Assembly (NCBI GenBank): GCA_002839185.1
Contig: PGXO01000011.1
Coordinates: forward strand, 1-64,000
Direction of reading: 5' to 3'
Length of the DNA stretch: 64,000 bases
DNA from: Synergistetes bacterium HGW-Synergistetes-1
GTDB lineage: Bacteria; Synergistota; Synergistia; Synergistales; Synergistaceae
Shown here one piece after another: positions 1-64,000 of the stretch. The translations under genes were made by a program, and so were the position numbers. Every line of letters begins with the position of its first letter. Position 1 is the first letter of the stretch. A model generated the notes under the pieces. That model saw only the letters and a list, made by a program, of their open reading frames with translations, made no database searches and was not told the DNA's origin.

Positions 1-56
1 TAAAGGCGCGCTGGCGTTATTTCAGCCATATGGCCGCCATGAAAATGGAGGACTAG
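1..56 (+). CDS. C-terminal tail of an upstream gene (partial)
   Basis: An open frame runs in from the left edge and stops at TAG 54-56. The visible tail ends SHMAAMKMED. The next gene's ribosome site (GGAGG, 47-51) lies inside its last codons, so the two are probably one operon. AMKM is the classic biotinylation tetrapeptide, but a biotin domain normally continues about 30 residues past it and this frame stops after three. About 18 codons is too little to name the protein, and the frame itself is only plausible. Confidence 0.35.
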   Translation, partial: KARWRYFSHMAAMKMED

Positions 57-62
57 CAGTAA

Positions 63-1649
63 ATGGAAAAAAATGAAGTAAAGCAGGAGATCAAGGATAT
101 CAAGGGCCGCGTGATAGCTACAAAAGTGAACTGCTCTGCTGACTGCAATGGAAAGGAGGCTGCGGAAACGGTGAAAGAGTGCGTTGCTGAAGAGACAGAA
201 AAAACTGTTATCGAAGTGAAAGAGGCATCCAAACCGGAGAAAATTGCCGCCGCCCCCAGACCGAGAGTCGGAATAATGGAGACTGCTTTCCGCGATGCCC
301 ACCAGTCCATAATGGCAACGAGACTGAGGACAGACGACATGCTCCCTATTTGCGAGATAATGGACGAGGTCGGTTACCATTCAGTGGAGATGTGGGGGGG
401 AGCTACCTTTGATTCTGCAATGCGTTTCCTGAACGAAGACCCATGGGACAGACTCCGGCAGATCAAGAAACGGATGAAGAAGACAAAGACCCAGATGCTG
501 CTCAGAGGGCAGAATCTGGTTGGGTACAGGCATTACTCCGACGAGACAGTCCGTGAATTTGTAAAGCGGGCGATAGGCAACGGGATAGATATCGTAAGGA
601 TATTCGATGCGCTCAATGACCTGCGCAACATGTCCATTGCAGCTGAAGCCGTCAAAAAAGAGGGCGGAGAACTGCAGATGTCCATCTCTTACACCATTTC
701 ACCCGTCCATACCCTTGATCTTTTTGCCAAGCAGGCTAAAGACATGGCGGACATGGGGGCCGACTCGATATGTATAAAAGACATGGCAGGACTTATGTCT
801 CCGGTTGCCGCTTCCGAACTTGTTAAGGCTATCAAAAAGAAGGTAAACCTGCCGGTGCAGCTCCACAGCCACTACACCAGCGGAATGGCCGCAATGAGTT
901 ATCTTGCGGGACTTGAGGCCGGGGCTGACGTTATCGACTGCGCAATATCCCCGTTTGCTATGGGAACGAGCCAGCCTGCAACAGAAGCAATGGTGGCTGC
1001 ACTTAAAGGCGGTCCGCTGGACACGCATCTCTCTCTTGAGAAACTCCTGCCTGTTGCAGAGTACTATGAGGGCCTGAAGAAAAAGTACAGCGACATAATT
1101 ATGGGAGTAAGCGGAGTAGATATCAACATACTGCTCTATCAGGTACCAGGAGGGATGTATTCAAACCTTCAGAGCCAGCTTAAGGAGGGGAATGCCTTAC
1201 ATAAGTTCAAAGAGGTCATGGAGGAAGTCCCGAGGGTCCGCAAAGAGATGGGTTATCCTCCGCTTGTTACCCCGACCAGCCAGCTTGTAGGTACTCAGGC
1301 AGCCATGAACGTTATTTCAGGAGAACGCTGGAAGATGGTGTCCAAGGAAGTATATCAGTACTTCAGGGGTTACTATGGAACAACTCCGGCTCCTGTCGAT
1401 CCATTGATCCAGAAGAAGGTGCTTGGCGACGAGATCCCGATCACCTGCAGACCCGGAGAAAAGATCGAGCCTGAGCTTGAGGCCGCCAAAAAAGAGATGG
1501 GCGTTTGGATGACACAGCCTGAGGATGTTCTGAGCTACGTTCTCTTCCCGCAGGTCGCCAAAGACTTCCTGCCCAAAAAGTTTGCAAAGGAAAACTGCGT
1601 TGACATTGGTCTTGAAGAACAGGCATCTCCGGAAGCATACGCGATATAG
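63..1649 (+). CDS. oadA: Oxaloacetate decarboxylase alpha / pyruvate carboxylase B-type carboxyltransferase, no biotin domain
   Basis: 528 residues, carboxyltransferase of the OadA/PycB/5S family, which moves CO2 between a 2-oxo acid and carrier-bound biotin in the cytoplasm. The TIM barrel starts near residue 68 (GIMETAFRDAH, 70-80). Lys239 in CIKDMAG is the metal-bridging/carbamylated lysine, and HSH at 268-270 supplies metal ligands. The helical PycB-type C-terminal domain follows to residue 528. There is no AMKM-containing biotinyl domain, so a separate biotin carrier must exist. The first ~65 residues are an unusual charged extension with Cys24, Cys28 and Cys40. The GGAGG at 47-51 sits 11 nt before the ATG. 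A matching Na+-pump beta subunit lies 50 kb away at 51805. Methylmalonyl-CoA carboxyltransferase 5S is an alternative specificity. Confidence 0.85.
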   Translation: MEKNEVKQEIKDIKGRVIATKVNCSADCNGKEAAETVKECVAEETEKTVIEVKEASKPEKIAAAPRPRVGIMETAFRDAHQSIMATRLRTDDMLPICEIMDEVGYHSVEMWGGATFDSAMRFLNEDPWDRLRQIKKRMKKTKTQMLLRGQNLVGYRHYSDETVREFVKRAIGNGIDIVRIFDALNDLRNMSIAAEAVKKEGGELQMSISYTISPVHTLDLFAKQAKDMADMGADSICIKDMAGLMSPVAASELVKAIKKKVNLPVQLHSHYTSGMAAMSYLAGLEAGADVIDCAISPFAMGTSQPATEAMVAALKGGPLDTHLSLEKLLPVAEYYEGLKKKYSDIIMGVSGVDINILLYQVPGGMYSNLQSQLKEGNALHKFKEVMEEVPRVRKEMGYPPLVTPTSQLVGTQAAMNVISGERWKMVSKEVYQYFRGYYGTTPAPVDPLIQKKVLGDEIPITCRPGEKIEPELEAAKKEMGVWMTQPEDVLSYVLFPQVAKDFLPKKFAKENCVDIGLEEQASPEAYAI

Positions 1650-1683
1650 CAGGCGGATAGACGAAATAACCGAATAATGACTC

Positions 1684-1728
1684 AAAGGGGCCTCTAAAAC
1701 CAATTACCCGGAGGCCCCTATTTTATTT
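1684..1728 (+). terminator. Rho-independent terminator after oadA
   Basis: GGGGCCTC (1687-1694) pairs with GAGGCCCC (1711-1718), giving an 8-bp GC-rich stem with a 16-nt loop followed by TATTTTATTT. Confidence 0.85.
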
Positions 1729-1822
1729 CTCTCAGATATGAAAAATAGGATACAATTCTAAATTAGAAAGATTATTTTTCAGACCCAAATGTGATGCCAA
1801 ACATCAGGAAAGGATGAAAATA

Positions 1823-2479
1823 ATGAAATTTTTTATCGACACCGCAAATATCGATGAAGTAAGGACAGCCTGTTCATGGGGCATTATCGCAGGAGCGACC
1901 ACCAATCCTACTCTTGTATCAAAAGAGGGCAGCGTGGATTTTCACACCCGAGTACGTGAGATAGCGGAGACTGTTAAGGGGCCTGTCAGCGCTGAAGCAG
2001 TGTCGCTCGAAAAAGATAAGCTGATCGAGGAAGCAAGAGTGATCGCTAAGATAGATCCTAATGTAGTAGTAAAGATCCCGCTCTGTCCGGATGGACTTGG
2101 AGCTGTAAGGGAGCTTTCAAAAGAGGGTATCAAAACCAACGTGACCCTTATTTTTTCAGCGAACCAGGCTATTCTGGCGGCTGCTGCGGGTGCAACTTAT
2201 GTAAGTCCCTTTGTCGGACGCCTGGATGACATCGGTGAAGACGGGATGCAGCTTGTCAGGGATATAGCAGAGATATTCGATATCTACGGGATAGAGACGC
2301 AAATAATCGCAGCCAGCCTTCGCCATCCGGCTCATGTCTTTGAATCAGCAAAGGCCGGGGCGCATATTGCGACAGTCCCGTTCAAAGTTCTCAAAATGAT
2401 GTTTGACCATCCTCTGACAGCGAAGGGGATAGACCAGTTCAACAAGGACTGGGAAAAGTATCTGGGAGCTAAGAAATAA
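1823..2479 (+). CDS. tal: Transaldolase, short TalC/FSA-type
   Basis: 218 residues, the length of the short transaldolase/fructose-6-phosphate aldolase subfamily. It transfers a dihydroxyacetone unit between sugar phosphates, linking pentose phosphates and glycolysis. The N-terminus [13 protein letters not shown] and GATTNPTLV are family signatures. The Schiff-base lysine is in [11 protein letters not shown], near residue 86. An earlier ATG at 1814 abuts AGGAAAGG directly, while the ATG at 1823 has proper spacing and gives the canonical N-terminus, so I chose 1823. It appears monocistronic between a terminator and the stem-loop array. Transaldolase versus aldolase activity cannot be decided by reading. 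Confidence 0.92.
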
Positions 2480-2485
2480 CCACCC

Positions 2486-2750
2486 TTGGAGAATTTGCAG
2501 CGTCTGCGCTGCGGAGAATTTGCGGTGTCACCACCGCGGTGAATTTGCGAGAGAAGCACTCGCGGAGAATTTGCTGAATGATCCATTCAGCGTTGAATCG
2601 GCCCTTAAATCATAAATCCTGAATTCTCCGCCTGACAGGGTCAGGCAAATTCCCCGCGATGCGAAGCGATGCAAATTCTCCAGCGACGAAAGTCGCAAAT
2701 TCTCCGCAGCCAAAGGCTGCAAATTCCCCGGCGGACGTATTCTCCGCCCG
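2486..2750. repeat. Two opposed tandem arrays of stem-loops with constant linkers and covarying stems
   Basis: Forward half: the linker GGAGAATTTGC at 2488, 2513, 2538 (GGTGAATTTGC) and 2564, period 25-26. Each linker ends in GC, which opens a stem: GCAGCG/CGCTGC (2497-2512), GCGGTG/CACCGC (2522-2537), GCGAG/CTCGC (2547-2563), GCTGAATG/CATTCAGC (2573-2591). After a centre at about 2592-2620 the reverse-complement linker GCAAATTCTCC or GCAAATTCCCC recurs (2621 degenerate, then 2645, 2671, 2695, 2719). Its stems are GCCTGAC/GTCAGGC (2630-2646), an imperfect GCGATGC-GAA-GCGATGC (2656-2672), GCGAC/GTCGC (2683-2696), GCAGCC/GGCTGC (2706-2720) and GGCGGA/TCCGCC (2730-2748). Stem sequences differ between units but stay self-complementary. 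The array fills the whole gap between convergent tal and lysK, and no T-tracts follow the stems. Confidence 0.93.
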
Positions 2751-2754
2751 CTGC

Positions 2755-3786
2755 TCAAATGGAGGACATTATTCTCGGAAGGGCGAGTTTCAGGACTTCT
2801 ATCCCCTTCAGATATTCGGATACGGGGATCTGTTCATTGGAACTGTGGTCGTATAAGGAGTTGCCGGGCCCGTATGCTCCCATGTGGCAGCCCCAGGGTG
2901 ACAGAACGTTGAAATCGCATGTCCCCTGCTTGGCCAGCACTCTCGGAGTCTCACCGCAGTCCCGTATAGCGTTCCTGAAGGCCCGTATTACGGGATCGGA
3001 CTTATGGACCCCGTAGGGAGGCACATATTCTATAATTTCGGATCTTACCCCGAAGGCCGCTGCGGTCTCTCTTATCATAAGTTCGAGCTCTTCCTGATCG
3101 GCCCCCAGAGGAGTCCTGAGGTCCATTGTGATGCTGGCGCTTCTTTTGCCTGCCTCATGTCCTTCCATTTCCATTATCGCCACAGACCAGCCCTTCCCCA
3201 TGTTTCTGGTTATATCTATTATGGAAGATGCTGCCATGACTGAATCAGTTATTGGCCCCGGACTTCCGGACCTGTGCGCCCCATCGTCTTCGCCCTTAAT
3301 GTCAAATAGGATCCTGCCCCTATAGGAGATCGCTACGCCGTCGCTCCCAGTGGGCTCGCCTATGACGCATGCCTCGGGGGAGTGAAGGGGCATGCGGAAC
3401 CTTGCTCCCTTTGAGTCGATCTCTTCTCCTACCGCTGCGACAAAGGTGATCCTCCATCCCTCCGGTACTGGAACAGCACCTCCCGCTACAGCCATTGCAC
3501 AGCACGGACCTTTTGCGTCAACGCTTCCTCGTCCCTGGATCACCTGTTCGTTGATGATAACTTCCGGGCCTCCTGGTACGGTATCGATGTGGCTCAGCAG
3601 GACAAGCTCCTTATCTCCTGTTCCCCGTTCTGCAACAACACTGCCTGCTCCGTCAAGGTGCGAGCCGCTCCATCCAAAGCGGGGGAGCCTGTCTGCCAGC
3701 ATCCTTGCAGCATCAGCTTCGTGTCTGGTCGGACTGGGGACAGCTACAAGATCTGCCAGGAGCCTGGCTGATTCAGGGAGTCCCAT
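2755..3786 (-). CDS. lysK: [LysW]-lysine/ornithine hydrolase LysK
   Basis: 343 residues, M20-family metallopeptidase that frees lysine (or ornithine) from the C-terminal Glu of LysW, the last step of carrier-protein lysine synthesis. LLSHIDTVPG holds the first metal His and catalytic Asp, VDAKGP the bridging Asp, and AVGEEIDSKGA the catalytic Glu pair. It starts with ATG one base after the lysJ stop, so it is translationally coupled and the last gene of the cluster. Its stop codon is 5 nt from the stem-loop array. Length and N-terminus are normal. Whether the product is lysine, ornithine or both is not decided by the sequence. Confidence 0.93.
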   Translation of the reverse strand: MGLPESARLLADLVAVPSPTRHEADAARMLADRLPRFGWSGSHLDGAGSVVAERGTGDKELVLLSHIDTVPGGPEVIINEQVIQGRGSVDAKGPCCAMAVAGGAVPVPEGWRITFVAAVGEEIDSKGARFRMPLHSPEACVIGEPTGSDGVAISYRGRILFDIKGEDDGAHRSGSPGPITDSVMAASSIIDITRNMGKGWSVAIMEMEGHEAGKRSASITMDLRTPLGADQEELELMIRETAAAFGVRSEIIEYVPPYGVHKSDPVIRAFRNAIRDCGETPRVLAKQGTCDFNVLSPWGCHMGAYGPGNSLYDHSSNEQIPVSEYLKGIEVLKLALPRIMSSI

Positions 3787-3787
3787 G

Positions 3788-4918
3788 TCAAAATGCCTCC
3801 AGAGTTCTTGCCAGGATCAGGGCCGCATCTTCAAAGTCCTTTTCCTCAGCGGCAAATGAGGGCAGGAACCTTAAAGTCCGGGGACCTGCGGTGAGGGAGA
3901 GGAGACCGTTCTCCTGCAGGGCTTTGACCACTCCGACGGAGGGAATGTCCAGCTCTATGCCATTAAGAAGTCCCATGCCGCGGACATCCTTTATGTGTGT
4001 GCTTTCTATAGCAGATATTCGGGATCTGAAAAACTCTCCCGATCTGGCTGCTTTTTGAGGAAGTTCACTGTGCATGACCATTGAAAGGACAGCCAGAGAA
4101 ACTGTCGCGGCCAGCTCGTTTCCTCCGTATGTGGAGCCATGGCTGTGGGGTAAAAAGTCTCCGAGCTCTTTTTTCCATACCAGTGCCCCGGCAGGTATCC
4201 CGCCCGCAAGGCCCTTTGCCAGGCAGACCATGTCGGGATCCAGTCCTGTAAGGCTGCTTGCAAGAGGCGCACCGCACCTTCCGAGGCCGCTCTGTATCTC
4301 ATCGGATACGAGAAGGGCAGAGTGTTTTCTGCACGCTTCGGTAATTTTATTTCCTGTTTTGGCAGGAAGTGCAAAGATTCCTCCCTCTCCCTGTACCGGT
4401 TCTATAAAGACAGCTGCCGTATCATCGTCGATATTGTCAGCGATGTCGACCATGGAAAAGTGTTCCGCCTTACCTACCAGCGGCATGAAAGGTTCCCTGT
4501 ATTTGGGGTTGAAGGTTATTGAGAGAGCTCCGCAGGTACGTCCATGGAATCCCCTTCTGCATGCCAGTATGCGCCCGCGTCCCTTTCTCAGTGTGAGAAC
4601 AAGCTTGAGTGCGGCTTCGATGGCTTCCGTGCCGCTGTTGCAGAGAAAGACCCTGCCCTCTCCAAGCATCAGACCAAGCTCATCCGCCAGCTTTTCACGG
4701 ACGGGCGATTCAAATCCGGCTCCGCTGGTCCATATTCCCTTTGCCGCCCTTGCCAGTGCTTCTGTCAGCAGCGGATGGGAATGCCCGAAGAGCGAAGCGC
4801 CGTGTCCGTTGAAAAAATCTATGTATCCGCGGTCAGCGGAATCGAAGACATGGCTGCCAACTCCGTGAGTGAGCGCGATCCCCCGTCCGCCGTAAAGTGA
4901 GCTTAGTGAGTCAGGCAT
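3788..4918 (-). CDS. lysJ: [LysW]-aminoadipate semialdehyde aminotransferase LysJ
   Basis: 376 residues, class III PLP aminotransferase that converts the LysW-bound semialdehyde to the amine with glutamate as donor. NSGTEAIEAALKL binds cofactor phosphate, VSDEIQSGLGR holds the PLP-pyridine Asp, and the Schiff-base lysine is in CLAKGLAGGIPAG. The ATG lies inside the lysZ 3' end (16-nt overlap) and the stop is 1 nt from lysK. The family resembles ArgD, and context selects the LysW role. It could act on both lysine and arginine intermediates. Confidence 0.92.
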   Translation of the reverse strand: MPDSLSSLYGGRGIALTHGVGSHVFDSADRGYIDFFNGHGASLFGHSHPLLTEALARAAKGIWTSGAGFESPVREKLADELGLMLGEGRVFLCNSGTEAIEAALKLVLTLRKGRGRILACRRGFHGRTCGALSITFNPKYREPFMPLVGKAEHFSMVDIADNIDDDTAAVFIEPVQGEGGIFALPAKTGNKITEACRKHSALLVSDEIQSGLGRCGAPLASSLTGLDPDMVCLAKGLAGGIPAGALVWKKELGDFLPHSHGSTYGGNELAATVSLAVLSMVMHSELPQKAARSGEFFRSRISAIESTHIKDVRGMGLLNGIELDIPSVGVVKALQENGLLSLTAGPRTLRFLPSFAAEEKDFEDAALILARTLEAF

Positions 4919-5715
4919 GTTCCGTTCCCCATTTCTGCGTTTTTAAGCGGTTCTGCGACCCTTCCGTCTGCAAGGTGGATGTTGGGGACCCCCAGGTCAA
5001 ATGCTTCACGGCAGGCGAGAAGTTTTCTTTTCATATTTCCGACTGCGAATTCTTCGAGCTTTTCCCAGGCACCCAGCGAAGAACGGCTTTTTATCAGTGA
5101 TTCCGGGTCATTTATGTCCTTCATCAGCCCCGGAACGTTTGACAGGATCACAAGGATATCCGCATTCACCGCTTTGGCTGCAGAGGCGGCAAGTCTGTCT
5201 CCGTCGATGTTGAGCGATAACCCTGAGTTGCTGTCCAGCCCCAGTGGGGGCAGGATGGGGATCAGTCCTCTGTTTATGACCGAAATGATCTTTTCTCCAC
5301 TGACTGAGGAAATAGTCCCGCTGTAATTGCCGCGGAGAATACGGGTCCTTCCTCCCGAATACTCCCTGAGTATATCCTTTCGGTCCGCGAACACGCCTTC
5401 TGTCGTTTCCGGATCAAGAAATTCGGCAGAAGCCCCGAAATCTGCAAGTGTATTTTTGATTTTGTCCCCGTATGTGAGGGCTGCCTCCCTGAAGAGTTTT
5501 ATTTCACTTTCTCCGACGTAACGGCTTCTGTAACCTGAAGGACTTGTTACCATCCTGATTTTGACCCCACGTTCCCTGCAGAGCCCGTCCATTATTCCGC
5601 TTGCACCATGTACGAGCACCCATTTCTGACCACCGGTGACCCTCATCGCCAGTTCTGACATGAGCGATCCAAGCTCGTTGCCCTCGGCGCCCCCGATCTT
5701 AACCACTCCGATCAT
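4903..5715 (-). CDS. lysZ: [LysW]-aminoadipate kinase LysZ
   Basis: 270 residues, amino-acid kinase of the NAGK fold, phosphorylating the side-chain carboxylate of LysW-bound aminoadipate (or glutamate). The N-terminus MIGVVKIGGAEGNE carries the phosphate-binding Lys and the GG loop. VHGASGIMDGL is the substrate loop, and SLNIDGDRLAASAAKA is a kinase signature. It overlaps lysJ by 16 nt and follows lysY by 57 nt. ArgB is the close relative, but the LysW neighbourhood and the AEG variant of the N-terminal loop favour LysZ. Confidence 0.92.
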   Translation of the reverse strand: MIGVVKIGGAEGNELGSLMSELAMRVTGGQKWVLVHGASGIMDGLCRERGVKIRMVTSPSGYRSRYVGESEIKLFREAALTYGDKIKNTLADFGASAEFLDPETTEGVFADRKDILREYSGGRTRILRGNYSGTISSVSGEKIISVINRGLIPILPPLGLDSNSGLSLNIDGDRLAASAAKAVNADILVILSNVPGLMKDINDPESLIKSRSSLGAWEKLEEFAVGNMKRKLLACREAFDLGVPNIHLADGRVAEPLKNAEMGNGTCLTH

Positions 5716-5772
5716 GACCTCTCCTCCGTTTCTTCCCGATCTCTATGCCGATCCTAAAAAACATCCCGTATG

Positions 5773-6822
5773 TTAAGCAGGGTAGAGGGGCATCATTTCG
5801 AGCCCGGCTGTTTCCTCTGCACCGCACATTATGTTTGCGGACTGTACCGCGGATCCCGCTGCGCCCTTGAGCAGGTTGTCAATTGCCGAGGCCGCTATCG
5901 CGCGGCGTCCGTCTTCGGCAAGGGCAAATCCCGTGAGGACCCTGTTGCTTCCAAGTACGAACCTTGGATCAGGTATGCGCAAATGAGCCGGTTTGGCAGG
6001 TGAAACTGATACAAACGGCTCATTTGACCATTGAGCGCGGAAGAGCTTCCAAATGTCTGCTTCCTTTAATGTCCTGTTGAGTGTTACATGCGCTATGCAC
6101 TGTATTCCCCTTACAAGCTCAACGGCCGTTACAGTCATGCTGATGTTCTCTTCGGGGAGTGCGAGCTCCTGGATGACTTCCGCCATGTGCCTGTGGAGGA
6201 AAGGGGAGACCACTCTGAGTGACCTGCTTCTGAGCGAATGGGAGCTTCCTTCTTTGGCTTCAGCCCCTCCCTCGGAAGAGCCGACACGGCATTCGATCCT
6301 GGCATTTTCAATAAGGCCCGCTTTTGCAAGAGGGTGAAGTGCAAAGATGGCTGATGTTGCGTTGCATCCGACGCCGGAGATCAGCTTTGCACCCGCCATT
6401 TCCTGCCTGTGCAGCTCAGGAAGGCCGTAGACTGCCCCCTCCAGCAGTTCGGGGCATGGATGCTCTGTTTCGTACCACCTTTTGTATTGTTCATGGTCTC
6501 TGAGTCTGAAGTCGGCGGATAGGTCGACGACTTTCTGTCCGGCTGAAAGCCTTTTCTTTGCCGTCTCTGCCGCAGCTTTGTGTGGCAGTGCCAGAAAAAC
6601 CAGTTCGGCGTGGGTCTCTCCGCCTTCCTCCGGTGAGATGAAATTCACATCCTGATATGCGAAACGCAGGTGCGGATGTATGGCTCCGATCGGTGTTCCG
6701 GCTTTGCTTCTTGAAACGGCTCCGGCAACTTCCATGTAAGGGTGGCGTGCGATTATCCTCAGCAGTTCTCCTCCAGTGAATCCCGTTGCTCCCCATATGA
6801 TGACAGGTATCTTCCTATTCAT
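5773..6822 (-). CDS. lysY: [LysW]-aminoadipyl-phosphate reductase LysY
   Basis: 349 residues, NADPH-dependent semialdehyde dehydrogenase of the ArgC family acting on LysW-bound acyl phosphate. IIWGATGFTGGELL is the N-terminal nucleotide loop and Cys in SGVGCNATSAIF is the acylated nucleophile. RVGSSEGGAEAKEGSSH replaces the usual ArgC segment and is seen in LysY proteins. GGAGG lies 7-11 nt upstream of the ATG. A 200-nt gap holding a terminator and a small ORF separates it from lysX, so its transcription may be attenuated relative to lysWX. Confidence 0.92.
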   Translation of the reverse strand: MNRKIPVIIWGATGFTGGELLRIIARHPYMEVAGAVSRSKAGTPIGAIHPHLRFAYQDVNFISPEEGGETHAELVFLALPHKAAAETAKKRLSAGQKVVDLSADFRLRDHEQYKRWYETEHPCPELLEGAVYGLPELHRQEMAGAKLISGVGCNATSAIFALHPLAKAGLIENARIECRVGSSEGGAEAKEGSSHSLRSRSLRVVSPFLHRHMAEVIQELALPEENISMTVTAVELVRGIQCIAHVTLNRTLKEADIWKLFRAQWSNEPFVSVSPAKPAHLRIPDPRFVLGSNRVLTGFALAEDGRRAIAASAIDNLLKGAAGSAVQSANIMCGAEETAGLEMMPLYPA

Positions 6823-6854
6823 TTACGGTTCCTCCCATTTTAAATTTACGGCAA

Positions 6855-6884
6855 CAAAAAACCCGCTCCTCTTCAGGCAGCGGG
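6855..6884 (-). terminator. Intra-operon terminator/attenuator between lysX and lysY
   Basis: On the minus strand CCCGCT (6884-6879) pairs with AGCGGG (6867-6862). The stem is extended by CCT/AGG with one bulged base and closed by a 4-nt loop, and six T residues follow (6861-6856). It faces in the operon's direction and ends about 35 nt before lysY, so full-length lys mRNA requires read-through or anti-termination. Confidence 0.75.
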
Positions 6885-6914
6885 CCGGTCTTTACAGAAT
6901 GTCACAAATCACTG

Positions 6915-7034
6915 TTACTGACTAAACTGCAAAAGCAAACGGCCCATTGTGCAACCACGCTTTATCCCGTGCTTGCATTTATTTGCCGACACCTGTTTAG
7001 GATCAATAAGTTCTGCGGTCATCAAATTTATCAT
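6915..7034 (-). CDS. 39-codon ORF between lysX and lysY (possible leader peptide)
   Basis: ATG at 7034 overlaps the lysX stop (ATGA), so it could be translated by coupling. The frame gives MINLMTAELIDPKQVSANK and continues CKHGIKRGCTMGRLLLQFSQ to TAA at 6917-6915. It has four Lys, two Arg and two Cys in 39 residues and no recognised domain. The stop lies 31 nt before the terminator stem, a layout seen in attenuators. I see no run of consecutive control codons. It may be real, a leader peptide or a chance frame. Confidence 0.4.
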   Translation of the reverse strand: MINLMTAELIDPKQVSANKCKHGIKRGCTMGRLLLQFSQ

Positions 7035-7873
7035 CGGGAAGGTCTCCTCTCCCATGCGGCCTTTACCACTGCCGCAGGTATGTCTGTTCCTGTGGGTTCG
7101 ATGGAATTTCTGAACTCTCCGCCGTCGTTGACCTCATTGACCAGCCATTCCCCTTCTTTTCTGAAGAGATCCACAGCCAGAAATTCCCCGCCGATCGCTT
7201 TGTGCACCGATCTCAGAACGGAGCTTATCTCATCATTCAGTGGAAGGTTCGAAGCTGCTCCGCCTCTTGCCGTATTTGTGATCCAGTGGGCGCTCTTTCT
7301 GGTTATGGCGCAAATCGGATCTCCGTTTACAACGAATGCCCTGACGTCATAATCGCCCTTTTCTATGTACTCCTGAATATAAAATGTGTTGTGGATCGCC
7401 CCGAGCATCGACTTGTGCTCAAATACCGCCTCTGCTGCCTCGCGGTCGTTGATCTTTGCCAGCAGCCTTCCCCAGCTTCCGCTTACGGGCTTGCATACCG
7501 CCGGGTATCCAAGGTCTTCAAGGGCCTCGACCGCTGCCTCGGGAGAAAATGCTGTTCTGAACTTAGGCTGGCTGATTCCGGCTTTTGCAAGGGCTATACT
7601 TGTGGTCAGCTTGTTTCCGCAGACCGCCATTACAGATGAGGGATTTACCACCCTGATCCCCTGTGATTCCAGTATCTGTGCTACGGCTTCATTCTGGTTG
7701 TGGGAGACGCACCTGGCAAGGACGACATCATCAGTGCCGCAGAAAGGCTTCTCACCGTACCATACGTCGGAGACGTTCATCAGTTCGCAGGGAATGTTTT
7801 GCTTTTCCGCCGCTTCACGCAGAAGTTTTTCTTCGACCCTAAGCCTTGTAAATAGTATACGCAGTGTCGGCAA
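7031..7873 (-). CDS. lysX: Aminoadipate-LysW ligase LysX (RimK-like ATP-grasp)
   Basis: 280 residues from the TTG at 7873. ATP-grasp ligase that joins the amino group of alpha-aminoadipate (or glutamate) to the C-terminal Glu of LysW. RILFTRLRVEEKLL is the typical N-terminus, VCKPVSGSWGRL binds ATP, and NEVNDGGEFRNS supplies the Mg-binding Glu/Asn. The TTG at 7873 has GGGGAG 7 nt upstream (inside the lysW end) and gives the family N-terminus. An alternative TTG at 7888 abuts AGGAGGA and adds five residues. Substrate choice, lysine-type versus arginine-type, is not decidable here. Confidence 0.92.
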   Translation of the reverse strand: MPTLRILFTRLRVEEKLLREAAEKQNIPCELMNVSDVWYGEKPFCGTDDVVLARCVSHNQNEAVAQILESQGIRVVNPSSVMAVCGNKLTTSIALAKAGISQPKFRTAFSPEAAVEALEDLGYPAVCKPVSGSWGRLLAKINDREAAEAVFEHKSMLGAIHNTFYIQEYIEKGDYDVRAFVVNGDPICAITRKSAHWITNTARGGAASNLPLNDEISSVLRSVHKAIGGEFLAVDLFRKEGEWLVNEVNDGGEFRNSIEPTGTDIPAAVVKAAWERRPSR

Positions 7874-7875
7874 GG

Positions 7876-8043
7876 CTACTCTCCCCAATCCTCCTGGACC
7901 TGAGGAGCCTCTTCTACAGTGATGGGATCAAGGGCGATCACCTCAAGTTCAGTCCCGCAGTCCCCGCAGATAAGAAGCTCACCTTCGCAGCAGTCATTTG
8001 GCAGAGCCACCTGTGCTTCGCAAACAGTACATGTAGCAGTCAT
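7876..8043 (-). CDS. lysW: Amino-group carrier protein LysW
   Basis: 55 residues, acidic carrier whose C-terminal Glu is conjugated to the amino group of biosynthetic intermediates. It starts MTATCTVCEAQVALP, with two CxxC pairs (Cys5/Cys8 and Cys26/Cys29) forming the zinc ribbon, plus Cys18 and Cys19. It ends with the diagnostic EDWGE tail, whose last residue is the attachment point. A perfect AGGAGGT sits 6-7 nt before the ATG. It is first in the operon, as expected for a carrier needed in excess, and abuts lysX. This tail makes the cluster identification close to certain. Confidence 0.97.
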   Translation of the reverse strand: MTATCTVCEAQVALPNDCCEGELLICGDCGTELEVIALDPITVEEAPQVQEDWGE

Positions 8044-8194
8044 AATATTACCTCCTATGGTTTAGTTTTTTATTAATAAATCAACATTCGTTGATTTATA
8101 TCAATAAATATTCAGAAAATATAGCTTGTTAAATATTTATCTTTTTCTAAATTACTAAAAAAGTTCAATTTCGGGTCTATAAATGAACGTTGTG

Positions 8195-8217
8195 AATCAA
8201 ATAATATAAATTTGATT
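8195..8217. promoter_or_regulatory. Inverted repeat next to the lysW start site (candidate operator)
   Basis: AATCAAA (8195-8201) and TTTGATT (8211-8217) are perfect 7-bp arms around an AT-only 9-nt spacer, about 10-30 nt downstream of the predicted transcription start. The region is AT-rich, so chance is possible. Confidence 0.35.
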
Positions 8218-8233
8218 AATTATATGCTGTGGA

Positions 8234-8261
8234 ATCATACTACTTATTTTAGAAGTGTCAA
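8234..8261 (-). promoter_or_regulatory. Promoter of the lysW operon
   Basis: Minus-strand TTGACA (8261-8256), a 16-nt spacer and TATGAT (8239-8234). The predicted start near 8227 gives an unusually long leader of about 185 nt before lysW. Confidence 0.6.
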
Positions 8262-8371
8262 TAGCTTAAAGAAAAAGTTTGTCTTGTATTACAAAACGGT
8301 ATTACAAAAATTTTTATATCACGCCTGTTTGAGGGAGCATTTTCAATAACTACAGATATAAATGCACGCAG

Positions 8372-8402
8372 AGGGCCGGCACCCTTAACGGTCACCGGCC
8401 CT
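8372..8402 (-). terminator. Terminator downstream of the [FeFe] hydrogenase gene
   Basis: AGGGCCGG (8372-8379) pairs with CCGGCCCT (8395-8402), an 8-bp GC stem about 45 nt past the hydrogenase stop. The following minus-strand sequence is only weakly T-rich, so efficiency is uncertain. Confidence 0.55.
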
Positions 8403-8448
8403 TTGCGTGATATGTAATTTTGTGTGATGTCAGACGTTCAGCATTCGC

Positions 8449-9882
8449 TTAATTCAATTTTTTGCTTTCCGATACCAGTTTTAGTATCTCTTCCCTGGCT
8501 TTTAGATCTCTATTGATAACTCCTGCGCCGTTTACGCATCCTCCGGCGCATGTCATCACTTCAAGCAGATCGAAAGGTCCTCCGTTCTTCGCGTAGGCTC
8601 TCATCCTTGTGATCTCGGATTTGCTTGTTCCGTTTATGCAGGCAGTCCTTATTTCTCTTTCGCTCCCAATGACGCTTTTTACTGCTGCTGCTACACCGCC
8701 GCTCAGTGCGAAACCCCTTCCTTCAGCAGATGCTTCCGGAAGTTCCGTGTCGTCTTCACATGCCGCTGGGTCTATTCCCGCTGCTTCGAAGACAGAAGCA
8801 AGTTCTTCGAAGGTCATGATGTAATCAACGCATGAATCTTCCATTGCCTCTCTTCTCTTTGCAACACAGGGTCCTATGAATACTGTCAAAGTCCGCGGGT
8901 CTTTTGATTTGATCATTTCACCGGTATAGTGCATCGGTGTTGGCGTGTCCGAGATGTGCGGCAGCATCTCAGGCATGTGTCTGCGCACAGTCTGGATATA
9001 TGCAGGACAGCATGAGGTCGTCATGAATGACCCGTTTGCAGACAATCTTTCCATGAGTTCTTCAGCCTCTTCCTTTGCAGTCCTCTCTGCACCCCTTGCC
9101 ACTTCCACAACTTCTGAAAATCCAAGTTTTTTCATGGCAGTTACCAGTTTGCGCAAAGGCGCGCTGAACTGTCCTACAAGGGCCGGAGCTGTGACAGCGG
9201 CAACTCTTCTCCCGCTTTTAAGAGCCCGCAGTATGTCGACGATCTGGCTTCTCTCAAGGACCGCTCCGAAAGGACATGCCGCAACGCAGCAGCCGCAGCT
9301 TATGCATTTTGTGAAATCGATGACCGCGACTCCATGTTCTCCCTTTGTGATGGCATCCACCGGACAACTTTCCTCACAGGGGACAGATATTTTTGATATC
9401 GCGTGATAAGGGCACGCATCTTTACACTTACCGCAGTTCCTGCATTTTTTTATGTCTATTGATGAATGTCCCTCTTTTACTGTGATGGCTCCGAATGGAC
9501 ATAAGGTTTCGCAGGGTCTGGCGAGGCAGCCCTGGCAGAGTTCCGTAACATAAAATCTTGAGTTGACGCATCCCTTGCATGCGATATCGATTATCGTCAG
9601 AGGGGGCCCTTCTATGCGTCTTCTTTTAAATGCAGCATCGGCATATTCAAGAAGGGATGTCATCTCATCGTCAGCTTCGACGCTGAATCCGAGTCCCGCA
9701 AGGACCCTTGACCTTACTACAGCACGCTCCTTATAGACGCAGCAGCGGTATTTAGCCTCCGAGCCGGGCGGAATCCTTTCAAAAGGGAGACGCTTGATGC
9801 CCTGCCTGAAATTATCCCCCCAAAAGGATTCTGCTATTTTCCTGATTATCCATCTTTTGGTGTTGACGAGATGATTCTTCAA
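8449..9882 (-). CDS. Monomeric group B-like [FeFe] hydrogenase
   Basis: 477 residues from the TTG at 9882 (GGAGGG 8 nt upstream). The N-terminal ~200 residues carry a cysteine-rich ferredoxin region: CKGC, CQGCLARPC, KCRNCGKCKDACP, CEESCP, KCISCGCCVAACP. The H-cluster domain has L1 TSCCPAY (near 289), L2 IGPCVAKRRE (near 337) and L3 MTCAGGCVNGAG, so all four H-cluster cysteines and the proton-transfer Cys are present. Known family role: ferredoxin-linked H2 production or uptake in anaerobes. It stands alone with no maturases (HydE/F/G) in the window. Assignment to group B rests on the N-terminal cysteine pattern and is my inference. Confidence 0.87.
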   Translation of the reverse strand: MKNHLVNTKRWIIRKIAESFWGDNFRQGIKRLPFERIPPGSEAKYRCCVYKERAVVRSRVLAGLGFSVEADDEMTSLLEYADAAFKRRRIEGPPLTIIDIACKGCVNSRFYVTELCQGCLARPCETLCPFGAITVKEGHSSIDIKKCRNCGKCKDACPYHAISKISVPCEESCPVDAITKGEHGVAVIDFTKCISCGCCVAACPFGAVLERSQIVDILRALKSGRRVAAVTAPALVGQFSAPLRKLVTAMKKLGFSEVVEVARGAERTAKEEAEELMERLSANGSFMTTSCCPAYIQTVRRHMPEMLPHISDTPTPMHYTGEMIKSKDPRTLTVFIGPCVAKRREAMEDSCVDYIMTFEELASVFEAAGIDPAACEDDTELPEASAEGRGFALSGGVAAAVKSVIGSEREIRTACINGTSKSEITRMRAYAKNGGPFDLLEVMTCAGGCVNGAGVINRDLKAREEILKLVSESKKLN

Positions 9883-10008
9883 TTCACAATCCCTCCGTTT
9901 GGTTTGCAAACATTCGCAGAATCCTATACCCAAACATGACAAAGCGCAATATGGTTCCGCTTATTTTGAAAAGAGACGGAAAAGTGTAAATTGTCAGAAG
10001 CGTTATCT

Positions 10009-10038
10009 TTCACATGTTTGCACATCTGCTGATACAAT
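10009..10038 (+). promoter_or_regulatory. Probable promoter of sdaAB-sdaAA
   Basis: TTCACA (10009-10014), an 18-nt spacer and TACAAT (10033-10038), placing a start about 35 nt before the sdaAB ATG. Confidence 0.45.
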
Positions 10039-10079
10039 TAGTGCTGTCATCAAGATCACTTTTGACAGGGGGAGTATGC

Positions 10080-10748
10080 ATGCCTGTTTGGGATATTATC
10101 GGCCCTGTAATGATAGGACCTTCTTCGAGCCATACAGCCGGTGCCGTACGCATCGGAAGGATCGTGAGGCTCTGCTGGGGCGGAGAGGTCAAAAACGCAA
10201 ACATCTACATGAGGGGGAGCTTTGCCACCACCGGTGAGGGACACGGCACAGACAGGGCGCTCCTGGCCGGCCTGCTTGGGTATGCACCCGACGACCCCGA
10301 AGTCCGGGACGGAAGGGAACTTGCGCTGAGGTCGGGAATGAAATTTAATTTTTATGAAGAAGATCCTGAAGGAGCCCATCCAAACTCGGTAAGGATAGAG
10401 ATATGGGATGAGAATGGAAGGAAGATGGATGCAACAGCGGCTTCCCTTGGAGGAGGAGCAGTATCGCTCCAGGAGCTGGACGGGTTCGAGGTGGATGTAT
10501 CATGCCTGCTGCCAGTGATAATAATCATGAACAGGGATGTACAAGGAGTTGTGGGAGCAGTGACGACGTACCTTTCCTCGCACGGCATAAACATAGCGAC
10601 TATGAAGCTCCATAGGGATTCAAGGGGCGGCCTGGCCACAATGGTCCTTGAGCTCGACAGCAACGAATCAGCAGTGAGGCCTGAAGAGGTCAAAGGAGTG
10701 CACGATGCAATAGTAAGGGTAATTTCTATACCGGGGGTGGCATTATGA
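10080..10748 (+). CDS. sdaAB: L-serine dehydratase beta subunit
   Basis: 222 residues. Partner of SdaAA in the [4Fe-4S] L-serine ammonia-lyase that turns serine into pyruvate and ammonia. DIIGPVMIGPSSSHTAGAVR is the conserved opening, GHGTDRALLAGLLG follows, and the C-terminal third is an ACT-type regulatory domain (VVGAVTTYLSSHGINI). I chose the ATG at 10080 because GGGGAG precedes it by 5 nt and the canonical N-terminus starts there. An upstream in-frame ATG at 10014 lacks a site. It ends in ATGA overlapping sdaAA. Confidence 0.93.
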   Translation: MPVWDIIGPVMIGPSSSHTAGAVRIGRIVRLCWGGEVKNANIYMRGSFATTGEGHGTDRALLAGLLGYAPDDPEVRDGRELALRSGMKFNFYEEDPEGAHPNSVRIEIWDENGRKMDATAASLGGGAVSLQELDGFEVDVSCLLPVIIIMNRDVQGVVGAVTTYLSSHGINIATMKLHRDSRGGLATMVLELDSNESAVRPEEVKGVHDAIVRVISIPGVAL

Positions 10749-11623
10749 GATCATTGCAGGACCTGATGAAGCTGGCCGATGAGCGGGGGATCCCCCTTTA
10801 CGAGACAGTTCTCGCCGCCGACTCCGAGGCGACCGGAGTTCCCGCAGACCAGATATTCGAAATGATATCCTCAAGGCTCAAAGACATGCGCCGCTCCGCC
10901 GAAGAGGCGAGCTGCAGCAACAACCCATGCAGGCTGGTGCCGAAGACCGGTCCGCTCATAAGGGCGTATTCCGAAAAAGGTGGCATGTGCGGAGGTTTCA
11001 TTCTCAGGGCCTCTGCCATTTCACTTGAAGTTGCAACGTACAACGCCTCCATGGGAAGGATAGTTGCGGCCCCTACTGCAGGAAGCTGTGGCATACTGCC
11101 CGGTATGCTCTTTGCATGGGAGGAATATTACGGGGGCGGACATGAAAATACCGATAAAGAAATTACCCGCGCTCTCATAGTTGCCGGAGCTGTCGGTGAG
11201 ATAATCGCCAACAGAGCCACACTTGCCGGTGCGGAGGGCGGATGCCAGGCAGAGTGCGGAGCTGCTGCCGCAATGGGGTCTGCCGCGCTTGTATATCTTC
11301 AGGGAGGATCATGCGAAGCGGTATCGAATGCCGTCGCCCTGACCCTGAAGTCCGTACTTGGGTTGGTCTGTGATCCTGTCGGAGGGCTTGTTGAGTCTCC
11401 CTGCATCAAGAGGAACGGTCTCCTTGTTGCTGTCGGCGCACTGGCGGCTGACATGGCACTTGCCGGGATAACTTCGCTGATACCCGCTGACGAAGTCATT
11501 GACGCGATGGGGCAGATAGGAAGATCTATCCCTCCCTCGCTGAGGGAGACGTCAAAGGGCGGCCTGGCAGTTACACCGACCGCAAAGGCGCTTGTCAAAG
11601 GTCTCGGAGCAAAGAAAATATAA
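10745..11623 (+). CDS. sdaAA: L-serine dehydratase alpha (Fe-S) subunit
   Basis: 292 residues, catalytic subunit of the heteromeric Fe-S serine dehydratase. Cluster cysteines are visible in APTAGSCGILPGM, GCQAECGAAAAMG and CDPVGGLVESPC. The 4-nt ATGA overlap with sdaAB indicates coupling. The two-gene layout is typical of Clostridia-type and related anaerobes, and in this setting serine fermentation to pyruvate is the likely role. A strong terminator follows at once. Confidence 0.94.
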   Translation: MRSLQDLMKLADERGIPLYETVLAADSEATGVPADQIFEMISSRLKDMRRSAEEASCSNNPCRLVPKTGPLIRAYSEKGGMCGGFILRASAISLEVATYNASMGRIVAAPTAGSCGILPGMLFAWEEYYGGGHENTDKEITRALIVAGAVGEIIANRATLAGAEGGCQAECGAAAAMGSAALVYLQGGSCEAVSNAVALTLKSVLGLVCDPVGGLVESPCIKRNGLLVAVGALAADMALAGITSLIPADEVIDAMGQIGRSIPPSLRETSKGGLAVTPTAKALVKGLGAKKI

Positions 11624-11664
11624 AAATAGGGCCGGTCTCAAAAGAGAGACCGGCTCTTTGCTTA
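11621..11664. terminator. Bidirectional terminator between sdaAA and livJ
   Basis: GCCGGTCTC (11631-11639) pairs with GAGACCGGC (11646-11654), a 9-bp stem and 6-nt loop. TCTTTG follows on plus, and CCTATTTTTA follows on minus. Confidence 0.8.
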
Positions 11665-11679
11665 ATGCAATGTTAAATT

Positions 11680-12837
11680 CTATTTGCTTGGCGTGATGAG
11701 TTTGGGATCTGTAATTACGCCGTAGTAACGGAACAGGCCGTTCTTGACGGTCTGCACCTGGACCGGCTTTACAACTTCGCCTTCAGGAGTGAAGCCCTTG
11801 ATGAGTCCTGTGAGGCCGTCATAATTTGCTGTCTTCGCCAGGGCTTTTGCCACAGCAGGCCCATCAGTTGTCTTTGCCTGTTTGATCGCGTTTACGAGAA
11901 GCATAAATCCGTCATAGGCAGAGGCTCCGACCATGTCGGGTTCGATCTTGTGACGATTGCGGTATGCCTTCAGGAATTCCTGGACGAATGGGCGTTTGTC
12001 ATCCCTGTTAAGGTTTGTGACCATTATGAAACCTTCGGCGGCGTTACCGGCGATCTCGATCGTTTTGGGAGAGTCAGCGCCCTCTTCTCCAATAAACTGG
12101 ACTTTTATGCCCATCTCTTTGGCCTGTTTCATTGCGGGACCGACCTGGAAATAGTATCCGCTGAAGAATACCGCATCGGGCTCGGCAGCCTTCATCTTTG
12201 AAAGATAAGGTTTGAAATCCTTTTCACTCATCGGATATTTCTGGAGAGATACGATCTTCGCTTCGGGATGATCCTTCATGAACTCTTCAAAACCCTGTGT
12301 GAGTGTCGTTCCGAAGTCGTTGTCGCTGACTATGAGAGCTATTTTCTTAGCCTTGAGCATAGTTACTGCAGTGTAAGCGGCGCCCTTTCCCTCAACTGTG
12401 CCGAGGAAGCCGTTCCTGAATGTAAAGTCTCCCTTGGTGATGTCAGGATGGAGCGCATAAGCTGATACCAGCGGTATCTCGGAGTCGTTGAAAATAGCGG
12501 ATACAGCGCGTGTGGGAAGGCTGTATGAGCCGGCTACGAATGCTACGACCCTGTCCTGCCCGATAAGTTTGTGTGCGAGAGGCACTGACTGCTTTGGGTC
12601 TGCAGCGTCATCATAGCAGATCAGTTCGACCTTTTTCCCAAGAACTCCGCCCTCGGCGTTGACTTTTTCAACTGCCAGCTTGACTGATTCATATGCACTG
12701 AACCCGTCAGCAGCTGCGAATCCCGTCAGTGGAGCGAGCATACCGATCTTTACTGTCTCTGCTGCAAATGCAGTCCCGCAGAAGCAAAGAATTGCAAGAC
12801 ATGAAACAAGTGCGATAGATTTGAAAAATTTACTCAT
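11680..12837 (-). CDS. livJ: Branched-chain amino acid ABC transporter, periplasmic binding protein
   Basis: 385 residues. A signal peptide (KSIALVSCLAILCFCG, cleavage after AFA near residue 25) is followed by a type I periplasmic binding fold beginning ETVKIGMLAPLTGF. GAYSNAML-type membrane partners lie upstream. The ATG at 12837 has GGGGGAG 5-6 nt before it. The longer frame to 12936 has no site and would bury the signal peptide. It is 62 nt after livF and last in livHMGFJ. Ligand may be leucine/isoleucine/valine or another amino acid, as the family is broad. Confidence 0.92.
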   Translation of the reverse strand: MSKFFKSIALVSCLAILCFCGTAFAAETVKIGMLAPLTGFAAADGFSAYESVKLAVEKVNAEGGVLGKKVELICYDDAADPKQSVPLAHKLIGQDRVVAFVAGSYSLPTRAVSAIFNDSEIPLVSAYALHPDITKGDFTFRNGFLGTVEGKGAAYTAVTMLKAKKIALIVSDNDFGTTLTQGFEEFMKDHPEAKIVSLQKYPMSEKDFKPYLSKMKAAEPDAVFFSGYYFQVGPAMKQAKEMGIKVQFIGEEGADSPKTIEIAGNAAEGFIMVTNLNRDDKRPFVQEFLKAYRNRHKIEPDMVGASAYDGFMLLVNAIKQAKTTDGPAVAKALAKTANYDGLTGLIKGFTPEGEVVKPVQVQTVKNGLFRYYGVITDPKLITPSK

Positions 12838-12898
12838 TATGACTCCCCCTTTAAATTGATCAGGCAGATCACGAATGACCTGCCGAAACGCACAAATT

Positions 12899-13603
12899 TT
12901 ATGAACCCAGATATGCTTCCCTGACCCTGTCGTCATTTATGAGGTCTGACGAGAGCCCCTCAATCTCGATATTTCCTGTTTCCAGGACGTATCCCCTGTC
13001 TGAAATTTTCAATGAGGAGAGGGCATTCTGTTCAACAAGAAGGATTGTAAGTCCTTTATCTTTATTCAGTGATCTGAGGACCTCAAATACCTGTGTTGCC
13101 AGTTTCGGCATAAGTCCCATCGATACTTCGTCGACGAGAAGCAGCCTAGGAGACGAGACCAGGGCACGTGCTATGGCCAGCTGCTGCTGTTCTCCCCCTG
13201 AAAGTGTGTTGGCATATTGATCGCTTCTCTCCTTAAGTATCGGGAAAAGTTCATATATGCTTCCGAGCTCATTCTTCAGCGATGAGGATTTTCCGTATAC
13301 ACCCATCCTCAGGTTCTCATATACTGTGAGCTGCGGAAAACACCTTGCTCTCTCCGGAACTATCCTTATCCCTAGGTTCGCTCTTTTATGCGCGGGCATA
13401 TCTGTAATATCAGTTCCATCAAACAGTATTTTGCCTGACTTAACGTTCTGCAGCCCCATAAGAGCCCTGAGAGTAGTTGTTTTCCCCGCGCCGTTAGCTC
13501 CGATTATTGACACAAATTCCCCATTTTCAACATGGAAACTTATTCCGTGAACGGCTTCAATGTCTCCGTATGAAACTGAGAGATCACTTACTTCAAGCAA
13601 CAT
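12899..13603 (-). CDS. livF: Branched-chain amino acid ABC transporter ATPase LivF
   Basis: 234 residues, cytoplasmic ATPase. Walker A GANGAGKTTTLRALMG, ABC signature LSGGEQQQLAIARAL, Walker B LLLVDEVSMGL with an H-loop-equivalent region after it (ILLVEQNALSSL). The NxxMGxxKP-free short form and ~234 aa length match LivF. It overlaps livG by 11 nt. Confidence 0.94.
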   Translation of the reverse strand: MLLEVSDLSVSYGDIEAVHGISFHVENGEFVSIIGANGAGKTTTLRALMGLQNVKSGKILFDGTDITDMPAHKRANLGIRIVPERARCFPQLTVYENLRMGVYGKSSSLKNELGSIYELFPILKERSDQYANTLSGGEQQQLAIARALVSSPRLLLVDEVSMGLMPKLATQVFEVLRSLNKDKGLTILLVEQNALSSLKISDRGYVLETGNIEIEGLSSDLINDDRVREAYLGS

Positions 13604-14369
13604 CAGCAGTCTCTCCTTTCCCCAGATATGCCTCTATCACTGCCGGATCAGCGGAGACTTCGGAAGGAGTGCCTTCGGCTAGTTTCCTCCCGTGATCGAG
13701 AACGACGACACGGTCAGAGATCCCCATAGCAACACGCATATTGTGTTCGATGAGAAGGATAGAGACTCCCTGTTCCCTGATCCGCCTGATCAGATCTTCA
13801 ACGATCTGGATCTCTTCATGCCTCAGCCCTGAGAAGCATTCGTCAAGAAGCAGGAGGGTGGGGTCAAGAGCGAGGGCTCTTGCTATCTCAAGTTTGCGAA
13901 GATTGCCCAATGGGAGCAATCCTGCTTTAACAGAGGCCTCTCCATCCAGACCTACGGTTTTTAATATATTTTCGGCAGCTTTTTTATTGGCCAGAGTGTT
14001 CCAGAATTTCCACGATTTTATGAATTTGTTGTATTGAGGCATCCCAAGCGATACGATCACATTTTCTTCAACAGTTAGCCCGCTGAAAGGCTTTACGACC
14101 TGAAATGTCCTTCCTACTCCCAATGCGGCCATCTGGTGTGGAGACATACCGTCTGTCCTTTTTCCGTTAAGGTATATCTCGCCTGATGTAGGTTTGTAAA
14201 CTCCTGAGATCATATTGAAACAGGTGGTCTTGCCTGCTCCGTTAGGTCCGAGCAGTCCAAGGATCTCCTTCCGGCCGATATCAAAACTGACATTGTCGAG
14301 TGCTTTCAGTCCTCCGAAATTAATAGAGAGGTCTTTGACTGAAAGGATCTTATCGGTCAATTTTGCCAC
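13593..14369 (-). CDS. livG: Branched-chain amino acid ABC transporter ATPase LivG
   Basis: 258 residues. Walker A GPNGAGKTTCFNMISG, the LivG-specific VGRTFQVVKPFSGLTVEENV, Walker B TLLLLDECFSGL and switch His in LLIEHNMRVAM. The usual ABC signature LSGGxQ is altered to GLLPLGNLRKLEIARAL, with Gly-Asn instead of Gly-Gly/Gln. LivG proteins often read LPYGxQRRLEIARAL here, so this is a mild variant. It overlaps livM by 20 nt and livF by 11 nt. Confidence 0.94.
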   Translation of the reverse strand: MAKLTDKILSVKDLSINFGGLKALDNVSFDIGRKEILGLLGPNGAGKTTCFNMISGVYKPTSGEIYLNGKRTDGMSPHQMAALGVGRTFQVVKPFSGLTVEENVIVSLGMPQYNKFIKSWKFWNTLANKKAAENILKTVGLDGEASVKAGLLPLGNLRKLEIARALALDPTLLLLDECFSGLRHEEIQIVEDLIRRIREQGVSILLIEHNMRVAMGISDRVVVLDHGRKLAEGTPSEVSADPAVIEAYLGKGETADVA

Positions 14370-15258
14370 CTCCTTTAGTTGCTGCGGCTTTTCTTTTTCT
14401 GAGGTTCTTTACTGAGAGAAGGTCTGAACCGCCCAGAAGTCCGCCGGGCAGGAATCTTATCATCATGAGCAGGAGAGCGGCGTAAAGGAACATCCTGTAA
14501 TCGACCAGGGGCCTGAACACCTCAGGAAGGATACCCAGTACAACAGCCCCGACAACAGGTCCCAAAAGTGTTCCCAGACCGCCGACCACTGCTATGGAAA
14601 GCAATGTTACAGAAAATGGAAAGGTGAATGAATCAGCGCTGATAAATTTCATGTAGTGGGCATATAAGATCCCTGAAAGTCCTGCCATCAGGGTCCCCAA
14701 CACAAAAGCAGAAAGTTTTGCCCTTACGGGGGATACCCCCATGCTTGAAGCGGCCGTCTCTTCTTCCCTTATAGCGAAGCATGAAAGACCAAGCCAGGAT
14801 TTTGTGAAAAACCAGCTTATAGCCAGTACTGCCAACAGACAGAGGAGGCAGAACCAGAAGAAGGCCCTGGCCTTAAGTTCATAACCAAAGAACGCCACAT
14901 TTGGGATCCCACCTATGCCGAGGGCTCCGCCCAATGCCGGTGTGTACTGGAAAATGGCAACTACGATGAAATTTATGCCGATGGTCGTAATTGCAAGAAA
15001 GTCTTCTTTGACACGGAGACTGGGAAGGCCGCAGAGGAGTCCTATCAGTCCAACGATCAGAAGTGATATGGGAAGTGCCTGCCAGAAAGTCAGTCCGCCC
15101 GCAGTCGTGAGCATAGCATTCGAATAGGCTCCGATCCCCACAAATGCTGCATGCCCCAGTGATATCTGACCGGCGTGGCCTACGATTATGTTCAGGCCGC
15201 AGGCTGCAATGGCCTGGATGATTATCTGTGTTGCGACATTTATCATGTAGATACTCAT
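14350..15258 (-). CDS. livM: Branched-chain amino acid ABC transporter permease LivM
   Basis: 302 residues, multi-pass inner-membrane permease. GLNIIVGHAGQISLGHAAFVG is the LivM family block, and AIREEETAASSMGV is the cytoplasmic coupling (EAA-like) loop. GGGAGG precedes the ATG by 7 nt. The Lys/Arg-rich tail overlaps the livG start by 20 nt. Confidence 0.93.
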   Translation of the reverse strand: MSIYMINVATQIIIQAIAACGLNIIVGHAGQISLGHAAFVGIGAYSNAMLTTAGGLTFWQALPISLLIVGLIGLLCGLPSLRVKEDFLAITTIGINFIVVAIFQYTPALGGALGIGGIPNVAFFGYELKARAFFWFCLLCLLAVLAISWFFTKSWLGLSCFAIREEETAASSMGVSPVRAKLSAFVLGTLMAGLSGILYAHYMKFISADSFTFPFSVTLLSIAVVGGLGTLLGPVVGAVVLGILPEVFRPLVDYRMFLYAALLLMMIRFLPGGLLGGSDLLSVKNLRKRKAAATKGGGKIDR

Positions 15259-15271
15259 GATATCGCCTCCC

Positions 15272-16135
15272 CTATCTCTTTCCCATAAGTCCGGTGGGAC
15301 GCCACATAAGAATAATTATCATGGCGATAAAAGCAAGTGCATCCCTTGGCATCGGGATGTTTGCGTAACCGATAAGGAATGTCTCGGCAAGACCCAGCAG
15401 CATTGAGGCAAGTACGGCTCCCGGAGCGGACCCCATGCCGCCGACTACTATAAAGGCAAGTGTCTTATATGCGGGGACCTGCCCCATCATCGGATAGACC
15501 TGGTTATAGTAGATGCCGATAAGGATCCCTGCCACTGCTGCGATAGCCGATCCGATAACAAATGTGAGAGCTATGGTCAACTGAGTGTTCACACCAAAGG
15601 AAGATGCTGTTTCCATGTCCTGCGATACTGCCCTCATCGCAAGCCCCAGTTCAGTTTTTGTCATAAGCAGCCACAGCAGCACCAGCACTGTAAAAGAAAT
15701 ACAATATACGGCTACCAGAGTGGAGGAGATGGTCACACCCCATATTGATAAAGAGGGGAAGGGCAGATCGGCAGAGAATGTTCGTACCTCTGGGCCTGCA
15801 ACGAGCCTGCATAGCTCTTCAATAGCTATGAGCAGCGCAATGCTGCTTATAAGGGGCACGTATGGAGGATATTTTAAAAGTGGGTAGTAGATCAGCCGTT
15901 CTATCAATACGCCGATGATGGCGCAGAATATCATGGATCCGATAAATGCCAGAAGCATGCTGCCTGTTGAGGTGTATATGAAGAGCCCCATATATGCTCC
16001 GGCTGTATAGACAGAAGCATGGGCAACATGAAGTATCTTCATCACTCCATATATGAGTGCCAGCCCCAGAGTGATAAGAGCGTACATGGATCCGGCAGCG
16101 AGTCCGTTCAGAAGCTGTTCTATGAAAAGCTGCAT
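15272..16135 (-). CDS. livH: Branched-chain amino acid ABC transporter permease LivH
   Basis: 287 residues, hydrophobic permease partner of LivM. LINGLAAGSMYALITLGLAL and VMKILHVAHAS-type N-terminal blocks and AMRAVSQDMETASSFGVN (coupling loop) mark LivH. It is the first gene of the liv operon, preceded by GAGGG and by a promoter-sized gap with an inverted repeat. Confidence 0.93.
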   Translation of the reverse strand: MQLFIEQLLNGLAAGSMYALITLGLALIYGVMKILHVAHASVYTAGAYMGLFIYTSTGSMLLAFIGSMIFCAIIGVLIERLIYYPLLKYPPYVPLISSIALLIAIEELCRLVAGPEVRTFSADLPFPSLSIWGVTISSTLVAVYCISFTVLVLLWLLMTKTELGLAMRAVSQDMETASSFGVNTQLTIALTFVIGSAIAAVAGILIGIYYNQVYPMMGQVPAYKTLAFIVVGGMGSAPGAVLASMLLGLAETFLIGYANIPMPRDALAFIAMIIILMWRPTGLMGKR

Positions 16136-16208
16136 TACATCAATCCCTCTCAGAAGGTTTGTTTCAACTTAATAATTTTAGTTCCCTTTTGTTAAGTTGT
16201 AAAATGAT

Positions 16209-16243
16209 TCCTTTGTAGGTATTTTTAAAACAAAGGAGTGCAA
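16209..16243 (-). promoter_or_regulatory. Putative liv promoter with overlapping inverted repeat
   Basis: TCCTTTGT (16209-16216) and ACAAAGGA (16230-16237) are perfect 8-bp arms with a 13-nt spacer. Minus-strand TTGCAC (16243-16238) and TACCTA (16221-16216) with a 16-nt spacer form a weak promoter inside the same segment, as expected if a regulator blocks it. Confidence 0.4.
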
Positions 16244-16269
16244 TTTAACATGGAAAGTTGTTTCGCCTT

Positions 16270-16317
16270 TCAAAAAAAATAGATCAGGTGACAGGGGAGT
16301 TATCCTGTCACCTGATC
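16270..16317 (-). terminator. Terminator overlapping the ilvD stop codon
   Basis: A perfect 14-bp stem (16282-16295 with 16304-16317) and an 8-nt loop, then a minus-strand T run at 16280-16272. The ilvD stop (16302-16300) lies in the loop, so the descending ribosome covers the terminator. Confidence 0.88.
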
Positions 16318-17997
16318 TTCCGATCCGACTATGTCATCTATCATAGCTCCTTCATGTGCCTGTAATGCTGTTTTTGCGTATATGCTAAGTATTCCCCGTG
16401 ATTTTTTAAGAGGCAGTTTCCATTTTGCAAGGCGCTCTTTTATTGTCGCTCCAGGAACATCAAGATTGACAGTACGAGCAGGGATATCAATCTTGATCTT
16501 GTCTCCCTCTTCAACTACTGCGATCACGCCACCTACGGCAGCTTCAGGCGAGATGTGGCCTATTGCCGCGCCCTCTGTGAATCCTGAGAAACGTCCGTCT
16601 GTGAGAACGAAAACGTCCTGCCCCATTCCAATACCGACAAGTGCGTCTGTAGTCATCATCATCTCTCTCATGCCTGGAGCTCCCCTTGGGCCCTCATACC
16701 TGATCACGACGACATCTCCCTTTTTGATCCTGCCTGAAACGACCGCAGAATGAGCTTCCTCATCCGAATGGAAGACCCTGGCCGGTCCTTCAAAGACCCT
16801 GATCTTCTGAGAGATAGTGGTAGTTCTGCATATAGCGCCGTTTGGAGAGATGTTGCCTTTGATAACGGCTATTCCACCGTTTGCGAAAACGGGATCTTTA
16901 ACTGTTGTAAGAGTGGAATGGTCAGATGATCTCCTCATTTCACATATTTCTCCGACAGTATGCCCTGAAACTGTAATAGCCTCTCTGTTTAGGTAATCAC
17001 TCATCTCACCCATTACAGCCGGGACTCCGCCTGCGTTGTAGAGGTCGATGACAGTTGCTTTTCCTGTAGGTATCACGCGGCTGATGACAGGGATCGTTTC
17101 TGAAAGTTTTTCAAAATCATCCAGTGTAAGTTTGACTCCGACTTCCCTGGCTATGCTGAGGAGATGGAGAACTGCATTTGTAGAACCTGCGATCGCCATG
17201 GTCAGTATCACTCCGTTGAGGAGTGCTTCCCTTGTAAGTATGTCTTTAGGTTTGATGTTGTTTTTTACGAGTTCGACGATGTGTCTTCCTGTCTGAGTGG
17301 CGTATCGTTCTTTTTCAGCGGACATTGCGGGGACTGTTGAAGAACCGATAAGTGCCATGCCAAGGCCTTCCGCAAGTATCTGCATCGTGTTTGCAGTTCC
17401 CATTAGGGAACATGCACCGGGTCCGGGGCATACGTGGTCCTCTAGGTAACGGATCTTCTCGCGTGCCTCGTCGTTAGCATAGTCCGCTCCGAAAACGAGC
17501 TGATCAAGCTCGCTCATGACTATGCTGCGTCCTTTACTTTTGAAAACTTCCTGTGGGCCGCCTGTCAGCATTATGCAGGGCACGTCAGCCCTGATGCCTC
17601 CGATGAGCACGCCCGGAATTATGCTGTCACATGATGCAAGAAGTACAAGTCCGTCCAGGAGTTGTACACCGGTCATTATTTCAACTGAAGATGCAATTAC
17701 ATCTCTTATTACGAGCTCATACCTGAAATGGGGCATACCGATAGGTACTGCGCCGCAAGTAGCGATAGTTCCGAATTCGAAAGGAGTTCCTCCAGCCTGT
17801 AAAATCCCTGACCTGACACGGTTTGCGAGCTTGTCGAGATGCACATGCCCGAGTCCTGCGTCATTGGCCGTATTTACTATTCCTATAAGAGGCTTGCTGA
17901 GATCAACGTCGTCATAGCCGCAGCCCTTATATATCGCGCGGCGTGATGATGAACCTTTACCTGAGAATAACCCAAGTTCTTTAGATCTGTATGTCAT
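16300..17997 (-). CDS. ilvD: Dihydroxy-acid dehydratase (IlvD/Edd family)
   Basis: 565 residues, Fe-S dehydratase that makes 2-oxoisovalerate and its homologue in valine/isoleucine synthesis. Cluster cysteines are in [11 protein letters not shown] and [16 protein letters not shown], and the C-terminal half carries DGRFSG and [11 protein letters not shown]. The ATG at 17997 follows AGAAAGGA by 12 nt, and a TTG at 18009 is the alternative. No other ilv gene is nearby, and it sits upstream of the Liv transporter. A sugar-acid dehydratase role within the same family cannot be excluded. Confidence 0.88.
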
Positions 17998-18114
17998 AAG
18001 TTGTATCAATCCTTTCTTATTTTTATACGGCAGTCGGTAACTCCCTGAAACTGCAACTGCCAGTAATAAATGGTTTAAAGATATTCATGATATATCAGCC
18101 GATTTCTATATTAT

Positions 18115-18144
18115 ATTATCTTTGTCTGTTATTTGGTAATGCAA
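18115..18144 (-). promoter_or_regulatory. Probable ilvD promoter
   Basis: Minus-strand TTGCAT (18144-18139), an 18-nt spacer and GATAAT (18120-18115), about 110 nt before ilvD. The gene-free stretch 17998-18389 holds this site and the Rex-like operator. I see nothing else convincing in it. Confidence 0.45.
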
Positions 18145-18328
18145 ATTTAAACCGTGCCAGGCTGACTGGTCCAAAATTTACCAGATATACGGTAAAGGCA
18201 AATGGAAGCTTATTCTTAACTGTAATAAAAATTCTTGATGCCAACAAAATTTTGCTGTAGGGCCAGGTGAGATAAAGATTTCTTAATGTATTGTCTGAAG
18301 TGAAAGTTAAATAAGCAATAATGTCATT

Positions 18329-18346
18329 GTGTGAATTTGTTCACAA
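18329..18346. promoter_or_regulatory. Rex-type operator upstream of the sensory hydrogenase operon
   Basis: GTGTGAA-TTTG-TTCACAA matches the Rex consensus TTGTGAA-N4-TTCACAA in 13 of 14 fixed positions. It lies 44 nt before the first start codon of the operon. Rex is an NADH/NAD+-sensing repressor of fermentation and hydrogenase genes, but the rex gene itself is not in this window. Confidence 0.65.
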
Positions 18347-18389
18347 TAATAATATTTACGAAAGGTTTTGCTTTTAGGAGCTGAGTAAT

Positions 18390-18638
18390 TTGGATGTGGC
18401 TATATCTTTAGGAAGTTTTTGCTATTTTAAGTGGGCAAACAACATTGTTGTGGTCCTTAACTCTCTGATTAAACAACGATGTCTTGAAAATCAAGTCAAA
18501 CTCCGCGGATCTTTCTGCATGGGTATGTGTCCTTCTGAAGAAGTTTCGATAAAGATAGCAGATGATATGTTCTCCGTAAATCCCAATGAAATTGCTGAGT
18601 TCTTTGAGACCAAAATAAAGAGGTGGCTTGAATCATGA
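18390..18638 (+). CDS. Thioredoxin-like [2Fe-2S] ferredoxin (NuoE/HydC-like, short)
   Basis: 82 residues from TTG with AGGAG 9 nt upstream. It has the size of the C-terminal half of NuoE. Cys11 and Cys43/Cys47 (GSFCMGMCPSE) match the second pair of a thioredoxin-fold 2Fe-2S site, and Cys30 is extra. It overlaps the next gene by ATGA. Similar small proteins sit beside HydS in anaerobes. An electron-passing or signal-relay role is inferred from position only. Confidence 0.7.
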   Translation: MDVAISLGSFCYFKWANNIVVVLNSLIKQRCLENQVKLRGSFCMGMCPSEEVSIKIADDMFSVNPNEIAEFFETKIKRWLES

Positions 18639-20377
18639 AGTATATCAATGTTGCAAAAGCTAACTGTAAAAATTGCTATAAATGTCTCAAGGTTTGCCCG
18701 GTCAAGTCTATCAAATATAGTGAAAATCACGTGGAAGTGATTGAAGATGCCTGTATTTTATGCGGCAGATGCATACGTAATTGTCCTCAAAAGGCGAAAT
18801 CTCTTATTAACGATATTACTATTGTAAAAGAGTTGCTGGAAGATAAAACCATAAAAAAAGTTGCCGCACTTGCCCCCTCGTATGTATCATCGTTTGGTTC
18901 AGAAAATAGATTAAAACTTGCAGCTGCACTGCTAAAGCTTGGCTTTGACGGTGTTGAAGAAACTGCTGTTGGTGCACATGTTGTTACACTGGAATATGCA
19001 CGTATTCTTGAAGAAGGCATAATGGATAACATGATAACCACTTGCTGTCCTTCGACAGTTTTTTTGGTTCAAAAATATTTTCCTAATCTGACAAAACAGC
19101 TCGCTCCAGTCCTTTCTCCTATGGAAACACACGGACAGATGATATTTAAGGAGTGGGGGGAAGATGTATCTGTAGTGTTCTTTGGACCATGTATATCAAA
19201 AATTGAAGAAGCAAGAATTTCATTGCCCCACTATATAGACCATGTTGTTACATTTAAACAACTTGCTGCATGGCTAAGCGAAAAGGACATTTTACTTTCC
19301 GACCTTGAAGACGGCTATTTCGGAAATGTTCCGACAGCATCCTCAATATATCCTGTTTATGGGGGGATTATTGACGATGTGAAATCGAACCTTAGCCCAG
19401 GTTCATTGGCGGAAGAAAAATACACTTTTATTAGTGTACAGGGGACAAAAGATCTTACAGAACTCCTTCAGGAGATGGATAATGGAAAGATACATAACTG
19501 TTTTATAGAGGCCAGCACCTGTTACGGAAGCTGTATAAATGGTCCGGAAAAACCCGACTCAGATTACCAGCCGATTAGTCTCAGCTTAGAAATGCGTCGT
19601 TATATAAAAAAGATGGAAAAAGAGAAACAGCCTCCAATAGATGGCATCGTTTTTAACAGGGAAATTGAACCGGACGCACTTCATCAGGATATCCCGGATG
19701 AGAAGACAATACGTAATATTCTTGCGCAGATAGGTAAAAATACTCCTGAACAAGAATTAAACTGCGGAAGCTGCGGATACCGAACTTGCCGTGAAAAGGC
19801 AATTGCCGTATATCAGAAAAAGGCTGAGCTCAATATGTGCATGCCGTATATGACGCAAATTTCCGAAACACTTTCTAATGTTACTCTTTCTGTTAGTCCA
19901 GATTATATTATAGCAATAGACAATAAATTAATGATACTTGAATGCAACCTTGCCGCGCAGAGATTGTTTAATCTAACGAGAAACGATATTGTCGGCAGTC
20001 GTATAGATGAATTTCTTGATCCGGTAGATTTTGCGGTTGCAATCGGAAACAAAGAATCGCAGCCGCTTTGCAAGGTGCATTATGACAGGCAGGGGATAAT
20101 TGTAAATCAGGCTATTGTTTATATTCCTGAACAAGATATTGCAGTGGCCTTTCTTAAGGATATTACAAGTGAAGAGCGGGAAGATGAATTGCTCAATAAG
20201 ATGAAGCTTGATACCATGGATATGGCACAGACTGTTATTGATAAACAAATGACAGTAGCGCAGGAAATAGCAAGTCTTCTCGGAGAAACTACAGCTGAGA
20301 CAAAGGTAACACTTACTAAGCTTAAAGATTTGATCATATACGAAGGCAAAGAGAATAATGGAAAAACTATGCATTGA
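18635..20377 (+). CDS. hydS: Sensory [FeFe] hydrogenase HydS (group C), PAS-tailed
   Basis: 580 residues. Two 4Fe-4S sites come first (CKNCYKCLKVCP at 11-22, CILCGRCIRNCP at 40-51). The H-cluster domain has L1 TTCCPST (135-141), L2 FGPCISKIEE (183-192) and L3 TCYGSCINGP (295-304). A Fes-type 4Fe-4S motif follows (Cys377, 380, 385, 402), then a PAS domain (about 420-530) and a helical end. This order is the hallmark of group C hydrogenases, which are thought to sense H2 and signal rather than turn over bulk H2. It overlaps the phosphatase gene by 20 nt. Base composition is visibly more AT-rich than in the flanking operons. Confidence 0.9.
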   Translation: MKYINVAKANCKNCYKCLKVCPVKSIKYSENHVEVIEDACILCGRCIRNCPQKAKSLINDITIVKELLEDKTIKKVAALAPSYVSSFGSENRLKLAAALLKLGFDGVEETAVGAHVVTLEYARILEEGIMDNMITTCCPSTVFLVQKYFPNLTKQLAPVLSPMETHGQMIFKEWGEDVSVVFFGPCISKIEEARISLPHYIDHVVTFKQLAAWLSEKDILLSDLEDGYFGNVPTASSIYPVYGGIIDDVKSNLSPGSLAEEKYTFISVQGTKDLTELLQEMDNGKIHNCFIEASTCYGSCINGPEKPDSDYQPISLSLEMRRYIKKMEKEKQPPIDGIVFNREIEPDALHQDIPDEKTIRNILAQIGKNTPEQELNCGSCGYRTCREKAIAVYQKKAELNMCMPYMTQISETLSNVTLSVSPDYIIAIDNKLMILECNLAAQRLFNLTRNDIVGSRIDEFLDPVDFAVAIGNKESQPLCKVHYDRQGIIVNQAIVYIPEQDIAVAFLKDITSEEREDELLNKMKLDTMDMAQTVIDKQMTVAQEIASLLGETTAETKVTLTKLKDLIIYEGKENNGKTMH

Positions 20378-21533
20378 GACTTACTACAGTAGTCTTAATA
20401 AGAAGGACGAGGAGTTATGCGGCGATAGAGTGCAGTTGGTAAACAATGCAGACAGTGCTTTGCTGGTTCTTTCTGACGGATTGGGCAGCGGTGTAAAGGC
20501 CAATATTCTTTCAACGCTCACTTCAAAGATAATTTCTACTATGATAAGTAGGGGTGCTGCTATAGAGGATACTGTCGACACTATTGCACACACTCTGCCT
20601 GTCTGTAAAGAGAGAGGGCTTGCATATTCGACGTTTATGATCCTTCAAATATCAAATAACGGCATAGGATATCTGGTTGAATATGATAACCCGCCTTGTA
20701 TACTTGTGCGTAACGGAGAAAAGGTTTCTTTGGATTATGTAGAGAAAAATATAGGGGGAAAACCTGTTCGAGAGAGCCATTTTGACGTATATTCAGGTGA
20801 TTATTTTTTTATCGTAAGTGACGGAGTGACTCAGGCAGGAATGGGAGAAACGCTTAGCTTCGGCTGGGGACTGGATGCATTGGCAGAATATATAAGCAAT
20901 CTTTGCGTTAAAGAACTTTCCCCGCCCAGAATAATTCAAAATGTTTTAAGTGTATGTAAAGATCTCTATTTAGGTAAGCCCGGAGATGATACTACGGTTT
21001 CAATTGTACATATAATGAAACATCAGAATGTTTCAATTTTTTCCGGCCCGCCAAAGGACCCTAATGATGATGCCCGAATAGTTTCAGACTTTGTTGCTAC
21101 GGATGCTATCCATATTGTATGCGGGGGTACAAGCTCAGAGATACTCGCACGTGAGCTGGAGCGTGATTTGGTTGTAAATATTGATTGCGAAAAATCAGAT
21201 TTTCCTCCTACTGCTTACATAAAGGGCATGGATCTTGTAACTGAAGGTGTCATGACTATAAAGAACACACTGGAGATAATCGATAAATATATTCTTGATC
21301 CTGTTTCTCAGGAAATAACAGATGAACTTGATTCCTCAAACGGTACTTCAAAATTGGCCAAAATACTTATTGAACAGTGTACTGATCTTAATTTATTCAT
21401 TGGCAAAGCTGTCAATCCTGCGCATCAAAATCAGAATTTCCCGCCGGGACTGCGTGTTAAATGGTATCTTATGGAGAGTTTGGCAGCTTCGATGTTAAAG
21501 CTTGGCCGCAGGGTAGAAAAGCGTTATTACTAA
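20358..21533 (+). CDS. SpoIIE/PP2C-type serine phosphatase partnered with HydS
   Basis: 391 residues. The PP2C-SpoIIE fold occupies about residues 1-230. Metal-binding Asp lie in LVLSDGLGSGVKA and FFIVSDGVTQAGMGE, with GKPGDDTTVSIVHI at the end. The last ~160 residues form a separate domain that I do not recognise, with one Cys in the VCGG segment and a helical tail. The 20-nt overlap with hydS shows coupling. The pairing suggests a chain from H2 sensing to protein dephosphorylation. The target, presumably a Ser-phosphorylated anti-sigma antagonist or kinase, is not in the window. Confidence 0.85.
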   Translation: MEKLCIETYYSSLNKKDEELCGDRVQLVNNADSALLVLSDGLGSGVKANILSTLTSKIISTMISRGAAIEDTVDTIAHTLPVCKERGLAYSTFMILQISNNGIGYLVEYDNPPCILVRNGEKVSLDYVEKNIGGKPVRESHFDVYSGDYFFIVSDGVTQAGMGETLSFGWGLDALAEYISNLCVKELSPPRIIQNVLSVCKDLYLGKPGDDTTVSIVHIMKHQNVSIFSGPPKDPNDDARIVSDFVATDAIHIVCGGTSSEILARELERDLVVNIDCEKSDFPPTAYIKGMDLVTEGVMTIKNTLEIIDKYILDPVSQEITDELDSSNGTSKLAKILIEQCTDLNLFIGKAVNPAHQNQNFPPGLRVKWYLMESLAASMLKLGRRVEKRYY

Positions 21534-21570
21534 CTAAATATTGATCAGCAGGGTGAATGCTGTTAATTAT

Positions 21571-21612
21571 GATGGACCGGAGATTGATTTTACCGGTCCA
21601 TCTTGTTCTGAA
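21571..21612 (+). terminator. Terminator after the HydS operon
   Basis: ATGGACCGG (21572-21580) pairs with CCGGTCCAT (21593-21601), then CTTGTTCTG. The T-tract is short, so strength is moderate. Confidence 0.65.
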
Positions 21613-21614
21613 TA

Positions 21615-21711
21615 ACTCAACTTTCTCACTTCATTTCCGATCAAAAACATGCAGAAAAACGGACAATAGAGGTTTTGGATCCGCTAATAACAATGGATGG
21701 GAAAGTTGAGT
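21615..21711. repeat. 97-bp segment bounded by an 11-bp inverted repeat (possible mini-element)
   Basis: ACTCAACTTTC (21615-21625) and GAAAGTTGAGT (21701-21711) are exact inverted repeats around 75 nt with no coding potential. The size and ends resemble a MITE or transposon relic, but no clear target duplication is visible and there is no second copy here. Confidence 0.4.
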
Positions 21712-21834
21712 AAATAATAGTTACTCAGTTCTGTATTTATATATAGAATACAAAAATTTCTACATGCAAGTTATAAATGCTATAAATTGTATTTATACAA
21801 ATTATAATAAATAAAAATGAGTAAAAATACGCAT

Positions 21835-21863
21835 TTGACAAACAACGTGAAATAAAGTACTAT
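21835..21863 (+). promoter_or_regulatory. Strong promoter of the alcohol dehydrogenase gene
   Basis: TTGACA (21835-21840), a 17-nt spacer and TACTAT (21858-21863). The leader contains an inverted repeat AATCAC/GTGATT (21886-21903) between the start point and the AGGAGGT site, a possible operator. Confidence 0.75.
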
Positions 21864-21927
21864 CTGTACAACATAAAGTTACTTGAATCACAATCTAGTG
21901 ATTTAAAAAAATCAGGAGGTGTTCCTT

Positions 21928-23142
21928 ATGTGGGAAAAAGAAAATAAAATTAATGAGGTTCGCGAAATACGCTGCCGTACTATTGCATATCTTGGTGTTG
22001 GTGCGATCAACAAAATAGTTGAAATATTAGGTGATCTTAAGAAAAAAGGTATATCGAAAGTAATTGTTGTAAGCGGGAGAGGATCATATAAAAAAACCGG
22101 TGCATGGGATGTCGTAAAAAAAGCATTTAACGTAAACAAAATTGACTATGTGCTTTACGATAAAGTCACGCCTAACCCGACTGTTGATTCCGTCGATGAG
22201 GCAACAGCGTTGGCCAGGGAGTTCCGTGCACAAGCAGTCATTGCTATAGGTGGCGGAAGCCCCATAGACACGGGTAAGAGTGTTGCAATACTAATGGAGA
22301 ACCCTAAATATGATGCAAGGCAGCTTTACGAGTATAAATTCACACCAGAGAGAGCCGCTCCGATCGTTGCTATTAACCTGACTCATGGTACAGGCTCTGA
22401 AGTCAATCGATTTGCTGTTGTCAGTCTTCCTGAGAAGGATTACAAACCGGCTATTGCTTATGACTGTATATATCCGCTCTATGCAATAGACGATCCAGCT
22501 CTTATGACAAAACTATCGCCGGAACAGACTAAGTTTGTTTCTATAGATGCGGTGAACCATGTTATTGAAGCTGCGACATCAAAAGTTGCATCACCTTACA
22601 CTATTCTTCTTGCACAAGAAACTATAAGGTTAGTCGACGAATGGCTCCCTAAGGCAATGCAGGATCCTGATGACCTCGAAGCACGTTATTATCTGCTCTA
22701 TGCATCAATGATAGGCGGGATAGCATTTGACAACGGGATGCTGCATCTTACCCATGCGCTGGAACATCCCCTTTCGGGTGTAAAACCTGAACTTACACAT
22801 GGCCTTGGACTCGCAATGATACTTCCTGCAGTGGTGGAAGTTTCTTACCCTGCAGTTCCTAAAATATTTGCAGATATACTTACTGCGATAGTTCCAGGGC
22901 TGAAGGGAGTTCCTGAAGAAGCATCAAAAGCTGCCGCAGGAGTTGAAAAATGGCTTGTGAGTATGGGGACAAAAGAGAAGCTTTCTGACGAAGGCTTCAA
23001 GGAAGAAGATATCATGCATCTTGTGAACCTTGCACAGAACACTCCCTCACTCGGACTTCTGCTTTCACTTGCACCAATAGAAGTGGATGATAAGGTTATT
23101 GAGAAGATTTACCGCGACTCAATGTTCTTTAAATCTGAGTAA
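21928..23142 (+). CDS. Iron-type (group III) alcohol dehydrogenase
   Basis: 404 residues, NAD(P)-dependent Fe-ADH reducing aldehydes to alcohols or the reverse, cytoplasmic. IGGGSPIDTGKS binds cofactor, and metal ligands fall in DAVNHVIEA, GMLHLTHALEHPLSG and THGLGLAMILP. The ATG at 21928 has AGGAGG 7-8 nt before it, while the in-frame GTG at 21919 lies inside that site. Single-gene unit with its own strong promoter and terminator. Placement after the H2-sensing operon suggests redox balancing, which is inference. Substrate is unknown. Confidence 0.9.
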   Translation: MWEKENKINEVREIRCRTIAYLGVGAINKIVEILGDLKKKGISKVIVVSGRGSYKKTGAWDVVKKAFNVNKIDYVLYDKVTPNPTVDSVDEATALAREFRAQAVIAIGGGSPIDTGKSVAILMENPKYDARQLYEYKFTPERAAPIVAINLTHGTGSEVNRFAVVSLPEKDYKPAIAYDCIYPLYAIDDPALMTKLSPEQTKFVSIDAVNHVIEAATSKVASPYTILLAQETIRLVDEWLPKAMQDPDDLEARYYLLYASMIGGIAFDNGMLHLTHALEHPLSGVKPELTHGLGLAMILPAVVEVSYPAVPKIFADILTAIVPGLKGVPEEASKAAAGVEKWLVSMGTKEKLSDEGFKEEDIMHLVNLAQNTPSLGLLLSLAPIEVDDKVIEKIYRDSMFFKSE

Positions 23143-23283
23143 GCCTGTGAAGACAAGGTGGATCTAAAATAAATTTTCTTACAAAGAGAGGGCGACTGCG
23201 CATGTATTATTTGTACGGCGGTCGCGCTTCTCTTTGTTATGTATTGAATTTTATGTATGTTTCCATAGAGGCTTTTACTAAAT

Positions 23284-23328
23284 AAAAAGACAGGCTTTCC
23301 GGAACTACGAAGCCTGTCTTTATATATT
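23284..23328. terminator. Bidirectional terminator between adh and ugd
   Basis: AAGACAGGCTT (23287-23297) pairs with AAGCCTGTCTT (23310-23320), an 11-bp stem with a 12-nt loop. TATATATTT follows on plus and TTTATT on minus. Confidence 0.82.
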
Positions 23329-23340
23329 TGATATTTGACG

Positions 23341-24672
23341 TTATTTTGCAGGGCGTCTGTTCCTGCCTATGCAGTAATATTCGAAACCCAGTTTCTGCAT
23401 TTCCGATGGGTCATAAATGTTCCTGCCGTCAAAAAGGATCATGCTTTTCATCAGCGGGCGCAGTTTTTCCCAGTCAAGACATCTGAACTCAGGCCACTCT
23501 GTTACCAGAACAGCAGAATCGGCTCCCTCGAGCAGTTCTTCTATGCTGCCAGAATATCTGACATCCTTGGGAAGGATCATCCCGGCCTGATCCATTGCAA
23601 TGGGGTCGTAAGCCTTTACTGAGGCACCGCAGTCGAGAAGTCCCCTTATAAGGGATATGGATGGGGCCTCTCTCATATCGTCGGTATGAGGTTTAAAAGC
23701 AAGTCCCATGACAGCGATAGTGAGACCTTCCATGCTGTTGCCGAATTTTTCCCTTACCATTATCTGCAGCAGTTCTTTCTGCTTGCGGTTTACCTTGTCT
23801 ATTGCAGAGGCCATCGTCATATCAAGTCCCTGTCCCTCTCCGATGTGGCAAAGGGCCTGGACGTCTTTTGGGAAGCATGAGCCTCCGTAGCCGCAGCCGG
23901 CGTTCAGAAAAAAGCTCCCTATGCGCCTGTCAGAGGCGATGCCTTCCTTGACAGAAAGAACATCTGCGCCCACCTTGTCGCAAAGCTGTGCGATTTCGTT
24001 CATGAAGCTGATTCTGGAGGCAAGCATAGCGTTTGCGGCATATTTTGTGATCTCTGCCGAGGATGGGTCCATGAAGAAGATCCTCTCTTCGGAAACAAAT
24101 GGGGCATAGAGCTCGCGCATTATTGAACGGGCTTCGTCGGAGACTGCTCCTACTACGACCCTGTCGGGATTGAGGCAGTCTTCTATCGCCATTCCCTCTT
24201 TGAGGAATTCGGGGTTTGAAAGGACTTCGAGGTTTATCTTCTCAAGCCCTCTCTCGTGCATGTGCGCCCTTATGCGCTTCCAGAGCAGTGTCCCTGTGCC
24301 GACAGGCACTGTGGATTTGACTACAATGAAGCATGAATGGTCTATGCATGAGCCTATGCTGTCCAGTGCGTTGAGTACCTGTGCAAGGTCCGCGCTGCCA
24401 TTGCTGGAGGGTGGGGTACCGACTGCTATGAAGCAAAGCTGGGCATTTTTGATCCCCTCTTTGATCTCAGTAGAAAAAGAGAGCCTTCCGGCCTCCCTGT
24501 TTTTTTTGACCAGTTCTTCAAGTCCCGGTTCGTATATCGGTATTATGCCACTGTTCAGGTCTTCGATCCTTTTATTATCGATGTCTACGCAGCATACATC
24601 GTTGCCTTTTTCTGCAAAACAGGTCCCCGTTACGAGACCCACATATCCGGTGCCTACAAAACAGATCCTCAT
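23341..24672 (-). CDS. ugd: UDP-glucose 6-dehydrogenase
   Basis: 443 residues. Makes UDP-glucuronate, the first dedicated precursor of L-Ara4N. N-terminal Rossmann MRICFVGTGYVGLVTG, the conserved catalytic cysteine in GCGYGGSCFPKDVQAL, and GLAFKPHTDDMREAPS in the C-terminal domain. It is the last gene of the arn operon, 15 nt after arnE/F. The length is standard. Confidence 0.95.
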   Translation of the reverse strand: MRICFVGTGYVGLVTGTCFAEKGNDVCCVDIDNKRIEDLNSGIIPIYEPGLEELVKKNREAGRLSFSTEIKEGIKNAQLCFIAVGTPPSSNGSADLAQVLNALDSIGSCIDHSCFIVVKSTVPVGTGTLLWKRIRAHMHERGLEKINLEVLSNPEFLKEGMAIEDCLNPDRVVVGAVSDEARSIMRELYAPFVSEERIFFMDPSSAEITKYAANAMLASRISFMNEIAQLCDKVGADVLSVKEGIASDRRIGSFFLNAGCGYGGSCFPKDVQALCHIGEGQGLDMTMASAIDKVNRKQKELLQIMVREKFGNSMEGLTIAVMGLAFKPHTDDMREAPSISLIRGLLDCGASVKAYDPIAMDQAGMILPKDVRYSGSIEELLEGADSAVLVTEWPEFRCLDWEKLRPLMKSMILFDGRNIYDPSEMQKLGFEYYCIGRNRRPAK

Positions 24673-24687
24673 ATCTGATGGTCCCCC

Positions 24688-25059
24688 TCAGCTTTTCATT
24701 GTCAGCATTGTGATCCCAATAAGGATCGCCCCTATGCCCATTATCCTCATCATCGTTATCTTTTCCTTAAAGATAAAGAAACCGACGAAAAGGAGGATAA
24801 GATAGACCAGCCCGGACATCATTGGGTATGCCAGAGTCAGGTCTGTCCTTGAAAGGGCGGCTGCCATAAAAAAGAACGAGATCCCGAACATGCCGAGTCC
24901 GAGTATTATCCAGGGGTTAAGAAGTATTTTAAGTATTCCTGCGATCAGTCCGGAAGAGACTATCGATGAGTCGCCTCCGTAAGCATGTTTCATGACAGTG
25001 CTGCCAAGAGCGTTTGTCATTGCTGAGGCGATCAGGAGCAAAAGGCTTATCCTGTCCAT
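24688..25059 (-). CDS. ArnE/ArnF-type small EamA transporter subunit
   Basis: 123 residues with four hydrophobic segments, the size of ArnE/ArnF (SMR/EamA half-size proteins) that flip undecaprenyl-phosphate-L-Ara4N across the inner membrane. It sits 2 nt after arnD and 15 nt before ugd. In enterobacteria two different subunits pair, but only one is present here, so it probably homodimerises or its partner is elsewhere. The position in the operon is the main support. Confidence 0.8.
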   Translation of the reverse strand: MDRISLLLLIASAMTNALGSTVMKHAYGGDSSIVSSGLIAGILKILLNPWIILGLGMFGISFFFMAAALSRTDLTLAYPMMSGLVYLILLFVGFFIFKEKITMMRIMGIGAILIGITMLTMKS

Positions 25060-25061
25060 TT

Positions 25062-25946
25062 TTATTTCTCCTCCTGTAGTGCGAGAGTGCCTGCCCGTCC
25101 GGTCATACTGCCTATCCTGATGTTTTGTTCCGTTGGGGCCGAGTCTCTTGCGTAGTCAGCAAGGGTATAGAATACTGTTCCGTTTTCCTTTGCCTTGACA
25201 ATAAATTTCTCAAAGACATCTATCTTTGAAAGCCCTTCCATCTCAGCGTGTACAGTGAGAACGTTCCACTCATTATCCATGCCCTTCAGCCATACGTCAC
25301 CTATGGAATCATCGTCTATGCCGGGAAGTCCGAGTATCTCGTCCATCGTAGGAAGTGTGGTAGGGATCTGCACCGGCGAATATGATCTTCCTTTGAAAAT
25401 AGGGATGAAGGGAGAGCGTCCCCTCGTGTCGCTGCAGTATTTAAGTCCGGCTTCCTCCTGCACTTCAAGGCTCACCGAGGAAATCTGCCATCCCGGAGCT
25501 GCGCAGGAGAGTGGCTTGCTTCCCGAGAGTCTTTCAAACATATCTGCGGACCTTTCAAACAGCGAGAGGAATTCATTTTTTGTTATCCCGGGGAGCTCAT
25601 CCTGCACATAGACGTGATCCCACGCGTGCACACCGCAGTCATGCCCTTCATCAACGGCACGTACAAAGATACCGGGAGCAGACGGGACTATCATTGGCGC
25701 GGGGAGAAGAGTTCCGTACATCAGCGTTTTGATGCCGTAGGTCGAAGGGGCTTTTGTCCTCATCATTTTCGAAATAAAGCCCTTTCGGAATATCCTTCTT
25801 ATCGCTTTGCCAGAATTGTCCGGTCCAAATGAGAAAAATATCGATGCCCTGATCCCATGTCTGTTAAAAAGGTCAAGCATCTGCGGGACACCTTCCCGGT
25901 ATCCCCGCAATGTATCAATGTCGACCTTGATCGCAAGTTTTTTCAA
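25062..25946 (-). CDS. arnD: Undecaprenyl-phosphate-formamido-arabinose deformylase ArnD
   Basis: 294 residues, NodB-fold polysaccharide deacetylase. It removes formyl from undecaprenyl-P-Ara4FN so that Ara4N can be flipped and transferred. KVDIDTLRGYREGVP carries the metal Asp, GHDCGVHAWDH the HxxxH-type pair, and APGWQISSVSLEVQ is the ArnD/NodB fourth motif. It overlaps the decarboxylase gene by ATGA (4 nt) and precedes arnE/F by 2 nt. Confidence 0.92.
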   Translation of the reverse strand: MKKLAIKVDIDTLRGYREGVPQMLDLFNRHGIRASIFFSFGPDNSGKAIRRIFRKGFISKMMRTKAPSTYGIKTLMYGTLLPAPMIVPSAPGIFVRAVDEGHDCGVHAWDHVYVQDELPGITKNEFLSLFERSADMFERLSGSKPLSCAAPGWQISSVSLEVQEEAGLKYCSDTRGRSPFIPIFKGRSYSPVQIPTTLPTMDEILGLPGIDDDSIGDVWLKGMDNEWNVLTVHAEMEGLSKIDVFEKFIVKAKENGTVFYTLADYARDSAPTEQNIRIGSMTGRAGTLALQEEK

Positions 25947-26971
25947 TCCAGCTTCTCCTTAGTTGCGTACCAGTTTATAGTCCTGTTCAGCAGCTCGCGC
26001 ATTCCGGTTCGCGGTTTCCAGTCAAGGATGGTCTCCATTTTTTCCACTGAAGGAAGACGGTTCTGCATGTCATCGTATGTCTTTCCGTAGTAGGAATCGG
26101 CCGATATGATCTCAAGCTCTGCCTTTTCGGCTTTTTCACGGTAGACCGGGAATTTTTGCATCTCTTCGATAAGCATCTCGGCAAGTTCCCTTATGGAGTA
26201 GTTGTTGCCAGGGTTGCCGATGTTGAATATCTGGCCTTCCGCCTTATTATCCTTATTTTCTATTATCGCGGTAAGTCCTTCTATCCCGTCGCCCACCCAG
26301 GTGAAGCTCCTTCTCTGCTCACCGCCGTTGACAAGGGAGATCTTTCCGCTGTTGAGCACGTTGTATATCATCTGTGTAACGGAACGGGCTTTGTTCTCGC
26401 TTGCGTCCCTGAACGTGTCCAGCCTCGGGCCCACCCAGTTGAAGGGGCGGAAGAGGGTGAAACTGAGTCCTTCCTCCTGTCCGTATGCGAAAATGAGCCT
26501 GTCCATCATCTGTTTGCTGCAGCTGTATATCCATCTCATTTTGTTTATCGGGCCTGTTATGAGCTGGCTTTCATCCTCTTTCAGACTGCTGTCTCCGCTC
26601 ATGCCGTAGACCTCGGATGTAGAGGGAAAGATTATCCTCTTTTTATATTTTGAACAGAGCCTCACCATTTTGAGGTTCTGCTCAAAATCGAGTTCGAATG
26701 TCCAGATCGGTTTCTGTAGGTAGTAGGCGGGTTTTGCAATGCCGGCAAGCGGCAGTACGATGTCTGACGATTCGACCTGCTCTTCGAGCCATTTCCCGTC
26801 TTTGAATATGTCTCCGGTTGTGAATTTGAAATTTGGACAGCCGATGAAAGGTCGGAGGTTGTCAGACATGAGGTCAAAACCCTGTATATCCCACCTGTTG
26901 TCTTTGCAGAGAGCCTCCATCAGATGAGTTCCTATAAAGCCGTTTACCCCGGTGATAAGTATTTTCTTCAT
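25943..26971 (-). CDS. arnA: UDP-glucuronate C4 oxidative decarboxylase (ArnA C-terminal half)
   Basis: 342 residues, extended SDR that oxidises and decarboxylates UDP-GlcA to UDP-4-keto-arabinose. ILITGVNGFIGTHLME binds NAD, and STSEVYG with YSCSKQMMDRL supplies Ser/Thr, Glu and the YxxxK pair. QRRSFTWVGDGIEG contains the Arg reported as catalytic in ArnA. In enterobacteria this domain is fused behind the formyltransferase, whereas here it is a separate gene directly downstream of it (gap 3 nt). Confidence 0.93.
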   Translation of the reverse strand: MKKILITGVNGFIGTHLMEALCKDNRWDIQGFDLMSDNLRPFIGCPNFKFTTGDIFKDGKWLEEQVESSDIVLPLAGIAKPAYYLQKPIWTFELDFEQNLKMVRLCSKYKKRIIFPSTSEVYGMSGDSSLKEDESQLITGPINKMRWIYSCSKQMMDRLIFAYGQEEGLSFTLFRPFNWVGPRLDTFRDASENKARSVTQMIYNVLNSGKISLVNGGEQRRSFTWVGDGIEGLTAIIENKDNKAEGQIFNIGNPGNNYSIRELAEMLIEEMQKFPVYREKAEKAELEIISADSYYGKTYDDMQNRLPSVEKMETILDWKPRTGMRELLNRTINWYATKEKLD

Positions 26972-26974
26972 ATT

Positions 26975-27859
26975 TTATGCATCCCTTTCAGGTTCGCCTT
27001 CAGGCTGTATCCTAATTACCCTCAGGAGTCCGCTGCCAGTTCCCACAAGCATCGGCGATTCAGATTTTATTTTACCCGGCTCAAAAGTGCCTTCGGCCGG
27101 GAGAGCTTTCCAGATAAAAAACTTTTTGCCTTCCCAGCTGGTAAATGCTCCTGGGAAGGGATGGGTCAGCGCTCTCACGAAGTTGTAAATTTCATCGGCG
27201 GATCTCTTCCAGTCAATATCCCCGTCTTCAGGCCGGCGCCGTCCGAATTTTGTCGCTTTTGACTCGTCCTGGGGATATCTCTTTGCAGTTCCGTTTTCAA
27301 GTGATGGAAGGGAGGAGAGCAGTATCTCCCTGGAGGCCTCTGTCACCTTAAGAAAAACATCGTGAGCCGTGTCCTCAAAATTAATTGGGACAGACTTTTG
27401 CGCTATGATCTCTCCCCTGTCCGCAAATTCTGTCATCACGTGGAGGGTAGCTCCTGTTTCCTTTTCTCCGTTTATAACTGCCCAGTTCACGCAGGCCCGC
27501 CCTCTGTATTTCGGGAGGAGAGCGCCGTGGATATTGTAAGCCCCAAGTTCGGGGATATCCAGCACCTCTTTGGGGATCATCGCCCTGTAGTAGAAAGAGA
27601 AGATAAGGTCTGGCCCTATCTGCCTCAAATGCTCAGTCTCCTTACTGTCGATCGTTGAAGGAGTGCGGACTTCTATCGAATTATTAAGGGCAGTATCCTT
27701 TACCGAGCGGAACCATATCTCTTCGCTGGGGTCGTCCTCGTGCGTATAAACGACAACAACATTTGCATCGTCTCTTATAAGGTCATCAAGACAGGCACTT
27801 CCGACCTCGCTGTATGCAAACACCGCTATCCGGGGTCTGCTCTTATTCTCCCGCTTCAT
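26975..27859 (-). CDS. UDP-Ara4N formyltransferase (ArnA N-terminal half)
   Basis: 294 residues from the ATG at 27859 (AGGAAG 11 nt upstream). The open frame extends to 27925 inside arnC without a better start. 10-formyl-THF formyltransferase: AYNIHGALLPKYRGRACVNW holds the conserved Asn-x-His, and EFADRGEIIAQ the catalytic Asp. The C-terminal ~90 residues form the FMT-type beta-barrel. It overlaps arnC by 17 nt and is followed after 3 nt by the decarboxylase. Another sugar formyltransferase is possible, but the operon makes ArnA function near certain. Confidence 0.92.
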   Translation of the reverse strand: MKRENKSRPRIAVFAYSEVGSACLDDLIRDDANVVVVYTHEDDPSEEIWFRSVKDTALNNSIEVRTPSTIDSKETEHLRQIGPDLIFSFYYRAMIPKEVLDIPELGAYNIHGALLPKYRGRACVNWAVINGEKETGATLHVMTEFADRGEIIAQKSVPINFEDTAHDVFLKVTEASREILLSSLPSLENGTAKRYPQDESKATKFGRRRPEDGDIDWKRSADEIYNFVRALTHPFPGAFTSWEGKKFFIWKALPAEGTFEPGKIKSESPMLVGTGSGLLRVIRIQPEGEPERDA

Positions 27860-28781
27860 GCTCAAATATCTTCCTGACAGAGTATCTTGGTCTCCGGCTA
27901 ACTTCCCTGTATATCCTGCCGACATATTCGCCTGTTATTCCAAGGCTGAAGAGCGTGATACCGGTAAGCATGAACTGTATCGCCATAAGTGTGAAGAGTC
28001 CTTCGGCCTCAGGTCCGATGAAGAGACGTCTCAGCAGCATGTAAAGGACCAGGAGGGACGATAGGATCGAGATGAGCATCCCTGCCATCGTAACGAACTG
28101 GAGCGGGACTATCGAAAAACTTGTCATCAAGTCAAAATTCAGCCTTATAAGCTGAAAAATGCCGTATTTTGATGTGCCCATCTCCCTCTCTCTGTGTGCC
28201 ACCGGTATCTCTATGGGGTTGGCAGCGAATTTCTGCCCCAGCGCGGGGATAAAGGTGGTCGATTCCCTGCTTATATTTATTATTTCAACTATCCTTTTGC
28301 TGTATCCTCTGAGCATGCAGCCGTAGTCACGGATATTCAGTTTGGCGATCCTGTTGGTGATCCTGTTGACCATTTTGGATGCAACTTTTCTGAAGAGGGG
28401 ATCCTGTCTTCCCTTCCTGTACGTTCCGACAAGGTCATGCCCTTCGTCCATTTTAGCTACGATATTGGGGATCTCTTCAGGGGGATTCTGCAGGTCTGCG
28501 TCAAGTGTGATGATAATATCTCCCTTCACATGCTCGAACCCTGCCATAATAGCCATGTGCTGGCCGAAATTTCCGTTGAGGTCTATCACCCTGACTTCGG
28601 GATGTGAATTGTAGAGGTCGTATAGTATTCCAAGGGTGGAGTCCTTGCTGCCGTCGTTTATAAAAATTATCTCGAAGGGCCGTCCCATTCCCGTCATGAC
28701 AGGATAGAGGCTCTCAAAGAGGGGATGGAGCGATTCTTCTTCGTTATAGGCAGGTATGACTATTGATATCTCAGGTTTCAT
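27843..28781 (-). CDS. arnC: Undecaprenyl-phosphate Ara4FN transferase ArnC
   Basis: 312 residues, GT-A glycosyltransferase with a membrane end that loads formyl-Ara4N onto undecaprenyl phosphate. EISIVIPAYNEEESL and FINDGSKDSTL bind nucleotide sugar, and ITLDADLQNPPEEIP is the DxD-like site. Two hydrophobic segments lie near residues 230-300. It is 3 nt after arnB, and its 3' end contains the start of the formyltransferase gene. Confidence 0.92.
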   Translation of the reverse strand: MKPEISIVIPAYNEEESLHPLFESLYPVMTGMGRPFEIIFINDGSKDSTLGILYDLYNSHPEVRVIDLNGNFGQHMAIMAGFEHVKGDIIITLDADLQNPPEEIPNIVAKMDEGHDLVGTYRKGRQDPLFRKVASKMVNRITNRIAKLNIRDYGCMLRGYSKRIVEIINISRESTTFIPALGQKFAANPIEIPVAHREREMGTSKYGIFQLIRLNFDLMTSFSIVPLQFVTMAGMLISILSSLLVLYMLLRRLFIGPEAEGLFTLMAIQFMLTGITLFSLGITGEYVGRIYREVSRRPRYSVRKIFEHEAGE

Positions 28782-28784
28782 ATA

Positions 28785-29954
28785 TCAGATCTTCTTTCCG
28801 CAGACTTCGAAAATGGCCTCGACAACGTCCATGGCGTCTTCATCTGTCATGGCAGGGAAGAGCGGGAGCGAAACGATCCTGTCGGAGACGTACTCAGACT
28901 CAGGCAGGCTCCCCCTGTCGAGTCCGGTGGCTTCCCTGTAGCAGGTGAAAAGGTGTATGGCCTGATAGTGGAGGGCCGTACCGATGTTTCTCTTCTTCAT
29001 CTCAGCCATGAAATCGTCCCTGGACATCCCCAGCATCTCGATGTCTATGAGGGGCGTGAAGATGTGCCAGCTGTGTTCATGCTCCCATGGTGCAGGCTTT
29101 GGAAGGATCAGTCCGTTGGCTTTTGGAAGTTCTTCCATATAGAAAGAGACTATTTCTTTTCTTCTTGAATTAAATGCCCCGAGCTCCCTCAGCTGCGAAT
29201 CGCCTATCGCCGCCTGGATGTCCATCATCGTATATTTCAGGCCCGGGAAAAATATGTCGTAGTTAGCGCTTCCCTTTGCCGCATACCTGTTCCAGGCTCC
29301 CTTGGACATACCGTTCTGCCTCAGTACGGCAGCCTTTTCAGCTATGGTATCGTCTCCGGTGCAAATCATGCCGCCTTCGCCTGTGGTTATGTTTTTGGTG
29401 GGGTGGAAGCTGAATACCGATGCCCTGCGTTTTCCCCTGTCTGCACCGATCATTCTGCCCTTGTAAGATGCTCCCAGGGCATGTGCGGCGTCTTCTATCA
29501 CAGCGAGGTCATATTTTTCTGCAATTGCTTCTATCCTGTCCATGTCGCACGGCATTCCCGCGAAATGGACAGGTATTATCGCCTTTGTATTTTTAGTAAC
29601 AGCCTTTTCGATCCTGTCAGGGTCAATGTTGAGTGTGTTCCTGTCGATGTCTGCCAGAACGGGTTTTGCTCCAACAAACATTATCGTGTTCACTGTAGCC
29701 GCGAACGTCATCGGGGTGGTTATCACCTCGTCGCCCGGTCCTATGCCAAGGGCAAGCAAGACTGTGTGAAGTCCGGCTGTGGCTGAATTTACCGACAGGG
29801 ACCACGAAGCGCCGGTGTATTTTGAAAAGTTTTCTTCGAAACGTATGGTTTTGGGACCCATTGCCAGCCAGCCTGAACGTATAGACTCCACTACCTCATT
29901 TATTGCATCTTCTGCTATAGACGGTTTTGCAAAAGGGAGGAAATCATTTCTCAT
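28785..29954 (-). CDS. arnB: UDP-Ara4O aminotransferase ArnB
   Basis: 389 residues, PLP sugar aminotransferase of the DegT/DnrJ/EryC1 family. It converts UDP-4-keto-arabinose to UDP-Ara4N using glutamate. SLSVNSATAGLHTVLLALG binds PLP phosphate, VIEDAAHALGASYKG holds the PLP Asp, and the lysine is in FSFHPTKNITTGEGG. Gaps are 2 nt to arnT and 3 nt to arnC. Confidence 0.93.
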   Translation of the reverse strand: MRNDFLPFAKPSIAEDAINEVVESIRSGWLAMGPKTIRFEENFSKYTGASWSLSVNSATAGLHTVLLALGIGPGDEVITTPMTFAATVNTIMFVGAKPVLADIDRNTLNIDPDRIEKAVTKNTKAIIPVHFAGMPCDMDRIEAIAEKYDLAVIEDAAHALGASYKGRMIGADRGKRRASVFSFHPTKNITTGEGGMICTGDDTIAEKAAVLRQNGMSKGAWNRYAAKGSANYDIFFPGLKYTMMDIQAAIGDSQLRELGAFNSRRKEIVSFYMEELPKANGLILPKPAPWEHEHSWHIFTPLIDIEMLGMSRDDFMAEMKKRNIGTALHYQAIHLFTCYREATGLDRGSLPESEYVSDRIVSLPLFPAMTDEDAMDVVEAIFEVCGKKI

Positions 29955-29956
29955 TA

Positions 29957-31618
29957 TTAGGGCCTCCTGTTGAAAAGAATAATATAGTCATCATGCTCGA
30001 TTTTTTTTGTTTCATAGGTCTTCCCATCTTCAAAAAGACCAGGGAGTCTCTCTTTTTCTATTACAAGTACAAATTCGCGGTCTTTAGACTTCCATTCAGG
30101 CAGGAACTCTTCAGCGGTGGGGAACCACCCTTTACCTTCAGGTTTTCCTGCGCCGAACTCAAGTTCTCCCATGCTGTCTATCAGCATAACACGCTGTTTT
30201 GTATAAAAGGGTATACCCTGAAGGATCTCACCGTAAACTGCGATGGTCTCATCAGGGAGTTTTTCTTTCATTATCACTTCCGAGATGCCTTTGGTGGAAC
30301 GGGAATGTCCCATCATATCGTATATGCCGTAGTGTGCTGCAATGTAGACCAGTGCAGAGAGGCACAGAGCTGTTACAGCTTTTTCGTAGGAAGTCCGGTC
30401 TCCCTTTCTTGTCATAAATAGGGCAAGGAGCGGTCCTATGAGCAGGCCTGCAGAAATCGCAAGAGCTACCGGGAGCGCCTCGTATGGATCCACCCTTCCT
30501 CCGACAAACGTATATACGATCAAAGCGGCAGAAAAGAGGCCTCCTGAGACAATGGCGAAAATCAGCGCTTTCCCGTGCCATTTCCCGCGTTCTATCATCC
30601 TGTCGATATCAGATGCTATGAGTATAGCAAGAGGAGGGAAGCAGGGGACGATGTAGGGAATAAGTTTTGAACTTGAAAGTGAGAAAAACACAAAAATGAC
30701 AGTGAACCATGAAAGCAGATAAATATTAGCATCCTTCGTATTCTTGTCTGCAGGGGATCTCAGAACACTTTCACGGCTGAAAAGAGAGAAGAAAAAACCG
30801 GTCCAGGGCATAAGTCCTAAAGGGATCATCGGTATGAAAAACCAGAATGGCTCATAGCGGCTGTGTATTTTTGTGGCATAGCGCAGGAAATGTTCCCTTA
30901 CAAAGAAGAAATAGAGAAAATCAGGGTTTTCACGGCTGACCATGTAAAACCAGGGGAACGCTATTATGAAAAAAAGCGCTATTCCCGGGAGGTAAAGGGC
31001 ATCAAGGATGAGGCGCCATTTTTTTGTAAAAATGATGTACCAGAAAATTATCCCTCCCGGAAGGACTATCGCGACCAGGCCTTTTGCAAGCAATCCCAAT
31101 GCCACAGATGCGTAAAAGGCGAGGAACCACCTTCTGTCGTTTTTGATGTGCCCATAATAAAAGGCAGAAAGTGCCGCAGTTAAAAAAAGCGATAGAGGCA
31201 TGTCGGTAAGCGTAATAGTCCCAATGGCAAAATACAAAAGGGAGAGTGCCGTCACTGCTCCTGCAATAGCACCGGCCCTTTTGCCAAATACCGAAGCACA
31301 GAGAAGGGCAGTTATGAGTGCCCCCAGGACCCCGCTGAGAGCCGTCGGAAAGCGTGCCGCGAACTCGTTCTCGCCAAAAGCCATAAAACTGGCTGCATTC
31401 ATCCAATAAAGAAGTACTGGTTTTTCAAAATATTTTACGTAATTAAGTCGGGGTGTTACAAAATCACCCGTTTCAACCATTTCCCTGGGGATCTCGGAAT
31501 ATCTTCCCTCATCAGGTTCAAGAAGTCCGTGCCATCCCAGCGGAACAAAATAGACCATAAGAATAAGAGCGGCGATCGCTAGAACGATCAGTTTTTTCTT
31601 TTTATAAGAGGCATCCAT
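29957..31618 (-). CDS. arnT: Lipid A L-Ara4N transferase ArnT (PMT family)
   Basis: 553 residues, polytopic GT-C glycosyltransferase. It moves L-Ara4N from undecaprenyl phosphate to lipid A on the periplasmic face, lowering binding of polymyxins. LLEPDEGRYSEIPREM is the metal-binding motif, and about 12 hydrophobic segments precede a soluble C-terminal domain. The ATG at 31618 has GGAAGG 13 nt upstream. An in-frame TTG at 31654 has no site. It is first in the operon. An 18-bp inverted repeat CTGTTG-N6-CAACAG (31697-31714) lies upstream and could be an operator. Confidence 0.9.
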   Translation of the reverse strand: MDASYKKKKLIVLAIAALILMVYFVPLGWHGLLEPDEGRYSEIPREMVETGDFVTPRLNYVKYFEKPVLLYWMNAASFMAFGENEFAARFPTALSGVLGALITALLCASVFGKRAGAIAGAVTALSLLYFAIGTITLTDMPLSLFLTAALSAFYYGHIKNDRRWFLAFYASVALGLLAKGLVAIVLPGGIIFWYIIFTKKWRLILDALYLPGIALFFIIAFPWFYMVSRENPDFLYFFFVREHFLRYATKIHSRYEPFWFFIPMIPLGLMPWTGFFFSLFSRESVLRSPADKNTKDANIYLLSWFTVIFVFFSLSSSKLIPYIVPCFPPLAILIASDIDRMIERGKWHGKALIFAIVSGGLFSAALIVYTFVGGRVDPYEALPVALAISAGLLIGPLLALFMTRKGDRTSYEKAVTALCLSALVYIAAHYGIYDMMGHSRSTKGISEVIMKEKLPDETIAVYGEILQGIPFYTKQRVMLIDSMGELEFGAGKPEGKGWFPTAEEFLPEWKSKDREFVLVIEKERLPGLFEDGKTYETKKIEHDDYIILFNRRP

Positions 31619-31762
31619 TGTCTGCGGCAGCACCTTCCGGAATAAATTTGACAAAAAATCTATAAGGTCTGGTAAAAATCAACACTAAAATCAAAGCTGT
31701 TGGCAATACAACAGGCCTGATCACCAATTATAGTTTAAACACCTGACAAATAAAACATCGGA

Positions 31763-31797
31763 TGATAAAAATAGGGATCCCCTGTTTAAGAGATCCC
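31763..31797 (-). terminator. Terminator after the NCS2 permease
   Basis: GGGATC (31774-31779) pairs with GATCCC (31792-31797). On minus the sequence CTATTTTTATC follows. The 6-bp stem is modest. Confidence 0.6.
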
Positions 31798-31832
31798 GCA
31801 ATGACTACATATATATTATCTGCTTTTTTGAA

Positions 31833-33206
31833 TTACTTTTTTATTCCGCGCTCTTCGTCAGTACCGGGGATAATATTGTCACAGACCGCAGCAAGGATAC
31901 CCGCTACAGCCATCGGGGTCTTCATTATCGCCCATATCATCCCGCCGAAAGTATTTCCAAGGGCGCCAGTAAAGATAGCCTGGTTGGGCTCGACCCAGCC
32001 CGGGAGTCCCAGTGCCATGAGGAAGGAGAAACCAACTATAAGAACATTTCTCTGGCTTCCCATGTCTGCTCTCATGAGGTTCTGGATACCAAGAGCTCCG
32101 ATGGTACCGAAGAGGGTAATGTATGCTCCGCCGATAACAGGTGAGGGCATGGTCGCGATCAATGCGCCCAGCTTGCCGACCAGCGAAAGAAGTATGAGTA
32201 TAACTGCTCCGGCCCGTACCACATGCCTGCTTGCTACGCCTGTAAGGCCGATAAGGCCGATGTTTTCAGTATAGGAGGTCGTGCCGACCGAGCCAAGCAC
32301 TCCTGAGAGGGCACATCCTATGCCTTCTGCCCCGATGCCTTTGTTTATCTGATCGGGAGTCGGGTCATCTATTCCAGCAGCAAAGGAACAGTTATGGTAA
32401 TCTCCGATCGATTCGATCATTACGCAGAAAAATCCTGCGGAGATAGCTCCGATCGCCAGCCCTGAGAACTTGGGGACTCCCCACGGCATGAAGAGTTTAT
32501 AGCGGATCCAGGGTGCCGCCGCTATATTGCTGAGGTTGACATAAGCTGCGTGTCCTTCCTGGAATATTCCTGCCAAAGAGAGTGAAAGGCATATAAGGTA
32601 AGCAATCGTTATTGAGCCGAGGACTGCAAAAATATTGCAGTATTTGTTCTTGCTGCAGAGGCTAAAAAAGAAAACGAGAGCAACAACAAGAAGTGATATC
32701 GGCCAGTAGTTTGCTGCGTTGAACTGGATTGCAACAGGCGCAAGTGTGAAGCCTATCGCCATGATCGTCGGACCGATAACTACGGGTGTGATGAACTTTC
32801 TGACGTGTCCGATCAGTTTGCTGTATCCGAGGAGGGAAAGCACGAGACCTCCTATCAGGAGAGACCCTCCGATGTACTGCATTACCACATCCGGTCCCAA
32901 AGCCTTGTATGCTCCTATGATAGTCATTATTGGGGGGATGAAGCTGAAACTTGAGCCCTGTACTATAGGAAGCCCGGATCCAAGTTTGGGGTGGGTCTGG
33001 ATCAAAGTCGCGATACCCATTGAAAAATAAACACATCCGATAAAAGCGCCTATTTGCTGGGTAGTCATACCCATAGCCGGTCCGAAGATCAGCGGCACGA
33101 GTGTCGTTGCTCCAAACAGTGTCAGGACATGCTGAGCGCCGGCAAGAATAAGTATTGGTGTCGGCGGGCGATCGTCGATACCGTAAACTAACTGTTTTTT
33201 TGCCAT
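31833..33206 (-). CDS. NCS2 uracil/xanthine permease
   Basis: 457 residues, polytopic nucleobase:cation symporter-2. PPTPILILAGAQHVLTLFGA is the UraA-type start, and VIGPTIMAIGFTL and SIGDYHNCSFAAGI are transport-domain segments. The Glu seen in TM8 of UraA lies in VMIESIGDY. GGAGG precedes the ATG. Upstream neighbours yqeC and mocA serve Se/Mo hydroxylases such as xanthine dehydrogenase, so purine uptake is more likely than uracil, which is inference. The leader has a GC-rich hairpin (33223-33246) but no purine riboswitch core. Confidence 0.88.
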   Translation of the reverse strand: MAKKQLVYGIDDRPPTPILILAGAQHVLTLFGATTLVPLIFGPAMGMTTQQIGAFIGCVYFSMGIATLIQTHPKLGSGLPIVQGSSFSFIPPIMTIIGAYKALGPDVVMQYIGGSLLIGGLVLSLLGYSKLIGHVRKFITPVVIGPTIMAIGFTLAPVAIQFNAANYWPISLLVVALVFFFSLCSKNKYCNIFAVLGSITIAYLICLSLSLAGIFQEGHAAYVNLSNIAAAPWIRYKLFMPWGVPKFSGLAIGAISAGFFCVMIESIGDYHNCSFAAGIDDPTPDQINKGIGAEGIGCALSGVLGSVGTTSYTENIGLIGLTGVASRHVVRAGAVILILLSLVGKLGALIATMPSPVIGGAYITLFGTIGALGIQNLMRADMGSQRNVLIVGFSFLMALGLPGWVEPNQAIFTGALGNTFGGMIWAIMKTPMAVAGILAAVCDNIIPGTDEERGIKK

Positions 33207-33309
33207 GATACACCTCCAGGGAATTTAGCAGAGAGACGTCTCTGCAATCGGTTGCAAAAAACCTTCGGGAATATTATAAGCTGATTGTTGTTAAAAATCC
33301 AGAGATAAA

Positions 33310-33888
33310 TCAGTTTTTCTTTACTAAATTTTTGTAATCGTCAGGGGTGTCTATGTCGCGGAAATGACAGTCAGGGGTTTCTGATGTGATTATCTCGTCT
33401 TTGTAGTCCATCAGGATGTTTCTTCCTCCCGCGTCTCCCTGTGCAGTTTTGAACCTATTTTTCCAAATCGCACGGTAAAACATAGGGTGGCCGAATACCC
33501 CGTTTCTGCATGGCGTGAAAACAGTTTTGTCTGCGGGGATAGAAGAAAAACATTCCCGCAGCGTTTTGATCTCTTTCTGACCTACGAAGGGCAGGTCTCC
33601 CAGCATTATGCAGAAATCCTCATCATCCGGCAGCATATCCAGGGCAATGGCCAGGGAACTTGACTGTCCTCTCTCGGGGGCATTATTTATTCCGATGCGA
33701 AGCCATTCGGGCCTTTCCTGCACCTCGTCAGCCACCTCCCGGGAAAATACTGCGATAATGGGGCACAGGCCTCCTACATACATATTTTTGATCACGGTCT
33801 CGATCACCGTGCTTCCTGCGAACGGAAGCAACAGCTTCTGGACCCCCATCCTTTTTGAAAGTCCTGCAGCCAACAATATCGCGTTCAT
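33310..33888 (-). CDS. mocA: Molybdenum cofactor cytidylyltransferase-like MocA
   Basis: 192 residues, MobA-like nucleotidyltransferase that attaches CMP to molybdopterin. AILLAAGLSKRMGVQKLLL is the nucleotide-binding opening, and FCIMLGDLPFVG holds the metal Asp. GHPMFYR is the conserved third block. It overlaps yqeC by 4 nt (ATGA). This pair is characteristic of loci for xanthine-dehydrogenase-type molybdenum hydroxylases. The enzyme itself is not in the window. Confidence 0.87.
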   Translation of the reverse strand: MNAILLAAGLSKRMGVQKLLLPFAGSTVIETVIKNMYVGGLCPIIAVFSREVADEVQERPEWLRIGINNAPERGQSSSLAIALDMLPDDEDFCIMLGDLPFVGQKEIKTLRECFSSIPADKTVFTPCRNGVFGHPMFYRAIWKNRFKTAQGDAGGRNILMDYKDEIITSETPDCHFRDIDTPDDYKNLVKKN

Positions 33889-34685
33889 CTTGCCAGGTCC
33901 GTGATACGGTAGAGTTTGTCCATTTTTATCGATCCCATGATCATGTGATCATAACTTTTCAGAAGAGGCGGGAACTTTTCTGATATCTCAGACAGCATGT
34001 CGTCGGTCAAAAGGTCGCATTTGTTGATAAAAAGGATCCTGCAGGCACTTTCAGGAGAGTTTTTCAGGTATTCGTCCCTGTTTGAGAGCGTTGCGGCACA
34101 ATTGGCGAAAGAAAGGCATTCACCCGGCTGGATCGCAAATTTATCCCTTAGGATGTCAAAACGAAAGACGTTCAACGGAGAGAGCGGGGCAGTGAATATA
34201 TCAGCGCCCATGACTACAAAATGACAATCTGAAACAGCAGGCACAGGCGGTTCCCACTCTTCGTAAGCCTTCAGGGAAAGTCCCCTTGAACCGTCTGCTT
34301 CAACGATCGTTCTTCCAACACTGCTTTTTGAAACTATCTCTGCGATATCCTCAGTTGTATAACCGGAAAGTTTTTCTCCGCTTCTCTCTTTCGCGGCAGT
34401 TACCATGGAAGGCAGGCGTACTGATCCTTCTAATGTTTTGATAAGGTCATCCGGTCCGGCAATTATCTCGAAAGGGCATTCATTCTTTTCGGGAGGGAAG
34501 ATCTTTGTGGTAGTGGTCAGCAGTGTAAAAACATTCTCTGCAGAATATCGTCCCAGCGCGAACATCAGAGAGGTTTTGCCGCCGCCGCCTGTGATAGAAA
34601 TAACTTTATATTTCATTATTTCCAGACTGTCATCTACAGCCCTGATCAATTTCTCTCCTGTCAACAGTTCACTCAAATGTATCAC
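33885..34685 (-). CDS. yqeC: YqeC-type selenium-dependent hydroxylase accessory protein
   Basis: 266 residues. P-loop protein with SITGGGGKTSLMFALGR near residues 30-45, TLLTTTTKIFPPE and VEADGSRGLSLKAYEEWEP, all typical of YqeC. The family is linked to selenium-dependent molybdenum hydroxylases by genome context, and its chemistry is not settled. GTG at 34685 is taken as start. TTG at 34676 has better spacing (10 nt) from AAGGGG and is a good alternative. It overlaps mocA by 4 nt. Confidence 0.85.
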   Translation of the reverse strand: MIHLSELLTGEKLIRAVDDSLEIMKYKVISITGGGGKTSLMFALGRYSAENVFTLLTTTTKIFPPEKNECPFEIIAGPDDLIKTLEGSVRLPSMVTAAKERSGEKLSGYTTEDIAEIVSKSSVGRTIVEADGSRGLSLKAYEEWEPPVPAVSDCHFVVMGADIFTAPLSPLNVFRFDILRDKFAIQPGECLSFANCAATLSNRDEYLKNSPESACRILFINKCDLLTDDMLSEISEKFPPLLKSYDHMIMGSIKMDKLYRITDLAR

Positions 34686-34807
34686 TTCCCCTTATTCAAG
34701 CATAAATGATAACAGAGATAAGCGGGATGTGGAGGATTATTTATCAAGAAATATAATTTGTTGATTTTTGTTTTATTATCATAATGAGAGATATGTTTAT
34801 CGTGGTA

Positions 34808-34836
34808 TTGACAATAAAAGGTTTTGATGGTAATTT
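34808..34836 (+). promoter_or_regulatory. Promoter of the T-box/ECF operon
   Basis: TTGACA (34808-34813), a 17-nt spacer ending TGG (extended -10) and TAATTT (34831-34836). Confidence 0.6.
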
Positions 34837-34841
34837 TCACT

Positions 34842-35122
34842 CCAATATTATAAATATTCAAACCGATGAAGTGGAGATCAAACCGTTTCATGCGCCTACA
34901 GAGAGCGGGGGATGATGAGAACCCTGCGGAAAAGCAGATCGGCAAATGGACCACAGAGGGCGAGGCTAAAGGCGAAAGCCGAGTATCCGAGACGTATGCC
35001 GGCGTAAACGGCAGGGTGTGTGACTGCACATCCGTTAAAGAGGGTCCGGTTCGGATCAACTAAGGTGGTACCGCAGATGGAATATATCTGTCCTTTGAGA
35101 ATTCAAAGGGCAGATTTTTTTA
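34842..35122 (+). ncRNA. T-box leader with UGG (Trp) specifier
   Basis: About 280 nt of structured leader. The diagnostic T-box AAGGTGGTACCGC lies at 35062-35074. An AG-bulge/distal stem I segment (CAGAGAGCGGGGG, 34898-34910) is followed by a specifier-loop candidate in AAATGGACCAC, with TGG at 34947-34949. A 13-bp terminator (35086-35098 with 35103-35115) is followed by seven T. The antiterminator would form around 35062-35090. UGG pairs with tRNA-Trp, which agrees with the TrpP-like protein encoded downstream. T-box identity is certain from the motif, and the specifier is my reading of the fold. Confidence 0.92.
35086..35122 (+). terminator. T-box-controlled terminator
   Basis: ATCTGTCCTTTGA (35086-35098) pairs with TCAAAGGGCAGAT (35103-35115) with one G-T pair, followed by a run of T to 35121. 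It lies between the antiterminator sequence and the S-component gene. Confidence 0.9.
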
Positions 35123-35204
35123 TACATAAATGTCTTAGAGCGTGAAAAATCAGAGAGCAAAGAAGAGAAGAGAGAGCAGCCAAGACGAGAAAGGGTTGGT
35201 AATT

Positions 35205-35774
35205 ATGGAGCAGAGAGCAGCAGTAAGAGAGCAGAGAGTTGTAGCAGTTGAGAAGAGAGAGGGCCTTTCAATATCAGATGTGCTTCTTGTGGGAGTGCTG
35301 CTTGCAGCGGGGGCAGTCCTCAAGTTTTTTGTCGGTTCCATGTTTTCGATGGGCATGAAACCGAATTTTATTATCGCGATGTACTGCCTTTCAATACTTA
35401 TCATAAGGCCGAGATTCAAAGAGGCAGCAGTTATAGGCCTTCTTGCAGGGGCGATCTGCCAGTTCTTCCCGGGAACTCCGTACATTAATTTCATGAGTGA
35501 ACTTGTAGGTGCTCTTGTGATGGCAGCTTTTATGTATATTCCTATCAAGCAGGGTAAATTTTCACCGATCCCGGTAATCAGCACATTTATCAGCACATTG
35601 GCGAGCGGTTTTACATTCATTGCGGTAATGTACCTTATTTTCTACGCAGGAGCTGATGTCAAGCCGGTGCCGCTGGCTATTTTCATGGGCATAATATTTG
35701 GAACTGCTGCGATAAATTCAGTGATAGTGCAGATCCTCTATGTGCCATTGAAGCTTGCTTTGAAAAGAAACTGA
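35205..35774 (+). CDS. TrpP-like tryptophan ECF transporter S component
   Basis: 189 residues, mostly membrane-spanning. GMKPNFIIAMYCLSI and AICQFFPGTPYINFMSELVG resemble TrpP proteins, the tryptophan transporter family of Firmicutes. It is followed after 9 nt by genes for two ECF ATPases and the T component, and preceded by a tRNA-Trp-type T-box leader, so it most likely confers tryptophan specificity. The frame is open from GTG 35142. ATG 35205 has AAAGGG 9 nt upstream and removes a poorly conserved basic, Ser/Arg-rich lead, so I prefer it. Confidence 0.82.
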   Translation: MEQRAAVREQRVVAVEKREGLSISDVLLVGVLLAAGAVLKFFVGSMFSMGMKPNFIIAMYCLSILIIRPRFKEAAVIGLLAGAICQFFPGTPYINFMSELVGALVMAAFMYIPIKQGKFSPIPVISTFISTLASGFTFIAVMYLIFYAGADVKPVPLAIFMGIIFGTAAINSVIVQILYVPLKLALKRN

Positions 35775-35783
35775 TCAAAGAAA

Positions 35784-36623
35784 ATGATCAGGATAAGCGG
35801 ACTGTCTTTTAAATATGACGGCGGAAGGGAAGAAGCCCTGAAAAATATTGATATGACAGTATGCAGGGGGGATTTCTTAGGTGTCATAGGGAGCAGCGGA
35901 GCAGGCAAGACGACCCTGCTGCATGCGATCAACGGCATCATCCCCCATCATTTCCACGGCGATTATTACGGTTCAGTTGAAGTTAACGGTTCTGACACGG
36001 TCGATAATAAGCCGGAGCAGCTTGCCGGGACGGTCGGAAGTGTCCGCCAGGATTTCGAGAGCCAGATGGTCTCGTCTGTGGTCGAGGATGAGATACTGTT
36101 TGGACTTGAAAATTTCTCAGTTCCGCGCGATGAGATAGAAAAAAGGATGACAGATGCCCTGGATAAAACCGGCATCAGAAATCTAAGGGAGAGGAACATA
36201 GCTACCCTCAGCGGAGGGCAGAAGCAGAAAGTGGCAATATCAGCGATCATAGCGCTTATGCCCGATGTACTTGTCCTGGATGAGCCGACAGGAGAGCTGG
36301 ATCCGCAGAGCAGCCGCCAGATATTCCAGCTTCTGAGAGAACTGAACGAAAAACATGGGATCACTATCGTTGTGGTAGAACAGAAAATTATGCTTCTTTG
36401 CGAATTCGCCGGTAACCTGGCAGTTATGGACAGGGGAAGGGTCATCCTGAACGGGCCGGTCTCCGAGGTGCTTAAAAGCAGCAGGGAGATGGAGAGCGCC
36501 GGTGTAAACTGTCCAAGGGTCGTAACCCTTGCTGACAGGCTAAGGGATGAAAATCTCTATATGGGGCCGGTACCCGTCAATATTTCAGAGGCGGAAAAGA
36601 TGGTAAGGAGCATAACGTTATGA
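35784..36623 (+). CDS. ecfA1: ECF transporter ATPase A component
   Basis: 279 residues, cytoplasmic ATPase. Walker A GSSGAGKTTLLHAING, Q-loop SVRQDFESQMVS, signature LSGGQKQKVAISAI, Walker B VLVLDEPTGELDP and the ECF-type VVVEQK in place of a plain His switch. It overlaps ecfA2 by 4 nt. Confidence 0.92.
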   Translation: MIRISGLSFKYDGGREEALKNIDMTVCRGDFLGVIGSSGAGKTTLLHAINGIIPHHFHGDYYGSVEVNGSDTVDNKPEQLAGTVGSVRQDFESQMVSSVVEDEILFGLENFSVPRDEIEKRMTDALDKTGIRNLRERNIATLSGGQKQKVAISAIIALMPDVLVLDEPTGELDPQSSRQIFQLLRELNEKHGITIVVVEQKIMLLCEFAGNLAVMDRGRVILNGPVSEVLKSSREMESAGVNCPRVVTLADRLRDENLYMGPVPVNISEAEKMVRSITL

Positions 36624-37426
36624 TCCGCTTTGATAACGTGTCCTACTCGACTAACGGAATAAAGATAATAAATGATGTCTCTTTTGAGCTAAAAAAAGGC
36701 GATTTCACCGCACTCATTGGAGCGAACGGAGCAGGAAAGTCCACTCTTGCCAGACTTTGCAACGGACTATTGAAACCCTGCCGCGGCGCTGTAAATGTAG
36801 GCGGTTTTGATACGGCTTTGGTCAGGACAAGCCGGATAGCAAAATTTACAGGTTTCCTCTTCCAGAATCCAGACAGGCAGATATGCAAAAACAGGGTGCG
36901 CGATGAGATACGGTTCAGCCTGGAGTGCGTGATGGAAGACAGAGCAGAGATAGAGATGAGATGCGAGAGGACTCTTAGAGAATTTTCCCTTGACGGGGAG
37001 AGAGATCCGTTCAGCATGAGCAGAGGGGAGCGGCAGAGGCTTGTCCTGGCCTCGATATTAGCGACAGAACCGGAGTTGCTGCTTTTGGATGAGCCGACTA
37101 CAGGTCTTGACTACAGGGAATGCATGCACATCATGGAATGCATAAGCTCAATAAACAGAAAAGGAGCGACAGTGCTTATGATATCCCACGACATGGAGAT
37201 AGTGCAGGATTTCGCACGAGAGGTAATGGTTTTGAATGACGGAGAGCTGCTTGCACATGGCAGTACAAAGGTTATCATAAGGAACGAACCGCTTCTTGCA
37301 AGCGCCTCACTTCTGCCGCCACAGATAACAGAACTTGCCCTGAGGCTCGGAGAGGGATATGAAAATGTCGTTACCGTAGATGACATGGTATCGGCTGTTA
37401 AGAAAAAGAGAGGAGGTGCAGAGTGA
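36620..37426 (+). CDS. ecfA2: ECF transporter ATPase A' component
   Basis: 268 residues. Walker A GANGAGKSTLARLCNG, Q-loop LFQNPDRQICK (typical of ECF ATPases), signature MSRGERQRLVLASI (a Ser-Arg-Gly variant of LSGGQ), Walker B LLLLDEPTTGLD and the His switch in LMISHDMEIV. It pairs with the preceding gene product to form an A/A' heterodimer. It overlaps ecfT by a base. Confidence 0.92.
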   Translation: MIRFDNVSYSTNGIKIINDVSFELKKGDFTALIGANGAGKSTLARLCNGLLKPCRGAVNVGGFDTALVRTSRIAKFTGFLFQNPDRQICKNRVRDEIRFSLECVMEDRAEIEMRCERTLREFSLDGERDPFSMSRGERQRLVLASILATEPELLLLDEPTTGLDYRECMHIMECISSINRKGATVLMISHDMEIVQDFAREVMVLNDGELLAHGSTKVIIRNEPLLASASLLPPQITELALRLGEGYENVVTVDDMVSAVKKKRGGAE

Positions 37427-38193
37427 TGGGCGGCTTCCTTGACTATTCCCCCGGGGATTCTTTCCTTCACAGGCTAAACCCTCTTGCTAAGATCTTTTTA
37501 TCACTGATGCTCTGCGTCTCATGCTTTGTGACCGACAGTTCAGTCTTTTGTCTTATGATCATTTTACTGAATATCGCCATGGCCGCAGTTGCCGGTATAT
37601 CTTCAAGAGCGCTGGCAATGCTGAGGACCCTGATCAAATTTTGCGCATTCCTATTTTTGATACAGATTTTTTTCATTAAGGAGGGCAGCATCCTTCTTTC
37701 TCTGCCATTTAATATTTACGTTACGGATAAGGGGTTCATGTTTTCACTGATGATGGTGCTCCGTCTTATTGGTGCCACGCTTCCTCTTGCCCTTATGCTG
37801 TCTATTACAAAGATGAACGACCTTTCCAATGTTCTTGTGGGAAGAATGGGGATACCCTATAAATATGCTTTTTCATTGACTACAGCTATTAGGTTCATTC
37901 CTGTTTTCACTGCGGAGATGGCAGGGATAATTGAGGCGCAGACAGCCAGGGGAGTGGCTTTTGACACAAAAAACATATTCAAAAAGATCGGCCTGATCTT
38001 TCCGCTCTGTGTACCTCTTTTGATAACATCCGTAAGAAAGATAGAGGGTGCAGCGATCTCCGCAGAGCTTCGCGGTTTCAACTGCAGAAAAAGGGAGAGC
38101 GGCTACAAGAGCTACCCATTCAGAACGGCTGATATCGGGGTCTCGATATTTGCATTGACATTGGCAGCAGCCGGGGCTTTTGTGCCGTTTTAA
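37426..38193 (+). CDS. ecfT: ECF transporter T component
   Basis: 255 residues, transmembrane coupling protein. FLHRLNPLAKIFLSLMLC is the EcfT opening, and two Ala-Arg-Gly coupling motifs are visible (EAQTARGVAFD and SAELRGFNC, a variant). The ATG at 37426 overlaps the ecfA2 stop (TGATG) and has GGAGG 9 nt upstream. Its TAA overlaps the stop of the convergent helicase gene at TTAA (38190-38193). Confidence 0.9.
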   Translation: MGGFLDYSPGDSFLHRLNPLAKIFLSLMLCVSCFVTDSSVFCLMIILLNIAMAAVAGISSRALAMLRTLIKFCAFLFLIQIFFIKEGSILLSLPFNIYVTDKGFMFSLMMVLRLIGATLPLALMLSITKMNDLSNVLVGRMGIPYKYAFSLTTAIRFIPVFTAEMAGIIEAQTARGVAFDTKNIFKKIGLIFPLCVPLLITSVRKIEGAAISAELRGFNCRKRESGYKSYPFRTADIGVSIFALTLAAAGAFVPF

Positions 38194-40478
38194 GGGCAGA
38201 GGATATCGTCAAGCAGTTTCCTGGTCAGGTCTTTTGCTTTTATGCCAATGTTTCCGGCCCCGATGCATGAGGGACATCCGTCCCTGCACCTGCATGAATC
38301 AAGCTGTTCGCTGCATGCCTTCAAGATCACTTTGATGGAATCGTAGGCTCCTTCTGCAAGTCCGACCCCTCCGGGGATGGCATCGGAGAGAAAGAGGGCC
38401 GGCTGCTTTAGACTGGGTTCACCCAAGGCAGTGCTTACATAAATATCGCTTCTGTCGCACATAAGGAAAAGCGGGGCCAGATTTTTCATGAGGTTTGCAA
38501 GCCCCTCCATAGCAGGTAAAAGACCGGGTCTTAATTGTGCTCTCTCAGGCATCTTTATCCAAAGCGATGTCGTATTTAGCCGGTTTTCGGGGAGATTTAC
38601 CACCCCATGTCCAACAACTTTACGGGTGTTGATGTCGATGACCTTGTACATTCCGGCCGCAGCAGAGACTTTCGTCTCTCCCCACGCAAAAAGCCCCGAA
38701 CATTCTTCCTGACTTACTATGTTTGTTCTGGAGGAGACCTTTGCTTCTGTATAAGTATTCGAAAGAGATTTTTTTACGAAACATTTTCTGTTTTCAAGGT
38801 CGATCTCCTCAACAGAATAGCTCTTTCCATTGTGGGAATATACAGCTCCCGGGAAAATAAGGGCAGACGCTGAATGTTTGTCCATGGTTCCTATCAGCCT
38901 GGGTCTTTGGTGAGAAGTAACGTCGTATATATCGTATTTCTCTCCTGAAGCGCTCCTGATCGAAAAGGACGCTGCCGGATAATCTACTGAGTTCCACGAA
39001 TATGTGCGGTCATCTGAATTTCCGAACGCATCAAGCATCCCATGTTTAAAGAGAAATTCGAGGATGTCCGTAATATTTTCTCCCCCAAAAGTCTCATTTG
39101 CCCTGAACGGCAGCTCAAATATTGAACATTTGATATGCTCAAGCCTTATATAGGGGTTGAGAGGATCTATCCTTGCAGTTTCCGGAGATGCTCCGAGCAG
39201 CCAGCCGGGTTTTTCTGCAAGAAATTGGTCAACAGGCAGATCAGATGGAATGAGCACCGCTGCAGAAAGGCTGTTCCTTCTTCCTGCCCTTCCGACCTGC
39301 TGCCACACAGAAGCTATGCTTCCGGGAAAACCATGGATCAAAGCAAGGTCAAGAGAGCCGATGTCTATGCCCAGTTCAAGTGCGTTTGTGCTTATAACTG
39401 CTTTCAGTTTCCCGTTTCTCAGGTTTTTTTCAGTCTCCCGCCTTTCGGCTGGCAGATATCCTGACCGGTAGCCTCTTACCGAGCCTGGATCTTTGCCGTC
39501 TTTCGAGAGCTGCTGCATGAGGCTTTTGAGAAGTAATTCCACATTTACTCTTGACCGGGTAAACAGTATCGAACTGATGCCGCATGAGACAGCTTTGTAC
39601 TCCAGCCTGCCGGCCTCATAAAGTGAGGATAATCTTATCCCGTTTCGGGTGTTTATCATCCTGGGGTTATAAATTACAAGCTCCTTTTCTGCTGATGGTG
39701 CGCCGTTTTCATCAATAAGCACTGCAGGTTTTCCTGTCAGCAGTTCCGCATGTTCAGACGGGTTTGCAATAGTGGCGGAACAGCAGATAAATACAGGGTC
39801 AGAGCCATAATGTCTGCATATTCGCAGCAGCCTGACAAAGATATTTGCAAGGTGGGAACCAAGCACGCCCCTGTAAGTGTGAAGTTCGTCAACTACGATG
39901 AAGTCAAGGTTTCTGAAATAATCCGCCCAGCCAGAATGGTGGGGCAGTATGGCTGTGTTGAGCATGTCCGGATTTGTGATAACTATATTTGCGTCTCTTT
40001 TTATATCTTTTCTTTTTGATGGGGGAGTATCTCCGTCATAGGTGAAAGACTTTATCTCACTCTTAAGAAACCGACTCAATTCATGTATTTCATTAAGCTG
40101 ATCCTGTGCCAGGGCCTTGGTCGGGAAAAGATACATAGCTCTTCCTGAGGGATCTTTAACTATGGAGTTTAGGACGGGCAGGTTATAGCATAAGGTTTTG
40201 CCAGACGCCGTCGGAGTTACCACAACGATATCCTTCCCTCCCGATGCCAGGGTAAAAGCCAGGCTTTGGTGAGAGTAGAGCCTTTCTATACCTCTGTTTT
40301 TCAGAGAATTGATGATTTCCGGATCAAGATCCCCGAAAGGTCCGTAACGGGCATCTTTTGGTTTTATGCGGTGAAATAACGCAATGTCCCCGTCCTGTCT
40401 GCGAAGCCACTTTAAATATTCTTTTACTCCAAATTTTTTTCTCCTGAATAAATATCGCCACATATCAACGGAAGGCAT
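38190..40478 (-). CDS. MrfA/YprA-like DEAD/H helicase with DUF1998
   Basis: 762 residues. Superfamily 2 helicase: motif I VTPTASGKTLCYN, motif II VVDELHTYRG, motif III CCSATIANP, motif VI VGRAGRRNSLS. A C-terminal DUF1998 region ends in a cysteine cluster CRCRDGCPSCIG typical of a metal site. This matches B. subtilis MrfA (about 749 aa), a DNA-repair helicase. Its usual nuclease partner MrfB is not adjacent. The ATG overlaps the upstream permease by 14 nt. A second ATG at 40463 starts MWRYLFRRKK. Neither has a clear ribosome site. Confidence 0.87.
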   Translation of the reverse strand: MPSVDMWRYLFRRKKFGVKEYLKWLRRQDGDIALFHRIKPKDARYGPFGDLDPEIINSLKNRGIERLYSHQSLAFTLASGGKDIVVVTPTASGKTLCYNLPVLNSIVKDPSGRAMYLFPTKALAQDQLNEIHELSRFLKSEIKSFTYDGDTPPSKRKDIKRDANIVITNPDMLNTAILPHHSGWADYFRNLDFIVVDELHTYRGVLGSHLANIFVRLLRICRHYGSDPVFICCSATIANPSEHAELLTGKPAVLIDENGAPSAEKELVIYNPRMINTRNGIRLSSLYEAGRLEYKAVSCGISSILFTRSRVNVELLLKSLMQQLSKDGKDPGSVRGYRSGYLPAERRETEKNLRNGKLKAVISTNALELGIDIGSLDLALIHGFPGSIASVWQQVGRAGRRNSLSAAVLIPSDLPVDQFLAEKPGWLLGASPETARIDPLNPYIRLEHIKCSIFELPFRANETFGGENITDILEFLFKHGMLDAFGNSDDRTYSWNSVDYPAASFSIRSASGEKYDIYDVTSHQRPRLIGTMDKHSASALIFPGAVYSHNGKSYSVEEIDLENRKCFVKKSLSNTYTEAKVSSRTNIVSQEECSGLFAWGETKVSAAAGMYKVIDINTRKVVGHGVVNLPENRLNTTSLWIKMPERAQLRPGLLPAMEGLANLMKNLAPLFLMCDRSDIYVSTALGEPSLKQPALFLSDAIPGGVGLAEGAYDSIKVILKACSEQLDSCRCRDGCPSCIGAGNIGIKAKDLTRKLLDDILCP

Positions 40479-41223
40479 CTATCATCATTTTGATCGAGCT
40501 GATCAAAACTACGCCAGTCAGGATCCATCTTATAACGCGATCGTTGGCTTTTAAGTTGAACCTTGCTCCTGCATTGCCTCCAATGACCGAGCCTAAAGCA
40601 AGAGCAAATGCAGCTGTCCAGTTTACCATTCCGAAAGATGCAAAAAGAGCAAGGCTTGCCATCGTATAGAAGGCAACAATTGTTATTTTAAGCACATTGG
40701 CCTCTCGGAGGTTTTTTTTACAGCCCCCTGAAATAGCCCAGATAAGCAGAAAACCTACTCCGGCCTGAAGGAACCCGCCGTATATCCCAACGAGGAAAAG
40801 TGCGGCTATCCTTTTGGGCAGAGAAAGAGGTTCGCCTTGGGGAGCATCCCACATTTTGGGTTTTGCTACCAATAGGATCCCCATGGAAAAAATTGAAATA
40901 GCTGCAATGATACGGAAGACCCTCGGCGGCATGTAAACAGCGGAAAGAGTTCCCAGGATGGCTCCTGCAATCGCAGGGAATATGTAGGTGGCGGCTTCTC
41001 TCCAGTCTATTTTTCCGTTTTGATGGTAGTGCCTGATTGCCGAGAGGTTTTGAAAGAGGATCGAAACCCTGTTCGTAGCGTTTGCGACACCGAGATCCAA
41101 CCCTATGAAATTCAGGATGGGAAGGGTAAGTATGGTCCCACCGCCGGCTGTCACGTTCAAAAATCCGGCGACTAATCCTGTAAGCATTATCAGGAGAAGC
41201 GTAAAGGCAGTATTCATTTCCAC
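40465..41223 (-). CDS. TauE/SafE family sulfite/anion permease
   Basis: 252 residues with about eight hydrophobic segments. GLVAGFLNVTAGGGTILTLP and the matching second-half block GIYGGFLQAGVGFLLIW are the internal repeat of the TauE/SafE (DUF81) family. It probably exports or imports sulfonates, sulfite or organic anions. Substrate is unknown. GTG start with GGAGG 10 nt before it. The 3' end overlaps the helicase gene by 14 nt. Confidence 0.85.
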   Translation of the reverse strand: MEMNTAFTLLLIMLTGLVAGFLNVTAGGGTILTLPILNFIGLDLGVANATNRVSILFQNLSAIRHYHQNGKIDWREAATYIFPAIAGAILGTLSAVYMPPRVFRIIAAISIFSMGILLVAKPKMWDAPQGEPLSLPKRIAALFLVGIYGGFLQAGVGFLLIWAISGGCKKNLREANVLKITIVAFYTMASLALFASFGMVNWTAAFALALGSVIGGNAGARFNLKANDRVIRWILTGVVLISSIKMMIDAFR

Positions 41224-41261
41224 AAGCAGGAGACCTCCGTATCATGTAAAATCATCAGGGG

Positions 41262-42092
41262 GTGGATGATTTGCTAAAGTTAAGAGTTCTGGTAGACAAT
41301 AATACACTCATAGACAGATATTTTACAGCTGAACCGGGTTTGAGTTTCTGGATAGAGTCTGATGGAAGAAGGATACTATTTGATACCGGCTATTCAGATA
41401 TATTTATTAAAAATGCCGCGATCATGGGCATCAATGTAAACGATGCCGATATGACAGTACTTTCTCATGGCCATAATGATCATACCTGGGGACTGAACCA
41501 TCTGGTCCAGCACTTTGACAGGACGATGAAAAAAGATCGGCCTGAAATGATCGCGCATCCCGGCGCATTCAAAAGAAAACGCTGCGACAAACTTGAAATA
41601 GGGATGATCCTCAGGGAAGATGTGATAGTAGAGTATTTCAAGGTCTCAAAATGCATAGGTCCGGTCCGGATTACAGAAAAATTGCTTTGGCTGGGAGAGA
41701 TTCCAAGAAAAACCGGGGAAATCAAACCTGTTGGAAAAACGCTGATCAACGACCAGTGGACTGATGACTGCTGTCTTGATGATTCAGCGCTCGCATATGA
41801 GGCAAAAAATGGTTTGGTAATAATAACCGGCTGCTCCCACTCGGGGATATGCAACATGATCGACCATGCAAAAAAATTGACAGGCATTGATAGGGTGGTC
41901 GATGTGATAGGCGGCTTTCATTTGCAAAATGCCGGACATGATCAGATGGAAAATACGGTTAGGGAACTAAAAAAGATAGCACCGGATCTGATGCACCCTT
42001 GCCATTGTACTGACCTGGAGGCTAAAATCAACCTTGGAGCATCTTTTAAAATTGAAGAAGTTGGTACGGGGTTCGAGCTCAACTATGAATAA
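41262..42092 (+). CDS. MBL-fold metallohydrolase
   Basis: 276 residues. HGHNDHTWG is the HxHxDH dinuclear site, with further ligands in GCSHSGICNM (His) and GGFHLQNAG. Such proteins are often annotated as relatives of an RFA-P synthase of methanopterin biosynthesis, but that activity is not implied here. The frame opens with GTG at 41262. TTG at 41271, 5 nt after GGGGGTGG, is a good alternative and gives MLKLRVLVDNNT. It is followed after 16 nt by a DtxR-like regulator, with which it may form a unit. Confidence 0.82.
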   Translation: MDDLLKLRVLVDNNTLIDRYFTAEPGLSFWIESDGRRILFDTGYSDIFIKNAAIMGINVNDADMTVLSHGHNDHTWGLNHLVQHFDRTMKKDRPEMIAHPGAFKRKRCDKLEIGMILREDVIVEYFKVSKCIGPVRITEKLLWLGEIPRKTGEIKPVGKTLINDQWTDDCCLDDSALAYEAKNGLVIITGCSHSGICNMIDHAKKLTGIDRVVDVIGGFHLQNAGHDQMENTVRELKKIAPDLMHPCHCTDLEAKINLGASFKIEEVGTGFELNYE

Positions 42093-42108
42093 AAGAGGTG
42101 GAAAGATC

Positions 42109-42495
42109 ATGCAGGAATCAGGCGAAAATTATCTCGAAACGATACTGATCCTCAGGGAGAAGAAGGGAATAGTACGTTCGATCGATATCGCAAATCAACT
42201 TGGATACGCTAAGCCAAGTGTCAGCAGGGCTGTGAAGCTTCTTGAAAAAAATGGACTCATCATTATGGAGCATAACGGAGAACTTGTGCTTACAGAGAAG
42301 GGTCTTGATATGGCAAATGCGATCTATGAGAGACACAAGATAATCTCTAAATTTTTCGTAGACATACTTGGTGTGGACAAATCATCTGCCGACATTGACG
42401 CCTGCCGAATAGAACATGTGATAAGCGAAACAAGCTTCAATAAGATCAAGGAATTTGTAAATGGAAAAGCCGACCGTTCTGAGGGCAGCCGGTGA
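42109..42495 (+). CDS. DtxR/MntR-like metal-dependent regulator
   Basis: 128 residues from the ATG at 42109 (GAGGTGGA upstream). ENYLETILILREKKGIVRSI, DIANQLGYAKPSVSRAVKLL and a wing make the DtxR winged helix. EHVISETSFNKI is in the dimer/metal region. It is short compared with DtxR (230 aa) and close to the MntR type (about 140). The C-terminal SH3-like domain is absent. The frame extends upstream inside the MBL gene without a good start. Its stop abuts the bioY stop in the palindrome TGATCA. The metal is not evident. Confidence 0.82.
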   Translation: MQESGENYLETILILREKKGIVRSIDIANQLGYAKPSVSRAVKLLEKNGLIIMEHNGELVLTEKGLDMANAIYERHKIISKFFVDILGVDKSSADIDACRIEHVISETSFNKIKEFVNGKADRSEGSR

Positions 42496-43056
42496 TCATA
42501 TTCCTGAAAATACAGATGTCTTCCTGATCCTGAGAGCTATCACCGACGAGAGGAACGCCTTCAGGATATCCCCGCCGATAGTACTGATAAAACCTATGGA
42601 GAGGACCTTCATGAGAGGCATTCCGTTGCCCGGCATCCAAAAATTGACTATCAGATAAAGATGCAGTAGCCCAAATATATAGACTCCGGCAACCCCTGCA
42701 AGAGAAGCCGCCAGATAATCCCTGATCCTTGGGATCCTTCCTGTGTCGGATATCTTTTGGGAGATCGTTCCTGTGATCCATGCACATGCCACAAATCCGA
42801 TGACGTATCCAAAAGAAGGCATGAAAATAGAGGAGAGTCCGCCGCCTCCCGTAAATACCGGAACCCCCAGAAGCCCCATAAACATGTAAAAAGCCTGAGA
42901 AGCAGCTCCGTACTTTGGTCCCAAAAGAAGCCCAGCGAGCATGCAGAACATAGTCTGCAGCGTGAAGGGTACCAGCGGAAGAGGGACAGCTATCCTTGCT
43001 CCAACGGCAGTAAGTATGGCAAAAATTGATATGTATATCAGCCTGCGGGTTTTCAT
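42496..43056 (-). CDS. bioY: Biotin transporter BioY
   Basis: 186 residues, six hydrophobic segments, S component for biotin. GARIAVPLPLVPFTLQTMFC and GGGGLSSIFMPSFGYVIGF are BioY blocks. I used the ATG at 43056. The frame is also open from TTG 43092. There is no ribosome site, and a promoter ends just upstream, so the mRNA may be leaderless. A BirA-type operator covers the -35 region. The EcfA/EcfT proteins at 35.8-38.2 kb could energise it, which is inference. Confidence 0.9.
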   Translation of the reverse strand: MKTRRLIYISIFAILTAVGARIAVPLPLVPFTLQTMFCMLAGLLLGPKYGAASQAFYMFMGLLGVPVFTGGGGLSSIFMPSFGYVIGFVACAWITGTISQKISDTGRIPRIRDYLAASLAGVAGVYIFGLLHLYLIVNFWMPGNGMPLMKVLSIGFISTIGGDILKAFLSSVIALRIRKTSVFSGI

Positions 43057-43065
43057 GGAAGAGAT

Positions 43066-43092
43066 ACTATAGTTAATGGGGCAGTTTGTCAA
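43066..43092 (-). promoter_or_regulatory. bioY promoter
   Basis: Minus-strand TTGACA (43092-43087), a 15-nt spacer and TATAGT (43071-43066). Predicted start near 43059 is only about 3 nt before the bioY ATG. The short spacer suggests a weak core promoter. Confidence 0.5.
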
Positions 43093-43117
43093 CCATAAAA
43101 AATAAAATAGTTGACAA
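43086..43117. promoter_or_regulatory. BirA-type biotin operator
   Basis: TTGTCAAC (43086-43093) and GTTGACAA (43110-43117) form a perfect 8-bp inverted repeat with a 16-nt AT-rich spacer. It agrees with the known BirA site pattern (TTGTnAAC-N14-16-GTTnACAA). It overlaps the bioY -35 hexamer, as needed for repression by biotinyl-AMP-bound BirA. Confidence 0.8.
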
Positions 43118-43159
43118 ATCGTTCTCAGTCAGTAGCAATCGCAATGTCAGTAAATGTGA

Positions 43160-43861
43160 TCAGATAAAAAGCTGTACAAGGACGACTGCTATCACCAGCC
43201 CCGGAAGCATGTTCATCACACGGATCTTCATAAACCCCAGAAGATTTATGCCGATCCCCACAAGCATGAGGCCCCCTGTCGCACTCATTTCAATGATCGC
43301 AGGCTGTGACATAAAGGGCTGTATCCACCCTGCAGCAAGGGTGAGCGTTCCCTGATAGAGGAAGACAGGGACCGACGCAAAAATGACACCGAAACCAAGC
43401 GAAGCTGCTATTGCTATAGAGGTAAGTCCGTCGATAAGGCCTTTTGCCAAAAGCAGTGAAGGGTATCCTCCAAGCCCCTCTTCAAAAGAACCCAACACAG
43501 CCATTGATCCCGTACAGTATATGAGGCTTGCCGCAATAAAACCTGCTGAGAAACCTTTTGCGTTATCTCCGATCCTGCTTTCCAGAGAGGCACAACCCTT
43601 TTCAAGTCTCCCTTCAAGGTCAAGCAGCTCCCCAATGACAGAGCCGACAGCTATACTGGCTATAACTATCAGCGGCTGTTCTGTTTTAATTGACATTGAG
43701 AGACCCAGGGATACTACAAATATTGCCATTCCCTGTACAGGAAGCTCCAATATTTTCCCGGGCAGTTTCTTTCTCACTGCAAGTCCTATTAAAGCGCCGC
43801 AAATTATAAATGCCGCGTTGGCGATACTACCAAACAGAGGTATTGCAGTCATGAATTCCAA
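43160..43861 (-). CDS. DUF554 (YdfK-like) membrane protein
   Basis: 233 residues, mostly hydrophobic, six or more membrane segments. GSIANAAFIICGALIGL, GSVIGELLDLEGRLE and GSFEEGLGGYPSLLLAKGLID match the DUF554 family, whose function is unknown. TTG at 43861 has AAGGAG 9 nt before it, while the ATG nine bases downstream is too far. Nothing in the neighbourhood gives a role. Confidence 0.85.
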   Translation of the reverse strand: MEFMTAIPLFGSIANAAFIICGALIGLAVRKKLPGKILELPVQGMAIFVVSLGLSMSIKTEQPLIVIASIAVGSVIGELLDLEGRLEKGCASLESRIGDNAKGFSAGFIAASLIYCTGSMAVLGSFEEGLGGYPSLLLAKGLIDGLTSIAIAASLGFGVIFASVPVFLYQGTLTLAAGWIQPFMSQPAIIEMSATGGLMLVGIGINLLGFMKIRVMNMLPGLVIAVVLVQLFI

Positions 43862-43921
43862 AAAAAATTCTCCTTTTCTACAAAATGATCCATGATTTTA
43901 CAACCAAAGGTTTTATGTGTA

Positions 43922-43957
43922 CATAGAAAGGAGGCCGGCTGCTTCAGCCGGCCTCCC
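43922..43957 (-). terminator. Terminator after the acidic hypothetical gene
   Basis: GGAGGCCGGCTG (43930-43941) pairs with CAGCCGGCCTCC (43945-43956), a 12-bp stem with a 3-nt loop. The minus-strand tail CTTTCTATG is only weakly T-rich. Confidence 0.75.
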
Positions 43958-43972
43958 TGATATCTGAGTGCT

Positions 43973-44374
43973 TTAGCCTAAGATGACGCGTTCATTGTTG
44001 ATGTAATCTTTAAGCTCTTTGCGGAGATATTCGTGGACGATCTCGTCTGCTTTTTTCTGGAGTTCGTCTTTCTTTTCTTCAAAGAATTTTGCACAGGCAG
44101 CTTCGTCAAATTCTTCTTCGATGTCTTCCGCAACTTCCTCGACAAGGCATTCAAGGCAATCTGCATCGAATTCAGGCAGCACCGCCCAACGGGCCGAGTC
44201 TTCTTCCATAGCTTCGCGACTGTTCATGACTGATCCAGTTACCTGGTAATTGCCGGTATTTACTTCAGCCATTTCCTGGGCATAATTCGCTGCGTCAGCT
44301 TCGTTGTTGAAAACGCTGGCATCAGTTACTTCAAGCCCCTGTATGTGAGTTACTACCCAAACTTTTTCCTGCAT
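43973..44374 (-). CDS. Small acidic protein of unknown function
   Basis: 133 residues, strongly acidic (EEVAEDIEEEFDEAACAKF). It starts MQEKVWVVTHIQGLEVTDAS, followed by a predicted helical second half. Cysteines occur as DCLECLVEE and AACAKF. No signal peptide, membrane segment or known domain. GGGAGG lies 8 nt before the ATG, and a strong terminator follows, so it is a genuine one-gene unit. No function can be assigned. Confidence 0.75.
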   Translation of the reverse strand: MQEKVWVVTHIQGLEVTDASVFNNEADAANYAQEMAEVNTGNYQVTGSVMNSREAMEEDSARWAVLPEFDADCLECLVEEVAEDIEEEFDEAACAKFFEEKKDELQKKADEIVHEYLRKELKDYINNERVILG

Positions 44375-44483
44375 AAGAAACGCCTCCCGTTAATAATGTT
44401 AATCGAATGGCCAATACTATAATCTTAAATTCTTTGCTTGTATAGTAAAAAACCACCATCTTTATGAATAATATTGCTGTTTG

Positions 44484-44512
44484 TTGACATTATTATATGC
44501 GAAGATTAGAAT
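44484..44512 (+). promoter_or_regulatory. Near-consensus promoter of the metY leader
   Basis: TTGACA (44484-44489), a 17-nt spacer and TAGAAT (44507-44512). The transcript would begin near 44519 with a hairpin GCTCA-AGTC-TGAGC (44527-44540) flanked by CCGCT/AGCGG. Confidence 0.75.
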
Positions 44513-44555
44513 TTCCGCTAATACTGCTCAAGTCTGAGCGGAAGGAAGTGCCTGT

Positions 44556-44645
44556 GTGAGGATCATTTTTCAGAACATTTTGGAATATCATGATGATGTA
44601 TTATACAAGAGGATCCTTCCTGATGATGCAGGCGAGAAAGTTTAG
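44556..44645 (+). CDS. 29-codon ORF in the metY leader
   Basis: GTG start with GGAAGGA 7-9 nt upstream. The frame reads MRIIFQNILEYHDDV and continues LYKRILPDDAGEKV to TAG at 44643-44645. It lies between a strong promoter and a terminator, so it could be an independent micro-gene or a leader peptide. It has no Cys and no internal Met. No family recognised. Confidence 0.4.
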   Translation: MRIIFQNILEYHDDVLYKRILPDDAGEKV

Positions 44646-44657
44646 TTGTTTTCACCG

Positions 44658-44687
44658 GGCCGGATCTGCTTAGGATCCGGCCTTTTA
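44658..44687 (+). terminator. Terminator/attenuator upstream of metY
   Basis: GGCCGGATC (44658-44666) pairs with GATCCGGCC (44674-44682), a 9-bp stem with a 7-nt loop, then TTTTACT. It lies only about 23 nt before metY, and I see no promoter between it and the gene, which implies attenuation. Confidence 0.78.
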
Positions 44688-44709
44688 CTATATTTGGGGA
44701 GGAATGCAT

Positions 44710-46011
44710 ATGTCAGAAGAGAAAAAAAACTTTGGGATGATGACAAGGGCCCTTCACAGCGGCTGGAAAAACGACCCGGCTACGGGTGCATCGGGACTGC
44801 CGATCTATATCACCTCTGCATATCAATTTAAAAGCACAGACCATGCAGCGAGACTGTTCAGCCTATCTGAGGAGGGGCATATTTATTCCAGGCTTTCCAA
44901 CCCGACAGTATCTGCCTTTGAAGAGGGGCTTAATTCACTTGAAGGCGGAAGCGGCTGTGTCGCTCTTTCTTCCGGGCAGTCTGCGTTTACACATCTGATA
45001 GCAGCTTTATGCTCCAGCGGCGACAACATGGTCGTATCAAAAAAAATATACGGAGGGACCCTCACGCTGCTCCAGAACGTCTTTTCCAGGTTCGGCATAA
45101 ACACCATACTTGTTGACAGTGACCACCCTTGTCAGGTGGAGCAGGCGGTAAATGATGAGACTCGCGGGATCATAACTGAAACCATAGGCAACCCGATCAT
45201 GAACGTTGCACCACTCGAAGCGCTTGCCAGGATAGCAAAACGGCAAGGGGTACCTTTGATAATTGATAATACCTTTGCCTCTCCTGTTCTTTGCAGACCA
45301 ATAGAGTGGGGTGCAAATGCGGTCATACACTCTACGACGAAATATATCTCAGGCAACGGGAATGTGATAGGCGGGGCGATCGTTGACGGGGGCAATTTCG
45401 ACTGGTCCGCCTATCCGGATAAATTCCCCGGGATAGCCAAGCCCGACCCTGCTTACCATAATATCGTCTTTGCTGAAAAATTCGGAAGCTCAGCCCTTTA
45501 CGCGAAGCTCCACATGGCAATGGTCCGCGATCTTGGAGGATGCCAGTCTCCTTTTGATGCTTATCTGCTCCACCTATCACTCGGAACACTGCCCCTCAGG
45601 ATGGAGAGGCACAGCAGGAATGCTCTGGAGACAGCTCAGTTCCTGGAAAGACACCCCTCAGTTGAATGGGTAAGATATCCTGGACTTTCAAGCCATCCGC
45701 AGAATGACATGGCAAAGGTATATCTTAAAGATGGCTGCGGGGGGATGATCGCATTCTCTGTTAAAGGCGGGATCGAAGCAGGAAAGAAATTCATCGAAGC
45801 CCTTGATCTCATTGGACATATGGCTAACCTGGGAGACTCGAGGACGATAGTCATCCATCCTGCAAGCACGACTCACAGCCAGCTCACACCTCAACAGAGG
45901 GAAGCTGCGGGGATCGGGGAAGGGCTGATCAGGCTGAGCGTAGGACTGGAAGACCTTGATGACATAATTGAAGATCTTTCATCTGCGCTTTCATCTGCAT
46001 CCGTTAAATAA
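44710..46011 (+). CDS. metY: O-acetylhomoserine sulfhydrylase / Cys-Met PLP enzyme
   Basis: 433 residues, PLP enzyme of the Cys/Met metabolism family. It joins sulfide or methanethiol to O-acetylhomoserine to give homocysteine or methionine. YSRLSNPTVSAFEEGL, SSGQSAFTHLIAAL and VIHSTTKYISGNGNVIGG (Schiff-base Lys) are typical. The long form (about 430 aa) and IHPASTTHSQLTPQQR favour MetY over MetB/MetC, though gamma-lyase activity is possible. The ATG at 44710 is 7 nt after GGGGAGGA. The ATG at 44704 is too close to it. A terminator in the leader suggests attenuation. Confidence 0.9.
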   Translation: MSEEKKNFGMMTRALHSGWKNDPATGASGLPIYITSAYQFKSTDHAARLFSLSEEGHIYSRLSNPTVSAFEEGLNSLEGGSGCVALSSGQSAFTHLIAALCSSGDNMVVSKKIYGGTLTLLQNVFSRFGINTILVDSDHPCQVEQAVNDETRGIITETIGNPIMNVAPLEALARIAKRQGVPLIIDNTFASPVLCRPIEWGANAVIHSTTKYISGNGNVIGGAIVDGGNFDWSAYPDKFPGIAKPDPAYHNIVFAEKFGSSALYAKLHMAMVRDLGGCQSPFDAYLLHLSLGTLPLRMERHSRNALETAQFLERHPSVEWVRYPGLSSHPQNDMAKVYLKDGCGGMIAFSVKGGIEAGKKFIEALDLIGHMANLGDSRTIVIHPASTTHSQLTPQQREAAGIGEGLIRLSVGLEDLDDIIEDLSSALSSASVK

Positions 46012-46030
46012 ATTTATTGTTTTGATAAGC

Positions 46031-46083
46031 AAAAAACTGAAGATAAGCAGGATAAGATCATTCCGCATATCTTCAGTTTTTTT
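46031..46083. terminator. Bidirectional terminator between metY and ppnP
   Basis: AAAAAACTGAAGATA (46031-46045) pairs with TATCTTCAGTTTTTT (46068-46082), a long stem with A/T runs on both sides. Confidence 0.82.
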
Positions 46084-46118
46084 CGAAAAAATTCAAAGAA
46101 ATTATTACTTATGCAGTC

Positions 46119-46442
46119 TTAGATAAGCGGGATGTATGAGCAGACATACTGGACCGGGACATAGCAGCGGAATCCGAACTTGCTGTTGCCCGGCAGGTTG
46201 AAGCTCTCTCCTGCTTTGATCTCAATGTATTCCGTAGTCCCGGGGAGGCGTACCTGACATACTCCATCGATGATATCCATGATCTCTGCATCGCCTGTCC
46301 CAAATTCGTAATCGCCGGGCAGGAAAAGTCCGAGAGTCTTGCGGTCTCCGTCTGCTGTGTAGATGGTGTGGCTGACGACTTTCCCGTCAAAGTATACGTT
46401 CGCCTTGGCAATAGCTGTAACATTTTCGAGCTTTTCTATCAT
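46119..46442 (-). CDS. ppnP: Pyrimidine/purine nucleoside phosphorylase PpnP
   Basis: 107 residues, small cupin of the former DUF1255 group. It phosphorolyses nucleosides to base and ribose-1-phosphate. SHTIYTADGDRKTLGLFLPG, EIMDIIDGVCQVRLPG and AGESFNLPGNSKFGFR match the family. The ATG at 46442 has GGAGGT 9 nt upstream. A longer frame to 46499 lacks a site. Divergent from nudC. Confidence 0.9.
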   Translation of the reverse strand: MIEKLENVTAIAKANVYFDGKVVSHTIYTADGDRKTLGLFLPGDYEFGTGDAEIMDIIDGVCQVRLPGTTEYIEIKAGESFNLPGNSKFGFRCYVPVQYVCSYIPLI

Positions 46443-46560
46443 CTGGTTACGACCTCCTGATAAAATTGAATGTCTGATTATGATAGTGTTATTTTGCACA
46501 TACGTCTAGTACAATGGAATAGTTTGATTGAAACGACAAAAACATTATGGGGGAAACATC

Positions 46561-47325
46561 TTGAGTAAATATTATATTTTCTGCAATGGGAAGATCCTGC
46601 TGAAAAACGGAGGCTCCGAACTGCCGGACGCCTCATCAGACAATGAGCTTGAGTCTCTTTTTAAGGCAAGCGGAGACGTCGACAGAGGAGCTTGTGAATG
46701 TGACAGGTGGGCAGAGCTCGATCCCGAATCAGAGCTGCCGGATAAGTATGTGCTTCTGGAGAGAAGGTCAATATGGCCAACCTTTGAAGAGAAGGAGTTT
46801 TTCAGGGCAGGCAGGGCTTTTCACCTCATGGACTGGCAGAGGGCCAACAGATATTGCGGGGTCTGCGGAAGCCAGACTTCGTATGACCATGCTGAGGGGG
46901 CAATGAGATGTCCCTGCTGCGGGGAGATATATTATCCCGTTATCTCTCCGGCAATAATAGTTGCGGTTGAAAGAGAAGGCAAACTTCTTATGGGGCATGG
47001 CGTGAATTTTCCTCCGGGAAGATTCAGTGTGCTGGCGGGCTTCGTAGAACCCGGGGAGAACCTCGAAGAGTGTGTCAGCAGAGAAGTGTATGAAGAAACC
47101 AAAATAAAGGTGAAAAACATAAGATATTTCGGAAGCCAGCCCTGGCCATTCCCACGTTCACTGATGCTGGGCTTTACTGCAGAATGGGAGAGCGGTGAGA
47201 TAGAGGTTGACGGTCGGGAAGTGACTGAAGCATCCTGGTTTGCTCCGGACAAGATCCCGGAAGTTTTTCGAGGACTCAGCATTTCCTGGAAGCTGATAGA
47301 GAATTTTATCAAAAACCATTCGTAA
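46561..47325 (+). CDS. nudC: NAD(H) pyrophosphatase NudC
   Basis: 254 residues from TTG (GGGGGA 6 nt before). Hydrolyses NADH to NMNH and AMP, and the family also removes NAD caps from RNA. An N-terminal domain is followed by a zinc ribbon (CGVCG and CPCCG, near residues 97-120) and a Nudix domain with GFVEPGENLEECVSREVYEE. SQPWPFPRSLM is the NudC-specific motif. A frame from 46528 adds 11 residues without a ribosome site. Confidence 0.92.
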   Translation: MSKYYIFCNGKILLKNGGSELPDASSDNELESLFKASGDVDRGACECDRWAELDPESELPDKYVLLERRSIWPTFEEKEFFRAGRAFHLMDWQRANRYCGVCGSQTSYDHAEGAMRCPCCGEIYYPVISPAIIVAVEREGKLLMGHGVNFPPGRFSVLAGFVEPGENLEECVSREVYEETKIKVKNIRYFGSQPWPFPRSLMLGFTAEWESGEIEVDGREVTEASWFAPDKIPEVFRGLSISWKLIENFIKNHS

Positions 47326-47413
47326 ACTACCGATGCGGTTATAGCCTCAATATATGACAATATTACTAAATACAGGTACACAAATGTATTGATGCAATAT
47401 GGAGGCGATACCG

Positions 47414-48223
47414 ATGGCATTAGCCGGCAAAAATAAAATTATGGTTTTTTTCGCAGTGCTGACCCTTTTGCTGCTCATACCCGGCCTTTCTGAAGCAAGA
47501 CTTAGTTCTGAGGATGCGAAGGCCGTTTGGTCAAGGGTAGCTAAAGCGACAGAGCTGACGGATCTCCCCTTTACCGTTAAGCAGGAAACAATACCTAACG
47601 CCTGGGTGGCGAACGGCAGTTCCGTGACTGTAACTACAGGGTTGCTTGAACTCCTTGACACACAGGCCGAATTGTATGGGGTTTTGTCTCATGAAGCCGG
47701 ACACGCTAAACTTAACCATTATGAAAACACGGTGAAAAGGGGAGTAGGCCTGTCTGTGGCAGCAGCGTTATTTGGGAAATTATTCGGCGGAGGTATTGCT
47801 GAAACAGCGGCAGGCGTCGGAGCAAACCTTGCTTATGCCGGATGGAGCAGGGAACAGGAAGTCGAGGCAGATGACTATTCTGTACACCTGGCACATAAGA
47901 TGGGAGAAAATCCAGTGGGCCTATACAGCGCCCTTCTCAAACTTTCTAAAAGCGGGAAACGGGGCGAGCCAAGCGGCTTCAACTCACACCCGCCCGATGA
48001 GAGAAGACTGCTGCATTTAAGGAACGAGATACTCAGCCTGAATCCCAAGGCAAAATTTCCTGACGGCTCGGAAAAAGGAGCTGTTCAGCAGCCGCAGTCG
48101 CATTCTGTAGGTGAACCGGAGAATACGACTGCCCAAAAAGGCGGGTATGACATAGACGCAGCAATTGAGCGAATGAAAAAGGAAGAGGCAGCAAAAGCAA
48201 AAGCTGAGGAGCAAAACAGCTGA
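47414..48223 (+). CDS. Secreted M48 metalloprotease
   Basis: 269 residues. Signal peptide (hydrophobic residues 9-24, cleavage near SEA), zinc motif HEAGH at 93-97 with the third ligand Glu in REQEVEADDYSVH. SHPPDERRLLHL is typical of BepA/LoiP-like M48 proteases. The tail is Ala/Lys/Glu-rich, probably helical. It likely acts in periplasmic protein quality control, and the family is broad. ATG 47414 has GGAGG 8 nt upstream. The stop overlaps the next ATG (TGATG). Confidence 0.87.
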   Translation: MALAGKNKIMVFFAVLTLLLLIPGLSEARLSSEDAKAVWSRVAKATELTDLPFTVKQETIPNAWVANGSSVTVTTGLLELLDTQAELYGVLSHEAGHAKLNHYENTVKRGVGLSVAAALFGKLFGGGIAETAAGVGANLAYAGWSREQEVEADDYSVHLAHKMGENPVGLYSALLKLSKSGKRGEPSGFNSHPPDERRLLHLRNEILSLNPKAKFPDGSEKGAVQQPQSHSVGEPENTTAQKGGYDIDAAIERMKKEEAAKAKAEEQNS

Positions 48224-48750
48224 TGTTTGGAGAAAAGGGCCTGGTCCACGTATATACCGGAAACGGCAAAGGAAAGACTACCTCATCTCTGGGGCTTGCT
48301 ATGAGGGCCCTGGGACATGGAGCCCAAGTTACGGTGATACAGTTCATGAAAGGCTGGAAGGATTATGGTGAACTGATCACCGCCTCAAAGCTTGAGGGAT
48401 TTGAAATGATCCAGACAGGAAGACCTGACTATGTATATAAAGGCAAAGAGCAGCCTGAGGATTATGAAGAGGCAAAAAGAGGCATGGAAACAGCACTCCG
48501 CATTATGAATTCGGGGAAGTGCGACATGCTTATACTGGATGAGATAAATGTGGCGCTTGAATACGGACTGGTAACTCTTGGCTCAGTTATGGAAATGGTG
48601 AAGAACAAACCATTTGGTATGGAACTTGTTCTCACGGGAAGAGGCGCTCACAGGGATCTCGTTGAACTTGCCGACCTTGTTACAGAGATGCAAGAGGTGA
48701 AGCACCCGTTTAAAGAAGGCATAACAGCAAGAAAAGGCGTAGAGTTTTAG
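48223..48750 (+). CDS. cobO: Cob(I)alamin/cobyrinate adenosyltransferase (CobO/BtuR)
   Basis: 175 residues, P-loop corrinoid adenosyltransferase that makes the cobalt-carbon bond of adenosylcobalamin. VYTGNGKGKTTSSLGLAMRA is the ATP site, VIQFMKGWK and LDEINVALEYGL are further family blocks. One-base overlap with the protease gene. No other cobalamin gene is in the window, which suggests salvage. The family's three folds are unrelated, and this is clearly the CobA/BtuR type. Confidence 0.92.
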   Translation: MFGEKGLVHVYTGNGKGKTTSSLGLAMRALGHGAQVTVIQFMKGWKDYGELITASKLEGFEMIQTGRPDYVYKGKEQPEDYEEAKRGMETALRIMNSGKCDMLILDEINVALEYGLVTLGSVMEMVKNKPFGMELVLTGRGAHRDLVELADLVTEMQEVKHPFKEGITARKGVEF

Positions 48751-48779
48751 TTGACATCGAATGTTATATAAGTTAAACT
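48751..48779 (+). promoter_or_regulatory. Rubrerythrin promoter
   Basis: TTGACA (48751-48756), a 17-nt spacer and TAAACT (48774-48779), starting directly at the cobO stop. The near-palindrome TTAAACTA-AAA-TAGTTTTAA (48773-48792) overlaps the -10 and may bind a peroxide or redox regulator. Confidence 0.65.
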
Positions 48780-48844
48780 AAAATAGTTTTAAATTAAACC
48801 ATTTAAACAAAAAATATAATATAAATAGTCAGGGAGGAAAAGCA

Positions 48845-49339
48845 ATGAAGACAAATGAAAACCTTGCAACAGCATTTGCAGGAGAATCACAGGCCAACAG
48901 GAAATATCTCTGCTTTGCGGCCCAGGCAGAGAAAGAGGGATTTAACAGTATAGCACGCCTTTTCCGTGCAACAGCGGAAGCAGAGACCATCCATGCATTT
49001 GCTGAATTCAAGGCGAAGGGCGGAATAGGCACAACGGCGGAAAACCTTACCGCAGCAAAAGACGGAGAGACATACGAGTTCACTGAGATGTACCCGCCGA
49101 TGATCGAAGATGCAAAGGCCGAAGGCAACAACGAAGCAGCACGCATTTTCCATTATGCCAACGAAGCAGAAAAAGTGCATGCGCGCCTTTATGACGAGGC
49201 ACTTTCAAACCTCGGCAATGAGCCTGAGGGTCAGGATTACTACCTCTGCCCGATCTGCGGCTATATTCACAAGGGCAAAGAGTCAACAAGCCCCTGCCCG
49301 ATCTGCGGAGCCAAACCCTCAATATTCAAGAAATTCTAG
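48845..49339 (+). CDS. rbr: Rubrerythrin
   Basis: 164 residues. NADH-peroxidase-type diiron protein that reduces H2O2 in anaerobes. Diiron ligands: Glu14 (AGESQANRK), Glu47/His50 (EAETIH), a Glu in the second helix pair and EAEKVH. C-terminal rubredoxin-type site with YLCPICGYIHKG and CPICGAKP. A single-gene unit with strong promoter, GGAGG and terminator, consistent with high expression. Confidence 0.95.
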   Translation: MKTNENLATAFAGESQANRKYLCFAAQAEKEGFNSIARLFRATAEAETIHAFAEFKAKGGIGTTAENLTAAKDGETYEFTEMYPPMIEDAKAEGNNEAARIFHYANEAEKVHARLYDEALSNLGNEPEGQDYYLCPICGYIHKGKESTSPCPICGAKPSIFKKF

Positions 49340-49380
49340 TTAAATATTTAAACTAAAAAACAACAGGATCAGAACCTTAT

Positions 49381-49420
49381 AAGGCCGCGGAAAGATCTAT
49401 TTCCGCGGCCTTAATATTTT
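49381..49420 (+). terminator. Terminator after rubrerythrin
   Basis: AAGGCCGCGGAAA (49381-49393) pairs with TTTCCGCGGCCTT (49400-49412), a perfect 13-bp stem with a 6-nt loop, then AATATTTT. Confidence 0.88.
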
Positions 49421-49543
49421 CCTTTTCAAATAAAGAGAAAGGGCGGGCAAACGTTGAAACCATTCGACAGGACAGGTTTTGGGCCGAGGTTGTCCATGCT
49501 ATAATAAGTTATTATCTTTGTTTCGGGAATGAGGGAATAGTCG

Positions 49544-51688
49544 ATGTGGTTTATGATCGTTAAATTTTTTCTGAATCTTTTTTTCAGCATAGAGATAAAG
49601 GGATGGGAAAACTGGAAAAAAGCAGGAGAGGGAGTATTGATAGCTCCAAACTATGTATCCTTCATAGATCCTCTGATCCTGGCGGTATTTCTTCCTGAAA
49701 AGGTCCCCTTCGCAATAGAGAGAAGGCTTACCAAGAAACGATTCATCGGCCTGTTTCTGCCCCTCGCAGAGACGCATATCCTCGACGCTGACGCCCCCCT
49801 TACACTGAAATATTTCTTAAATTTGCTTAAAAACGGCGGAAGATGTGTTATATTTCCGGAACTCCAGCCCACAACTATTGGCAACCCAATGAAAGTATCC
49901 CAGGGTGTGGCTATGATAGCTGATCACACCAAAGCAAAGATACTCCCCATAAACATAAAAGGCACGGAGCTTACCCCCTTTTCACGCATACAGCACAAAC
50001 CGGGCCTGCGATTCTTTTCGAAAGTAACCATAACAATACTTCCCGCGACAGGAATAGATATCCCGGATGACCTTTCAGGTCCGAAAAGGGCCGCATCTGC
50101 GGGCAGAGCCCTCGAAAAGATAATGGACGAGGCTTCTCTCGCGGCCAGGGTCAAGGAGAAACCCTTCTTTGACGTACTTCTTGACGCAAGAAAACAGTAC
50201 GGAGGCAAGTTCAGGCTTTTCTGCGACCACGGGCAGAGGCCGATAACCTATAACGGCTTTATAACAAGAGTCCTTCTTATCGAAGATGTACTGAAAAACG
50301 CAGACTTGGAGGGTGATAACATAGGAGTACTTCTCCCAACCTCTTTGGGCGGGGTAGTTTCCATGTACTCGCTCCAGAAAATGGGGAAGATACCGGCAAT
50401 GCTCAATTTTTCACTGGGTGGCCGCTCACTTGTGAACTGCTGCAGGACTGCATCTGTCAAAACAGTTGTGACATCGAGAAAGTTTATTGAGCTCGGAAAA
50501 CTGGAAGCGCTCGTCACTGCTGTTGAAGAAGAAGGACTGAGGGTCGTATGGCTTGAGGACCTGGCACCGGGAATAACCAAAATTAAAAAGATCTCAGCTG
50601 CGATCAGGACGATCTTTATAAAATCAAACCCGGTCATAGAGGGAGAGACAGACAAGCCTGCAGTGATCCTTTTCACATCAGGATCAGAGGGGGCTCCCAA
50701 GGGTGTTGTCCTGAGTTACAAAAACCTTCACACCAACCATGCCCAGATGTATACGAGAGTCGACTTCTACCGGTCTGACAGGATTTTGAACACAATGCCT
50801 ATTTTTCACTCATTCGGGCTTTGCGGGGTGTTTATGCCTGTTACGCTGGGAATTTTTGTCTATTTCTATCCATCTCCCCTTCATTACAAGACGATATCCA
50901 CAATTTGCTATGATGAACGTATAACATTTCTTTTCGCAACGGATACCTTCCTTGGAGGTTATGCGAAAGCTGCTTCCGACAACTATGACTTCGCTACGAT
51001 ACGTATGCTCGTCCAGGGAGGGGAGAAGCTGAAACATTCGACCCAGGAGCTTTGGTTCGAACGATTCAGCATCAGGATCACAGAAGGATACGGAGTTACT
51101 GAGGCATCTCCGGTCGTTTCGAATAATTACTACGCGCATCATAAAAGCGGGACAGTAGGGCAGTTCGTTGCGGGAATGCAGTACAGGATAGAGCCTGTTG
51201 AAGGGGTCCATGAGGGCGGAAGGCTCTGGCTCAAAGGCCCGAACATAATGCTTGGCTATCTCAGGGCTACAAACCCGGGAGTTATTGAACCTCCCAAGGA
51301 TGGCTGGTACGATACAGGAGATATTGTCAGTGTAGATGAGGATGGTTTTGTCAGGATACTGGGCCGGGCAAAAAGATTTGCAAAGATCGGAGGAGAGATG
51401 ATATCTCTGGCTGCCGTAGAGGAAGTTCTTTCTGAAGCATGGCCTGAAGAGAAGCATGCCGTAGTTATGATAAAGGGGGGCCCGAGAGGGGAAACCCTGT
51501 CGCTTGTAACCTCAAGGCCGGACCTTAAGCGTGACGAATTGCGCCAGAAACTGTCTGACCTTGGCGTAGCAGAAATAGCGATACCTAAAAAAGTATTGCT
51601 TATGGAAGATATCCCCCTTCTCTCAACAGGCAAGATAGATTATGTCTCACTTGAAGAGATCCTTAAGGATACAGATGCGGATTCCTGA
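49544..51688 (+). CDS. Aas-like fusion: PlsC-type domain with altered active site plus acyl-ACP/CoA synthetase
   Basis: 714 residues. Residues 1-200 form a PlsC-like acyltransferase domain and 210-714 an AMP-forming synthetase (LFTSGSEGAPKGVVLSY, GYGVTEASPVV, YDTGDIVSVDEDG, STGKIDY). The same fusion in E. coli Aas reacylates lysophospholipids with activated fatty acid. Here the catalytic HxxxxD of the acyltransferase reads Y37-VSFI-D42, with Tyr in place of His, and the FPEG block is FPEL (104-107). The domain is probably inactive or altered. The synthetase half looks intact. Start ATG 49544 with GAGGGA upstream. It is monocistronic. Residues 1-20 are hydrophobic. Confidence 0.85.
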   Translation: MWFMIVKFFLNLFFSIEIKGWENWKKAGEGVLIAPNYVSFIDPLILAVFLPEKVPFAIERRLTKKRFIGLFLPLAETHILDADAPLTLKYFLNLLKNGGRCVIFPELQPTTIGNPMKVSQGVAMIADHTKAKILPINIKGTELTPFSRIQHKPGLRFFSKVTITILPATGIDIPDDLSGPKRAASAGRALEKIMDEASLAARVKEKPFFDVLLDARKQYGGKFRLFCDHGQRPITYNGFITRVLLIEDVLKNADLEGDNIGVLLPTSLGGVVSMYSLQKMGKIPAMLNFSLGGRSLVNCCRTASVKTVVTSRKFIELGKLEALVTAVEEEGLRVVWLEDLAPGITKIKKISAAIRTIFIKSNPVIEGETDKPAVILFTSGSEGAPKGVVLSYKNLHTNHAQMYTRVDFYRSDRILNTMPIFHSFGLCGVFMPVTLGIFVYFYPSPLHYKTISTICYDERITFLFATDTFLGGYAKAASDNYDFATIRMLVQGGEKLKHSTQELWFERFSIRITEGYGVTEASPVVSNNYYAHHKSGTVGQFVAGMQYRIEPVEGVHEGGRLWLKGPNIMLGYLRATNPGVIEPPKDGWYDTGDIVSVDEDGFVRILGRAKRFAKIGGEMISLAAVEEVLSEAWPEEKHAVVMIKGGPRGETLSLVTSRPDLKRDELRQKLSDLGVAEIAIPKKVLLMEDIPLLSTGKIDYVSLEEILKDTDADS

Positions 51689-51804
51689 TCAAAAGCTTAT
51701 GATCCACAGGTCGAGATGAGATAAGTATCTTTATCGATACTAAAGTCAAGATTAGGTATAGAATCCTTTTGTCCTGAACTATAAGAAATTTTCGGAGGTG
51801 CATC

Positions 51805-52938
51805 TTGTTGGATCTCTTTTCAAATATGATCGCAGCAGTTACCTGGCAGAACATGGTAATGATGCTTGTCGGTGCTTTTCTGCTCTACCTTGCAATTGAA
51901 AAAAACTTCGAGCCCACACTGCTTTTGCCAATGGGGTTCGGTACCCTTCTTGTGAACCTTCCACTCTCATCAGCGCTCGATCAGATGGCAGGAACGGAGG
52001 TCGTAGAAGGAGCACTGTCCATGCTCTTCAGGATGGGGATTGCAACTGAGATACTCCCTTTGCTTATTCTGATAGCGGTGGGAGCAATGTGTGATTTCGG
52101 ACCGCTCCTTGCTAACCCTAAAGTTTTCCTTTTCGGGCTTGCCGCTCAGATGGGAATATTCCTAACTATGGGGATCGCCCTCCTTCTGGGGTTCAACGTA
52201 TATGAGGCTGCTTCCATAGGAATAATCGGTGCTGCCGACGGTCCCACATCGATATATGTAGCGACCAGATTTGCACCTCATCTTTTAGGGCCGATATCGG
52301 TCGCCGCGTACACATATATGGCTTTGGTGCCGATGATCCAGCCCCCTGTCATAATGGCGATCACGACCGAAAAAGAACGCCGCATGAGAATGCCTGCTCC
52401 TACGAGGACGGTGACCAAAAGGGCGAAGATATTTTTCCCAATAGCTATAACAATGCTTGGCGGGATAATAGCCCCGGCTTCTGTATCACTTCTGGGTTTT
52501 GTTATGTTTGGGAACCTTCTCAGAGAGAGCGGAGTTACCGAACGCCTCTCACAGGCTGCACAGAATGAGCTGGCAAATATAGTCACTATTCTTCTGGGTT
52601 TTTCGATTTCAGCTACAATGACCGGAGAGAAATTTGTAAACATGAGCACCCTGGTAATAATCGCTATGGGGCTTATGGCTTTTGTTCTTGATACTGCCGG
52701 CGGGGTATTTACTGCAAAAGCCCTGAACCTTTTTCTTCCGGCAGGCAAGAAGGTCAATCCTATGGTAGGTGCCGCCGGCATCTCAGCCTTTCCAATGTCA
52801 GCAAGGACTATACAGAAACTTGGACAGAAGGCTGATCCATCAAACTACCTTCTTATGCACGCTGTTGGCGCCAATGTCGCCGGCCAGATCGGATCTGTGC
52901 TTGCAGGAGGAGTTCTTCTCGCATATCTGGGCGGCTAA
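51805..52938 (+). CDS. oadB: Na+-pumping decarboxylase beta subunit (OadB/GcdB/MmdB family)
   Basis: 377 residues, polytopic membrane subunit that decarboxylates carboxybiotin and exports Na+. GIIGAADGPTSIYVATRF holds the conserved Asp, and NPMVGAAGISAFPMSARTIQ is the second signature. TTG start with GGAGG 5-6 nt upstream. It stands alone, without the alpha, gamma or biotin subunits. The alpha-type gene lies at 63-1649. Which decarboxylase it serves cannot be told. Confidence 0.92.
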   Translation: MLDLFSNMIAAVTWQNMVMMLVGAFLLYLAIEKNFEPTLLLPMGFGTLLVNLPLSSALDQMAGTEVVEGALSMLFRMGIATEILPLLILIAVGAMCDFGPLLANPKVFLFGLAAQMGIFLTMGIALLLGFNVYEAASIGIIGAADGPTSIYVATRFAPHLLGPISVAAYTYMALVPMIQPPVIMAITTEKERRMRMPAPTRTVTKRAKIFFPIAITMLGGIIAPASVSLLGFVMFGNLLRESGVTERLSQAAQNELANIVTILLGFSISATMTGEKFVNMSTLVIIAMGLMAFVLDTAGGVFTAKALNLFLPAGKKVNPMVGAAGISAFPMSARTIQKLGQKADPSNYLLMHAVGANVAGQIGSVLAGGVLLAYLGG

Positions 52939-53115
52939 GGTTCACTGACTGTTCCACTGCTCTCTTTTTGTTTTCTCTTTCGGTCTGGTTTGTAATTTCA
53001 GGCTTTATTTCTGTCTGTATAAACGGCGTGAAATTTATTACATTTATTATTGAAACGTAAATTTTATTTATTTATTACGTCTGATTATTCTGTTATACTT
53101 ATGCAAGTTTAGGAG

Positions 53116-54471
53116 GTGGAGCGATTCCCACGGACACCTAGAAATATTTCGTTGTTTATTATTCCTTCCTCGATTGGTATCTGTGCTTTTTTGCTTCCCT
53201 TTGAATGGCACGGTGCTGTCAATACTCTTATTGGGCACTGCAAGGAATATTTACTTGCTTTATTGAAAGATCAACTTGGTAATCTGGTGTTGATAGTTTC
53301 TATTCTGACTATGATGCTTAGTGTTATTGCGACTTCGGTCCGACCTGAATGGATAATGAGAAGCCAGATATTCAGAGAAAATCTTATTTGCAACCCTTTC
53401 TGGTTCACAGCAAGATTTTCCAGTATTCCCATTGCAATGGCAGCAGTCTGGGGAAGCCCGGATATGTTCGGACTTTTGCTTAAAGACGCGCAGCTGATAG
53501 TGCTCAACCTTGTTCCTAAACTGATAGTGCTCACTTTCATAATGGCCCTGACTGCTCCGATGCTCCTTGACTTTGGCCTGGTTCAGTTCGTTGCGGTATA
53601 CGCAAGTCCCATAATGAGGCCTCTCTTTAAAGTCCCGGGCCGTTCCGCTGTCGATTGTATCGCTTCATGGCTGGGCAGCAGTTCAATGGCAGTCGTGATC
53701 ACTGCAAAAATGCACCACTGCGGTTACTATAATGACAGGGAAGCAGTTGTGATGGTCACAAGCTTTTCGCTTACGGGCATATATAACATATATGCTATAG
53801 CGACACTTCTTGATTTCAGATATGCTTTTCCCCAGATAGTGTTTTCAGTATATTTTACGATGTTTCTGCTTGCCCTCATCTTTCCAAGGATATGGCCCTT
53901 GACTACTATTCCGGAAAAGTACCATGGAGGCATTGACAATTATAATGTTCCCCAGCAGGAAGTGAGGCATGGTCACTCCCTCTTTGACTGGGCACTTTCA
54001 AGAGGTATAAATAAAGCAAGACACATGAATGCAGGATCATACTTCTATGAAACACTTTCCATAGCGATACCCCTCTTGTTCGGGACCATTCCCTTAATGA
54101 TAACTTTCGGGACCGTACTTCTTGTAATAGCGGACCTGACCCCTATCCTGGACATCCTTGCTTATCCTCTGTCATGGCTGTTGGAGATCATAGGCGTGCC
54201 GGAAGCGCCGATACTCGGGGGAGCTGCGATATTTGCCTTTATTGATCAATACCTCGCTGTTGCCTATGCACAGATGCTCTTTTCAGAATCGGCCAGATTT
54301 CTTTGTATATGTCTTGCAACGGTAGGCCTGATAAATCTTACTGAAATAGGAATACATGTATGGCACTCTTCGATCCCTGTAACATTCTGGCAAATGACAG
54401 TGATTTATTTGATGCGCATTGTTATGTCTATGTTCATACTTGTTCCCTTATCCTTATACTTCTTTTCTTGA
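53116..54471 (+). CDS. YjiH/nucleoside-recognition-domain membrane protein
   Basis: 451 residues with about ten hydrophobic segments. GSPDMFGLLLKDAQLIV and WLGSSSMAVVITAKMHHCG, with the Gate-type block APILGGAAIFAFIDQYLA, match the YjiH group of nucleoside-recognition (SpmA/FeoB-Gate-like) proteins. Function is unknown and transport is likely. The GTG start is directly abutted by AGGAG, which is poor spacing, and no better in-frame start is visible, so the N-terminus is uncertain. Confidence 0.8.
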   Translation: MERFPRTPRNISLFIIPSSIGICAFLLPFEWHGAVNTLIGHCKEYLLALLKDQLGNLVLIVSILTMMLSVIATSVRPEWIMRSQIFRENLICNPFWFTARFSSIPIAMAAVWGSPDMFGLLLKDAQLIVLNLVPKLIVLTFIMALTAPMLLDFGLVQFVAVYASPIMRPLFKVPGRSAVDCIASWLGSSSMAVVITAKMHHCGYYNDREAVVMVTSFSLTGIYNIYAIATLLDFRYAFPQIVFSVYFTMFLLALIFPRIWPLTTIPEKYHGGIDNYNVPQQEVRHGHSLFDWALSRGINKARHMNAGSYFYETLSIAIPLLFGTIPLMITFGTVLLVIADLTPILDILAYPLSWLLEIIGVPEAPILGGAAIFAFIDQYLAVAYAQMLFSESARFLCICLATVGLINLTEIGIHVWHSSIPVTFWQMTVIYLMRIVMSMFILVPLSLYFFS

Positions 54472-54568
54472 AAAGCAGACAAATATGAAGAAACCAGCAC
54501 CCTTAAGGAGCTCCTGATGTCCGATGTGCCTGAGCTTACGTACTCGGCAGCAAAATAATTCTATTGTC

Positions 54569-54597
54569 TTGAACAGAAATAGTGTATACAATATATC
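54569..54597 (+). promoter_or_regulatory. Promoter of the EamA-MFS-EamA operon
   Basis: TTGAAC (54569-54574), a 17-nt spacer and TATATC (54592-54597), about 20 nt before the first ATG. Confidence 0.5.
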
Positions 54598-54618
54598 AGT
54601 TTGGCAAGGGGTGATGAC

Positions 54619-55554
54619 ATGCCCTTATGGGGTTTTCTGCTTAGTTTTGTTACTGCGGTAATGTGGGCTGCGTCGCCGATTATGGTTGCGCGTGGAATGG
54701 CTCTGTCCAAATGTACCTCAAATGAGATAAATCCAATCCGCTCCATTTCATTTTTTGTTTTCACTTTAGCTGTCGCGCTGATATATACAAAGGGCAGCAT
54801 TCCTTTAGTCTCCTCTCCGAAAGCTCTCTTGTACATTGCAGGGAACGTGTTTTTGGGCTATATGGTTGGGGACGTACTCTATTTTATTGCCATCAGGAAG
54901 ATCGGTATCAGCCTTGCTGTGCCCGTCTCTAACGCATACCCCATTCTTGTCGTAGTGACGTCATGGCTGATGCTGGGAGAACCTATAACCCTGCAGATAG
55001 TGTCAGGCATAGTGATCGTGATCTCAGGGCTGTTATTGCTGAGATTTGGAGGAGACAGGCAGGATATGGATAAAGATGGACTGATCCCAAAAGAGATAGG
55101 CCTTTCAAATCTTATGAAAGGTTTTCTCTTTGCCATAGGCGCGGGCCTTTGCTGGGCGATAGGAGCTCCCCTGACAAAAATGGCAATGGTGGCCTCTGGT
55201 CTTGACCCGGTAGAATTAACTTTCTACAGGGCGCTTGCGTTTCTTATAATGGCATGGTCTTACAGGTTTCTGCTTATAAAATGCCGGCCTGGAGCGATCA
55301 TGCCGTTAAGTGGGGTTCCTTTGAAAGGCTGGACCTATTTTCTGCTAGCTGCAGTCATAGGTCTTGCTTTGGGCTCCATATTTTACGCAGTCTGTATCAA
55401 CTCAATGCCGGTAGCTGTAGTTACGGCGATCACCTCTACTAGTCCATTTATAGCAGCTCTTTTCGGTCACTTTGTGCTTAAAGAGAAACTGAGCAGGCTC
55501 CAGTGGGCAGGCGTAGTAATGATAATTTCAGGTTCTGTGACAGTGAGTTTATAG
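54619..55554 (+). CDS. EamA-family (DMT) metabolite exporter, first copy
   Basis: 311 residues, ten hydrophobic segments in two EamA repeats. VPVSNAYPILVVVTSWLMLGE and ITSTSPFIAALFGHFVLKEK are the repeat signatures. The ATG at 54619 has AGGGG 7 nt upstream. The in-frame TTG at 54601 has none. It is followed by MFS after 8 nt and a second EamA protein. Substrate unknown, family members export amino acids and metabolites. Confidence 0.85.
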   Translation: MPLWGFLLSFVTAVMWAASPIMVARGMALSKCTSNEINPIRSISFFVFTLAVALIYTKGSIPLVSSPKALLYIAGNVFLGYMVGDVLYFIAIRKIGISLAVPVSNAYPILVVVTSWLMLGEPITLQIVSGIVIVISGLLLLRFGGDRQDMDKDGLIPKEIGLSNLMKGFLFAIGAGLCWAIGAPLTKMAMVASGLDPVELTFYRALAFLIMAWSYRFLLIKCRPGAIMPLSGVPLKGWTYFLLAAVIGLALGSIFYAVCINSMPVAVVTAITSTSPFIAALFGHFVLKEKLSRLQWAGVVMIISGSVTVSL

Positions 55555-55562
55555 AGGCCGTT

Positions 55563-56837
55563 ATGCGGATAGTTGTCCCTGATTCACTGCGTGCCCTTCG
55601 AAGCAGGAATTACAGACTTTTCTTTATGGCCCAGGCTATTTCGCTGACCGGCCTCTGGATGCACCGAGTTGCAATGGGCTGGCTGGTGTTCAGGCTTACC
55701 GGCCTTAACAGCGCTCTTGGTATAATTGATTTCGCAGCCTCCATTTCGGTCTTTATATTTGCACCATTTGCAGGGGCTTTGATCGAGAGATGGGATCTTA
55801 GGAAGACTTTGTTCTGCTGTCAGGCCGGATGCATGATGGTAGCGTTTATACTTGCTTTTCTTACCCTTACCGGTCTTGTTACTTTCCACATGGTCATCTT
55901 TATGAGCCTGTTGCTTGGGCTTCTGGATGCTTTTGAACTGCCGTGCAGATATTCTCTTGTCTCCTACATGGTAGACAGAAGAGAGGATGTCCCGAACGGG
56001 GTTGCCCTCAATTCCATGAATTTCAACGTGGCAAGGATGATCGGGCCGACGATCGCCGGCTTTGCTATACACGCAGTTGGAGAGGGAGTCTGCTTTCTTA
56101 TAAACGGCTTTGCCTATTCTTCAACGCTTTTTGCGGTAAAAAAGATGAAGATGGAGCGTCCTCCGATCGGCAAAAGCGACGGCAGCCGGTCACAGCCCTT
56201 AAAAGATACTGCCGAAGGGTTCAGGATGGCCAGAAATTTTGCTCCGAGCCGCTATCTCCTTATGCTGATCGCAAGTACGGGATTCTTCTGCTTCCCAAGC
56301 ATCGTCCTTATGCCTGCAATGGCAAAAAGCGTTCTCGGCGGGACCTCGGAGACACTTGGCTTCCTGCTTATGGGAGTAGCGATAGGAGCTCTTGCGGGAT
56401 CATTTATAATGGCCTCACTGAAATCTTCGGACAGGCTTTACTGGTGGTGCACAAGGGCATGTCTTGCTTTTGGAGTTTCAGTAGTCTTTTTTTCGCTTTC
56501 AGGAAATATTTACGCCGGCATAGCACTTGCCGCCCCTGTCGGGTTCTGTATGGTAACAAGCACGATCTCGTGCAATACGCTTCTTCAGTCTATGGTCCCT
56601 GCCGGCAACAGGAGTAGGATAATGGCGCTTTATACGATGGCGATCCTTGGAATCCCGCCATTTGGCAGTTTGCTTTCAGGGAGGCTGGCTGATCATCTCG
56701 GAACTGACTGGGCACTTTTTATATGCGGATCCATAAGCGCAGTGATCGCGTATTATTTTCTTAGGAAGATCGACAGGATCAAAGACCAGATATCAAAAGC
56801 TCTTGAGGATCCGGAGGCAGTGCAATGGGAGAACTAA
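55563..56837 (+). CDS. MFS transporter (MFS_3/EntS-like)
   Basis: 424 residues, about 12 membrane segments. SLRALRSRNYRLFFMAQAIS, RVAMGWLVFRLTGLN and GALIERWDLRKT are the opening of the enterobactin-exporter-like MFS group. ATG 55563 has GAGG 5 nt upstream. The longer frame to 55503 reads inside the preceding gene. Overlaps the next gene by 13 nt. Export of a small molecule is likely, and the substrate is unknown. Confidence 0.85.
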   Translation: MRIVVPDSLRALRSRNYRLFFMAQAISLTGLWMHRVAMGWLVFRLTGLNSALGIIDFAASISVFIFAPFAGALIERWDLRKTLFCCQAGCMMVAFILAFLTLTGLVTFHMVIFMSLLLGLLDAFELPCRYSLVSYMVDRREDVPNGVALNSMNFNVARMIGPTIAGFAIHAVGEGVCFLINGFAYSSTLFAVKKMKMERPPIGKSDGSRSQPLKDTAEGFRMARNFAPSRYLLMLIASTGFFCFPSIVLMPAMAKSVLGGTSETLGFLLMGVAIGALAGSFIMASLKSSDRLYWWCTRACLAFGVSVVFFSLSGNIYAGIALAAPVGFCMVTSTISCNTLLQSMVPAGNRSRIMALYTMAILGIPPFGSLLSGRLADHLGTDWALFICGSISAVIAYYFLRKIDRIKDQISKALEDPEAVQWEN

Positions 56838-57739
56838 AAACAGAATTCAGCGCAAAGCAGATATTGATGGCAGATATGCTTCTGGTGCTCGTCGCCTTCA
56901 TATGGGGAGCGGGCATCCCGATGAGCGCTCTTCTGGCAAGGAGCATAACCCCTCTGTGGGCCGTCGCGTTAAGGATGCTGATGGCTGCCTTTTTTCTCGT
57001 ATTGATGTTTCCAAAGAAAATAATTACCTCGACGAGGCGGGAGTGGGCGATATCTTCTGTTCTCACTGCTGTTCTTACAGGGGTATTTATTTCCATGACA
57101 TTTGGCCTGGTATACAGCACTGCAAGCAAACAGGCCTTCATCGGAGGGTTGAATGTAGTTCTTGTGCCTCTCTTTGTTTGGATAATCTATAAGACGAAGC
57201 CAAGTTTATGGATCTTTGCAGGCGCTGGCATAACTACCGCAGGGCTGCTCGTAATGGGTTTTACTCCGGGGATGGAATTCAACATTGGAGATTTTCTTTC
57301 TTTCATAATGGCGATCTTTTATGCGTTCCAGGTACTTGCCGCAGGGTTTGGTGCCCGTAGGGTCGAGCCATATCGCCTTGTTGCCCTTCACATAATTATG
57401 CTTGCAGCGGTCATGACCATATTAGCCTGCATATTCGAACCACTGCCCGATATAGGGTCATTCGGTCTGAATATCTGGGCGACCCTGCTCTGTGTTTCAC
57501 TGGGAAACACGATATTGTGTTTCATCATCCAGTTCAAAGCTCAGAGGATCACACCTGAATCACATGTTGCGGTCATCTTTTCACTGGAGGGCCTTTTCGG
57601 TTATATGGTTGCCGTGCTCAGCGGGCAAGATCCATTCCACCTACAGGGAGCGGTTGGCGGTATGCTGGTCATAGCAGGCATGATGCTGACTGAAACAGAG
57701 ACTTTCCTAAAACACAGAAGATCTTCTGGGCAGCTTTAG
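56825..57739 (+). CDS. EamA-family (DMT) exporter, second copy
   Basis: 304 residues, ten hydrophobic segments. VAFIWGAGIPMSALLARSI and YSTASKQAFIGGLNVVLVPL then PESHVAVIFSLEGLFGYMV are typical of the YdcZ/RhaT-like EamA group. The ATG lies 13 nt inside the MFS gene, so the three transporter genes are translationally linked. This copy is distinct from the first one, not a recent duplicate. Confidence 0.85.
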   Translation: MGELKTEFSAKQILMADMLLVLVAFIWGAGIPMSALLARSITPLWAVALRMLMAAFFLVLMFPKKIITSTRREWAISSVLTAVLTGVFISMTFGLVYSTASKQAFIGGLNVVLVPLFVWIIYKTKPSLWIFAGAGITTAGLLVMGFTPGMEFNIGDFLSFIMAIFYAFQVLAAGFGARRVEPYRLVALHIIMLAAVMTILACIFEPLPDIGSFGLNIWATLLCVSLGNTILCFIIQFKAQRITPESHVAVIFSLEGLFGYMVAVLSGQDPFHLQGAVGGMLVIAGMMLTETETFLKHRRSSGQL

Positions 57740-57816
57740 CAAAGGTATTTTCTTAACCGGTGTATGTCTTATCAACGGACCTTTTATACTGAGTAAAGAT
57801 CCTGATAAATCAAAGA

Positions 57817-57857
57817 CAATGGACCGGCTGATGTAGAATGCCGGTCCATTGTATCTT
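57817..57857. terminator. Terminator after the transporter operon
   Basis: CAATGGACCGGC (57817-57828) pairs with GCCGGTCCATTG (57840-57851), 12 bp with an 11-nt loop, then TATCTT. It shares the stem word ATGGACCGG with the terminator at 21571. Confidence 0.75.
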
Positions 57858-57891
57858 CATGTAGAAATAGGACAATGAGTGAATGCTTTTA

Positions 57892-58644
57892 TTACATATG
57901 GCAGTTTGGCCCGCAGTACTTTGTAGGGTTCAATGCTGACTCAACGTGTCTTATCATGGTTATAAAATCAAATACCGGAAGCCCGGTGTGTGCGTGTACT
58001 GCTGCAGCAAATGGGGGAAGGTCGCTGCACTCAAGCTGTATAGCCGCCACTTCGGGGTGATCTTTAAGCATCTGATCACATACTTCAAGGATCTCTTTTT
58101 CTATAACGTCTGTATCCATTGTTCCTTTTTCTTCCAGAACGGAGGAACGGAACTCATATTTATCTTCCATTCCGTAAAGGACAACTGGCATATCAGGAGT
58201 AATGCCCACATTTCTGAGATGCTGTTCAGTCATAACAGAAGCGTTTGCCGATATTATCCCGACTTTCTGGCCCCTTTTGAGCGTTCTGGTTATAAAGGGG
58301 ACCTGAAGCATACTCGACATAAAGACAGGGATATCTACCGCATCAGCTATTTCCTGCTGGAAAAGAGCCATAAAGCCGCAGGCGCCTGTTATTCCACGTA
58401 CTCCTTCAGCTTCGAGTTTACGTGCTCCTTCAAGGAATGGTTCCAGGAGCGTCAGGTCCCGCTGATTCAGAAGCCTTTCTATTGAGGCCCCTTTAACTTC
58501 ATGGTAGCGAACAGGAAATGGATAGGTGGTCGCGTTTCCGACGTTCCCGGGTACACAAGGGTATGCGGCATCGAGTATCAGTATTCCGATCGGTTCACCA
58601 TCCCACGAGCGTGTCTTGCTTCTGATCTTATAAAACGACATCAT
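57892..58644 (-). CDS. Aspartate/glutamate racemase family protein
   Basis: 250 residues, cofactor-independent racemase fold. Two candidate catalytic Cys are in GVRGITGACGFMALFQ and AIQLECSDLPPFAA. The C-terminus ends with a CGPNCHM Cys pair, unusual for the family. ATG 58644 has GGGGGG 5 nt before it, and the frame to 58656 opens with TTG in that site. It may be an amino-acid, hydantoin or maleate racemase/isomerase. Substrate not assignable. Confidence 0.82.
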   Translation of the reverse strand: MMSFYKIRSKTRSWDGEPIGILILDAAYPCVPGNVGNATTYPFPVRYHEVKGASIERLLNQRDLTLLEPFLEGARKLEAEGVRGITGACGFMALFQQEIADAVDIPVFMSSMLQVPFITRTLKRGQKVGIISANASVMTEQHLRNVGITPDMPVVLYGMEDKYEFRSSVLEEKGTMDTDVIEKEILEVCDQMLKDHPEVAAIQLECSDLPPFAAAVHAHTGLPVFDFITMIRHVESALNPTKYCGPNCHM

Positions 58645-58676
58645 TATTCCCCCCAATTGAATAAATTACCTTAGAG

Positions 58677-58706
58677 AAAATAGCAGTTAAATGACCATAT
58701 TGTCAA
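58677..58706 (-). promoter_or_regulatory. Promoter of the racemase-family gene
   Basis: Minus-strand TTGACA (58706-58701), an 18-nt spacer and TATTTT (58682-58677). Confidence 0.55.
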
Positions 58707-58763
58707 GGATCCATCTAAATAGTTTAATTTTTGGAGCTGTTTTAAAAATACGCCGCATCACTT

Positions 58764-58792
58764 ATGACAACATCGATATTTGAATATAGAAT
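58764..58792 (+). promoter_or_regulatory. Promoter of tlpA-ccdA
   Basis: ATGACA (58764-58769), a 17-nt spacer and TAGAAT (58787-58792), about 38 nt before the tlpA ATG. Confidence 0.55.
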
Positions 58793-58829
58793 GTCAGAGT
58801 ATTAAATCTGAAAACGGGAGAGATGCCCC

Positions 58830-59333
58830 ATGAAAAAGGCCTTATTAAGCTTTCTTGCTGCAGTGATGATCATATCCAGCATTGCGCAGATCGCATCTGC
58901 AATAGAGATCGGTTCCCCTGTAAGCGATTTCGAGCTTGCCGATTTGAATGGAAAGAACATAAAACTCAGCGATTTTAAAGGAAAGACGGTAGTCATTAAT
59001 TTCTGGGCTACATGGTGTCCGCCCTGCAAAAAAGAGATGCCCGATTTCGACCTTCTGGACAAAGAGCTGAAGAAAAAGAATGATGCGGTACTGCTTGCCG
59101 TAAACATGACAGACGGCAAAAGAGACACGAAGAGCAAAGTCGAAGCATTCGTCAAGGAAAATGGCTACGGAATGAGGGTCCTCTTAGACACAGAAGGTAA
59201 AGCTGCAAAACTCTATGACATAAAGTGGCTGCCAACTACTGTCGTAGTGGATCGTAAGGGTAAACTTCACTGGCAGATATTTGGTGAGACGACAAAAGAG
59301 ACAGTGCTAAAGGTAATAAAGGAAATAAAGTAA
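58830..59333 (+). CDS. TlpA/ResA-type periplasmic thioredoxin
   Basis: 167 residues. Signal peptide (KKALLSFLAAVMIISS, cleavage near ASA), then a thioredoxin fold with WCPPC (near residue 67) and cis-Pro in KWLPTTVVVDR. It reduces or oxidises thiols outside the cytoplasmic membrane. It is followed immediately by ccdA (TAA then ATG), so electrons come from the cytosol through CcdA. The client is unknown. The genome region shows no cytochrome c genes, so maturation of other Cys proteins is possible. Confidence 0.92.
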   Translation: MKKALLSFLAAVMIISSIAQIASAIEIGSPVSDFELADLNGKNIKLSDFKGKTVVINFWATWCPPCKKEMPDFDLLDKELKKKNDAVLLAVNMTDGKRDTKSKVEAFVKENGYGMRVLLDTEGKAAKLYDIKWLPTTVVVDRKGKLHWQIFGETTKETVLKVIKEIK

Positions 59334-60008
59334 ATGTGGACTGACCTTCCACTTTTATTTCTCGAAGGCTTTTTGGCCTTCATATCGCCGTGCATGCTTC
59401 CTATGCTTCCTGTATATCTCATGTACCTTGCCGCTGAAACAGAACATGGGAAAAAAGCAAGCATCGTAAATACGATAGGTTTTGTTTGCGGGTTTACTTT
59501 TGTCTTTATGGCATTGGGAGCCACAGCAACTGCTATTGGCGCTGTTATGAATGAACACAGGATGCTTTTACAGCGGGTAAGCGGAGCAATAATTTTTATA
59601 TTTGGACTCCATTTCCTTGGAATATTCAAGATCGGTTTCCTGGACGTTGAAAAAAAGATCGACATTGGCCTGCAGAAACGCGGCGGGTTTATTGGTGCTT
59701 TGCTCTTTGGGGCAGCATTCTCTCTTGGCTGGTCTCCATGTCTTGGTCCGTTTCTTGGTTCTGCCCTCATGCTTGCGGGAAGCGGGAAAACAGTTTTGCA
59801 GGGAGTTTTCTACCTATTTGTCTTTTCAATGGGCCTGGGAGTTCCATATATACTTGCGGCAGTCTTTTTCACAAATATTAAAGGCGTCTTCCAGTGGCTT
59901 AAGAAGCATGGCAGGCAGATCAAAATCATATCCGGGCTGATCCTTGTTTTTGCCGGACTTATGATGATATTTGACTTGTTCGGTTATTGGGCCGGCCTCT
60001 TCATGTAG
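59334..60008 (+). CDS. ccdA: CcdA-type thiol:disulfide transmembrane transporter
   Basis: 224 residues, six membrane segments. The redox pair is visible in SPCMLPMLP (near residue 20) and GWSPCLGPFLG (near 136), on opposite repeats. It moves reducing equivalents from cytosolic thioredoxin to TlpA-type proteins. Zero-nt gap to tlpA. Confidence 0.92.
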   Translation: MWTDLPLLFLEGFLAFISPCMLPMLPVYLMYLAAETEHGKKASIVNTIGFVCGFTFVFMALGATATAIGAVMNEHRMLLQRVSGAIIFIFGLHFLGIFKIGFLDVEKKIDIGLQKRGGFIGALLFGAAFSLGWSPCLGPFLGSALMLAGSGKTVLQGVFYLFVFSMGLGVPYILAAVFFTNIKGVFQWLKKHGRQIKIISGLILVFAGLMMIFDLFGYWAGLFM

Positions 60009-60205
60009 GAAATACTAGTATATAATCTTTGATAATTTCAGTTTATCATAGAATTTATTGTTTAGTCCAATTTTAAGAGTTTGGTTGCGCAATTTGCAGA
60101 AAAACAGTTTATTTTTATGTTGGTAGTCGTTTTAATAGGTACTAATATATAATTTTATTCATATATTATATTCATGATATATATACTTTGCAATTTTATT
60201 TTGGT

Positions 60206-61504
60206 CTATGGTAAATCTGTTAAATTACCATCTGGATCAAACCCCATCTCCCTAGGACCCTCAACAATTTTAATCGTTGAGCTTGATACTATTTCTGGCA
60301 TATAGTTTTCGGAGACCCAAATATGATTTAATTCCAAAGTGTTATGTATTCTCACTATTTTCACTTCTTTGATATCTGTCTTTCCGCAGGCAGAGGCAGC
60401 AGCATATATTGTATCAAAATCATTATTCATGACCATTGGTATTTTTGCCATGCAAAGAGGGGATGAGAGGCTGTTTGTATATGTCGCGGCAAGGTCGAGC
60501 TCCTGAGCGAATTTACGGCAGACGAAATCTGCAATTCCGAGCCCAGCGGCATTTCCGTGGCTCATCTTTGTAATGCGAAGGATCGCGATTTTTTTCGGAT
60601 GTGGATAACCTTCCATGTGCTTTTCAGGAGCGAATAAAAATCGTCCGGTTATATTCGGGTCCATACCTGCACCGCTTATCTCTTTACCGTACTGGTCTAC
60701 GACAAGAGTATCTATATCGTCGAAGGCTATCCTTGGCATTGCAGCTGAAGCTTCTTTTAGCAATTCCTGCTCGTGTGTCAGTATGTCTTTTGGCATGACC
60801 GCTTCAATGCGTTTTGTTTGATGATATGCATTGTCTATCAGTGCCACTGCGAAGAGAACTTTTGTTTTTTCGAGGAATATTCTGGCAGAACTTTGAAGTC
60901 TTTCACTCATGCCAAAAATTCCGCCGGTCTTGTGAAATGACACTGCACCGCGGTGTTTACCGAGTCCGACTATCATCATTTTACAAAGTCCGCTTTCTAT
61001 GGGCCCGCGGAAGTCGGTGTGCGGTTTTACGCGTCCGCAGACAACAATATAGTCAGCACCGTATGCGTTTGCATCACAGTTTACCTCTACACCCTCTGGC
61101 GAGTGTCCCAGAACCGCAGTATCCATAGTTGCCTTTATAGGCATTTCAAGTGTTTCCTCTGTCATGCCCAGAGAGGCTAAAACCTCTATCTGTCCTTCGG
61201 AGGTGCCACCGCCGTGACTGCCCATTGCAGGAACTACAAAGGGCAATGCACCCTTAATGCGGAGCTCACGCCCAACAGCCCTGCAGGTTTCCATAAAGTT
61301 TGGAATACCACGGCTGCCGGCAGTTACCGCGATGCTTTTACCAATGAGATTAGGCAGAGGAAGTTTAGCAATTTCGTTATGTACGCACGTATCGATATCA
61401 TCTACATGGTCGTTGAAAAATTTTTGCTCAACTTTTATCATTCTTGGGAAGCCATTGAAGTTTGTTTTTATTAAATTATATGCGATTGGCATGTTAAAGA
61501 GCAT
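60206..61504 (-). CDS. LarA-like nickel-pincer racemase family protein
   Basis: 432 residues. LarA-superfamily (DUF2088) protein. PAMGSHGGGTSEGQ and GRVKPHTDFRG contain His residues in the position of the LarA catalytic/Ni-binding histidines, and GLGKHRGA carries a Lys-His that could hold the pincer cofactor. Known members racemise or epimerise 2-hydroxy acids using the NPN cofactor. The larB/C/E cofactor genes are not in the window. The ATG at 61504 has AAGGAA 11 nt upstream. It follows the FCD regulator gene in the same operon. Confidence 0.82.
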   Translation of the reverse strand: MLFNMPIAYNLIKTNFNGFPRMIKVEQKFFNDHVDDIDTCVHNEIAKLPLPNLIGKSIAVTAGSRGIPNFMETCRAVGRELRIKGALPFVVPAMGSHGGGTSEGQIEVLASLGMTEETLEMPIKATMDTAVLGHSPEGVEVNCDANAYGADYIVVCGRVKPHTDFRGPIESGLCKMMIVGLGKHRGAVSFHKTGGIFGMSERLQSSARIFLEKTKVLFAVALIDNAYHQTKRIEAVMPKDILTHEQELLKEASAAMPRIAFDDIDTLVVDQYGKEISGAGMDPNITGRFLFAPEKHMEGYPHPKKIAILRITKMSHGNAAGLGIADFVCRKFAQELDLAATYTNSLSSPLCMAKIPMVMNNDFDTIYAAASACGKTDIKEVKIVRIHNTLELNHIWVSENYMPEIVSSSTIKIVEGPREMGFDPDGNLTDLP

Positions 61505-61546
61505 AAATGATCAGATTCCTTTCTTTCTATCCTTATCCCACATATC

Positions 61547-62308
61547 TTAAAGCAGACGGGCACGTCCAGCTAGTTTCTCTTGAAAAAGATTGGCGGCCGG
61601 GACTATTTGTCCAAGCTGCACAAGCGCATTTATCGTGTGCTGAAGGTGTTTCTCTGAATAAAGTTCTGCTTCGGCAGAGTCCCTGGCTTCTATAAGTTCG
61701 AAAAGCCTCACGTGATCTTGATAGGCTGCGACGCGTCCCCCTTCAGCCTCGGGAGAGGTATTTATTCTCATTAAAAACATGCCCTGTTCTATGGTCGCAT
61801 AGACGCCTTCATAAATTCGTGACAGGTACGCGTTATCTGCAGATTCCACGATTATGGTATGAAAGGCCGTGTTCCAATATGCCCCCTTTTCTGCTGCTTC
61901 TTCAGTCGTTTGTTCAGCGAGTTCTTTCATATGCTCCAGGCACTCACACATTTTTGAGAGATCTTTTTCGTCACGTCGGGATGCCGCTATTCCCGTTGCT
62001 ACAGGTTCTATTATTTGCCTGACTTCCATTGCCCGCGAGAGGATGTCCGCTGGCCAACCGTGGACTTTCTGAAGCATCATTTTAGCTTCGTTTTCCTCTA
62101 TAGGAGAAAGATAAATTCCTTGCCTGTCTCTGATGTCAAGTACTCCCATTGCCTCAAGCGCGATAAGTCCCTCACGGAGTACCGGACGGGTCTCTCCTAC
62201 CGCATCAACCAATTGCCTCTCGGGCAGAAGTTTGTCATTAAGGACGATCTCACCGCTGTGTATTTTTTGAAGCAGTTTCTCTATCACCAGTTTTCTTTTG
62301 CTGTTCAT
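61547..62308 (-). CDS. FadR/GntR-family (FCD) transcriptional regulator
   Basis: 253 residues. An N-terminal winged helix (LLPERQLVDAVGETRPVLRE, near residues 26-45) and a C-terminal FCD all-helical ligand domain with Asp/His-type metal residues. The FCD subfamily commonly senses hydroxy or keto acids. ATG 62308 has GGGAG 11 nt before it. A GTG at 62320 is the alternative. It precedes the LarA-like gene (42-nt gap) and is divergent from the oxidoreductase, where TGGT-N2-ACCA and CCTTGG-N4-CCAAGG palindromes lie. Confidence 0.88.
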   Translation of the reverse strand: MNSKRKLVIEKLLQKIHSGEIVLNDKLLPERQLVDAVGETRPVLREGLIALEAMGVLDIRDRQGIYLSPIEENEAKMMLQKVHGWPADILSRAMEVRQIIEPVATGIAASRRDEKDLSKMCECLEHMKELAEQTTEEAAEKGAYWNTAFHTIIVESADNAYLSRIYEGVYATIEQGMFLMRINTSPEAEGGRVAAYQDHVRLFELIEARDSAEAELYSEKHLQHTINALVQLGQIVPAANLFQEKLAGRARLL

Positions 62309-62605
62309 AACACAAATCACTCCCGCACTTTCTGCTTTTGTTGTTATGTTTGCCAGTTCAAATGAGGTATTTCAATAATACTTTAGCATAATTTAATATT
62401 TTTATTAAAACTAATATTAGAAATATTGATTTATGTGAGCTGGCAATAGCTTTTTGTTTTATTCGCATAGACCTTTCAACCCAAAATTTTTTTATGAAAT
62501 TTTTGATAAAGATTATGTTAATTATTTTAAAACCCCATTAGTGAAAACTAGTTATTTCTGCTTACGAACAATGTTGTTTAATTTTATCAACCCCATTGGG
62601 ATTCA

Positions 62606-62621
62606 CCTTGGGCTACCAAGG
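62606..62621. promoter_or_regulatory. Palindrome CCTTGG-GCTA-CCAAGG (possible operator)
   Basis: Perfect 6-bp arms with a 4-nt spacer directly upstream of the -35 of the oxidoreductase gene. Confidence 0.45.
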
Positions 62622-62627
62622 GATACC

Positions 62628-62656
62628 TTGCATTTCTTTAATATCGGTATTATAAT
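62628..62656 (+). promoter_or_regulatory. Promoter of the FAD oxidoreductase gene
   Basis: TTGCAT (62628-62633), a 17-nt spacer and a consensus TATAAT (62651-62656). Start near 62663. Confidence 0.7.
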
Positions 62657-62685
62657 GCCTCTAAACAAAAAAATCTAGTATTCCA

Positions 62686-62695
62686 TGGTAGACCA
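62686..62695. promoter_or_regulatory. TGGT-AG-ACCA operator candidate for the FCD regulator
   Basis: An inverted TGGT/ACCA repeat as in FadR-family operators, but with a 2-nt spacer instead of the usual 3. It lies about 25 nt past the predicted start, so binding would block elongation. Confidence 0.45.
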
Positions 62696-62722
62696 GTAAA
62701 TAATTCTCTGGAGGTTTTAAAT

Positions 62723-64000
62723 TTGAAGTATCGGTTCAATGTTTTGATCATAGGGGGCGGCGTAGTAGGCAACGCTATCGCGCGTGAACTTTCACGCTTC
62801 AGGATGACAGTTGCATTGCTGGAAAAAGAATCTGATGTGGGTATGGAAACAAGCTGTAGGAACAGCGGTGTTCTCCACTCGGGCATAAACTACGAAGCAG
62901 GAACATTAAGAGCAAAACTGTCGGTAAGTGGCAATGCGATGATGGACAAGCTTTGCTCTGAACTTAAGGTGAAGATGAAGAGAATAGGTAAATTAACTAC
63001 GGCTATTGACGAAAATGACTTGCCCGGACTAAAGCGCCTTATGGAGCAAGGAACAGCTAACCGTGTGCCTGACCTCGTAATACTTAATAACCATGAGATG
63101 CAGAAGATCCAACCTGGGATTGAGGGAATTGCGGCTATTTGGAGTCCAACCAGCGCGATAATTTCGCCGTACGGACTAACGATAGCTCTTGCAGAAAATG
63201 CTCACACTAACGGAGTGGAATATTTCCTTAAGAGTGAGGTTTTGACAGTTAAAAAAGATGAATCCGGAAAATTTACCGTAACAACTAGTAATGGAGAGAC
63301 TTTTTCTGCCGATATATTAATAAACGCTGCCGGCCTTTCAAGCTGTCGAATAAGTGGACTTGCAGGGGTAAATGAGGGCAACAATGGCGAGAGTCTCAAG
63401 ATATGGCCATGCCGCGGGGAATATTTTGTTTTGGACAATCGTCTTGATGGAACATTGAAAACTCTGGTATACCCTGTTCCTGGGGCAAAAGACGCTGGGC
63501 TTGGCATACATCTTACTCCAACAGTGGACGGCAATATTCTTATTGGTCCAAGTGCGGAATATATCCCGGAAGAAACGCCTGAGGACTATAGAGTTACGGC
63601 GCCGGTTCTTGAAGATCTTAGAAGAGAAGCACATAAACTTCTGCCGGATATAAAAATGAGTGATTTTATCCGTAACTTTGCTGGCAATCGTCCGAAGCTT
63701 ACTCCTCCTGCCGAGGGAGGAAATGCTGATTTTATCATCGAAGAGACAAAGAGCTTAAACGGTTTTATTAACCTGATTGGCATAGAGAGTCCGGGACTGA
63801 CTAGCGCTCCGGCAATTGCGGAAAAAGTTCGTGACATTGTTTCAAAGCATATCCCTCTCGAGGAAAAGGAAAAATTTCTTGCTGAGTGCTCAGGTTTTGC
63901 GGGACATTTTAGTGATTTGTCCAAAGAAGAACAGGAGCGTCTTATTAAGTTGGAACCCGAGTACGGAGAGATAATCTGTCGATGTGAAAAAATCACAAAA
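62723..64000 (+). CDS. FAD-dependent oxidoreductase, GlpA/LhgO-like (partial, runs off the window)
   Basis: 426 residues visible from TTG at 62723 (GGAGG 8 nt upstream). The N-terminal FAD fold FNVLIIGGGVVGNAIAREL and SGVLHSGINYEAGTLRAKL are typical of GlpA/L-2-hydroxyglutarate oxidase relatives. GIESPGLTSAPAIAEKV is the C-terminal FAD block. The last visible residues, EIICRCEKITK, begin a Bfd-like [2Fe-2S] domain as in anaerobic glycerol-3-phosphate dehydrogenase. With the neighbouring LarA-like racemase and FCD regulator, oxidation of a 2-hydroxy acid is a reasonable inference. The 3' end is beyond the window. Confidence 0.85.
   Translation, partial: MKYRFNVLIIGGGVVGNAIARELSRFRMTVALLEKESDVGMETSCRNSGVLHSGINYEAGTLRAKLSVSGNAMMDKLCSELKVKMKRIGKLTTAIDENDLPGLKRLMEQGTANRVPDLVILNNHEMQKIQPGIEGIAAIWSPTSAIISPYGLTIALAENAHTNGVEYFLKSEVLTVKKDESGKFTVTTSNGETFSADILINAAGLSSCRISGLAGVNEGNNGESLKIWPCRGEYFVLDNRLDGTLKTLVYPVPGAKDAGLGIHLTPTVDGNILIGPSAEYIPEETPEDYRVTAPVLEDLRREAHKLLPDIKMSDFIRNFAGNRPKLTPPAEGGNADFIIEETKSLNGFINLIGIESPGLTSAPAIAEKVRDIVSKHIPLEEKEKFLAECSGFAGHFSDLSKEEQERLIKLEPEYGEIICRCEKITK

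Follow-up and report, generated by a model that had tools for sequence, protein, structure and literature searches.

A hairpin array between the fsa/talC and lysK-like genes of a Synergistaceae bacterium: a probable copy of a genus-specific family of mosaic palindromic repeats

Results

The hairpin array between two convergent genes

The window, that is, the whole stretch of 64,000 nucleotides analyzed, contains at 2488-2748 an array of short hairpins. To its left lies a gene for a transaldolase-like fructose-6-phosphate aldolase (fsa/talC, 221 aa; 1814-2479, plus strand; TIGR00875, 315 bits, above the cut-off), and to its right, convergent with it, a gene of the [LysW]-lysine/ornithine hydrolase family (lysK-like, 343 aa; 2755-3786, minus strand; TIGR01902, 250 bits, above the cut-off), which adjoins an argD-like gene. 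Eight GGNGAATTTGC linkers with at most one mismatch, four per strand, were found in the array, with starts at 2488, 2513, 2538 and 2564 (plus) and at 2645, 2671, 2695 and 2719 (minus). The remaining 20 linker matches in the window have two mismatches each, which is the chance level. The step from linker to linker is 24 to 26 nt in either arm, and both arms were also detected by TRF. The number and period of linkers in the original prediction were thus confirmed, as was the arrangement of nine units, four on the plus side and five on the minus side; the centre lies near 2610.

On the plus strand, linker 1 (GGAGAATTTGC, 2488-2498, no mismatches) leads into hairpin unit 1 (GCAGCG-TCTG-CGCTGC, 2497-2512), where the covariance model, built for one linker-hairpin-linker unit, matches 2488-2523 with 52.8 bits. 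Linker 2 (2513-2523, from the linker scan) precedes unit 2 (GCGGTG-TCAC-CACCGC, 2522-2537), and linker 3 (GGTGAATTTGC, 2538-2548, one mismatch) precedes unit 3 (GCGAG-AGAAGCA-CTCGC, 2547-2563; model match 2538-2574, 48.0 bits). The arm ends with linker 4 (2564-2574, linker scan) and unit 4 (GCTGAATG-ATC-CATTCAGC, 2573-2591). The element centre (2592-2629) recurs in other copies as GAATTCAAGATTTATGATTTAAGGGCC..AATTCACC, as judged by comparison of copies. Beyond it, on the minus strand, unit 5 (GCCTGAC-AGG-GTCAGGC, 2630-2646) and linker 5 (GGGGAATTTGC, 2645-2655, one mismatch) are followed by unit 6 (GCGATGCGAAGCGATGC, 2656-2672), which occupies the same position in many copies, pairs only by its outer GC/GC and is closer to a direct repeat than to a stem-loop. 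After linker 6 (2671-2681, linker scan) comes an additional A at 2682 (minus strand, T), as is usual for this position, and then unit 7 (GCGAC-GAAA-GTCGC, 2683-2696), linker 7 (2695-2705, linker scan), unit 8 (GCAGCC-AAA-GGCTGC, 2706-2720; model match 2695-2729, 54.5 bits) and linker 8 (GGGGAATTTGC again, 2719-2729, one mismatch). The outermost hairpin (GGCGGA-CGTATTC-TCCGCC, 2730-2748, minus strand) has a full linker on its left side only and recurs outside other arrays as a GGCGG..CCGCC unit. Self-complementarity, predicted for all units, was therefore found in eight of the nine; the exception, unit 6, had been absent from the predicted list of stems.

The fold of the array has a z-score of -9.5 as RNA and -8.9 as DNA, and no shuffled sequence equals either value. 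Because the arms are inverted, linkers of opposite arms pair across the centre in the minimum-energy fold, which gives one large branched hairpin. No intrinsic terminator (GC stem followed by a T-tract) was found in the array by a terminator scan. The spacers between linkers are 12 to 23 nt, most of them self-complementary, and many arrays have the same spacers at corresponding positions. In agreement with the original prediction, the array is neither a terminator series nor a CRISPR.

Covariation of the stems

Each unit consists of the constant linker GGNGAATTYGC (11 letters) and a variable self-complementary cassette with GC at both ends. Among 178 distinct cassettes gathered without selection for pairing, the outer stem had a mean of 4.4 bp, compared with 2.8 bp after the 3' halves were shuffled among cassettes of equal length and 3.1 bp in the largest of 300 such arm shuffles; the constant GC..GC ends give two of these pairs in real and shuffled cassettes alike. 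Of 14 cases in which near-identical cassettes differed at two stem positions and no more, 8 showed compensated changes of the pairing partners, for example GCGGCTTTTCAAGCCGC / GCGGTTTTTCAAACCGC and GCAGCCTCTGGGCTGC / GCAGCGTCTGCGCTGC. In an alignment of 30 cassettes, which was pre-selected for five outer pairs so that its own pairing percentage is not evidence, 46 cells were changed on both sides, compared with 14 in shuffles and 4 to 11 in slid structures. Since the cassettes of dispersed copies are related, all of these counts overstate the number of independent events; like the other statistics, they come from stretches picked around elements together with a few control stretches. Arm shuffles, compensated changes and the alignment agree that the stems covary, with pairing kept while the sequence changes.

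The original prediction took such pairing as strong evidence that structure is kept. The preservation itself stands, but kept pairing alone does not prove selection, because template switching in replication can both generate hairpins and keep them intact, with a result that resembles compensatory change (PMC8794818). The stem mismatches, read linker first, comprise four G.T and six A.C (ten events only); selection at the RNA level on that strand would favour G.T, and thus their near equality in this small sample lends no support to a function as RNA. Loops vary far more than the linkers that separate the hairpins, and loop inversions, a footprint of template switching, are rare.

Distribution of the family

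The family is dispersed. In the host genome (2.17 Mb), 63 units were scored by the covariance model, 53 of them at E<=0.001, and a 281-bp segment of the window had 44 BLAST places. It was found in all eight genomes of the genus, the seven others carrying 3 to 71 units each by the same model, so that the predicted occurrence of the motif elsewhere was borne out by both the pattern and the model searches. Outside the genus, the two-linker pattern was found in none of 180 other Synergistota genomes, and among 45 further genomes from the same family the covariance model picked up a single weak unit. In a scan of a wide genome collection, about half of the matches were in further Synergistaceae bins from the same genus; the others were lone sites in unrelated phyla, in keeping with chance matches to a gapped pattern of 20 bases. 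No copy matched in plasmid and phage collections, and viral contigs gave three single matches. The window array had no match at E<=1 among 4227 Rfam families.

The units are spread very unevenly over the host genome (G000). Six contigs, C1, C3, C4 (after 216 kb), C6, C10 (before 39 kb) and C11, bear 62 of the 63 units, and the dnaA contig C2 bears none; this spread suggests that units are kept out of the origin part of the chromosome.

The linkers lie between genes: 77 of 80 exact linkers in the examined stretches of genome were intergenic, on gene calls made with a home-made codon score and in stretches picked around elements plus a few control stretches. Half of the linkers appeared to be inside 'genes' in a first call with a short ORF limit, a result that vanished with coding scores. 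The genes flanking 105 array sites were co-directional in 54 cases, convergent in 27 and divergent in 24. Together with the differing content of the tal/lysK gap in sister species (see below), these counts speak against the proposed role tied to the convergent tal and lysK, and against a terminator or mRNA-end role confined to convergent genes in general. As high-copy, intergenic, short palindromes in opposed orientations, the units belong to REP/BIME sensu lato.

Turnover between relatives

The content of the tal/lysK gap differs in all six relatives examined. The orthologous gap holds different mosaics of 394 to 485 bp in G132, G130/G129 and G135, an ordinary 157-bp spacer in G134, and 59 bp with one perfect palindrome (GGGGAATTTGCAGCG-CAGA-CGCTGCAAATTCCCC) in G131; G129 and G130, which have almost the same sequence over much of their length, do not count as independent. 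At other gene gaps, near-empty and filled sites were found between relatives, which may reflect either insertion or deletion, and the near-empty sites had no clean target-site duplication. With respect to MITEs, inverted arms were observed, but no clean target-site duplication. Single units are also gained or lost, since near-identical elements of G131 and G130 differ by one whole 25-nt unit and one 11-nt unit. The compared genomes are metagenome bins, as the host genome may be too, and N-gaps coincide with element loci, repeats being the points at which assemblies break, so some of these differences may be assembly artefacts.

In several cases, tract breakpoints resembling those of recombination were seen by inspection at or near elements. 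In comparisons between genomes of the genus, tracts of near-100% identity at L248, L254 and L255 stop abruptly at or beside mosaics, next to genes of 67-90% identity, as though recombination had broken off at the mosaics. A possible argument for purifying selection, that elements are more conserved than flanking genes between G131 and G130, was dropped because these near-100% tracts often extend into the neighbouring genes.

Nested mosaics and other repeats

An element is built of a centre flanked by two arms of opposite orientation, and either arm is a tandem array of linker and cassette. These arrays are nested within larger mosaics together with two other kinds of repeat, tandem 11-nt units and a CGTC-tagged REP pair. 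The 11-nt units, of the form G-NN-RR-N-C plus RRTN, make up the outer layers; 82 arrays of at least three units were found, of which 80 are intergenic, and none was found in reversed sequence. Their classes include GCTGAGC, GGCAAGC, GTGAAGC, GTCAAAC and GGGAATC (e.g. L191:5252-5480 and L188:10069-10112), and 11 nt make roughly one A-form helical turn. A frequent mosaic centre is the inverted pair CGTCNTYCCCG..CGGGRAYCCAG. A B-type (GTGAAGC) module is found inside the loop of a GCGAC hairpin, and three places on contig C10 carry this composite; on contig C6, one array is present in two inverted copies. Mosaics of several repeat types, as in BIME/NIME, are thus seen in other copies and in orthologous gaps, and the window copy contains the hairpin-array module only.

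Y1 transposase genes

A RAYT-like gene had been suggested as a feature to look for; no Y1 (RAYT) transposase was found in the host genome, which is 99.9% complete. Among the eight genomes of the genus, Y1 genes are present in two (G130 and G129), and some of the five other Y1-free genomes have about 50 units. One 1.9-kb insertion bearing a Y1 gene adjoins an element. G130 has two near-identical Y1 genes (about 310-320 aa; L223:5200-6136 and L240:12843-13779), preceded by GGGGTCAGACCTACACATTTGACATAAT repeats, several copies of which occur at one site; the L223 insertion is missing from G132. RAYT as the present mover in the host genome is excluded, as far as the assembly goes. In the loci inspected by eye, no gene was seen framed by the same arms, as it would be in an autonomous parent element.

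Discussion

The array family looks like a novel form of the mosaic palindromic repeats known in other bacteria. The original prediction that no such family has been described was only half right, since mosaics of the BIME/NIME type and CGTC-REPs are of a closely related kind (PMC3733652). In Neisseria, extensive mosaic regions between genes contain CGTC-1 (dRS3) repeats interspersed with members of other repeat families (PMC3733652). Like BIME/NIME, including dRS3, the present elements are chromosome-wide, non-coding intergenic mosaics of short palindromes and neighbouring repeat types. However, the basic unit here is a head-to-tail tandem array, an arrangement rare or absent in REPs, and the linkers are constant, the stems vary freely and the layers of repeat types are nested symmetrically. 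Di Nocera and colleagues described CGTC-REPs as having a CGTC tag, a stem of 8-9 bp, a CCA tail and dimers in opposite orientation (PMC3733652). The frequent mosaic centre noted above, with its inverted pairs, fits this description of the repeats (CGTC-1 to -4, including dRS3 and RPE-6/RPE-4). The window array itself lacks a CGTC tag and is another module, the CGTC pair being the separate centre of other copies. CGTC-tagged REP-like palindromes were seen in the present genus and in four further genera of Synergistaceae (G000, G129-G136, G140, G165 and G168); Synergistota is absent from the phyla listed in the 2013 survey of CGTC-REPs (PMC3733652).

We consider, with a probability of roughly 70%, that the window segment 2488-2748 is one copy of a genus-specific, non-coding, intergenic family of mosaic palindromes that spreads and recombines as DNA. 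According to this reading, elements would propagate and rearrange at the DNA level, with linker-to-linker recombination or replication slippage adding, removing and exchanging whole units. Composites may reach new intergenic sites through an activity that is probably not a RAYT, or through homologous exchange between relatives. The hairpins would form in single-stranded or supercoiled DNA and so stay perfect, either because the fold is needed for propagation or because template switching restores one arm by copying the other, or both. A host function at the tal/lysK gap is not needed to explain the array, and individual copies may have a domesticated role. A bolder version, in which the family is a novel class of mobile non-coding bacterial DNA whose dedicated enzyme reads folded single-stranded DNA and the shape rather than the sequence of the cassette, seems to us unlikely. 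Such DNA would have a two-part grammar, namely a class-specific constant linker with a variable cassette that must be self-complementary, or an 11-nt unit ending in RRTN.

Could the array act as RNA instead? Many REPs are thought to protect or regulate flanking mRNAs (PMC3733652), and the very stable fold on either strand would suit transcribed arrays that protect or regulate the mRNAs of flanking genes. However, arrays are found between divergent genes (24 of 105 sites) as well as between convergent ones (27), the tal/lysK gap of sister species holds other content or almost nothing, and there is neither a G.U bias nor an Rfam match; we therefore regard a structured RNA or mRNA-end element as improbable. 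We give a similarly low chance to a purely neutral origin, in which palindromes are made and kept by template switching in replication alone, with neither propagation machinery nor selection. This mutagenesis of quasi-palindromes is already known to keep the arms of hairpins complementary (PMC8794818), and the single perfect palindrome at the orthologous site of G131 would fit it. It is, however, a mutational mechanism and not an element, and it leaves dispersal and linker constancy unexplained: dispersed homologous copies with the same order of units require a copying process, and together with the constant linkers and the rarity of loop inversion they make a purely local mutational origin insufficient.

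Mobilization by a known type of enzyme is harder still to reconcile with the data. The family resembles GTAG REPs and REPINs in its short intergenic palindromes, compensatory subfamilies and inverted pairing, and the Y1 genes of G130 and G129, with one Y1 insertion beside an element, might point to REP/BIME elements moved by an IS200/IS605-like RAYT. Yet the stems have no GTAG tag and are free in sequence, the units carry GGNGAATTTGC in tandem order, six of the eight genomes, including the host, have no Y1 gene, and GGGGTCAGACC repeats of its own, not array linkers, precede the G130 Y1 gene; such mobilization is very improbable. We think just as little of an integron-like substrate, on which a tyrosine recombinase acting on folded single strands would recombine cassettes at the linker. 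A constant linker with a folded variable cassette and the clean gain or loss of single units would be expected of it, but the units are without genes, slippage between 11-nt repeats predicts the unit changes equally well, and no recombinase was seen beside the arrays examined. Hairpin and double-hairpin elements of mitochondria (Allomyces and sponges) differ in being organellar and, in sponges, in having mostly conserved stems and varying loops; we found no evidence of homology to them.

If the reading as a mosaic family spreading as DNA is true, the gene gaps of an entire genus are being rewritten by modular palindromic mosaics, which are not the same even in closely related species, and this happens without the transposase that is known to mobilize REPs. 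The roughly 180 distinct hairpin cassettes, all set in one constant frame, are also a natural data set for separating selection on structure from template-switch repair, which are usually confounded. They are a caution, too, that hairpins may covary in metagenome bins without being functional RNAs. A further large palindromic repeat (GCAATTGGGGCATCTCG..GCTAGCTTAGCAACA..CGACGTATTGATATACG..GCGTGTTGCGTCG..CTGCCCCAATTGC) was observed at L226:17540-17800, L189:6370-6560 and L190:15997-16120, with a tandem duplication that differs between the close relatives G129 and G130.
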